A program made the position numbers and the translations under genes. From IMG/VR virus record IMGVR_UViG_3300025159_000081, positions 1 through 30,637 of that record: a stretch of DNA of 30,637 nt, one strand, 5' to 3'. The notes under the pieces were generated by a model, which worked only from the letters and a program-made list of their open reading frames with translations, was not told the origin of the DNA and did no database searches. Position 1 is the stretch's first letter, and each line of letters opens with the position of its first letter. Of the stretch, positions 1-30,637 are shown in pieces. This stretch comes from a virus.

Positions 1-86
1 GCGCTCGGCCAACGCATCGTTGTCAGATTACTGACACTGCTCAGCTAAGCGGCTTCCCCACCGACCGCGATCTGGAGCCTATCTAA
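1..86 (+). other. Probable 3' end of an upstream gene, frame unresolved
   Basis: Two open frames enter from the left edge. One ends with TAA at 46-48 after a hydrophobic tail (ALGQRIVVRLLTLLS). The other ends with TAA at 84-86, directly abutting the ATG of the next gene at 87. Tight gene packing elsewhere in the window suggests that one of them is the C-terminus of a gene starting outside. The sequence is too short to identify a family. The GGAG at about 74-77 is a plausible ribosome binding site for the gene at 87. Confidence 0.25.
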
Positions 87-377
87 ATGAGAACCAACCT
101 CTACGTTCAGCTTGACTACGACGGTTACAAAGAACTTGAGGAACAGTTGTCCAACTACAAAAGCATGGAAACTACTCACTCGTCCGTAGAAGGCCATTAT
201 CACAAAGCGTTCCGGCTGAGAGTGGGAGACGTAACGTTTGAGTTTCAGGGGCCGCTCGTCCGAAAGCCGATGAGCATAGAACCGAGTGCGGGAGAACTTG
301 GTTGTCAGAGAGACCTCACCACTTTCACCCATATCGGAGAGTGCAAAGGGACGTGTGCCCAAAGCCAAAACCGATAA
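87..377 (+). CDS. Hypothetical protein, C-terminal half doubtful
   Basis: A 96-aa ORF starts with ATG, with GGAG about 9 bases upstream. I do not recognise the family. Residues 1 to about 66 look like a genuine small alpha/beta protein, with an amphipathic KELEEQL segment and a VTFEF strand. The last 30 residues look less like protein, and a different frame starting with GTG at 286 looks better coding over the same stretch. Either this gene overlaps the next one by about 90 bases, or the two are one gene broken by a frameshift near 280. It lies directly upstream of the P-loop ATPase and was probably transcribed with it. No function is assigned. Confidence 0.55.
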   Translation: MRTNLYVQLDYDGYKELEEQLSNYKSMETTHSSVEGHYHKAFRLRVGDVTFEFQGPLVRKPMSIEPSAGELGCQRDLTTFTHIGECKGTCAQSQNR

Positions 378-609
378 ATACAGAGCAGGAGCGATAGAGT
401 CCTTACAACTGAATAGTCTGCTAGTAGCCTTGGTAGCAGGTGAAGTAGACAGCCTCCCGACGGGAAAGCTCTGGAGACGGCACCAAACCCCCCTCTGTCG
501 CTCCTACTGTGTGTTTATCGAAGAGGAGATAAATCATGCGTACACGTATTATGATTGCAGCCGACTCAGGCTGTGGGAAAACCCACGCAGCGTTGTCGTT
601 CGCCAGTGA
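286..609 (+). CDS. Hypothetical ORF overlapping its neighbours
   Basis: A GTG-started ORF of 107 aa. It covers 378-535, which is otherwise empty, and it reads naturally there (KTDKYRAGAIESLQLNSLL, then ALVAGEVDSL, then CVFIEEE). Its last 25 codons lie inside the ATPase gene in another frame and are probably read-through of a non-coding frame, unless the overlap is real. There is no clear Shine-Dalgarno before the GTG. It may be the continuation of the gene at 87 after a frameshift. No recognisable domain. Confidence 0.35.
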   Translation: MRENLVVRETSPLSPISESAKGRVPKAKTDKYRAGAIESLQLNSLLVALVAGEVDSLPTGKLWRRHQTPLCRSYCVFIEEEINHAYTYYDCSRLRLWENPRSVVVRQ

Positions 610-1372
610 GAGACTTCTGAAAGAGCCTGACCTACCAGTTTTCGTTATCGACCTCGACGATTCTATGGACTACGAGATCGATAAGTTTCCTGATGTGAAA
701 GCCAAGCTGACCAACGACAAGGGTCTCCCTCAGAACTGGTACAAGATTGCCGATTATGAGGGGTTGATGACGGCTGTCACCAAAGCTCAACAGGTTCTGG
801 CAAAGGGCGGTGTGCTCATCATCGAAGGTCTCGAACGCGGCTGGGAGTTGGCGCAGGACACCTTTACCGAAGCCGTGTTCGGTAAGTCCTCTGGCGAGCA
901 CTTGCAGTCTCTGCGTGCCAGCGCCGTCGCACAGACCCGCTTGCAGGCCCCTGTGAGCTATGACAACGCTAGAGACTGGCCTAGCATCCGCAAGCTCTGG
1001 AAGAACAACGTACTGGTTCCTCTTACAACCGCTTGTCCTTGGGACGTTGTTGCAACTTGTTCTGCAAAGAAAATCGTGGCCCTTGACAGCCAAGGTGAGA
1101 AATTCAACGTAAACCCATTCATCAAGGGAATCTTCGGTGACATAGGCATAGCCCCTGAAGGGGAGAAGTCCGATGTCAAACGTTTCGATCTCGCCGTTTG
1201 TCTGGGTATGAACGGCGGTATCTACTTGTTCTCGATAGCCAAAAACCGCACAGGGACGGGCGTGCGGCCTTCGGAAGTCCGCTGGACGAACCGACCGTTT
1301 CTTGCCACACTGGAGAACGCGCTGAAAGGGGAGAAGGAAGATGCGGGAGCCGAACCTGACGGAACCGGCTAA
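536..1372 (+). CDS. P-loop ATPase, phage AAA/Sak4-like
   Basis: A 278-aa cytoplasmic nucleotide-binding protein. The Walker A motif is at residues 9-16 (A-D-S-G-C-G-K-T), and a Walker B-like strand follows at about 92-97 (GVLIIEG). FVIDLDDS near residue 36 resembles the strand after the P-loop helix in RecA-fold ATPases. Phage proteins of this type are annotated as AAA ATPases or Sak4-type recombination ATPases that load or act with single-strand annealing or replication proteins; that role is inferred. A strong GAGGAG lies just upstream of the ATG. The gene overlaps the RNR gene by 32 bases, so the two are probably translationally coupled. The acidic C-terminal tail (KGEKEDAGAEPDG) is common in phage DNA-metabolism proteins. 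Confidence 0.8.
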   Translation: MRTRIMIAADSGCGKTHAALSFASERLLKEPDLPVFVIDLDDSMDYEIDKFPDVKAKLTNDKGLPQNWYKIADYEGLMTAVTKAQQVLAKGGVLIIEGLERGWELAQDTFTEAVFGKSSGEHLQSLRASAVAQTRLQAPVSYDNARDWPSIRKLWKNNVLVPLTTACPWDVVATCSAKKIVALDSQGEKFNVNPFIKGIFGDIGIAPEGEKSDVKRFDLAVCLGMNGGIYLFSIAKNRTGTGVRPSEVRWTNRPFLATLENALKGEKEDAGAEPDGTG

Positions 1373-2906
1373 GGTCGTCCTCAAGAAACGCTATCTGTTA
1401 GAGAGAAACGGCAGACAGGAAACCGCCGGAGAAATGTTCCGACGGGTCGCGGAGCATGTGGCTAAAGCGGAACCTCCTGAAAAACAGCAGGAGTGGGCCG
1501 ACAAGTTCTTCGATATGCTGGTTGACCTTGATGGTCTACCTAATAGTCCAACGCTGTTCAACGCGGGCACCGACGTTGGGATGTTAAGTGCCTGTTTCAC
1601 TTTTCATGTTCAGGACACGTTGGACAGCATCATGGAGGTAGCTCGCCTAGCTGCCAAGGTTCAACAGTGGGGAGGTGGTGTCGGTTATGGACTATCACAT
1701 CTGCGGCCAGAGGGCTCTCTAGTTCATTCGACCGGCGGAAAATCAAGTGGGCCTGTTGGCTTCATGGCGTTGTATCAGTCCGTAGCGGATGTTATCACTC
1801 AAGGCGGCAAGCGTCATGGCGCTCAGATGGCGGTTCTACACTGTGACCATCCTGATATCTACAAGTTCATCCACTGTAAAGACGACCACCCAGAGAAGCT
1901 GAACACGTTTAACATCTCTGTTGCGCTGACCGACGAGTTTATGCGCGCGGCTGATAGCAATCCTTTGTTGGATGAGATGGCCCAATCAGCCTGGAAGAGT
2001 GGCGATCCTGGTTGCTATTTTATCGACCGCGCAGAGCGTGATAATCCAACCCCAAAGCTAGGGAAGCTCGAAGCGACAAATCCGTGCGGCGAAGTTCCAC
2101 TTCTGCATGGAGAAGCATGTAATCTGGGAAGCGTGAACCTAGGTAACTTCGTAACACCTCCATATGTTCCATATGGTTTTGATTGGGACAGGCTCTGCCG
2201 AATAGTCTCCACGATGACACGAATGCTCGAAGATGTTGTCGAAGTCAACCGCTTCCCAGACCAATTGATAACCGAAGCCGTCCGTCGGACGAGAAAGATA
2301 GGCTTAGGCGTCATGGGCTGGGCCGATGCGCTGGCTCTTCTGAGTATTCCCTATGACTGCCAAGAGGCAGTTGATCTTGGTCGAGAAATCATGTCTGCCA
2401 TTCAAGAGAAAGCACACGAGACGAGTGAGAAAATTGCTGAGGAAAGAGGTGCGTTCCCTGCGTTCGAGTCACCTGATATAACAGGAGGCATACGCCGTAA
2501 CGCTACCGTCACCTGTATCGCACCGACAGGCAGCATCGCAATCATCGCAGGTGCGAGTTCAGGTATTGAGCCACACTTCATGTTGAGCTACACACGCTAC
2601 ATGGGCTCTGAGGGTTATGAGCGAACACCTATCAATGTTGAGGAGCCTATCATTGCCAAACTCCGTGCAGCAGGGTCTGACTTCACACCGAAGACTGCTT
2701 TAGACATCGACTGGGGATGGCATCTAGCGCATCAAGCGGCGTTCCAAGATTGCACCGATCTTGCTGTCAGCAAGACGATTAATCTCCCTCAGAGTGCTAC
2801 TTGGCAGACAATACGTGAAGCCTATGCGCAGGCGTGGAAGTTAGGCTGCAAAGGTGTCACCGTTTATCGTGATAAGAGCAGAAGCGTACAGGTGTTGAAT
2901 GGATAA
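1341..2906 (+). CDS. nrdJ: Class II ribonucleotide reductase, catalytic part
   Basis: Adenosylcobalamin-dependent reduction of ribonucleotides to deoxyribonucleotides. All catalytic residues are visible: the redox pair C85 (SACF) and C260 (EACNLGSVNL), and the radical site N247-P-C249-G-E251. Also present are NSPTLFNAGT (68-77), the glycine-rich GGGVGYGLSHLRPEGS (111-126), RHGAQMAVL and the phosphate-binding PTGS motif. No class I radical-subunit gene is visible nearby, and the sequence reads as class II. At 521 aa the protein stops after GVTVYRDKSRS, where bacterial NrdJ proteins normally continue into a TSCPD domain and a Cys-rich tail. Those parts are encoded separately at 3089-3571. The ATG at 1341 has an AAGGAAG site. 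The stop overlaps the next start (ATGGATAA). Confidence 0.95.
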   Translation: MREPNLTEPAKVVLKKRYLLERNGRQETAGEMFRRVAEHVAKAEPPEKQQEWADKFFDMLVDLDGLPNSPTLFNAGTDVGMLSACFTFHVQDTLDSIMEVARLAAKVQQWGGGVGYGLSHLRPEGSLVHSTGGKSSGPVGFMALYQSVADVITQGGKRHGAQMAVLHCDHPDIYKFIHCKDDHPEKLNTFNISVALTDEFMRAADSNPLLDEMAQSAWKSGDPGCYFIDRAERDNPTPKLGKLEATNPCGEVPLLHGEACNLGSVNLGNFVTPPYVPYGFDWDRLCRIVSTMTRMLEDVVEVNRFPDQLITEAVRRTRKIGLGVMGWADALALLSIPYDCQEAVDLGREIMSAIQEKAHETSEKIAEERGAFPAFESPDITGGIRRNATVTCIAPTGSIAIIAGASSGIEPHFMLSYTRYMGSEGYERTPINVEEPIIAKLRAAGSDFTPKTALDIDWGWHLAHQAAFQDCTDLAVSKTINLPQSATWQTIREAYAQAWKLGCKGVTVYRDKSRSVQVLNG

Positions 2907-3096
2907 CGATCTAGCTGAACTCGACAGGCTTATGCGAATGGAAGACTACGTTCTGTTTGTTCACTGGGATGACGACCACCCTGACATTCACTTGACCACA
3001 GGTATGTGTGATGACTTCGGATGTAGCCCCAACTGCAAAGATTTCAAAACGTTGCATGAGGTTCTGAGTTACCTAAAAGAGACACACAATGGGTAA
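2899..3096 (+). CDS. Small acidic Cys-containing protein inserted in the split RNR
   Basis: A 65-aa acidic protein of unknown family. It overlaps the catalytic RNR gene by 8 bases (ATGGATAA) and the TSCPD gene by 8 bases (ATGGGTAA), so the three genes form one tightly coupled unit. It contains three cysteines (MCDDFGCSPNC) around residues 37-46, which might bind metal or take part in thiol exchange. The sequence begins with a short amphipathic helix (LAELDRLMRM), then VLFVHWDDDHPDIHL. Its position between two pieces of one enzyme suggests either a gene inserted at the domain boundary or an RNR accessory factor. Both are inference. Confidence 0.75.
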   Translation: MDNDLAELDRLMRMEDYVLFVHWDDDHPDIHLTTGMCDDFGCSPNCKDFKTLHEVLSYLKETHNG

Positions 3097-3571
3097 CGTA
3101 GAAGACCATGTGCGAAATGGTCGTAAGAAATTACCAAGAACACGTCGGTCGCTTACCCATAAAATTGACCTACCAGAGTTTGAGGGCTATGTCACAATTG
3201 GCTTCTATGATGATGACCAACCTGGCGAGGTCTTCATCGTCGCCAACAAGCAAGGCTCGACTATCTCCGGCTTGCTGGATGCAATCGGAATTCAGACCAG
3301 TATGCTATTGCAATATGGTGTTCCGCTCGAAGACATTGCCAGAAAGATGATAGGTCAACGCTTCGAGCCCCTCGGTAGGACGATGAACGATGACATCCCT
3401 TACGCACAGTCGATAGTTGATTACGTGTTCAGGTTTCTCGTCAGAACCTGTCTCAGCGCCCCCGTAGCAAGCGTCAGCGGGGACATCTGCCCCGAAGAGG
3501 GCTGCGGTGCTCCTTTAGTCTTTGAAGAAGGCTGTCTCAAGTGTCACGCTTGCGGGTATAGCAAATGCTAG
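3089..3571 (+). CDS. Detached TSCPD/C-terminal zinc domain of class II RNR
   Basis: A 160-aa protein that matches the C-terminal part of long bacterial NrdJ proteins. Residues 26-118 carry the TSCPD-type pattern: IGFYDDDQPGEVFI, then ISGLLDAIG, then LLQYGVPLEDI, RFEPLG and a SIVDYVFRFL helix. A Cys-rich tail follows (C134, C139, C149, C152, C155, C160). In class II enzymes this tail carries zinc and the mobile thiols that re-reduce the active-site disulphide. I infer that it works in trans with the nrdJ product. It is coupled to the 65-aa gene by an ATGGGTAA overlap, and its own stop overlaps the next ATG (ATGCTAG). The family assignment comes from remembered patterns, not from a search. Confidence 0.82.
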   Translation: MGNVEDHVRNGRKKLPRTRRSLTHKIDLPEFEGYVTIGFYDDDQPGEVFIVANKQGSTISGLLDAIGIQTSMLLQYGVPLEDIARKMIGQRFEPLGRTMNDDIPYAQSIVDYVFRFLVRTCLSAPVASVSGDICPEEGCGAPLVFEEGCLKCHACGYSKC

Positions 3572-4044
3572 AACACAACTACACCGCCTACAATCACATA
3601 GCGACGATAGTCAAAACGGCGATTGACGAAGGGCTCATACAACATTGCGAGGCCACTTATGATGTATCGGCTTTATCATCTTGTATAACGTTGGAGGTTA
3701 TAATTCCTGATCGACTTCTCGTGAAAGATGTGGAGATGGAAGAGGAAGAAGAAATTCGCGCTGTCGAACGTCCTTCTACCCACAGTATCACCGTTGAAGG
3801 TGTTGCCAATCTTAAAGTCCGCTGGGATAAGGAGCGTGGCCTGTTCAGCTTGGAGTCTGTCTGCCCTAGCTGTGCCAGAAAGTTCGAGAGGACTCTCCGT
3901 GGCTTTGTGACCAAGCACCTTATCACTCTTGCACACGAGTTAGGGTTTCAGCTTGGAGAACACCTTGAGCGACATAGGACGTTCGAGGAGTACTTGAGAA
4001 CGTTGCAAAAAGATGTTATTATTGACAGCAAGAAAGGAGGCTGA
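3565..4044 (+). CDS. Hypothetical protein with a CxxC site
   Basis: A 159-aa protein whose ATG overlaps the end of the RNR tail gene. I do not recognise it. The N-terminal half has a strand-rich segment (SCITLEVIIPDRLLV) followed by an acidic stretch (EMEEEEEIRAVE, about residues 57-68). The C-terminal half contains C-P-S-C at about 99-102, then a helical region (LITLAHELGFQLGEHLERH). It reads continuously into the next gene's leader, and the AAGGAGG ribosome site of the next gene lies inside its last codons. It is one of several small Cys-bearing proteins in this arm. Confidence 0.7.
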   Translation: MLEHNYTAYNHIATIVKTAIDEGLIQHCEATYDVSALSSCITLEVIIPDRLLVKDVEMEEEEEIRAVERPSTHSITVEGVANLKVRWDKERGLFSLESVCPSCARKFERTLRGFVTKHLITLAHELGFQLGEHLERHRTFEEYLRTLQKDVIIDSKKGG

Positions 4045-4045
4045 A

Positions 4046-4423
4046 ATGCCTGCTGGAAGTAGTACGACGCGAATCCTTTATCGGCTCAACAAGGTCTGTG
4101 AAGACCTGAGTTGGCTAAAGGAACACCCACACTACGCGGAGGTCAAGAAGTCGGGCCACTTCGACGACATGACGCTCTGCGAGTGCCAGCTCTGGGCCAG
4201 TATCGGGCCGGAGATGGCAGCACACGTCTGGGCTGATATGTCCAGGGACGACCGCGAGGCGATCCGCGCTGCGGTCGTGGAGGCGGCAGAGAACGGCACG
4301 TCTCTGCGCTGGAGGCTCGGTGGTGAGCTTGTTACCACACTGGCCGTGCGTGTACAAGACGAAACGGTGACGTTCTTCCTGCCTCGTCCTATCGAACAGC
4401 TTAGCGGTAGGATACCAGCATAA
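4046..4423 (+). CDS. Hypothetical helical protein
   Basis: A 125-aa protein. The start is set by a strong AAAGGAGG at 4034-4040 with good spacing to ATG 4046; a TTG further upstream extends the frame by 11 codons but has no such site. It is mostly helical, with TTRILYRLNKVCEDLSWLKE near the N-terminus, and later DDREAIRAAVVEAAENG, and ends in a strand region (TTLAVRVQDETVTFFLP). The local base composition is GC-richer than that of its neighbours. Its TAA (4421-4423) overlaps a possible ATA start of the lysozyme gene. No family recognised. Confidence 0.75.
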   Translation: MPAGSSTTRILYRLNKVCEDLSWLKEHPHYAEVKKSGHFDDMTLCECQLWASIGPEMAAHVWADMSRDDREAIRAAVVEAAENGTSLRWRLGGELVTTLAVRVQDETVTFFLPRPIEQLSGRIPA

Positions 4424-4449
4424 GATGGATAGTACCGCTCCTACTGTCG

Positions 4450-4920
4450 TTGTGTGTGGCGGTTGGGTTAGGGGTAGGAGCGGACGCGAGGCAGCGTGAA
4501 GAACAAACCGAAAGAGATTCACATCTGCCAGTTCTGTCCGAGATGTGGATATGGCGTACCGTGGAACGCGACCCACTGTTCTTGCGGGAAGAAAGTCTAG
4601 ATGAGACACCTACGCCACTGGCTACACCGACGACGGTTGAAACACTCATCCGCTCCTACGACTGGGACAGCGACACCGCCGTCCGAGTCTTTCTAGGCTG
4701 CGAGAATCCTTCGGTTGACCCATACGCCATCTCATACACCGGAGACTACGGAATCACCCAGATCAACAGAGTCACGTGGGAATGGTGGCTGAACAAGCGG
4801 GGGTTCGTCTTCGAGAGTGAGTGGATGCTGCCAGAGAGAAACATCGCAATGGCCTATGCGATTTGGCTGGACGGCAGCAACGTGTTAAAGAGGTCATTCC
4901 ACCACTGGAACTGCTATTGA
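4450..4920 (+). CDS. Secreted lysozyme/transglycosylase-like protein
   Basis: The C-terminal 90 residues have a lysozyme-like (SLT/Rpf-type) pattern: DSDTAVRVFLGCEN with the presumed catalytic Glu in GCEN, then YTGDYGITQIN, matching the G-[LI]-x-Q-I-N signature, and a final FHHWNCY. Such enzymes cleave peptidoglycan glycan strands. A Thr/Pro linker (DETPTPLATPTT) precedes the domain. The frame is open upstream to 4411 and reads RWIVPLLLSLCVAVGLGVGA, an excellent signal peptide, but no ATG or GTG starts it. The first standard start is TTG 4450, which cuts the hydrophobic core, and an ATA at 4420 would give the full signal. A zinc-ribbon ORF lies inside it in another frame (4496-4600). The true start is uncertain. 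Confidence 0.72.
   Translation: MCVAVGLGVGADARQREEQTERDSHLPVLSEMWIWRTVERDPLFLREESLDETPTPLATPTTVETLIRSYDWDSDTAVRVFLGCENPSVDPYAISYTGDYGITQINRVTWEWWLNKRGFVFESEWMLPERNIAMAYAIWLDGSNVLKRSFHHWNCY
4496..4600 (+). CDS. Zinc-ribbon miniprotein nested in the lysozyme gene
   Basis: A 34-aa ORF in a frame different from the surrounding lysozyme frame. It starts at GTG 4496 with GAGG a few bases upstream and ends with TAG at 4598-4600. Its core (QFCPRCGYGVPWNATHC, then SCGKKV) matches the double CxxCG zinc-ribbon pattern almost ideally, preceded by a basic N-terminus (KNKPKEIHIC). Such a pattern is unlikely to arise by chance. Either both frames are translated, or the lysozyme actually starts downstream. 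The function is unknown; small zinc ribbons of this kind often bind nucleic acid or RNA polymerase. Confidence 0.55.
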   Translation: MKNKPKEIHICQFCPRCGYGVPWNATHCSCGKKV

Positions 4921-4922
4921 CT

Positions 4923-4951
4923 TCGACAACTGGTTTGACAGGTGGTATAAT
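4923..4951 (+). promoter_or_regulatory. Sigma70-type promoter for the endolysin unit
   Basis: The -35 box is TCGACA (4923-4928, one mismatch to consensus), followed by a 17-base spacer and a perfect -10 box TATAAT (4946-4951). Transcription should start near 4958, exactly where a 9-base inverted repeat begins. A perfect TTGACA inside the spacer is only 5 bases from the -10 box and cannot be its -35. The promoter lies just after the lysozyme stop and would drive the zinc-finger and amidase genes. Confidence 0.72.
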
Positions 4952-4957
4952 AACAGC

Positions 4958-5026
4958 GTGCGGAGCAGACAATTAGCAACGGGGTTTCGTAGCCTGTCCT
5001 GTTTTTAAGCGCAGTCGGCTCCGCAC
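4958..5026 (+). ncRNA. Structured leader RNA, possible regulatory element
   Basis: A perfect 9-base inverted repeat closes this element: GTGCGGAGC at 4958-4966 pairs with GCTCCGCAC at 5018-5026. Inside, GCAACG and CGTAGC can form a further stem with one mismatch around GGGTTT, and CTG/CAG pairs may form another arm. The structure starts at the predicted transcription start and ends about 15 bases before the AAGGAGG of the next gene. It has no tRNA T-arm and no terminator-type T-run. It could be an mRNA-stabilising cap, a riboswitch-like leader or a small RNA; the sequence does not decide which. Confidence 0.5.
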
Positions 5027-5056
5027 CCTCTTGTTAAGGAGAAAAGGAGGGAGTAA

Positions 5057-5230
5057 TTGGGTCTCATAGATTCAGTCTTCGGTGTGCGGTGCAAAGGCTG
5101 CAACAAACGTATCCGTCCCAGTCAATTTGTCGGCTGCGCCAAATGTGGTGAGTCGTACTGTCCAACCTGTACCGCAGGCGGGCCTGATAGCCGTATCTGT
5201 AGCCCTTGTGAGGGGGGCAGTCATGGCTGA
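5057..5230 (+). CDS. Eight-cysteine zinc-binding miniprotein
   Basis: A 57-codon gene with a TTG start and a strong AAGGAGGGAG site. Four CxxC pairs are spaced like a double zinc site (treble-clef, RING or FYVE type): RCKGCNKRI, GCAKCGESYCPTC and ICSPC. The pattern implies two bound zinc ions and a compact fold. It overlaps the amidase start by 8 bases (ATGGCTGA at 5223-5230), so both are translated from one message that begins at the 4946 promoter. No catalytic function can be read from it; a role in protein or nucleic acid binding is inference. Confidence 0.75.
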   Translation: MGLIDSVFGVRCKGCNKRIRPSQFVGCAKCGESYCPTCTAGGPDSRICSPCEGGSHG

Positions 5231-6161
5231 GACATGGCTCAGTAGTTGTGTCAAAGTTCCCTTCCCAAACCCTCTTACCAGACTTGGCTACCCCGCGAGC
5301 TGGGGTGTGCCTCATGGCGACCAACCCTATAGCAACGAGATGTTGGCTATTGTCAACCACTCGGCTGAGGGTAACTTCTCTACCACTAACTTGCCTATCG
5401 CAGTGATGACAGCCAGGGGTAACTCATGGCATATCACCATCTTCAAGGATGGTCGGAAGCAGCAACACTTTCCCCTTGAGGGTATATGCTGGCACGCTGG
5501 AACGAAGGCCAACTATCGCTACATCGGTATCGAACACGAAGGGTTGGCTGGTGAAGCGTTAACGCCAGCGCAGAAGGCGGCGACGATACAGGTTCAGTCT
5601 GAGATTGCCCGCTTCAGAGGTTGGGTCGCGGTGATTCGGAACCAGACCGGATTCGAGCATAATCAGTTCATGGCGACATCTTGTCCCAGTGGTCGAATCC
5701 CGTGGGCAGAGATAGAAGCTGGCACCAGAGTTCCCGCGCCTGCTCCTGCTCCAGCACCTACAGGGATATGGCCTGATGTGCAACAGGTGAGTCTCAACGT
5801 CACCCTGTACACAGATACCAACCTCGTCAAACTACCAGAAGGTATAGTTGTAAAACCGTTAGTGAAGGGAACGGTTTTACAGGTCAAGGGTCTCTGGAAA
5901 GGCACTCACTATCTGACAGCTTGGTCTTTCGACAACAAGATACCTAACGGCTTCGCTGTGTCTGCCACCGTTGCGCCTGCACCGCCAGCTCCAATACCTG
6001 TTGATCCCTGTGCCAGTGTCAAAGCTGAACTTGCCGAAGCCCAACAGCAGGTTCAGTTGCTACAGACAAAGATTGTGGAGAGAGACACCCTTATCCAACA
6101 TCTCCAGACGAAAATTGCAAATGCGAAGACGGCGTTGCAGAATCTATTGACATCACTATAG
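5223..6161 (+). CDS. N-acetylmuramoyl-L-alanine amidase endolysin
   Basis: A 312-aa endolysin that cleaves the bond between MurNAc and L-alanine in peptidoglycan. Residues 40-165 form an Amidase_2/T7-lysozyme-like domain. Zinc ligands can be assigned as H46 (VNHSAEG), H146 (FEHNQF) and C154 (TSCPSGR), with E105 in IGIEHEG near the active site. A Pro-Ala linker (PAPAPAPAP, about 171-179) leads to a strand-rich SH3-like module (about 185-265). A C-terminal coiled coil follows (VKAELAEAQQQVQLLQTKI), which may oligomerise the enzyme. There is no signal peptide, so export would need a holin. ATG 5223 was chosen over an upstream in-frame start because that extension lies over the zinc-finger gene. 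Confidence 0.92.
   Translation: MAETWLSSCVKVPFPNPLTRLGYPASWGVPHGDQPYSNEMLAIVNHSAEGNFSTTNLPIAVMTARGNSWHITIFKDGRKQQHFPLEGICWHAGTKANYRYIGIEHEGLAGEALTPAQKAATIQVQSEIARFRGWVAVIRNQTGFEHNQFMATSCPSGRIPWAEIEAGTRVPAPAPAPAPTGIWPDVQQVSLNVTLYTDTNLVKLPEGIVVKPLVKGTVLQVKGLWKGTHYLTAWSFDNKIPNGFAVSATVAPAPPAPIPVDPCASVKAELAEAQQQVQLLQTKIVERDTLIQHLQTKIANAKTALQNLLTSL
5850..5880 (+). repeat. Perfect 10-base inverted repeat within the amidase gene
   Basis: GTAAAACCGT (5850-5859) pairs perfectly with ACGGTTTTAC (5871-5880) around an 11-base loop (TAGTGAAGGGA). It lies in the SH3-like module coding region. No T-run follows, so it is not a standard intrinsic terminator. It may be an RNA processing or pausing hairpin, or chance. 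Confidence 0.5.
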
Positions 6162-6195
6162 ATACCTGTTACAGTCCTTTCAGGAGGATATGGTG

Positions 6196-6438
6196 ATGCC
6201 TACCAAGACTGAGACAGAGCCGAGAGTGTACAAACTACTCACTCGCTGGTGCTCATTCTGCGTCGCTTCATCTCCCCGCAAGATTGTTGAACAGGATGAG
6301 CCGAACGAAGTCGATGTTAAATTCTGGAAGGGCCACGTTCGCATCGAATCCGAGTGCGGCGGCTGCGGCAACGTAGTCGTAGACTTCTACACACCCACTG
6401 AGATCGAAAGTATGGAGTCAGTAGGAATTCTAAGTTAA
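6196..6438 (+). CDS. Zinc-ribbon hypothetical protein
   Basis: An 80-aa protein with two CxxC pairs: CSFC in the N-terminal third and CGGC in ESECGGCGNVVVDFY. This is the layout of a zinc ribbon with about 37 residues between knuckles. GGAGG at 6183-6187 sits 8 bases before ATG 6196, which is preferred to ATG 6190, only 2 bases away. The C-terminal strand after the second pair (VVVDFYTP) is typical of ribbon folds. It belongs to the same rightward unit as the amidase. The function is unknown. Confidence 0.75.
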   Translation: MPTKTETEPRVYKLLTRWCSFCVASSPRKIVEQDEPNEVDVKFWKGHVRIESECGGCGNVVVDFYTPTEIESMESVGILS

Positions 6439-6452
6439 GTAAGGAGTTGACG

Positions 6453-6824
6453 ATGCCAGTAGACTGCACCTTTTGCAACGTCGGCGTATCGACAGTCTGC
6501 GCCGACCCTGACTGCAACAATCACATCTGTCCAGCACACACCGATGAAGATGGCAGGTGTTGGGGCGTCCATGAGCGTATCTCTGAAGCCGCTCCGGGGG
6601 CTCAGGACGAAGAGGCTCAGAGCGAGTCGGAAGACGAGTCCGAAGAGGGGCCTACGGAGTCGGAGGCTGAGGGGGATGCCGAGCCGCCTGCCGAGCCTGA
6701 GCCTGACGAACCTGCTCCGGAAACGGCAGAGACGACGGAGGCGGACGCACCGCCCGATACGACCGAGCCCGTGGCCGAACCACGTCGTCGGCGCGGTCGA
6801 AGCGATGCGAGTCCTTCCGAGTGA
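6453..6824 (+). CDS. Cys/His protein with a long acidic tail
   Basis: A 123-aa protein. The N-terminal 35 residues hold a Cys/His cluster (CTFCNVGVSTVCADPDC, then HICPAH) that probably binds zinc. The rest is a low-complexity Glu/Pro/Ala/Asp tail of about 75 residues ending in a basic patch (EPRRRRGR). Acidic tails like this often mimic DNA or bind basic proteins; that is inference. ATG 6453 follows AAGGAG at 6441-6446 with 6-base spacing. Its 3' part overlaps a possible minus-strand gene. Confidence 0.75.
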   Translation: MPVDCTFCNVGVSTVCADPDCNNHICPAHTDEDGRCWGVHERISEAAPGAQDEEAQSESEDESEEGPTESEAEGDAEPPAEPEPDEPAPETAETTEADAPPDTTEPVAEPRRRRGRSDASPSE

Positions 6825-7089
6825 TGTCGATCTGACGCTCTAGCTCCCGCGCCAGTCCATAACTCACTCTTAACGAGGCGATCAGAGACCTCCTGATGTA
6901 ATCCAATCGGGGGGTTCTCAGTCGTTTGTGAACAAGAAAGTAGTGTCCGTCAGCAAGTAAGCTGGCTAGTTTGACGAGAGGCCGTCGGGTTCCGTAGAGA
7001 ACATTGTTCTTTGCTCCGAGATTTCCCGCCCCCCACACGCGCTTAGCTGCGTCTTCCAGGCGCGGAATCTTCTGCTCAAGTTCACCCAC
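6652..7089 (-). CDS. Possible hypothetical gene or frameshifted continuation
   Basis: A GTG at 7089 opens a 145-aa minus-strand frame that fills the 6825-6965 region, where nothing else is found. It reads like a real helical protein there (LVKLASLLADGHYFLVHKR, then SLIASLRVSYGLARELERQ). Its last 55 codons run antisense to the acidic tail of the gene at 6453 and are low-complexity. It overlaps the end of the gene at 6966-7325, whose frame looks poorer from about 7120 onward. It could be a separate gene, or that gene's C-terminus after a one-base shift. Confidence 0.4.
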   Translation of the reverse strand: MGELEQKIPRLEDAAKRVWGAGNLGAKNNVLYGTRRPLVKLASLLADGHYFLVHKRLRTPRLDYIRRSLIASLRVSYGLARELERQIDITRKDSHRFDRADDVVRPRARSYRAVRPPPSSLPFPEQVRQAQARQAARHPPQPPTP

Positions 7090-7325
7090 ACTCTCCCCAA
7101 AGTCTCTGACGGTACTGTCTTCCTGACCTCCATGTAATCCTGCATCTCCTGACGGACTGTGTGTATCTCCAAATCCGGCCAGCCCGTCAGAATCAGCTTC
7201 AAGGGCAGAGTCGGCTGCGGCAGAAGCATCTTCGTCTTGGCGTAGTTCGCGGCTGCCCAAGCGGGGTCTCCTTCTTGCACTATCCATGTATGTCCGTACT
7301 CGTCTTCGCAGGCGATGTACGCCAC
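6966..7325 (-). CDS. Hypothetical protein after the ERCC4 nuclease
   Basis: A 119-aa protein whose ATG overlaps the last base of the ERCC4 gene's stop codon region, so it is probably co-translated with it. The first 65 residues look genuine (MAYIACEDEYGHTWIV, then WAAANYAKTKMLL and LKLILTGWPDLEIHTV). The remainder is less convincing, and a better coding frame starts nearby at 7089. No family recognised. The first half has the look of a small alpha/beta accessory protein. Confidence 0.55.
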   Translation of the reverse strand: MAYIACEDEYGHTWIVQEGDPAWAAANYAKTKMLLPQPTLPLKLILTGWPDLEIHTVRQEMQDYMEVRKTVPSETLGRVWVNLSRRFRAWKTQLSACGGREISEQRTMFSTEPDGLSSN

Positions 7326-8014
7326 TATATCTTCCTGACCATTAAGTCCTGAATCCTCTTAACCGTCGTAGGCCCAACATGAGGTATAGTTTGAACCTCA
7401 TCAGGGTCTTCCATACAGCGACGGAATATCATCCACAGATTCGGGTAAGCAGAGGATAGATTATCGAGCACAACCTTACCTATCATCGGTTCCATAAACC
7501 GACGCGCTGGGCTGACCTTATTTGTCAGTGTTAACGGTCTTCGGTTCTTCTCTACAATGTACTTGAGATTACCGTTCATCGTCCGCATAACCTGTACAAT
7601 GGCGGCGGCTGTAAACTGCGGTGGGACGAAGGGAAGGATGATGGCACCTAAGCAGGCTAACTCGATGAAGGCGTGGTAGGTGGCCATATAGTTCCACTGA
7701 CGCTTGCCTCTGTGCGTGCGAACCATCTTCCCGCTTTCACTTGGTATCAAGCGCCCCTCTGGAAGCAAGAAGGCCACATCTGCATCCTGAGTCAGCCGAA
7801 GCATCTGATCATACAGCGAGCCATCAGCAAGACAGCTCAGGAAGTCATTGGCCTCTTTCCGCTCCATCAACCAAGTCTTGCCTCGTTTAGATAGCGAACC
7901 GTAGTCCCCAGAGTTCATCTTCTCTCGGACGACCTTGACCCCTAGCTTACCAATGTCATCCGCTATTCGTTTGGGGTCACGAGTGTCCGCAGTCAGTACA
8001 TCCAATTCCAACAT
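7325..8014 (-). CDS. ERCC4-type (XPF/MUS81) structure-specific nuclease
   Basis: A 229-aa nuclease likely to cut branched or flapped DNA in recombination or replication. The ERCC4 signature is visible: D10-x-R12 near the N-terminus, G-D-Y at 36-38, then E51-R52-K53 with D57 following (the GDY...ERKxxxD core). The last 25 residues contain a helix-hairpin-helix (TIPHVGPTTVKRIQDL), the usual DNA-binding partner of this domain. Its ATG shares a base with the TAA of a small upstream ORF (TAATG at 8012-8016). Phages use such nucleases for recombination intermediates; the exact substrate is not readable. Confidence 0.88.
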   Translation of the reverse strand: MLELDVLTADTRDPKRIADDIGKLGVKVVREKMNSGDYGSLSKRGKTWLMERKEANDFLSCLADGSLYDQMLRLTQDADVAFLLPEGRLIPSESGKMVRTHRGKRQWNYMATYHAFIELACLGAIILPFVPPQFTAAAIVQVMRTMNGNLKYIVEKNRRPLTLTNKVSPARRFMEPMIGKVVLDNLSSAYPNLWMIFRRCMEDPDEVQTIPHVGPTTVKRIQDLMVRKI

Positions 8015-8174
8015 TACTGTTTAAGCGCCCACCAACGACGACGGCTTGCCGCTATTTTCATGCGCGTCTCGACTGAGTGTGTTTTACCCAAACGCGCCAT
8101 ACGCATCTGGCAGTTTGTCCCACATAACGAAGCTCACCGTTCTCACCCACGAGACTGTAGATTACACCACTCAT
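8014..8174 (-). pseudogene. Remnant of a GIY-YIG/NUMOD3 homing endonuclease
   Basis: Two short minus-strand ORFs together resemble a decayed homing endonuclease. ORF a (8058-8174, 38 aa) begins MSGVIYSLVGENGELRYVGQT, the diagnostic first part of a GIY-YIG nuclease with both tyrosines. ORF b (8014-8106, 30 aa, another frame) is MARLGKTHSVETRMKIA followed by ASRRRWW, a NUMOD3-type DNA-binding motif. A one-base shift near 8106 would join them. About 70 residues of the GIY-YIG domain, including the catalytic Arg/Glu region, are missing, so it is unlikely to be active. ORF b ends in TAATG with the ERCC4 start and may still be translated. Confidence 0.6.
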
Positions 8175-8189
8175 CAACCGTTTTTACTG

Positions 8190-8426
8190 TCAACTTCTAA
8201 ACTTGCCATTGAGCAGTTTGGTGAGAAGCGCGTAACCTTGTCTGGATGAGCGAGCGTTGACTACTCTCTGAGCACGGTGTAGTGAACAGGCAACAGCGGA
8301 GTAAGATATATCCATTGTCTCCGCAATCTCTCTGTTCGAGAGGCCGCTCAACAGAGCAAGCTCGACGACCCTTCGTTCTAGGTCAGTCAGCCGTCGCCTC
8401 TTCTGCTTCGTTGTTATCAGTATCAT
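8190..8426 (-). CDS. Small LuxR/sigma4-type HTH regulator
   Basis: A 78-aa DNA-binding protein. The core LTDLERRVVELALLSGLSNR, continuing EIAETMDISYSAVACSLHRA, is a helix-turn-helix of the LuxR/sigma70 region 4 kind, with a basic N-terminus (KQKRRR). ATG 8426 is preferred: an upstream in-frame TTG at 8495 falls in the -35 box of the gene's own promoter. GGGG just before the ATG is a weak ribosome site. The gene is divergent from the UDG gene, and the promoter region between them holds two perfect palindromes. Autoregulation and control of the rightward genes are therefore likely, but inferred. Confidence 0.78.
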   Translation of the reverse strand: MILITTKQKRRRLTDLERRVVELALLSGLSNREIAETMDISYSAVACSLHRAQRVVNARSSRQGYALLTKLLNGKFRS

Positions 8427-8433
8427 ACCCCTA

Positions 8434-8462
8434 TTGACTTGAGCGAAAGTTTCGCCTATACT
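8434..8462 (+). promoter_or_regulatory. Rightward promoter for the UDG-polymerase unit
   Basis: The -35 box TTGACT (8434-8439) is followed by a 17-base spacer and -10 box TATACT (8457-8462). The predicted start is near 8469, giving a leader of about 14 bases that contains AGGA (8471-8474) before ATG 8483. The spacer holds a perfect palindrome (8443-8455). This is a near-consensus sigma70 promoter. Confidence 0.78.
8443..8455. repeat. Operator-like palindrome in the promoter spacer
   Basis: GCGAAA-G-TTTCGC is a perfect 6+6 inverted repeat with one central base. It sits between the -35 and -10 boxes of the rightward promoter and just downstream of the leftward start site. A protein bound here would block the rightward promoter. 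The divergent HTH gene is the obvious candidate binder. Confidence 0.6.
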
Positions 8463-8471
8463 CTGAGTATA
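8457..8471. repeat. Palindrome formed by both -10 boxes
   Basis: TATACTC-T-GAGTATA is a perfect 7+7 inverted repeat. Its left arm contains the -10 box of the rightward promoter, and its right arm, on the other strand, the -10 box of the leftward promoter. The two promoters therefore cannot be melted by two polymerases at once. It may also be a repressor site. Confidence 0.65.
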
Positions 8472-8495
8472 GGATAAGTCGAATGTCTGTGTCAA
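8466..8495 (-). promoter_or_regulatory. Leftward promoter for the HTH regulator unit
   Basis: Read on the minus strand, -35 TTGACA (8495 to 8490, perfect) is followed by an 18-base spacer and -10 TATACT (8471 to 8466). The start is predicted near 8459, 33 bases before the regulator ATG. Its -35 lies inside the first codons of the UDG gene, so rightward transcription would run through it. Confidence 0.72.
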
Positions 8496-9025
8496 CCTGC
8501 CCGCCTGAGCTTACGATCTGTAAGGACTGCCGTTTGCATGAGAAGGCGACGCAGGTTGTCCCTGGTGAGGGGTCTCTGGGTGCGAAGATACTGTTTCTAG
8601 GAGAGGCTCCTGGATATAATGAAGACCGACTGGGGCGACCGTTTGTAGGTAGGGCTGGTAACGTCCTTGACAGCATCCTGCGAGACCTTGGGATCAAGCG
8701 TAAGGACGCTTACATCACCAACATCGTGAAACACTGGCCTGAAGGGAACCGCGACCCCTTGCCCGATGAGATCGCCATCTGCAAGAGGTGGTTGGATTTG
8801 GAGTTAGAGATAGTCAAACCCAAACTGATAGTCTGTCTAGGGCTGTTCGCCGCCAGCCGGTTCTTCCCCAACAAGGCCAAAATAGGCTCGTTCAGAGTCC
8901 TGCCGGATAAGACCATCGTTGTCAGTGTCTACCACCCAGCGTTCTTCCTCCGCGCCCGCCGTCCGGCGATACGACAACAGATTTTGGCAGGTATCAGGGA
9001 GGGATTAGAACTTGCCAAAAGCTAA
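8483..9025 (+). CDS. Family 4 uracil-DNA glycosylase (Fe-S)
   Basis: A 180-aa enzyme that removes uracil from DNA. Motif 1 is GEAPGYNEDRLGRPFVGRAG (residues 40-59), with the family 4 GEAPG pattern. TNIVKHWPEGNRDP forms the middle of the active site, and VYHPAFFLR is motif 2 with the conserved His. Four cysteines (C13, C16, C100, C118) have the spacing that binds a 4Fe-4S cluster in family 4 enzymes. It is the first gene behind the 8434 promoter. A phage that makes its own UDG presumably uses thymine, not uracil, DNA and repairs dUTP incorporation or cytosine deamination; that is inference. Confidence 0.93.
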   Translation: MSVSTCPPELTICKDCRLHEKATQVVPGEGSLGAKILFLGEAPGYNEDRLGRPFVGRAGNVLDSILRDLGIKRKDAYITNIVKHWPEGNRDPLPDEIAICKRWLDLELEIVKPKLIVCLGLFAASRFFPNKAKIGSFRVLPDKTIVVSVYHPAFFLRARRPAIRQQILAGIREGLELAKS

Positions 9026-9344
9026 GAGCCGCCGTCTTCAAACCGGCAAGGACTCTTATTGGGGTGGACAGCCAGACATAGTAGGTCGGAATGAGATCGC
9101 TGATGCTATCTCAGAGGCTCAGGACGCGCTAGGGTTGACAGACCTCATGCTGGCTAAACGCGCACACGTTACCGTGAAACTGATTCGGTTCTTCAAACGG
9201 CCATTAGGCTCCCATAACGTAGTTGCTGGTGGATTTTATACGGCAAGCGCCAGGATGTCCGTCAACGCCCACAGAGCCGAATGCTTAAAGAGGATAACAG
9301 ATACATTAGAATCCTGCTTAACAAGGAAGATTAAAAATGCGTGA
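9012..9344 (+). CDS. HTH-like (XRE-type) small protein
   Basis: A 110-aa protein starting at TTG 9012, 8 bases after GGGAGG and inside the last codons of the UDG gene. Residues 37-65 (ALGLTDLMLAKRAHVTVKLI, then RFFKR) fit an XRE/Cro-type helix-turn-helix with a degenerate second half. The N-terminus is basic (PKAKSRRLQTGKDS). It overlaps the macro domain gene by 8 bases. It may be a DNA-binding regulator of the operon or, with the macro gene, half of a two-gene module. The HTH call is tentative. Confidence 0.65.
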   Translation: MPKAKSRRLQTGKDSYWGGQPDIVGRNEIADAISEAQDALGLTDLMLAKRAHVTVKLIRFFKRPLGSHNVVAGGFYTASARMSVNAHRAECLKRITDTLESCLTRKIKNA

Positions 9345-9816
9345 AGTAGTTGGAGACCTTTGGGAAGTTGAAGCCGACGCCCGCGTCATTACAACCAACG
9401 GCACTATCAAAAAGAACGGCGCTGCTGTTATGGGGCGCGGTGTAGCGAAGCAGGCGAGCGTTAAGTATCCCATTTTGCCCTACGCACTGGGGGACATGCT
9501 TAAAAGCGTTGGCAATGTGCCCACCGTCTTCCGCCACTTAGACAACACCATTCCAATTATTACGCTTCCGGTCAAGCACGAATGGTATCAAAAAGCCGAT
9601 CTCGCTTTGATTGAGAAGAGTCTCCAACTCCTTGTCGATGTCGTAGATAAAGAAGGGTTTGAGGTTGTCGTGTTACCACGTCCAGGCTGCGGCAATGGAG
9701 GTTTGGCTTGGGCAGATGTAAGGCATATACTTGCATGGTATTTGGACGACCGCTTCTTGGTGCTTAATTACAATGGTGAACCTCTCCCTATATCTAAAAC
9801 TCCACGGCTGCCTTAA
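9337..9816 (+). CDS. Macro domain protein (ADP-ribose binding/hydrolase)
   Basis: A 159-aa single macro domain. The ADP-ribose pocket motifs are clear: VITTNGTIKKNGAAVMGRGV (the N-G and GxGxA loop) and PRPGCGNGGLAW (the second phosphate loop). The GCGNGGLxW form resembles the DarG and Poa1p-like branch that removes ADP-ribose from DNA or clears ADP-ribose 1''-phosphate. AAGGAAG precedes ATG 9337. In a phage the likely jobs are reversing host ADP-ribosylation defence (for example DarT on DNA) or recycling ADP-ribose; this is inferred from family knowledge. It sits in the replication operon, two small ORFs upstream of polA. Confidence 0.88.
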   Translation: MREVVGDLWEVEADARVITTNGTIKKNGAAVMGRGVAKQASVKYPILPYALGDMLKSVGNVPTVFRHLDNTIPIITLPVKHEWYQKADLALIEKSLQLLVDVVDKEGFEVVVLPRPGCGNGGLAWADVRHILAWYLDDRFLVLNYNGEPLPISKTPRLP

Positions 9817-9838
9817 AATACAAGGCCATTTAGCCGCA

Positions 9839-9904
9839 ATGCACCTTCGGCAGAAGCCGCTGACCTGTTATCAAGCTGGCATCGTTCTCTGGTTTGTCGG
9901 ATGA
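9839..9904 (+). CDS. Possible 21-aa hydrophobic leader-type peptide
   Basis: A short ORF in the 176-base gap between the macro and polymerase genes. It starts at ATG 9839 and ends in an ATGA overlap with the next small ORF. The C-terminal part is hydrophobic (YQAGIVLWFVG). There is no strong ribosome site. The chain of overlaps is the main support, and it may be non-coding. Confidence 0.25.
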   Translation: MHLRQKPLTCYQAGIVLWFVG

Positions 9905-9996
9905 AAAGTGGAGTTCGCTGTTGGGTCGGAGCTTGTCTCCGTGTGTTCAAAAATCAGCGTGCGCTGATTAGGCACTGGCGTAAGGCAGGACATTGA
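9901..9996 (+). CDS. Possible 31-aa basic peptide
   Basis: The ATG at 9901 overlaps the previous stop (ATGA), and its own TGA overlaps the TTG start of polA (TTGA at 9993-9996). It is strongly basic (LRVFKNQRALIRHWRKAGH) with two cysteines. Two successive 4-base overlaps make translational coupling plausible. No family, and the length limits confidence. Confidence 0.3.
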   Translation: MKSGVRCWVGACLRVFKNQRALIRHWRKAGH

Positions 9997-12080
9997 TACA
10001 TCTTATCCTCGATTTGACAACAGAAAAAGAGTTCCATTTTATCATCAAAGAGGGCCTACACCGCTACTTCCGTCCGACACATACTTCCACTCTCGTTGGC
10101 CCAGGCAACGGTTCTCAACCGTCAAGTTTCATCCGCGAAATCCTTGTCACAGACCGACCGGAGAGTTTCGTTTACGACATCCCTACCTACTTTGTCCGTG
10201 CTGACATGCTTTCAGAGCCACTGTTTGTTGACGATCTCGTTTGTAAAAAGTTGACTGGTTTAGACCTACCAACGTGGCGAGCTTACCAACACACTTTGAC
10301 CGTTGACACGATTCCTCGACACAAGAAAAAGAGTACGGCACGGAAGCTACGAATTTCTGCTTACGTTGCTGAACATACCCAACCAGAACCTATCGAGGAC
10401 ATCAACTACACAGAAGTTGATCTAGGGCATCTGCAACAGGTTATCGATGAGATGAAAGTGTGCGACCTTTATGCCTTGGACGTGGAGACAAATGCTCTAG
10501 ACCCGTACTCTGGAAATGTCTGCATGACTCTCTCGTTGGCGCATGGTCAAGCGTATTACATCCCCGCTGAACTGATACCGCGTATTCTCCTTCATGTGAA
10601 CTGGAAGCGAGTCACCGGAGCTAACCTCAAATACGACATGAGATGCCTAGACACCTATCCAGATGAAATAGGTGATGACACTTTGCTCATGGCCAGCCTG
10701 TTAGAAGTACCTCTTGGGCAGCGCAGCCTCGGTCAGATGGTGAAGAAAGAATTTGCCTACCAGATGGTCGAGTTTGATGATATCGTCCCCAAAGGAGAAT
10801 CCATCGCCAGCATTGACCACAAGAGGCTCGTTTTCTACTCCTGTGAGGATGCAGATTGGGTTCGCAGACTCACTCTGCAACTGAGACCTCGCCTGACCGG
10901 AGACAAGTTGAAAATCTACACCATACAACGCCGTCTGTCACCTATCCTTGCCGAGATGGAACAGAACGGCCTGTTGACTGACAGGACGGCACTCAGGGCG
11001 CTCAGACGTACACAGGTGCGGTCTATCGTCAACATCCGACGAGAGATATACCGTCAGGCCGGACATCGGCTTGACCTCAACTCTCCCGTGCAAGTCGGCA
11101 AAGTTCTGTACGACGAGCTGGGCATCCCCAGAAAGCGGTTTGCCAAGAAGCAGGCCAGTACCGCTGAGATAGCATTGCAGGAGATGTCGCACCCTATAGC
11201 CAAAGCAATATTGGCCTACAGGGAGCAGCATAAGCTCTGGTCTACCTACACCAAACCTCTACTTGAGAAAGCTCACCCCCTGACCGGACGAGTCCACCCT
11301 GAGTTCAACCCAGCCGTAGCCAGCTCTGGTAGGCTGTCGTGCAAAAACCCTAACGGTCAGAACATCCCGAAGACTCCGACCTATCGTTCAGTGGTAATAG
11401 CAGACGACACCAATTCCTTATTGAAAATCGACTTCGACCAACTGGAGCTACGTGGGCTTGCTGGAATGAGTGGGGGCAGTAGTATGCGTCGGATTTTCGA
11501 ATCGGGTGCCAATATACACGCGCACACAGCCTCTATCATACACGGGATACCTGTGTCTCAGGTGATAAAAGACAGTCCTGAGTACATGGACGGCAAGCGG
11601 GGTAACTTCGCTATCGTCTATGGCGCTATGGAACGCAAGGTCATGGAGATGTTCGGCTGCTCCTTCGACGAAGCAAGGTATATACTTCAGCAGCTTGAGG
11701 TAGCCTTCCCCGACGAATTTGACTTCATACACTCTGAGAGGGAGCGGATACGTTTAGAGCGGAAGGCCACAACTCTCTACGGTCGGGAGCGTACGTTCGG
11801 AGACTTTGTACCCATTGACGCAGTTGAGCGCGAGGGGTTCAGTCACATCATACAAGGCTCAGCGGTTGAGCTGGTCTTCTTGGCGATGATCGCCGTGATG
11901 CCGGTCATCCGACGCTACAAAGCTCTACTTATCAACCAGATTCACGATGAGATATTGGTTGAGTGCTTATCAACAACCGTGCACGATTTGAGAGATGAGA
12001 TCGTGCCGATGATGGAAGCGGTTAAGTTCTCTATACCGTTGAAGGTGACTGCGAAGATAGCACCCTGTTGGGTTATCTGA
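9993..12080 (+). CDS. polA: Family A DNA polymerase with 3'-5' exonuclease
   Basis: A 695-aa replicative polymerase of the phage PolI type. The proofreading domain has D163-x-E165 (LDVETNALD), GANLKYDMRCLD and YSCEDADW. The polymerase motifs are motif A D480-F-D-Q-L-E485-L-R487, motif B K535 to Y543 (GKRGNFAIVYG) and motif C H651-D652-E653. There is no 5' nuclease domain, as is usual in phages. F539 occupies the position of E. coli F762. The invariant O-helix Arg, four residues before K535, appears to be Y531. The TTG start at 9993 follows AAGGCAGGA. The stop lies 3 bases from the converging tail gene, with no visible terminator. Confidence 0.95.
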   Translation: MIHLILDLTTEKEFHFIIKEGLHRYFRPTHTSTLVGPGNGSQPSSFIREILVTDRPESFVYDIPTYFVRADMLSEPLFVDDLVCKKLTGLDLPTWRAYQHTLTVDTIPRHKKKSTARKLRISAYVAEHTQPEPIEDINYTEVDLGHLQQVIDEMKVCDLYALDVETNALDPYSGNVCMTLSLAHGQAYYIPAELIPRILLHVNWKRVTGANLKYDMRCLDTYPDEIGDDTLLMASLLEVPLGQRSLGQMVKKEFAYQMVEFDDIVPKGESIASIDHKRLVFYSCEDADWVRRLTLQLRPRLTGDKLKIYTIQRRLSPILAEMEQNGLLTDRTALRALRRTQVRSIVNIRREIYRQAGHRLDLNSPVQVGKVLYDELGIPRKRFAKKQASTAEIALQEMSHPIAKAILAYREQHKLWSTYTKPLLEKAHPLTGRVHPEFNPAVASSGRLSCKNPNGQNIPKTPTYRSVVIADDTNSLLKIDFDQLELRGLAGMSGGSSMRRIFESGANIHAHTASIIHGIPVSQVIKDSPEYMDGKRGNFAIVYGAMERKVMEMFGCSFDEARYILQQLEVAFPDEFDFIHSERERIRLERKATTLYGRERTFGDFVPIDAVEREGFSHIIQGSAVELVFLAMIAVMPVIRRYKALLINQIHDEILVECLSTTVHDLRDEIVPMMEAVKFSIPLKVTAKIAPCWVI

Positions 12081-12083
12081 GCA

Positions 12084-13835
12084 CTACCCTTTCCAACTAC
12101 CCCATCCGCCTCCCCATCCGCCCATCGTACCACCACCTGCCGACAGACTTCCAGGCGAGGAAATAGTTGGAGTGTTCTGTAGCCTAGCCAGAAGCAGGTC
12201 TAATCGGGTAGTAGGAAGATCAAGTGTGATTGACAGTTCTCGCGCTGTTGAATTGTAGTCAGTCTCTTTGATGACAAACGTTCGTAGTTTGTCTGCCGTC
12301 GCTCCCACGATTATCTGTGGCATCGGACTCAAATCCTGAATCAGTATCATATCCCCAGATCGGACGCGCCAGAGAGGTTCCCTAGCGCCGACGATGTTGG
12401 TGATATACCCGCTAATAGTAATCTCCGTACTCTGACGTGGGCGTGTTGCATCAGCTAGAGCGGAGTCTCGCACCTTGTCCGCAAAGGTAGCCGTCATCTC
12501 GCCTGCCTCTATAACAATGTCTCGTTCATCATAAAAGATCGTCTGCTCCAGAATATTCTGCGCCACGTCGGTCAGTTTTGTCAGACTTGAGAACGCCTCT
12601 TGATATCGCACCCAGGTACGCACCCAGAAATCTTGAATAGTGCGTTCAAAGCGCAGACCTCCCTCTCCCATATTCTTGAGTGAGACTATCCAACGAACAT
12701 TGGTTTCATCTCTGGCTCTCATATGTAAACGACGACGACCATAGACACCCGCAACAACAGTTTTAGTAACACCACTCTGATCAAACCCATACGAAGACAA
12801 CGCTGCAATAATATCTTGCAGAGACTGGTGCTCATAGACAGCGGGGGATATCTCTAGCTCGGAGTCCTCAATAAAGGTTTGATCATCACTAATTTGGGTT
12901 GCGTGGGAGGTTACATCTATATCCGAGTCGCCATAGAGTAGATTGGTAACAATCTTTTTGGCTGTAGTCTTGTTCGTTGTCGTTGGGTCACGCTCAGCAT
13001 AAATCGTAACCTCTTTCATCAGAAACCTGTTGACACCATCATCATCATCTTCCGTGAATTCGGTGGTACAGTCTAAAGCCACTGCTACGGCCTCCACATC
13101 AGCACCGTTAGCCTCTAAATTAACAACGGCAGCAGATGGATAAATATTAATGTCCAACCTATGTGTCCACGTGCCTAATGGATGGTCGGCTGTGTAGACT
13201 TTCAGGAACCCAGCGAAGCCAGGGCCTGCAACATCTGCTGAATACTGAATAGAGTGTATTGTCATCGGCTGAAAAAGCCGCCTATCCGTTAGTACCCCAA
13301 CTCGCGGAAGACGATAATAGATTACCCCTTTATCACCAATTACGTAAGTCTGATTTTTCTTACTACCAAAACGGAACATCCCCAGACCTTTTTCTACAAT
13401 ATACTTATCGGCGGCCCCCGCACCCGCCAAACTAATCTCATTTGCGATGCCACCAGCGCCCGCAGATGGTATCAGCCATTTCCCCATATCGTTATCGTTA
13501 AACCACGCATAAAGAGTCTGGTCTGCCATACTTGACCAGTAGCCTTCGCAGGTTAGGTCAATCCCAGAGTTGGTGATGGCAATGGCACTTATCCGGCCAT
13601 CCCAAATCGCTTCGTCAGCCTCAAAGATCGTCACTCCGTAGAACAGAAAACGTTCATACCACTCATACGCCTGACTTCTGGTCATCAGAATTGAGAGTGT
13701 ACAACTGTTGAACCCTCCTGGCAGACTTGTGGAGAACTTAATGTTTACAACTCGTCGTGTGAGATCAGTGATAACCGGAGTGATCTGGCTCGTCCGGTCG
13801 GCTTTATCCGTGAGAACTACTACCAAACTCTGCAT
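12084..13835 (-). CDS. Tail hub/minor tail protein
   Basis: A 583-aa structural protein, last in the leftward morphogenesis block. Its position after the distal tail protein and its composition (strand-rich, few Cys, Gly/Trp-rich tail GGTMGGWGGGWGSWKG) fit a siphovirus baseplate hub or tail-associated protein. The N-terminal part (VVVLTDKADRTSQITPVI, then FEADEAIWDGRISAI) is typical of hub proteins that describe a beta-barrel ring. I see no peptidase motif. It is coupled to the preceding gene by TAATG. The family call rests on order and composition. Confidence 0.7.
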   Translation of the reverse strand: MQSLVVVLTDKADRTSQITPVITDLTRRVVNIKFSTSLPGGFNSCTLSILMTRSQAYEWYERFLFYGVTIFEADEAIWDGRISAIAITNSGIDLTCEGYWSSMADQTLYAWFNDNDMGKWLIPSAGAGGIANEISLAGAGAADKYIVEKGLGMFRFGSKKNQTYVIGDKGVIYYRLPRVGVLTDRRLFQPMTIHSIQYSADVAGPGFAGFLKVYTADHPLGTWTHRLDINIYPSAAVVNLEANGADVEAVAVALDCTTEFTEDDDDGVNRFLMKEVTIYAERDPTTTNKTTAKKIVTNLLYGDSDIDVTSHATQISDDQTFIEDSELEISPAVYEHQSLQDIIAALSSYGFDQSGVTKTVVAGVYGRRRLHMRARDETNVRWIVSLKNMGEGGLRFERTIQDFWVRTWVRYQEAFSSLTKLTDVAQNILEQTIFYDERDIVIEAGEMTATFADKVRDSALADATRPRQSTEITISGYITNIVGAREPLWRVRSGDMILIQDLSPMPQIIVGATADKLRTFVIKETDYNSTARELSITLDLPTTRLDLLLARLQNTPTISSPGSLSAGGGTMGGWGGGWGSWKG

Positions 13836-16573
13836 TAGACATAAAGGAAGCGGGGCATATATTCAATCCACATCTCGGTCGTCGTACCAACAGTAAAGGA
13901 GCCAAACGGTTTATCAGCGTCGTCTGTAGACCGTGAGTACAAGGCCACAATTGCCCCTGGTTTACCTGGCTCAAGGTAAAAACCATCTCCAAACATGGAA
14001 ACGTTAGCCGACCTCAATGACACCAGACGGTCTAGAATACTTACGGCGGCAGGGATGCTGTTGACGTCCAACATCAAATACGCTATCGATGGCGCTTCCT
14101 CGTCTATCGTGTCAACTACCAAAATCTCGTTCGCCTGGAGTGAGGAATCTGCACTGTGAATCTTGTCAGGTTGGAGTGTGAAAAAGTTCTCAATCGGCAG
14201 AAGATACAGATACTTGTATGTGCGGTCAACCTGCACGGGATCGATAGCTGAGATCAACAGCCGAGGGTACATCAGATCATCGACGGTACGGGGGGAGCCA
14301 GTTACCTTGGTCGCTGCTCTAAACTGGGAGGCACCAAACGCAGGCGGCCATGATAACAGCCCGCCATCTACCATGTGAATGAGCGCCGAGGCAGGGTTTG
14401 TGTCTTTGATAGGGTCTCCGGTTAAGGCGACAGTGTAGATTGACGACGCCAGCCGTAAGAACGATGTTCGGTTCAGGGCTGAGGCAACACCTATGTAGCC
14501 CTTGAAGCTGCCGAATTGCGAGTCAGGAAACGGGAACAGGGTTCCCAGATTTATCGCAGCGATGTCCGCTAGGACGTTCGCAGCACCACCACCTGCGACA
14601 CCTCCGTCCGCTCCTGTGACCCAATCTCCAGACGCCCCCATGTTTGGTATGAACTGCGAGGCCGCCCAGTAGAACACTGCCTTACCTGGGTCTTGGCCGT
14701 AAGCCGCTCCCAATCGAACAGGGCCAAGGGCGGCCCCAGCGGTGTTCTTCAAGTAGACACGGCAGGTAGCCGGAGCGTCTCCAGGTATATCGTAAATCGG
14801 CAACCAGAAGACCCTAGTGCTATCAGGGTACGCCCGCAGGAAAGACGAGCCAATGGTAGGCTTAGGGTCGCCTGTAACTTCTGTGAAGGATGCGAAAGAG
14901 CCAAAAGGTTGTCCAGGTGTGAACACGACACCATCTATATAAACCGTTGTAGCCCCACCGGAGAGCCACTGAATCGTCAATATACTCGATGCGCCGACGG
15001 TCACTGTTTTGATAAACTGCTTCCAAACGCCATTAGTGGCAGTAATTGTCTCCGTTACACCGTCGATGTCGATGACTACCTGGTTTGCACCACCACCGCC
15101 CTTTATCCACAGGTAAACAGTGGCAGTTGTAACGCCTTCTGGTACAACAACAGTCTGTCGTAGAGTCTTATTGGCGGCACCGCTCTCGCTGAGAACGAAA
15201 GAGAAAGCGCCAAACTTGACATTATCCGACGCCGCCTGGAGACCGCTGGAGGCGGTCAGACCTGAGCCTCGAACCCAACCCGAAGGTGTTCTTATGTGTG
15301 CCGTATTTGCTGGCGAGCCGGTTATTGTTATATGCCGCCCATTACCGCTTCGATCTTGGATGGTGCTACCTGTGTCCGCAGGTGAGTCCGTCGCGCTAAA
15401 TGACCAAATACCTCCGACATCAGCAGCCGACAGACCCATATAGTTCTTGGGGAGGATATGACCAGCGGTGCCGCTTGGTGTGAGCCACAACCCACGGAGT
15501 CCATACATATAGAGATATCGAAGCTGATGCGGATGAACTGGCTTGTTCACGAGTATAGCAAGCCCCGATATGCGACCGTCGAAACGCTCTCCGTCCGCCT
15601 GATCTACTGAGCCGACAACAAAAGCTCCAACAGGGGCTCTTATACCTACATTCGCCAGTATGTTGGTCGCCTGAACAACACCATCAACCATCAGCACGGA
15701 GAAGGTGTTAATAGCACCAAGAGGGTCGGGGAACACTGTCATCGCCGCGCAATGCCAGGTGGTCGTATCGGTAATTACGTCAGCAGCAGTCAAGAGGCGT
15801 TGTGTGCCACCTGCGTCATACCACTCAAAGTTTAGCTTATTCCCAGTGTCAAAGAAGACGCGCCACGCCTTAGTCGTTGTACCGCAGATGATAATTGTCC
15901 GTGTGCCACTAAGAGCGTCTCGCTTAAACCAAAACACCACCGAGAGTATATCGTCGGACAGACCCACACCTGATGCTCTTTCGAGACGAACGCCCGCAGC
16001 TCCCAAATCCAACTCGTAGTGACCGTCGCGTCCGCCCTGCTCAGGGTTCCAATCGAAGCTAGGGTTGAGAAGCAGGTTGCGGATTTCAATCCCCGTGGTC
16101 TGATCAAGTCTGGCATACGGCTCACAGATCAACGTCAACTCGCTGTCTCGTAACAACGAAGCACGTCGAACGGTTGGGTCGGCAAGCTGTCCTGGCTGAA
16201 ACTCACCATCTATGACATCGAAAGCGACTTGTTCGGAGGCGTCATCGAATTTGTAAGATAAGACAACTTTGGGGCCGAGTCCGTCTTTGTTGGACTTCTT
16301 CGCCGTATCCAGAAGTCTTCGCAGCGTTCGCATATTAGATACAAGGCCGTTATGGGTCGCTGCGTCAATGTTAAATGTGATACTGATTTCACGATTGGAA
16401 AGCTGCCGGTCAATCAGTCGCGCACCCTCGGCCAACATGGGATCACCGCCGAGGACGCGGTTAGTTTCGGGATGGGGCATATTGAGACCGTTCTGCCGCA
16501 GTTTGTACTCTGAACCGCCGCTAACGAAGTCAACAGTGTTCGTACCATCAGAGAGCTTCAATACAGCAGCCAT
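13835..16573 (-). CDS. Distal tail protein with lectin-like domains
   Basis: A 912-aa tail protein. The first 160 residues follow the Dit (distal tail) pattern, with REISITFNI and a TLICEPYARL end. After that comes a LamG/concanavalin-like jelly roll (about 190-370: LSVVFWFKRDALSGTRTIII, then FDGRISGLAIL). A carbohydrate-binding type sandwich follows (about 460-580: ASDNVKFGAFSF, then TVYLWIKGGGG and TVYIDGVVF). Such modules usually bind host surface glycans. ATG 16573 follows the tape-measure stop (TGATATG). A 14-codon in-frame extension with a TTG is less likely, because it would overlap that gene. Confidence 0.82.
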   Translation of the reverse strand: MAAVLKLSDGTNTVDFVSGGSEYKLRQNGLNMPHPETNRVLGGDPMLAEGARLIDRQLSNREISITFNIDAATHNGLVSNMRTLRRLLDTAKKSNKDGLGPKVVLSYKFDDASEQVAFDVIDGEFQPGQLADPTVRRASLLRDSELTLICEPYARLDQTTGIEIRNLLLNPSFDWNPEQGGRDGHYELDLGAAGVRLERASGVGLSDDILSVVFWFKRDALSGTRTIIICGTTTKAWRVFFDTGNKLNFEWYDAGGTQRLLTAADVITDTTTWHCAAMTVFPDPLGAINTFSVLMVDGVVQATNILANVGIRAPVGAFVVGSVDQADGERFDGRISGLAILVNKPVHPHQLRYLYMYGLRGLWLTPSGTAGHILPKNYMGLSAADVGGIWSFSATDSPADTGSTIQDRSGNGRHITITGSPANTAHIRTPSGWVRGSGLTASSGLQAASDNVKFGAFSFVLSESGAANKTLRQTVVVPEGVTTATVYLWIKGGGGANQVVIDIDGVTETITATNGVWKQFIKTVTVGASSILTIQWLSGGATTVYIDGVVFTPGQPFGSFASFTEVTGDPKPTIGSSFLRAYPDSTRVFWLPIYDIPGDAPATCRVYLKNTAGAALGPVRLGAAYGQDPGKAVFYWAASQFIPNMGASGDWVTGADGGVAGGGAANVLADIAAINLGTLFPFPDSQFGSFKGYIGVASALNRTSFLRLASSIYTVALTGDPIKDTNPASALIHMVDGGLLSWPPAFGASQFRAATKVTGSPRTVDDLMYPRLLISAIDPVQVDRTYKYLYLLPIENFFTLQPDKIHSADSSLQANEILVVDTIDEEAPSIAYLMLDVNSIPAAVSILDRLVSLRSANVSMFGDGFYLEPGKPGAIVALYSRSTDDADKPFGSFTVGTTTEMWIEYMPRFLYV

Positions 16574-16574
16574 A

Positions 16575-19214
16575 TCAACGCCCAGTCCCTCTCCGCGTCC
16601 GTAGCGACGTAGCAAGCCTTGAGCCGAGGTCTTGGTTGAGCAGCTTGCTTATCTTCATTATGTCAGACTCACTGCGGACGTAGACGGTCAAATTGTATGT
16701 ATTCCCACCGCGCATACCGTTACCGGCAGGCTTACGTATCTCTTCGCCGCCGTGGGCGACGACAAGCTGTGGGCTGCCTATTGCACCTGGGACAATACCC
16801 CCACCTTGGAACTTTGGCAACCCACTGGTAGGCAACCCCTGACCGGCGATGAATGCCTGGGCCGCTTCTCTTGAGATACCTTGTGTTATTAGAAACATCC
16901 AGACTGCCAATGCCGTCTGAGCCGCTGAGAAACCTCTTCCTAGAAGTTCATTGATTATAGCAACCGCCCGTGCGAGGGAAGCCATCTTACCAATATTTCG
17001 CTCCTGCTCGAAGGATATCCGCTCCAAAATGGCCAACCGCTGAGCCTCCAGGTTGAGAAGCTCGCGCTCAGGCCCTGCCTGCTCTTGCAGGGCTCGACCT
17101 GCATCGCGGATGCGGTCAGCAGTTTTGATGGCTGCGTCGCGTCTAGCGTCTTCACTTTTTATAAAGGCGTCTCTGGCGTTGTTAATACCATTTATCTGCG
17201 CGTCAACGTTTTGCTGCATGAGGTTGATCTGAGCACGGGTGGAGCGTTCCGCCTCTCGGATTTGGACATCAGCGGCCTTACGAGCGGCATCAACAGCTAC
17301 TTCCGCCGTGTCACGTATCGCATCCTGACGTTCCCCTTCAGCGTCTATCTGAGCGTCAATGGCATCCCGCGCCTCTTCCTTCGCAGCAATCTCAGCGTTA
17401 GCACCCGCAACACTTTGCTCAAGAGCCGCCTGACGCGCCTTACGCAGAGCCAGCTCAGACTCCAAATACTCGTCAGGCCCGAACTTCTTAATGAGCATCT
17501 CCAGTTCGGCAATTTCAGCCTCCGTGGTTAGTATGTCCTGTATCGCCTTGCCGCGTTGGGATGCGAGATCGCGTATCGCAGTGGTTAGTTCCTGCTCAAG
17601 AGTTTTGAGTTCATCAATCCGCTCGCGGCTAACCTCTAGCTCTGCGTCGCGCTCGTCGTTGATAGCGTCGATACGGTCGGCAAGGGCGTCACGGATAGCG
17701 TCAGTCTGTTCCTGTAAGGCGTCACGTCTTGCCTGTACCTGCTCCTCTAGATTCTCTCGAAGCGCATCAACCTCAGCCTCAGCAGCATTACGGGCTCCCT
17801 CAACGGCGGCGTCGTAGGCAGCGTTAGCAGCGTCGGCGCTCGCCTGATAAGCAGCGTCAAGCGCCTCTAGAGCAGCCTCACGAGCCTGATCATCTGCTAT
17901 CTCTTGGCGGGCAGCCTCCATCTTTAGAACGACAAGAGTCAGCTCTGCCCGCGACGCCGCGATAGTCTCATCTATAGCTTTGTTAAACTCATCCTGCACC
18001 GCCACCAAATCCTCAAGCGTGTTCTGATCTTGTAGATAGGCACTGTGCAGCGTTAGTATGTTACCGTGTAATGATCGTGTGTCTTCAGCAGCCTCCAATA
18101 CTCTAGCGTCCCAGCCTTTAAGGGCACTCTCAGCAGCCTTTTGAATCTGAATATACTTCTCTAGAGGAGGGCTGGCATTTAGCACTTGTTGCGCGAGGAC
18201 TGCTATAGTAGATGGAGGCCCTCCCTCCTCCAATCGAAGCATCTCTTCAGCTACATCAGCCAACGGCCCCTTTACATCTTTAAGGGCGGCGGCGAATTCC
18301 TCGGTAAGACGAGCACCTCTCTCTGTTGGCGTTTCGACATCTTTGGCTGCTGAAACCCACTTTATCAGCGCGGGAACACCTAACGTTAAAGCAGTGGTCA
18401 CAGCGCCTATCACCAATGGCCAACCTAACAGTGCCTGATTTACGAAAAGTAATGAGAAACCGAGACCGAAGATAGCTTGCTCAAAGTTGCCAGCAGCAGC
18501 CTGAGCTGCGGAGAAAGAAAGAATCATACCCTGACCGGCTTTAGCAACGAAGTTGGCTTCGCCACCAAAGGTTCCTGCGATGAGGGCAGCGGCCTTTGTT
18601 TGAGTTGCCAACGCTGTCGTTCCAGCCGCAGCCCCTCTCAGCGCCTGCACCTCAGCCGCAAGAGTGGCCATTCTCACCTGTGACGCCTGATTCAACGCGA
18701 GCTTGGAGTTCAACTCAGCCTGCTGCTGTGCAGTGAGCGTTCCGCTCGCCCGAACGACGGTCATAAGCGGTCGCATCTGGTTCATCCTAACTGCGACCAG
18801 CTTTTGCTCCTCTGCAATGAGCTTCTCCGTCCACGAGGCCGCATTAGCAAGCGTAGTAGCGTGCTGCGCCAATACAGCGGTTTGGACTTTGCCTGACTGA
18901 CCAGCTTTAGCCTGTTGAACACCCAGCTCTTCTAAATGCACCCCAAGACTCTGTAAACGGGGATCAAGCTGGCCCAGACCAGCACCGAAAGCTGAAAGAG
19001 CTGTGCCTTGTTCAACCAGCTTCCCTCGCACCTGTCCCATATTTTGAACGAGACGAGGACTGAAAGCACGGTTAAGATTGGCAGCGGTTCTAACGGCCTG
19101 CTCATCAACCGTCTTGAAGCCCGCTGTGAGCTGTTGGAAGGCAGCCTGGCTCTGCGCGGTGACACGCAGTTGAAGCTCTAGAATCTGTTGTGCGAATGCG
19201 CCTCCAAGAGCCAT
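16575..19214 (-). CDS. Tail tape-measure protein
   Basis: An 879-aa protein that sets tail length and probably helps DNA entry. The N-terminus is helical (QQILELQLRVTAQSQAAFQQ). A hydrophobic segment at about 225-290 could insert in a membrane (FGLGFSLLFVNQALLGW). A very long Ala/Glu/Arg/Asp coiled coil with repeated AxDAIxD patterns runs over about 400-720. The usual rule of about 0.15 nm per residue would predict a tail of roughly 130 nm. It starts one base after the stop of the frameshifted chaperone, the classic siphovirus arrangement. Confidence 0.93.
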   Translation of the reverse strand: MALGGAFAQQILELQLRVTAQSQAAFQQLTAGFKTVDEQAVRTAANLNRAFSPRLVQNMGQVRGKLVEQGTALSAFGAGLGQLDPRLQSLGVHLEELGVQQAKAGQSGKVQTAVLAQHATTLANAASWTEKLIAEEQKLVAVRMNQMRPLMTVVRASGTLTAQQQAELNSKLALNQASQVRMATLAAEVQALRGAAAGTTALATQTKAAALIAGTFGGEANFVAKAGQGMILSFSAAQAAAGNFEQAIFGLGFSLLFVNQALLGWPLVIGAVTTALTLGVPALIKWVSAAKDVETPTERGARLTEEFAAALKDVKGPLADVAEEMLRLEEGGPPSTIAVLAQQVLNASPPLEKYIQIQKAAESALKGWDARVLEAAEDTRSLHGNILTLHSAYLQDQNTLEDLVAVQDEFNKAIDETIAASRAELTLVVLKMEAARQEIADDQAREAALEALDAAYQASADAANAAYDAAVEGARNAAEAEVDALRENLEEQVQARRDALQEQTDAIRDALADRIDAINDERDAELEVSRERIDELKTLEQELTTAIRDLASQRGKAIQDILTTEAEIAELEMLIKKFGPDEYLESELALRKARQAALEQSVAGANAEIAAKEEARDAIDAQIDAEGERQDAIRDTAEVAVDAARKAADVQIREAERSTRAQINLMQQNVDAQINGINNARDAFIKSEDARRDAAIKTADRIRDAGRALQEQAGPERELLNLEAQRLAILERISFEQERNIGKMASLARAVAIINELLGRGFSAAQTALAVWMFLITQGISREAAQAFIAGQGLPTSGLPKFQGGGIVPGAIGSPQLVVAHGGEEIRKPAGNGMRGGNTYNLTVYVRSESDIMKISKLLNQDLGSRLATSLRTRRGTGR

Positions 19215-19215
19215 A

Positions 19216-19736
19216 TCACCATGCTACTTCTTTGTCAGGCTCAGCCTCGGCTGCCTCTCGTAGCTGTTGAGCGGTCAGGAGTCGTTCTTCCCGTCGGTTG
19301 TTGACTTCGATGTACGTCCTGAGCCACTTCGAGGGGAGCCTGAGAGCTTCGCCAAGGCTGAACGATAAGCCGGAAAGTCCGTCAAGAGCGGTGATAAAAA
19401 ATCGCTGACGATGCCACTCTCCTCATTGTCCAACTGGATAGCCAACGTCGCCAAGGTCTGATAATGAGTACGAGGGAGCTTCAGAAGCTCCTCCTCAACC
19501 AGCTTCTCTCCATTACACAGGAGACGGACAAAAAGGTTAGCGTGCTCGTAGCGATTGGGGTCTAGACGGGAGACGCCATCCTTGACAGCGACAGACATCT
19601 CCCTGACTAACAGATACTCTTCACCTATAGTCTCTCTACGGAGTTCGTAGAGAACACCGTCCAGCTCAGCCTTCAGTGGCTTACTAGGCAACTGCGCGAC
19701 CGAGAGAGCCTGATCCTTGGAGTCGGACTCGGACAC
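19216..19736 (-). CDS. Tail-assembly chaperone gpGT-type frameshift product
   Basis: A -1 ribosomal frameshift on the gene at 19275-19736 would replace its last 39 residues with a 59-aa tail ending at 19216. The slip is predicted at T TTT TTA (19395-19401). The new tail contains ALDGLSGLSFSLGEALRLPS, then KWLRTYIEVNNRREERL, and has a helical, charged look. In lambda-like phages the longer form bridges the tape measure and tail tube. The product would be 173 aa. The evidence is the canonical heptamer in the correct phase, the open -1 frame up to the tape-measure start, and the conserved gene position. Confidence 0.85.
19275..19736 (-). CDS. Tail-assembly chaperone gpG-type
   Basis: A 153-aa short form of the tail-assembly chaperone, required to keep the tape-measure protein soluble and recruit tube subunits. 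It starts with GTG after AGGAGGAG. The N-terminal part (LKAELDGVLYELRRETIGEE, then YLLVREM) is typical of gpG-like proteins. The end (GRTSKSTTDGKNDS) is low-complexity. The gene begins 53 bases inside the preceding tail-tube gene. The frameshift signal is described separately. Confidence 0.85.
   Translation of the reverse strand: MSESDSKDQALSVAQLPSKPLKAELDGVLYELRRETIGEEYLLVREMSVAVKDGVSRLDPNRYEHANLFVRLLCNGEKLVEEELLKLPRTHYQTLATLAIQLDNEESGIVSDFLSPLLTDFPAYRSALAKLSGSPRSGSGRTSKSTTDGKNDS
19395..19401 (-). promoter_or_regulatory. Ribosomal -1 slippery heptamer
   Basis: On the minus strand the heptamer is T TTT TTA, read in frame 0 as GAT TTT TTA. It is a perfect X-XXY-YYZ site. Slipping by -1 gives TTT TTT ATC and enters the open frame that ends at 19216. 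Confidence 0.85.
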
Positions 19737-20157
19737 TTGCTACTCCTCCTCTTGGCGGGTTGGGCACCACACTGGTGATGATAACGTCACCGTAGTACCT
19801 GGGTTGCGTAGCCGACGCCTCACCAGCAGGCTTACCTGCGGGAGAGAAGACGAACCCCTTCTTGACAAAGGGAGTGGCTATAATAGCTGCCACGAATAAT
19901 GTATCTACCTCGTCTGTACCTGTGGAGTAGTAGAGAGTCATGTCCACTGACCACTGAGCATCGATGATCTCGTGCGTCTTAAAGTCGTCACCGTAGGCGG
20001 TGGTCTCATCAGTGTTCTGATCGATGTTCAGGGTGATGTCGTTGCCCAGCGTCTCCACCCGTTTCATACCGGCGGACGCATACAGATAGGCGAACCCTGG
20101 AGTCACGTTGACATCACCGATTGCGAAGTCCGCATTCTTTCCTATAATCTTGGCCAT
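19684..20157 (-). CDS. Tail tube (major tail) protein, copy 2
   Basis: A 157-aa, strand-rich protein immediately before the chaperone, where the major tail tube protein is expected. Its start (AKIIGKNADFAIGD) and middle (DDFKTHEIIDAQWSVDMTL) match the larger upstream protein at 20182-20949 (SRIVGKDARLYLDE; DNFKTFEPIDANGSFSLTG), so the two are probably paralogues. A good AGGAGG precedes ATG 20157. It is predicted to polymerise into stacked rings. Which of the pair is the main tube subunit is not clear; the shorter one fits the usual gene order better. Confidence 0.78.
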   Translation of the reverse strand: MAKIIGKNADFAIGDVNVTPGFAYLYASAGMKRVETLGNDITLNIDQNTDETTAYGDDFKTHEIIDAQWSVDMTLYYSTGTDEVDTLFVAAIIATPFVKKGFVFSPAGKPAGEASATQPRYYGDVIITSVVPNPPRGGVASVRVRLQGSGSLGRAVA

Positions 20158-20181
20158 ATCAGCCTCCTAGCTGTAAGTATA

Positions 20182-20949
20182 CTACGAGAACCTTCTGCTC
20201 GCCACCAGAATGCTCACCGTCTCTGTGGTAGTGCTGTTCAACCGAACACGTTGGAAGACTTCGGTGTCAGTAGTTTCAGCCTGCTCCTGAGCTTTCGCGC
20301 CGACACCCGTTGTCGTAGGAAAGGTCAACCTGTTCGTATAGGGGCCACCTGTGAGCACAGAACCTTGGATGGCTATAGTCAACGTTCCTGCGCCTGTTCG
20401 CTTCCAGATATGATAGACAGCGTGAACGCCCTTGGTGAAGCCTCCGCCGACATTGATTCCGCCTGCGGGAAGAAACGTGTCCACACCTGCGGACAGAGAC
20501 ACATCAGCAAGCGCCAGCAGGAAGCCATCAGAGATGCGCTCTTTCGTGCTACCATTCAGCCGGAGACTGCCCAGACCACCTCTGGGCAGTTGCAACGCTA
20601 TCGACCCGTGTAGCAGCTTGGCGTAGTGAGCCTGCCTACCAGCAACAGGCGATGCCCCCTCTATAAGCATCGTCGCAACGACAGGATCGACGAAGAGGTT
20701 ATCAAACATCGCTTTGTCGAGAGAGACCGTAGCATCCTGTTCCGACGCCAGCCCAGCATCGTCCATACGCCCAGTCAGCGAGAAGCTCCCGTTGGCGTCA
20801 ATCGGCTCGAAGGTTTTGAAGTTGTCACTGTAGACAGTTGACTCTTCTGTGTTAACCTCGAAGGACTCCTCCATCTCGAACAGACGAAGGAACAGTTGGA
20901 ACTCATCGAGATAGAGCCGTGCATCTTTTCCTACGATTCGACTTGGCAT
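20182..20949 (-). CDS. Tail tube-like protein, copy 1
   Basis: A 255-aa paralogue of the following tail tube protein. The shared core covers the first 70 residues. The additional C-terminal 130 residues include a beta-rich region (GGLGSLRLNG, AGTLTIAIQGSVLTGG) that could form a surface domain. AAGGGGGAG lies before ATG 20949. It may be a minor tube, initiator or tail-completion protein, or the true major tube protein with a decorating domain. Confidence 0.72.
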   Translation of the reverse strand: MPSRIVGKDARLYLDEFQLFLRLFEMEESFEVNTEESTVYSDNFKTFEPIDANGSFSLTGRMDDAGLASEQDATVSLDKAMFDNLFVDPVVATMLIEGASPVAGRQAHYAKLLHGSIALQLPRGGLGSLRLNGSTKERISDGFLLALADVSLSAGVDTFLPAGGINVGGGFTKGVHAVYHIWKRTGAGTLTIAIQGSVLTGGPYTNRLTFPTTTGVGAKAQEQAETTDTEVFQRVRLNSTTTETVSILVASRRFS

Positions 20950-21495
20950 TTACTCTCCCCCTTGTACGATAATCCCAGGGGTAGTCCGAGCTTGGAACTT
21001 CGCCAGAATGTCACCGCGCAACCTGCGTTCCGCTGCTCGCAGCGTCGTCTCAGAGTCACGTATGAGATCGTTGAGCCTGGGGTTAGCAGGCTGACCTTTG
21101 TGTTGAGTCAGAACTCTCTTCTTTTGAAACTTCTTACTCCAAAACACAAATGGCTTACCTTGTTTAGCGACGATCATCTCACCGCTACCCTTCGCTGGAG
21201 GGCCGTAGATTCCCGTGCCTTCAGCGACGAAAGCTGCGTGCGGGGCCGAGTTCGTTATCCTACCCATATACTCGTAAGCAGCTACTTCACTGGAGGCGTC
21301 CCAGGAACCTTGCATGACGCCAGTGTCTACAGGAGTGGCCTCAGATAGCTGAGCCAGACGCTCAGCAAGCAGTGTATCAAACTGACCCTTCAGATCGTGC
21401 ATATCCCTAAGACTGGCATCCATTCTGTCCAGCGTGGTAACTGCCTCCACAAGACCTCTGCTCTCAAGTGTTATAACCAACAGCGAGTCAGGCAT
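20950..21495 (-). CDS. HK97 gp10-like tail completion protein
   Basis: A 181-aa protein with the HK97 gp10-type pattern: ATPVDTGVMQGSWD, then APHAAFVAEGTGIYGPP, followed by a helical C-terminus (NDLIRDSETTLRAAERRL). These proteins join head and tail. The ATG shares a base with the stop of the upstream gene (TAATG at 21493-21497). The family call is from remembered motif (P-V-D-T-G, then H-A-x-x-V-E-x-G-T). Confidence 0.82.
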   Translation of the reverse strand: MPDSLLVITLESRGLVEAVTTLDRMDASLRDMHDLKGQFDTLLAERLAQLSEATPVDTGVMQGSWDASSEVAAYEYMGRITNSAPHAAFVAEGTGIYGPPAKGSGEMIVAKQGKPFVFWSKKFQKKRVLTQHKGQPANPRLNDLIRDSETTLRAAERRLRGDILAKFQARTTPGIIVQGGE

Positions 21496-21950
21496 TACTG
21501 GGCACTCCCACTTCCAACTTCAGGCTCTGTCACAGCCAGCGTTATTGTAACATGGAACCACTTGTTGCCAGAGGTGTCGCGGCTGATGATGTCTGCCACA
21601 CCGATACCACTTATCTGAGCCGACCGCACCGTGTCAACTGTCAAACCCAGATGATAATTCTCGATAAGTAGTGTATCAATAAGATCGATGACATCCAACA
21701 GACGGTTGATGCTATTGGTTGATGTGGCGGGCTCATAGAAAGCATATGCCTCAATTATGACACTAACCTGCCTCAACCACTGATTACCGTAGGCTTCCAT
21801 CGCCTGCGTAACCGACCCTGGTCGCAGAACGAGAGCATGAGGTATAGCGAGGTCAAGGATGCTGTAGTCCCAGACAGACACCCGTTGCTTGAACTCAGTC
21901 TTTGTCTCAAGCAGAGTTTTGACTTGGACTAAGACACTCTTAACGCTCAT
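21495..21950 (-). CDS. Tail terminator-like protein
   Basis: A 151-aa alpha/beta protein. An N-terminal helix (VLVQVKTLLETKTEFKQRV) and later WLRQVSVIIEAYAFYE and WFHVTITLAVTEPE fit tail terminator/minor tail proteins of the gpU kind. Its position between the head-tail connector and the gp10-like protein supports this. ATGA overlap with the gene before it, TAATG with the next. Confidence 0.68.
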   Translation of the reverse strand: MSVKSVLVQVKTLLETKTEFKQRVSVWDYSILDLAIPHALVLRPGSVTQAMEAYGNQWLRQVSVIIEAYAFYEPATSTNSINRLLDVIDLIDTLLIENYHLGLTVDTVRSAQISGIGVADIISRDTSGNKWFHVTITLAVTEPEVGSGSAQ

Positions 21951-22507
21951 GTTCTTGCTGATGGGTCTCGTGGTGCCCCTATGCTATCCGCAACCTGTGG
22001 GTGACGCATGGTGCGTCTGCGGAAGAAGGGCTGGACTTTATCAGTGTCAGTCTCCAGCGGTTCCTTTTCAGAGTGTGTTACAGCGGTAAAACGAGCGCGA
22101 AGACTGGCATCAGTAACAATTGGAATACCTAGACCTGTAATCGCGCCCGCGTCGATGCGGTTCTTCAGCTCCATCAGGATATCGTGGAGGCGGTCAAAGC
22201 GGGTGTTGTTAGCGTTGCTGAATTGCAAACCAGGATGGAACATCTCAAGGCGGTAAGCTGCACCAACACCGTTGTACCAAGACAGGTAGCGTTTGGCTAA
22301 GGAAGAGTAGGTCGTGGTGTCTGTAGAGTAACCCGCTTCAGCAAGCCAAGATACAATCTCGGCCTCAGCGGTGTCGATAGCTTCTTCTACGTCTTCTGCA
22401 CTGGGGGATGTGAAAGACTTGAAGTCGCCTGAGTCGGCTGAGGTAAGATGCTGGATGTAGCCTGTGACCCACCGCTCAACGTCGCCTGTGTTCTCTTCAA
22501 GAGCCAC
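21947..22507 (-). CDS. Head-tail connector protein
   Basis: A 186-aa mainly helical protein with an acidic N-terminal half (AEDVEEAIDTAEAEIVSWLA), followed by LAKRYLSWYNGVGAAYRLEM. This resembles phage connector proteins that sit on the portal. Its position is just after two head-decoration-like genes and before the tail terminator. I am fairly sure it is structural and less sure of the exact family. Confidence 0.6.
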   Translation of the reverse strand: MALEENTGDVERWVTGYIQHLTSADSGDFKSFTSPSAEDVEEAIDTAEAEIVSWLAEAGYSTDTTTYSSLAKRYLSWYNGVGAAYRLEMFHPGLQFSNANNTRFDRLHDILMELKNRIDAGAITGLGIPIVTDASLRARFTAVTHSEKEPLETDTDKVQPFFRRRTMRHPQVADSIGAPRDPSART

Positions 22508-22518
22508 ACCATTACATC

Positions 22519-22962
22519 CTATACAGCAGGTGAAGGCGCTGGCTTACGTCGCGCGTTCACGATCAGATAGACTTTCATGTCGTCAGCGGCGGCATCTATC
22601 GCCGCTGAATCGAACACCCTGACTGTGTACCCAGCAGGAAGAACATGCTCTTCTAGTTCAATTCTAATGCGACCGGCGGCATCGAAGGCCGCATCGTTGG
22701 GCATCTCGGCAGAGGCGTAGTAGTTCCGAGTCAGAGAGGCAGCCTGAACAGCACCGAAGTCTTTGAACCAGATAACACGAGTCCCATCGCCCAACTCAAC
22801 CCGCATTTGACGGTTGCCTGGTGTGGCAGTAGTCACAAAGTTGACGATGAGAAAACTCAGCGCCCAGACTTGTCCCACTGGGACAGTAAAAGTCTTGTCA
22901 GAGTCGTTCAGCGCCTCGTCGGTCTGTTGAACGATGTTGGGAGGAGCAACTGCTACAACCAA
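22519..22962 (-). CDS. Beta-rich structural protein, function unknown
   Basis: A 147-aa protein in the head region. It reads as a beta-sandwich: KTFTVPVGQVWALSFLIVNF, later RVELGDGTRVIWFKD and AGYTVRVFDSAAI. It may be a capsid decoration or fibre protein. No specific family recognised. It is 10 bases from the next protein and shares the same general look. Confidence 0.6.
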   Translation of the reverse strand: MVVAVAPPNIVQQTDEALNDSDKTFTVPVGQVWALSFLIVNFVTTATPGNRQMRVELGDGTRVIWFKDFGAVQAASLTRNYYASAEMPNDAAFDAAGRIRIELEEHVLPAGYTVRVFDSAAIDAAADDMKVYLIVNARRKPAPSPAV

Positions 22963-22971
22963 CTAGTCCTC

Positions 22972-23475
22972 CTACACCTTGGTAGCGTTCTTAACGCTCG
23001 CCGTCGGGAGACAGTATTCAACGATCATGCGTGTGCGGCCCGCGTTGCCAGCGGCACCGACAGTAGTAACCTCGCCCGTAACCTTTGTAGCGGTGGCACG
23101 GTACGCATCACGATGTCCGGTGGCGGCAACCAAATACAGACCTGGCTTACCGCCTAGATTATCGAAGTTAAGCTCTTCGCCAACAACAAGGTCGGTGGCT
23201 TTCAGGTTGATGGCATCGTAGAAGCCGTTGGGGTCTGCGTTGTCACCAACGATCAGCGTTGCCGAAGTAGTTGCCGTCCACGCTACGGTGTTACGAACGC
23301 GAACGTTGAGAATCGTCGCGCCCGCAGGTATGTCAACCGAGCCTGTGTACACACCCGCACCAGTGGTTTCGGTAAACAAGACCTCTTGGACAACGACTGG
23401 TGACTTGCCATCAACCAACAGGTCTTTGAACGCCTTGAGCCCCTGTGTCCGTCCTGCTACACCCTTGGTGGCCAT
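22972..23475 (-). CDS. Beta-rich head protein, decoration-like
   Basis: A 167-aa protein. Its middle (VDIPAGATILNVRVRNTVAW, then SATLIVGDNADPNGFYDAIN) is a typical beta-sandwich of phage accessory head proteins. The ATG overlaps the upstream TAA (TAATG at 23473-23477). Its role in capsid decoration is inferred from position close behind the capsid gene. Confidence 0.6.
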   Translation of the reverse strand: MATKGVAGRTQGLKAFKDLLVDGKSPVVVQEVLFTETTGAGVYTGSVDIPAGATILNVRVRNTVAWTATTSATLIVGDNADPNGFYDAINLKATDLVVGEELNFDNLGGKPGLYLVAATGHRDAYRATATKVTGEVTTVGAAGNAGRTRMIVEYCLPTASVKNATKV

Positions 23476-23768
23476 TAGTTAACCTCCAACCCAGGTATCT
23501 CGATCTCAGCCTCTGGGCACGCCTCTTCATGGCGTGCAAGGTATTCGGGGCCGATGAACTCAGCCCCACACCTCAGACACTGGTCAAGGGGAGTGTCCTT
23601 CTTGACCTTCTCGAAATACCCAAGACTCTTCAGTTTCTCGTCGAGCGGGAGACCCCGAAGGGCGATCACCTGTCCCTTGTGGATAGGCTTGCCGCCGTAG
23701 GTGCGGTTCATCTGCTGCCAGCAGTACAAACCAGGGCCAGCTTTGCGCGTCTCAGTTGCTGTAGTCAT
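23475..23768 (-). CDS. Small zinc-finger protein
   Basis: A 97-aa protein in the head gene cluster. The C-terminal part, CLRCGAEFIGPEYLARHEEA then C, reads C-x2-C-x12-H-x3-C, a C2HC-like zinc finger. The N-terminus (GPGLYCWQQMNRTYGGKP) may be a small strand region. It sits directly after the capsid gene. Possible head assembly or DNA-contact protein; function not known. Confidence 0.65.
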   Translation of the reverse strand: MTTATETRKAGPGLYCWQQMNRTYGGKPIHKGQVIALRGLPLDEKLKSLGYFEKVKKDTPLDQCLRCGAEFIGPEYLARHEEACPEAEIEIPGLEVN

Positions 23769-23790
23769 CTGTTACGACTCCAATCGTCCA

Positions 23791-24744
23791 CTAATCTACA
23801 GCGTCTGAAAAGAACACACCAGCGCGGTTGTCGATAACCTTCTGGTCGTATGCCGTCCGGCCCTCGATGATGTCCACCATGCGCTCATCATCCCTGATTC
23901 GGCGTGTGACCATGCGGTCGCCGCCTGTGAAGGGACGCTGAACGAAAGTGTAGATAGCTGAAGGCTGGAACCGTCCAATGGACTTCGGCAGGTAGAGAAG
24001 AAGAGCGTCGTCATCGAACAGATCGGCCAGCGCCAGCGTTGCGCCCTCAAGGTTGGTCGCCTGCATGGACGCAGCGACGATAACCTTGTCCAGCCGAAGC
24101 AGCCGCTTCAGCAGGTCTTCGGAAACGTCGTTGCCTTGGTACTTAACACGCTCCACCAGCAACGGGTGGTCGATCAGAACATCCATGACGAACTCACCAA
24201 GAAGTAGGGTGTTAGCCGCCCTGCCGATCTTCGTCCTAACCGTTCGGCGGTCTTTGCGAAGATCAACGATGGGGTCGGAGAGACCGTAGTCGCTCCACTT
24301 GGTAAAGTCGGTTGTGCCAACGCGGTCAGTGGCCCACACGCCAGCCTTGAACTTGTTGATCGCAAAGTCAACTTCCTGACGAAGCTGAATCATCTCCGCG
24401 ACCCACTTGGCTCCATCCGCGTCCAAATCGTAGGGCGCGTCTGTGTTCTGTCGCAGACGGTCAGGGATTTCCTTGGCGATAGCGTGCTCGATCACTGCGT
24501 ACTTCAGAGTGTTGAGGGTGGTGAAGCCAGACCGAGGTGCCTTCTCACCAGGGGCGATAGGGCGTGCTACATCGCGGAACCAGAAATCCTGAACGTACTG
24601 AGGAATGATATCGGACTCCTTCTCCACGATGACAATCGGAGCCACCTGAGCCGCAACGTAATCGGGGTTGGTGTAACCGATTGAAATCTGTGTCAGGAGT
24701 TTGTCTACATGGACATCAACGATGTCCGGCTGAAACCCAGGCAT
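23791..24744 (-). CDS. Major capsid protein (HK97 fold)
   Basis: A 317-aa main shell subunit. It starts PDIVDVHVDKLLTQISIGYT, the common opening of capsid proteins from this group. The A-domain and P-domain like segments include AKEIPDRLRQN, WVAEMIQLRQEVDFAINKF, NTLLLGEFVMDVLIDHP and the C-terminal RRIRDDERMVDIIEGR. It is placed between a decoration gene (24772) and small head proteins, in canonical order. Its N-terminal 13 residues recur in the upstream fusion protein. I do not see a cleavage site. Confidence 0.85.
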   Translation of the reverse strand: MPGFQPDIVDVHVDKLLTQISIGYTNPDYVAAQVAPIVIVEKESDIIPQYVQDFWFRDVARPIAPGEKAPRSGFTTLNTLKYAVIEHAIAKEIPDRLRQNTDAPYDLDADGAKWVAEMIQLRQEVDFAINKFKAGVWATDRVGTTDFTKWSDYGLSDPIVDLRKDRRTVRTKIGRAANTLLLGEFVMDVLIDHPLLVERVKYQGNDVSEDLLKRLLRLDKVIVAASMQATNLEGATLALADLFDDDALLLYLPKSIGRFQPSAIYTFVQRPFTGGDRMVTRRIRDDERMVDIIEGRTAYDQKVIDNRAGVFFSDAVD

Positions 24745-24771
24745 ATCAGATACCTCCTATAACCGTTTCCA

Positions 24772-25161
24772 CTATCCTGCGAACTTGTAGTTGACAAGCA
24801 TAACAGAGATGATCTCGCCGTCGTTGGTTGCAGCCTCAAGAGCGATTGCACCTACATGGTGAGTATCCGTGGTCGTCTTGATACCCTTACCGTTGGCATC
24901 CGAAGTTAGCTTGTCACCAGCGGCGATATCAGTGGTCGCATCCACCTGAAGCTTCGAGCCGCCTATAACCTTGACACTTGCGGCCTTACCTGCCGCATTC
25001 GGCTTGTTCTGAAGGACGCCTATAAGCGTATCGGTGGCAGCGGTAGCCTTGTCAACTGTATTGGCGGCTGACATCTTCATAAATCGAAACTGAAGTGCAG
25101 ACAGATCGCCAGCGGCCTTGGCGCTAAACCCATCCCCCGAAAAAGACACTGCTCCAGCCAT
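24772..25161 (-). CDS. Capsid decoration protein, DUF2190-like
   Basis: A 129-aa Ala/Gly/Thr-rich beta protein. It has the DUF2190-type pattern: SALQFRFMKM, DTLIGVLQNKPNAAGKA, VKVIGGSKLQVDATTDIAAG then DKL, and VGAIALEAATNDGEIISVML. Such proteins sit on the capsid surface or are cleaved and packaged with it. It directly precedes the capsid gene in transcription order. Confidence 0.78.
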   Translation of the reverse strand: MAGAVSFSGDGFSAKAAGDLSALQFRFMKMSAANTVDKATAATDTLIGVLQNKPNAAGKAASVKVIGGSKLQVDATTDIAAGDKLTSDANGKGIKTTTDTHHVGAIALEAATNDGEIISVMLVNYKFAG

Positions 25162-25185
25162 TTTATTCCTCCTTGTTCAACTCAG

Positions 25186-26349
25186 TTACGCGGCCCGCAA
25201 ACTGGAGGGCCGATTGCGAACTTCCTCTTGGTACTGACCCCAGAGAATAGGATCGCTCTTGCCGACGTGCTCAATGGCCGCAGCCATGTCCTTGATACCG
25301 AACTCACTCTTGGCGACGATAGCCTGAGCCTTGCTCATCACGATGGCCTCAGCAGAGCCCGCCCCAGGCTGACCGGATGAGACGCGACCGAACAGCTCGC
25401 TCTTGGACACCTGCTCCTTCAGACCCTTCTGCTCTGTAATATAAGCCTCGAAGTCCTCCGGCGTCATGCTCTTCTTGAAGCCGACAAGCCGCTTGGCGAC
25501 GATTTCGACATCACCAGGAAGGTCGGCGGCAAGGGCTCGCATCTCTGCCAGCTCCTTCTCGCCCTGAAGCTCCTCGGCAGTCTTCTCGACCACAGAGAGT
25601 CGCTCCTGTAGTGGCTGTTGGATGGCCTCCACCAGACCTGGGAAGGCGCTCTTGGCAAACGCGACCAGCTCGTCGCCGGACTTCTGACCGGAAGGCAGTT
25701 TGGTCTTGATGGATTTGGCGAACTCAGCCACCGGCTCAGGCACTCCGGCGATGTTGGTCAACGCCTCACCGATTGCGCGAAGAGCAGTTTTGGTAGGCTC
25801 GTCGGCCTTGTCGAAGTTGAACTCTGGGGGAGCCTTTTTCTTCGGCTTACCCTCCTCATCCAAATTCTCATCGTCCATCATGTGTTGAGCCTTGGCCTCG
25901 GCATCCTTTGCCTTCAGGAACATCGCGTAGCGTGCGTCCTCATCCAGCTTCTCGAACTCAGCCTTTAGCTCCTCTTCGGAAGCTGCCTTGACGCCAGCAG
26001 CACTTGCAGCAGCCATTAGTTTCCTCCTTGCTGTTTCCTTGGCAGCCGCAGAGATGTTCGTCTGCGGTAGCCTTGATAGCGCGTTCCGAACATGTGGCGC
26101 ATCTACTTTACCACTTCCGTCCTTATAGGGAAGGTGTCTGAGACTTCTTGGGGTTGTTTTTCCTTCTCCATCTTTTGTTCCACCTGGCTCGATATAGGCG
26201 AACGAGCTATCTGGTAGGTCATTGATGAACGCCGCCGTCCACTCAGCCTCCTCAAACTCCTTTTTGACCATGATGAACTTTTCTTTTATAGCAGGAGCGA
26301 CAGTAAGAGACAGCTCAATCTCGTCAATGTCCTGAAGCTCAACATCCAT
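25186..26349 (-). CDS. Scaffold-like protein with a phage N-terminal domain
   Basis: A 387-aa protein between the fusion gene and the capsid genes, the usual scaffold place. The N-terminal 100 residues hold a domain often seen in phage head proteins: FAYIEPGGTKDGEGKTTPRS, then LRHLPYKDGSG, HVRNALSRLPQT and ARRKLMAAA. The rest is charged and helical (EELKAEFEKLDEDARYAMFL, then LQGEKELAEMRALAADL), as expected for scaffolding. I choose ATG 26349; a TTG one codon earlier is also open. A role as capsid scaffold is likely but unproven. Confidence 0.72.
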   Translation of the reverse strand: MDVELQDIDEIELSLTVAPAIKEKFIMVKKEFEEAEWTAAFINDLPDSSFAYIEPGGTKDGEGKTTPRSLRHLPYKDGSGKVDAPHVRNALSRLPQTNISAAAKETARRKLMAAASAAGVKAASEEELKAEFEKLDEDARYAMFLKAKDAEAKAQHMMDDENLDEEGKPKKKAPPEFNFDKADEPTKTALRAIGEALTNIAGVPEPVAEFAKSIKTKLPSGQKSGDELVAFAKSAFPGLVEAIQQPLQERLSVVEKTAEELQGEKELAEMRALAADLPGDVEIVAKRLVGFKKSMTPEDFEAYITEQKGLKEQVSKSELFGRVSSGQPGAGSAEAIVMSKAQAIVAKSEFGIKDMAAAIEHVGKSDPILWGQYQEEVRNRPSSLRAA

Positions 26350-26402
26350 CAAACCTGCACCCGCGATTCAAGTGACACACAATTTTCTGATGTTGTCAAG
26401 AC

Positions 26403-28883
26403 CTATTGGCCAACTTCCTTACGCTCGCCAGGAGGAGGTCGTCCAACCTTCTTTCGAGCGAAACCTCTAACGCTGGTTCCTACATATTCACCACTTTTTA
26501 TCTTCTTCCACACTTTATCATTTTGAACCCACAAAACTGTTACCCATGTGCCCTCAGGGAGAGAACGCTGATTGCCCTGGTGGTCAACAAAGTCCCAGTC
26601 GTAGGGCAAAACGTAAGACTGCACAGGAAAGACACCTGGGATGGCCTTCTGATGCTCAGACCAAATCGGAACATCCTTGAGCAAGAAGTTGTGGGCGACT
26701 TTCATAATCGTCTCAGGCGTCTGCCAGTGGCCCTCACCGTCAACGGTGTTCGGGATCATATTTACTGACCAGACGAGATGTTGGTCTTCGCTTTTGGCCA
26801 TGACGAAAAGCCGCTCATCGTCGTCAACAACGTTCTCTTCACTGAGCAACTTGTCAACGTGTATATCAGCAGAGTCTGGTTGGCTCTTTTCAACATGATT
26901 AAGGTCGAAGTTGGAGACCAAAATCTCAGGATCATCTCGCAATTTTCCAGTTGGGCCTAATGCCATCTGTCGGGGAACGGCTATCTTTGTAACCTGGAAG
27001 TCCTTTGGAATAACCTTAGCTATTTCACCTTCCAGTGATAGGATAAACTTGCCTTTGATGGTCTTCAGAACCTCAAGAAGTCTGTGGAGGTCTTTGCCTC
27101 CCCACTCATCGCTTGAGGCGCGACCGCCATGACCACCTTCATCCCATTTCCACTCCGTCGGGTACGGTGGGTCGAGGTAGAAAAACGTCTCTGGGCCATC
27201 GAACTTCTGAATGATGTCAACTGCGTCTCGGTTGGCGATGACAACACCCTTCAGCCGATCTCGTATCTGAGGTAGCCGAGACGCAACTTTCATCACCTTG
27301 CCCTCGTGACTGGCTGAAGGCTGCGTGTAGTTGCCGTAAGCAGAGCCTCGCATATACAGGAAGCGGTATAAACGGCCTGTCCTACCTGCTGCTGTACTCT
27401 TCTTCAATTGGTTGAAGCGGTCTTTGCTGATAGTCCAGTCCATCCGTTGTATCTTACGGACTTCACCATCATCAACAGTCTGTAGGTCTTTATACGTCTG
27501 AGCGATATCAACGTCCAGATCGTTCAAGACCTCACGCTCACTGGGGTCTTTGGCGAAGAAGACAGCGGCACCGCCTGCGTAGCATTCGACAAAGGTAGAG
27601 TGTTGCGGAATCATCGCCGCAATCTTCTTAGCAATAGCTCGCTTACCACCTGGACTACCAAACGCCTGCTGTGTAGATTTAGAGAAAGGCGCAAGTGTTC
27701 GTGGCTCGAACAGGTCACAGGTATACTCTGAATCAATATCACCTATAACCAATTTACAAGTACCTATAGCCGATTTCGGCGTCTCACCCTTACTTCGTAC
27801 CCAAGCGGCAGCAGAAGTGGAGTCCCACTTACCCTTGTCGAACCTGTAGGATTGAACACGGGTCGTCTCTTGGCCTCTAGGACGACCAATTACAGCACGG
27901 ATACCTTTTGACGCGCTGATACTAATCGTTCGGAAAGAGTCAGCTTGGAAATCATCAACGGGGCGGACTCTGACACGTATCTCGTTGGGTTTGACATCGA
28001 CAGACTTAGACATCACAGCAACGTCTTCTGCTGGCACAACTCGACTGTCCAAACCCATCTCAGCGATCCTTGCAGTAAACGCTTCAAGTGCGTCTGTTAT
28101 CGCCTTTGATAATCCAATGCGTTCATCTCTACTTAGGTGTCCCATCTCACGAAGATCGTCCATCGCTTCGGTATACGCTCGATGTATCCGAGCTTCGGCA
28201 ATCGCCGCCAGTGTGGTATTAGTCTTGGAGAACGCTGCTTCAGAAACAGTCGAAGAGGGAACAAAAAACCGACAGGAACCACAGTCACCTTCTTCTTCAC
28301 CCTGCGGCTCACGGTAATTAACAGATTCCTTATGTACCTGATGTGTCTTCTCAACCAACGAGAGAACCTGACCATCAGAGAGCTTGGTGACACCCGTGGG
28401 GAAGGAAGACTTACGCATCTCGTCAGTCAGTCCTATCAGGTAGATTCGGGAGATACCTGCGCTCTTAGCCATCGCAACAGTGTGGTTAGAGTTGTCACCG
28501 GACATGATGACAACATCAGCACCTAAAAGCTCACGTGGAAAGTCAGTGGCAAAGGGGACGTAGCCGACGTTGATGCCACAGCTCTTTATCATGTAGCCGT
28601 AGGCTTTCTCATACTCATTATGGGCCTTCTTTGCCACCTGAAACGGCTCAATCTCGAAGCCTTCTGTGGACAGTTTGCCTGCGCCCATGACGGGGATGTT
28701 AAACACCTCAGCGAACTCTTGAGCCTTCTTGATGATCTCTTCACTACGTTGAGTGAGAAAAAGGACATCGGGCTCGACAGGCAAATCAGTAGGAATGTCA
28801 AACAGAATGGTCTTATTAGGGTGCTCAACAAGCATCGAAGGCTGTTGTCCGGTTGACAGGAAATGGAAGCGCAGCTCAGACAT
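26403..28883 (-). CDS. Fusion: MBL-like + adenine methylase + XkdF-like
   Basis: An 826-aa multidomain protein. Residues 1-180 resemble a degenerate metallo-beta-lactamase fold (FHFLSTGQQPSMLVE, ILFDIPTDLPVEPDVLFLTQ) without the His motif. Residues 200-205 carry DCGSCRFF. Residues 300-365 are a common phage module (RVRVRPVDDF, SFRTISI, GIRAVIGRPRGQ, then KGKWDSTSAAAWVRSKG). Residues 400-660 are a D12/Dam-type N6-adenine methyltransferase with GGKRAIAKK, FVECYAGGAAVFF and D571-P-P-Y. Residues 690-812 resemble XkdF (Peptidase_S78_2), with WSEHQ (H744), EGTWV and GTSVRGFA (S804), possibly a head-maturation protease. The ATG shares a base with the upstream TGA. No frame break is seen. Confidence 0.85.
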   Translation of the reverse strand: MSELRFHFLSTGQQPSMLVEHPNKTILFDIPTDLPVEPDVLFLTQRSEEIIKKAQEFAEVFNIPVMGAGKLSTEGFEIEPFQVAKKAHNEYEKAYGYMIKSCGINVGYVPFATDFPRELLGADVVIMSGDNSNHTVAMAKSAGISRIYLIGLTDEMRKSSFPTGVTKLSDGQVLSLVEKTHQVHKESVNYREPQGEEEGDCGSCRFFVPSSTVSEAAFSKTNTTLAAIAEARIHRAYTEAMDDLREMGHLSRDERIGLSKAITDALEAFTARIAEMGLDSRVVPAEDVAVMSKSVDVKPNEIRVRVRPVDDFQADSFRTISISASKGIRAVIGRPRGQETTRVQSYRFDKGKWDSTSAAAWVRSKGETPKSAIGTCKLVIGDIDSEYTCDLFEPRTLAPFSKSTQQAFGSPGGKRAIAKKIAAMIPQHSTFVECYAGGAAVFFAKDPSEREVLNDLDVDIAQTYKDLQTVDDGEVRKIQRMDWTISKDRFNQLKKSTAAGRTGRLYRFLYMRGSAYGNYTQPSASHEGKVMKVASRLPQIRDRLKGVVIANRDAVDIIQKFDGPETFFYLDPPYPTEWKWDEGGHGGRASSDEWGGKDLHRLLEVLKTIKGKFILSLEGEIAKVIPKDFQVTKIAVPRQMALGPTGKLRDDPEILVSNFDLNHVEKSQPDSADIHVDKLLSEENVVDDDERLFVMAKSEDQHLVWSVNMIPNTVDGEGHWQTPETIMKVAHNFLLKDVPIWSEHQKAIPGVFPVQSYVLPYDWDFVDHQGNQRSLPEGTWVTVLWVQNDKVWKKIKSGEYVGTSVRGFARKKVGRPPPGERKEVGQ

Positions 28884-29206
28884 CAGAGAGCACTCTCCAC
28901 AGCAAAACTGATCTTCTCCGTTTTCCGCACCGTGCCACCGACGGTCATTTGTACTTGGAGAGTCCAAGCGGCAACCTCAGCAGCCAGCCAAGCGGAGGGA
29001 AGCAGATAGGTGATAATCCCGTTCACGCCGTCACTGATGACTGCATCGTCATCGGGGTCTGCGTGCCGATTAGTTGTCGCACCGCGTTTACGTAGGAGAA
29101 CCTTTACGGCCTGTCCGGTGAGATTAACAGCAGCGCCAGTATCTTTGTCTTTGATGGTAAGTGTAAGAGTGTAAACTTCTCCAGCGAAGAACGGCCCAAA
29201 CGACAT
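28883..29206 (-). CDS. Small beta-sandwich structural protein
   Basis: A 107-aa protein that looks like a phage Ig-like/BppU N-terminal domain: FFAGEVYTLTLTIKDKDTGA, AVNLTGQAVKVLLRK, WTLQVQMTVGGTVRKTEK. Such domains attach fibres or decorate particles. Its TGA overlaps the fusion gene ATG, and its own ATG shares a base with the stop of the gene before. The annotation is by pattern. Confidence 0.68.
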   Translation of the reverse strand: MSFGPFFAGEVYTLTLTIKDKDTGAAVNLTGQAVKVLLRKRGATTNRHADPDDDAVISDGVNGIITYLLPSAWLAAEVAAWTLQVQMTVGGTVRKTEKISFAVESAL

Positions 29207-29499
29207 CAGACCTCCTCATTTTTCAGCGATAAGTCGAGCACGACAGGTGTTTGGTACACAGTCGTACTCGTGGTTGCCGTATTTAGTATAGCAGATGTTT
29301 TCGTTAAACCAATGTTAGCACTGGGAGCACTGTCAAGCTGGAGGTTACTAATGGGTGAGAACAGACTCTGGAGGTTACTAACAGGTGAGAACAGTCTAAG
29401 GGTGGCTTCGATGATAACACCCAGACGACCGCGAAGGGTGTTGCCTCCTTTGAGCCGTGATTGTCGGTCGAGGCCGCGAACTCTAAATGGACGTGCCAC
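29206..29499 (-). CDS. Hypothetical protein with internal 10-aa repeat
   Basis: A 97-aa protein of unknown family. The N-terminus is basic (RVRGLDRQSRLKGGNTLRGR). The centre contains two copies of a 10-residue unit (RLFSPVSNLQ and SLFSPISNLQ), encoded by a 30-base tandem DNA repeat. The C-terminal half is Thr/Ser-rich. It lies in a chain of 1-base overlaps between small structural or membrane proteins and is probably a small virion protein. Confidence 0.55.
   Translation of the reverse strand: MARPFRVRGLDRQSRLKGGNTLRGRLGVIIEATLRLFSPVSNLQSLFSPISNLQLDSAPSANIGLTKTSAILNTATTSTTVYQTPVVLDLSLKNEEV
29338..29397. repeat. Two tandem 30-base repeats in a coding region
   Basis: Units 29338-29367 and 29368-29397 both begin CTGGAGGTTACTAA and continue with GGTGAGAACAG, differing at a few positions. 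The period is a multiple of three, so copy number can change without breaking the frame. Confidence 0.85.
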
Positions 29500-29831
29500 T
29501 AGGTTGCCCCATCTATCTTTGCCAGACCGTTTAACAGCTTGAGTTCACCTATCTTCTGGCGTAGGTCTGGGTCTTTATCGGCAGCCTGCTCTAGAATCGG
29601 CACGGCCAGCGCCCAGCGCCGCTCGTGGGTGCGAAGCTGAAGACGCAGGCTCGTTGCCTCTGCCCGCGCCGCCTGTGCCTCAACAAGCGCCTCCTGCGCC
29701 ACGTCCTGATACGTTTGGGCGATATCTACTCTCGTCTTGCCTCGCTGTGACAGCCATTGCAAGAGAGTAGGGACGCTCGCAACGACCAAGCCTGCGACCC
29801 CACCTAGAACTGCTCCCTCCGGTAGTGCCAT
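29499..29831 (-). CDS. Membrane-anchored coiled-coil protein (spanin/holin-like)
   Basis: A 110-aa protein. A transmembrane segment at residues 5-25 (GAVLGGVAGLVVASVPTLL) is followed by a charged helical region (AQTYQDVAQEALVEAQAARA, then EATSLRLQLRTHERRW). One membrane anchor plus a long helix is the layout of inner-membrane spanins and of some holin partners. It adjoins a multi-span membrane protein, and a lysis role is plausible. The real cell-wall enzymes are on the other arm, so this remains inference. Confidence 0.6.
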   Translation of the reverse strand: MALPEGAVLGGVAGLVVASVPTLLQWLSQRGKTRVDIAQTYQDVAQEALVEAQAARAEATSLRLQLRTHERRWALAVPILEQAADKDPDLRQKIGELKLLNGLAKIDGAT

Positions 29832-30089
29832 CTATCGCCACCTGAGCCAGAATACAACCAGTAGACCCATAGCAGCGACGCTGTTGATAACCTGCGCATC
29901 TTCGAGCACAAGCAGAGCGAGGAACGGAGGGCGCAGGTAACGTAGAACGACGATGAGACCCATCATTGTCAACAGCGTCTCAACGATCCCTTGTACGGGG
30001 ATTGGAGTCAGCCGCCGATAGGAGAGCCAGGCTGATATTATGCTCACCCAGAGGGCCGTCATCGCCAGCGTTCCCACCATATTTAACAT
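29832..30089 (-). CDS. Small multi-span membrane protein, holin candidate
   Basis: An 85-aa protein with about three hydrophobic segments: VGTLAMTALWVSIISAWL, IVETLLTMMGLIVVLRYL and VINSVAAMGLLVVFWL, ending in WRWR-like basic residues. Size and topology fit a class I holin that would let the cytoplasmic amidase reach the wall. It abuts the membrane-anchored coiled-coil gene. No holin family is recognised with certainty. Confidence 0.65.
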   Translation of the reverse strand: MLNMVGTLAMTALWVSIISAWLSYRRLTPIPVQGIVETLLTMMGLIVVLRYLRPPFLALLVLEDAQVINSVAAMGLLVVFWLRWR

Positions 30090-30090
30090 C

Positions 30091-30519
30091 CTAACACGCT
30101 TCTACAGAGAACGCGGGGTGTATCTCCGCGATCCCGTGCGTCTTGTCCCAGGCCCACGTGCCTACAATGCACACATGCTCGCCCTCTTCCGGCGCGTGGA
30201 CTCGCGCTTGATCTACGGGGACTATCTCGACGTGCAGCACCGGCCCGAACTTCTCCCGGTGCTCGTCGTCCACGGTCAGGTTGAACGTCACGTCCCCGTC
30301 CGCCGATTGGTCGGCCTCAATGTCGCCGCCTTCCTTGATGCTGTGGGCGATGCCGGACACGCTGACGCACTCACCCAACACCTCTAGTCGCTGCGGCCCC
30401 CAGACGCCGCGCAGGGGGTCGTCGGGGCATGGTGAGCCGCCGCCGCCGTCCGCGAACCTGAACAGCACGAAGCCGAACATTATCAAGGTGGCAGCAGCAG
30501 AAGCGACGAGCCTTTTCAT
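30091..30519 (-). CDS. Secreted protein of unknown function, OB-like
   Basis: A 142-aa protein with an N-terminal signal sequence (MKRLVASAAATLIMFGFVLF) and a small, beta-rich body: RLEVLGECVSVSGIAHSI, FNLTVDDEHREKFGP, GEHVCIVGTWAWDKTHGIAE then IHP. The pattern is reminiscent of OB-fold secreted proteins with G-x-W-x-x-D-x-x-H-G-x-x-E-I-H-P ends. Four cysteines may form disulphides. GC content here is clearly higher than in the rest of the window, suggesting gain from another genome. The function is unknown. Its ATG overlaps the stop of the partial gene upstream (TAATG at 30517-30521). Confidence 0.7.
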   Translation of the reverse strand: MKRLVASAAATLIMFGFVLFRFADGGGGSPCPDDPLRGVWGPQRLEVLGECVSVSGIAHSIKEGGDIEADQSADGDVTFNLTVDDEHREKFGPVLHVEIVPVDQARVHAPEEGEHVCIVGTWAWDKTHGIAEIHPAFSVEAC

Positions 30520-30637
30520 TACGCCTTCTTCGCCCTTCGCTTCGCGGCTCTGGTCGGGGCGCTCGTCTTCTCCTCCACGACGATCTCCTGGGCGTCGAGC
30601 GCGGCCTGATAGATTGAGTAGGCATCCCGATTGAGCA
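30519..30637 (-). CDS. C-terminal end of an upstream gene (partial)
   Basis: The right edge cuts a minus-strand gene. The last 38 codons are visible and read LNRDAYSIYQAALDAQEIVV, then EEKTSAPTRAAKRRAKKA and TAA. It is a helix with a basic tail, of high GC. Since the block runs right to left and portal and terminase are missing from the window, this could be the end of the portal or another head gene. The piece is too short to decide. Confidence 0.7.
   Translation of the reverse strand, partial: LNRDAYSIYQAALDAQEIVVEEKTSAPTRAAKRRAKKA

Follow-up and report, generated by a model that had tools for sequence, protein, structure and literature searches.

Why would a phage encode a DNA adenine methylase in one chain with a capsid-maturation protease? 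The question is raised by a single gene within the 30,637-nucleotide viral stretch analysed here (IMG/VR record IMGVR_UViG_3300025159_000081, hereafter "the window"). The first-pass annotation had described an unbroken frame of 826 amino acids at 26403-28883 that joins a metallo-beta-lactamase (MBL)-like N-terminus, a CxxC element, a phage head-associated module, a D12-type methyltransferase and a C-terminal XkdF-like segment. Both the coordinates and the single frame proved correct, with the ORF lying on the minus strand (28883-26403), where it runs without interruption; translation of the plus strand over the same interval contains many stops. The open frame as a whole comprises 854 codons (28967-26403, minus strand), reaching upstream to a TTG at 28967, and the ATG at 28883 overlaps the stop of the preceding gene as TGATG.

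An assembly chimera could be ruled out, since the complete ORF was found to be identical, letter for letter (100%), in four contigs from other IMG/VR assemblies, and since a homologue from a different assembly (L085, IMG/VR 3300003319) has its domains in the same order. An 8-mer search for close relatives returned nothing beyond the identical copies. Identity between L085 and the window protein is 53% across residues 291-824 and 27% in the MBL segment, and pS exceeded pN in each of the four segments compared, dS being mostly saturated in this comparison. The fused architecture is therefore a product neither of chance nor of assembly. The whole window is contained in a 61.6-kb contig (G004), which also carries terminase-like and portal-like ORFs, named by reading the sequences without profile search.

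Table 1. Features of the fusion gene and its neighbours (coordinates are those of the window; residues are those of the 826-amino-acid protein).
Feature	Coordinates	Strand	Basis or remark
Fused head protein of 826 aa: MBL fold, head modules, D12 methylase, XkdF protease	26403..28883	-	ORF
Predicted metallo-beta-lactamase fold, ligands lost, residues 1-165	28389..28883	-	AlphaFold2 and Foldseek, alignment
CxxC element (CGSC), residues 201-204, in low-confidence linker (residues 170-225)	28272..28283	-	Sequence, pLDDT
Helical module, residues 216-275	28059..28238	-	Common in phage head-protease/scaffold ORFs
Alpha/beta module 'SFRTI...KGIRAVIGRPRG', residues 295-373	27765..28001	-	Common in phage head-region ORFs
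D12-class N6-adenine methylase, residues 405-660	26904..27671	-	Pfam, motifs, structural matches
Methylase-protease linker, residues 665-699, candidate cleavage region	26787..26891	-	pLDDT <50
XkdF / Peptidase_S78_2, residues 693-811; candidate catalytic His744 and Ser804	26451..26807	-	Pfam, alignment, structure
388-aa ORF directly downstream, scaffold-like position	25186..26352	-	Position judged from L085 and L121
Major head protein (phrog_1005), third gene after the fusion	23791..24744	-	PHROG profile
107-aa BppU_N-like ORF (below Pfam cut-off), upstream, one-base overlap with the fusion	28883..29206	-	Profile

Independent profile matches were obtained for the two enzyme domains, in agreement with the first-pass annotation. 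Pfam MethyltransfD12 (PF02086) matched residues 411-616 with 55.1 bits (curated cut-off 22; E 1e-14), and both methylase motifs are in place, motif I (YAGGAA) at 435-440 and DPPY at 571-574. The Dam subfamily model TIGR00571 scored 63.7 bits, below its curated cut-off of 114.85, and we make no claim of GATC specificity. By sequence, the nearest solved structures are adenine methylases, which we take to be the DpnM-type and T4 Dam enzymes. Peptidase_S78_2/XkdF (PF14550) matched residues 693-811 with 73.1 bits (cut-off 24; E 3e-20), and the protease role expected of an XkdF-like segment fits its conserved candidate catalytic His and Ser: all 37 aligned XkdF copies have His744, and all 35 that cover the position have Ser804. 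On the methylase side, DPPY is present in 83 of 84 aligned rows and the motif I glycine (G437) is nearly invariant, tandem copies included. Both enzyme domains retain their active-site residues. At one XkdF position that is mostly Glu, the window protein has Gln (Q755), as do two further aligned copies, and this substitution could make for a weaker protease.

In a full-length structural model (mean pLDDT 66.9), compact modules, among them a methylase core mostly at 88-98, are connected through linkers at residues 170-225, 282-312, 371-402 and 665-699, where pLDDT drops below 50. Compared with viral structures, the model matched adenine methylases and, separately, XkdF proteins. A single family of unknown function in PHROGs v4, phrog_13242 (450 positions), covers both methylase and XkdF (residues 406-813, E 2.6e-51), showing that such fusions are already present, unnamed, in that database; the match begins at residue 406, so that the MBL fold and head modules fall outside it. 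Within the linker just ahead of XkdF, the window encodes HVDKLL (26844-26861, minus strand), which recurs near the N-terminus of the major capsid protein (24694-24711, minus strand), and HVxxLL is found at the same place ahead of XkdF in RcTiptonus and L121; the occurrence of HVDKLL in both window proteins could reflect a common short motif or chance.

The N-terminal half was assigned by structure, as residues 1-200 gave no profile match. An AlphaFold2 model of this region, built with seven sequences, reached a pLDDT of about 70-89 over residues 1-130 and 61-63 over residues 131-150, falling below 50 beyond. A Foldseek search of the PDB with this model returned MBL folds, the best being 1zkp (E 1.8e-7, probability 1.00), with 6kns and 3g1p as further matches. 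At the site of the metal-binding motif (THxHxDH or HxHxDH), the window protein reads TQRSEEII and L085 reads TKSDEAQ, and an alignment with intact MBLs revealed that a later His has also been lost in both; the HxH motif is retained in the relatives L089, L092, L093 and L094. With the metal ligands gone and the fold present, residues 1-165 are predicted to form a dead MBL fold, in line with the earlier description of an MBL-like segment lacking its His motif. The CxxC element is likewise present, and is matched by CANC in L085. What had been taken for one head-associated module is associated with head genes, as proposed, but is actually two units, a helical pair and a small alpha/beta module. 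When degenerate DNA patterns for each were run against viral sequences, 43 stretches were retrieved by the helical-module pattern and 17 by the alpha/beta-module pattern, the window's own four copies counted in. In nearly all of these the module is encoded within a longer ORF, and most such ORFs resemble, by eye, head-protease, scaffold or portal-like proteins.

Where their genomic context is known, relatives of the fusion lie in the head gene cluster, after the portal and before the capsid gene. L092 and L093 have TerL, portal and fusion in direct succession, with the major head protein of L093 following downstream after one 401-aa ORF; L121 has TerL (identified by eye), portal and fusion with one small ORF between, and L128 has portal, MuF-like protein and fusion in that order. 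Downstream of the L085 fusion, ORFs of 303 and 118 amino acids precede the major capsid protein, the same order as in the window (scaffold-like ORF, small ORF, major capsid protein). The window's fusion is preceded by small ORFs and, in L004, by one long ORF of repetitive sequence, the portal not being immediately adjacent. The window's 388-aa ORF contains a module (INDLPDSxFAxIxxGG.K...GKT.PR.LRHxP) that recurs in other phage head-region ORFs (L074, L081) and also occurs inside a methylase-XkdF ORF (L129).

Several further ORFs lie away from the head genes: an ERCC4-type nuclease (7325-8014, minus strand), a uracil-DNA glycosylase (8483-9025, plus strand), a Macro-domain ORF (9337-9816, plus strand) and, recognised by eye from its DPPW motif, a second DNA methylase-like ORF (G004:39161-39847, plus strand). 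The ribonucleotide reductase large subunit is split into ORFs of 521 amino acids (1341-2906) and 160 amino acids (3089-3571, with a TSCPD domain), a small ORF (2899-3096) lying between them and all three being on the plus strand. Among the 16 palindromes of four bases, GATC shows the strongest depletion in G004:1-60000, which includes the window (130 seen against 300 expected, a ratio of 0.43), and counts of CCGG and CTAG are low too. The GATC depletion hints at pressure from GATC-directed enzymes and does not assign a target to the fusion methylase.

To find relatives we used the motif DPPYPxEW, which characterises the fusion methylases and takes the form DPPYY in the aligned stand-alone phage methylases. 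With this motif, 36 viral stretches were recovered, plus 21 in bacterial genomes, the latter being mostly metagenome-assembled genomes (MAGs) of Myxococcota and other Deltaproteobacteria, together with Pseudomonadota, Acidobacteriota, Planctomycetota and Spirochaetota. With the window included, 54 ORFs were collected (53 retrieved, some of them near-duplicates), in 37 of which (36 of 53 without the window) XkdF lies C-terminal to one (9 ORFs), two (25) or three (3) methylases. XkdF is absent from the other 17, one of which is a chance match without a methylase; the use of a methylase motif as bait biases this sample. The three tandem methylases of L128, L117 and L134 fall in separate old clades, and tandem copies may perhaps have different target sites.

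Further domains in the relatives (intact MBL, ASCH and ATP-dependent DNA ligase) are mostly enzymes that act on nucleic acids. Among the ORFs that lack XkdF, an MBL-methylase-DNA ligase order is found in L092 (which also has ASCH), L093 and L094, in chains of up to 1824 amino acids; L109 places the methylase first and has a DNA ligase and a weak MBL match. These four are giant ORFs of 1251-1824 amino acids, their ligase being of the ATP-dependent type. In L107 and L090 one or more methylases are followed by a ligase and then XkdF. The cultured Arthrobacter phage Ottawa encodes, three genes past its portal and two past a MuF-like protein, a gp87 (L136:3317-4456, annotated 'RNA ligase') in which a 2'-5' RNA ligase/2H phosphoesterase domain (Pfam E 4.7e-8) is fused to XkdF (E 8.1e-13).

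A search for XkdF that was blind to the methylase found nine copies in 284 Myxococcota genomes, six of them fused (five of eight without the centre genome) and several of these with two methylases; the same search of 399 Pseudomonadota genomes found two copies, the fused one being that of the centre genome. Because centre genomes were picked for having a fusion, these fused fractions are biased upward. The first-pass annotation had called the arrangement unusual. This holds among annotated phages, as no INPHARED record covered at least 80% of the window protein or of L106, L107, L092 or L093 in a tblastn search; as a singularity it does not, given at least 36 further methylase-XkdF ORFs on viral and MAG contigs and others in which the methylase is joined to an intact MBL and a DNA ligase. 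Two annotated proteins named as if fused proved on Pfam analysis to be XkdF only: RHph_TM16 (L009; 210 aa), annotated 'DNA methyltransferase/prohead protease', and gp33 of Lactococcus phage 28201 (L008; 349 aa), a 'DNA methyltransferase' in KX456206.1 and a 'head maturation protease' in RefSeq. With no methylase in either, these names are misleading and were probably copied from fused relatives. The reading favoured below, if true, may also account for the mixed names of some families. We found no description of XkdF-enzyme fusions in the literature searched, a body of work mostly outside the subscription journals.

Phylogenetic analysis placed 75 methylases of the DPPYPxEW type on one side of a branch (support 99/97), in a tree whose comparison set comprised just four stand-alone phage methylases; L085 and L088 grouped with the window on a separate branch. 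In the XkdF tree, fused proteins split between two clades (99/95 and 96/94) that are separated by unfused proteases. A single clade of methylase-fused XkdF was not rejected (AU p 0.074, with long branches in play), so the tree does no more than hint at repeated fusion of methylase to XkdF.

What might such a fusion be for? The reading we favour, to which we give an even chance, is that the protein is a polyvalent-type phage head polyprotein built on a capsid-maturation protease, in which a methylase is carried and released to act in cis. Its two enzyme domains score well above Pfam cut-offs, and each finds its own family in structure comparison. A link with packaging, or delivery within the capsid, as first proposed from the sequence, is plausible, and agrees with a conserved gene position between portal and capsid, with active sites that are intact and with linkers that are flexible. 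We infer packaging, cleavage and delivery along the following lines. The XkdF part would bring the chain into the prohead, perhaps helped by the dead MBL fold and the head modules; there the protease would mature the head and cut its own chain at the disordered linkers; and the freed methylase would remain with the DNA, modifying it in cis during packaging or right after ejection and so shielding it from restriction.

Rather unlikely, in our view, is that the methylase acts solely in the infected cell, as a late DNA-protecting enzyme that became fused to the protease gene and is simply cut off. Neighbouring enzyme and protease genes would fuse easily, methylase ORFs without XkdF occupy the same slot (L092, L093), and many phages have stand-alone D12 methylases elsewhere. 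Against this, six of the nine Myxococcota XkdF copies sought without regard to methylases are fused, several to two of them; the two fused XkdF clades are split by unfused proteins, hinting at repeated fusion; and XkdF is elsewhere joined to other enzymes (2H, ligase). Together these suggest that the linkage itself is selected. The slot between portal and capsid genes would suit a packaging or assembly adaptor, in which DNA binding at adenine sites ties the protease to the genome or times maturation and methylation is secondary, and tandem copies could raise DNA affinity; yet nearly every copy, also in tandem arrays, retains the catalytic motifs I and IV, which pure binding does not require, and we regard this role as improbable. 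Given rampant phage mosaicism and an MBL part without an active site, the methylase gene might also have been inserted by chance into a head gene and tolerated there without function. Conservation disfavours such a moron, the architecture being maintained in L085, where identity is down to 53% and pN stays below pS throughout the segments compared, and recurring in dozens of contigs, and we consider it very improbable.

What varies across the family is a set of DNA-modifying or DNA-repair enzymes; what stays constant is a capsid-maturation protease. The polyprotein reading may tentatively be widened, making XkdF a general cargo anchor with which unrelated phages load self-processing polyproteins into proheads, so that the means to protect and repair DNA would arrive, ready for use, together with the genome. 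The cargo would then possibly comprise methylase arrays, an MBL nuclease, ATP-dependent DNA ligase, and nucleotidyltransferase-like or 2H enzymes. The gene belongs to a little-noticed family in which phages join DNA-modifying or repair enzymes to head-assembly proteins, probably so that these enzymes travel inside or attached to the particle. Were the favoured reading true, a single domain pair would define a searchable class of virion-borne anti-restriction enzymes, the protease would offer a testable route for cargo loading and release, and phages would provide a natural way of packing enzymes into capsids.

Among known systems, the closest kind is that of the polyvalent proteins and P1 Dar. 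Polyvalent proteins carry unrelated enzyme domains in one chain, are encoded next to terminase-portal genes and are predicted to be packaged, the N6-adenine methylase being a hub domain among them (PMC5512222). The window protein resembles them in its several disparate domains and its place in a head gene cluster, portal adjacency being seen in its relatives. Processing of polyvalent proteins is assigned to zincin-like peptidases (Iyer et al. 2017, PMC5512222), whereas the window chain contains a capsid-maturation serine protease itself, and the main text of that paper makes no mention of XkdF, DNA ligase or lactamase; the window protein extends the polyvalent-protein idea in this respect. The P1 Dar proteins are borne in the virion head and protect in cis solely the DNA they came with (PMC12707154, PMC5512222). 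Like the role proposed here, in which delivery is conjectural, DarB places an adenine methylase in the virion head against restriction. DarB-type methylases, however, almost invariably come joined to an SF2 helicase and LPD36, and no helicase domain was found in the window protein at E-values up to 10, which counts against our favoured reading; the window methylase is of the D12 class, and no XkdF has been described in DarB. With the XkdF/Peptidase_S78_2 proteases (PF14550) the window protein shares the domain, the His and Ser residues and the position upstream of the capsid gene. The annotated phage XkdF homologues examined are mostly stand-alone, some having scaffold-like or uncharacterised extensions, whereas in the window protein the domain comes after an MBL fold, head modules and a methylase. 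Finally, MuF-domain effector fusions likewise join a portal-region head protein to an enzyme that is probable cargo; the window protein has no MuF domain, and its anchor would instead be XkdF.
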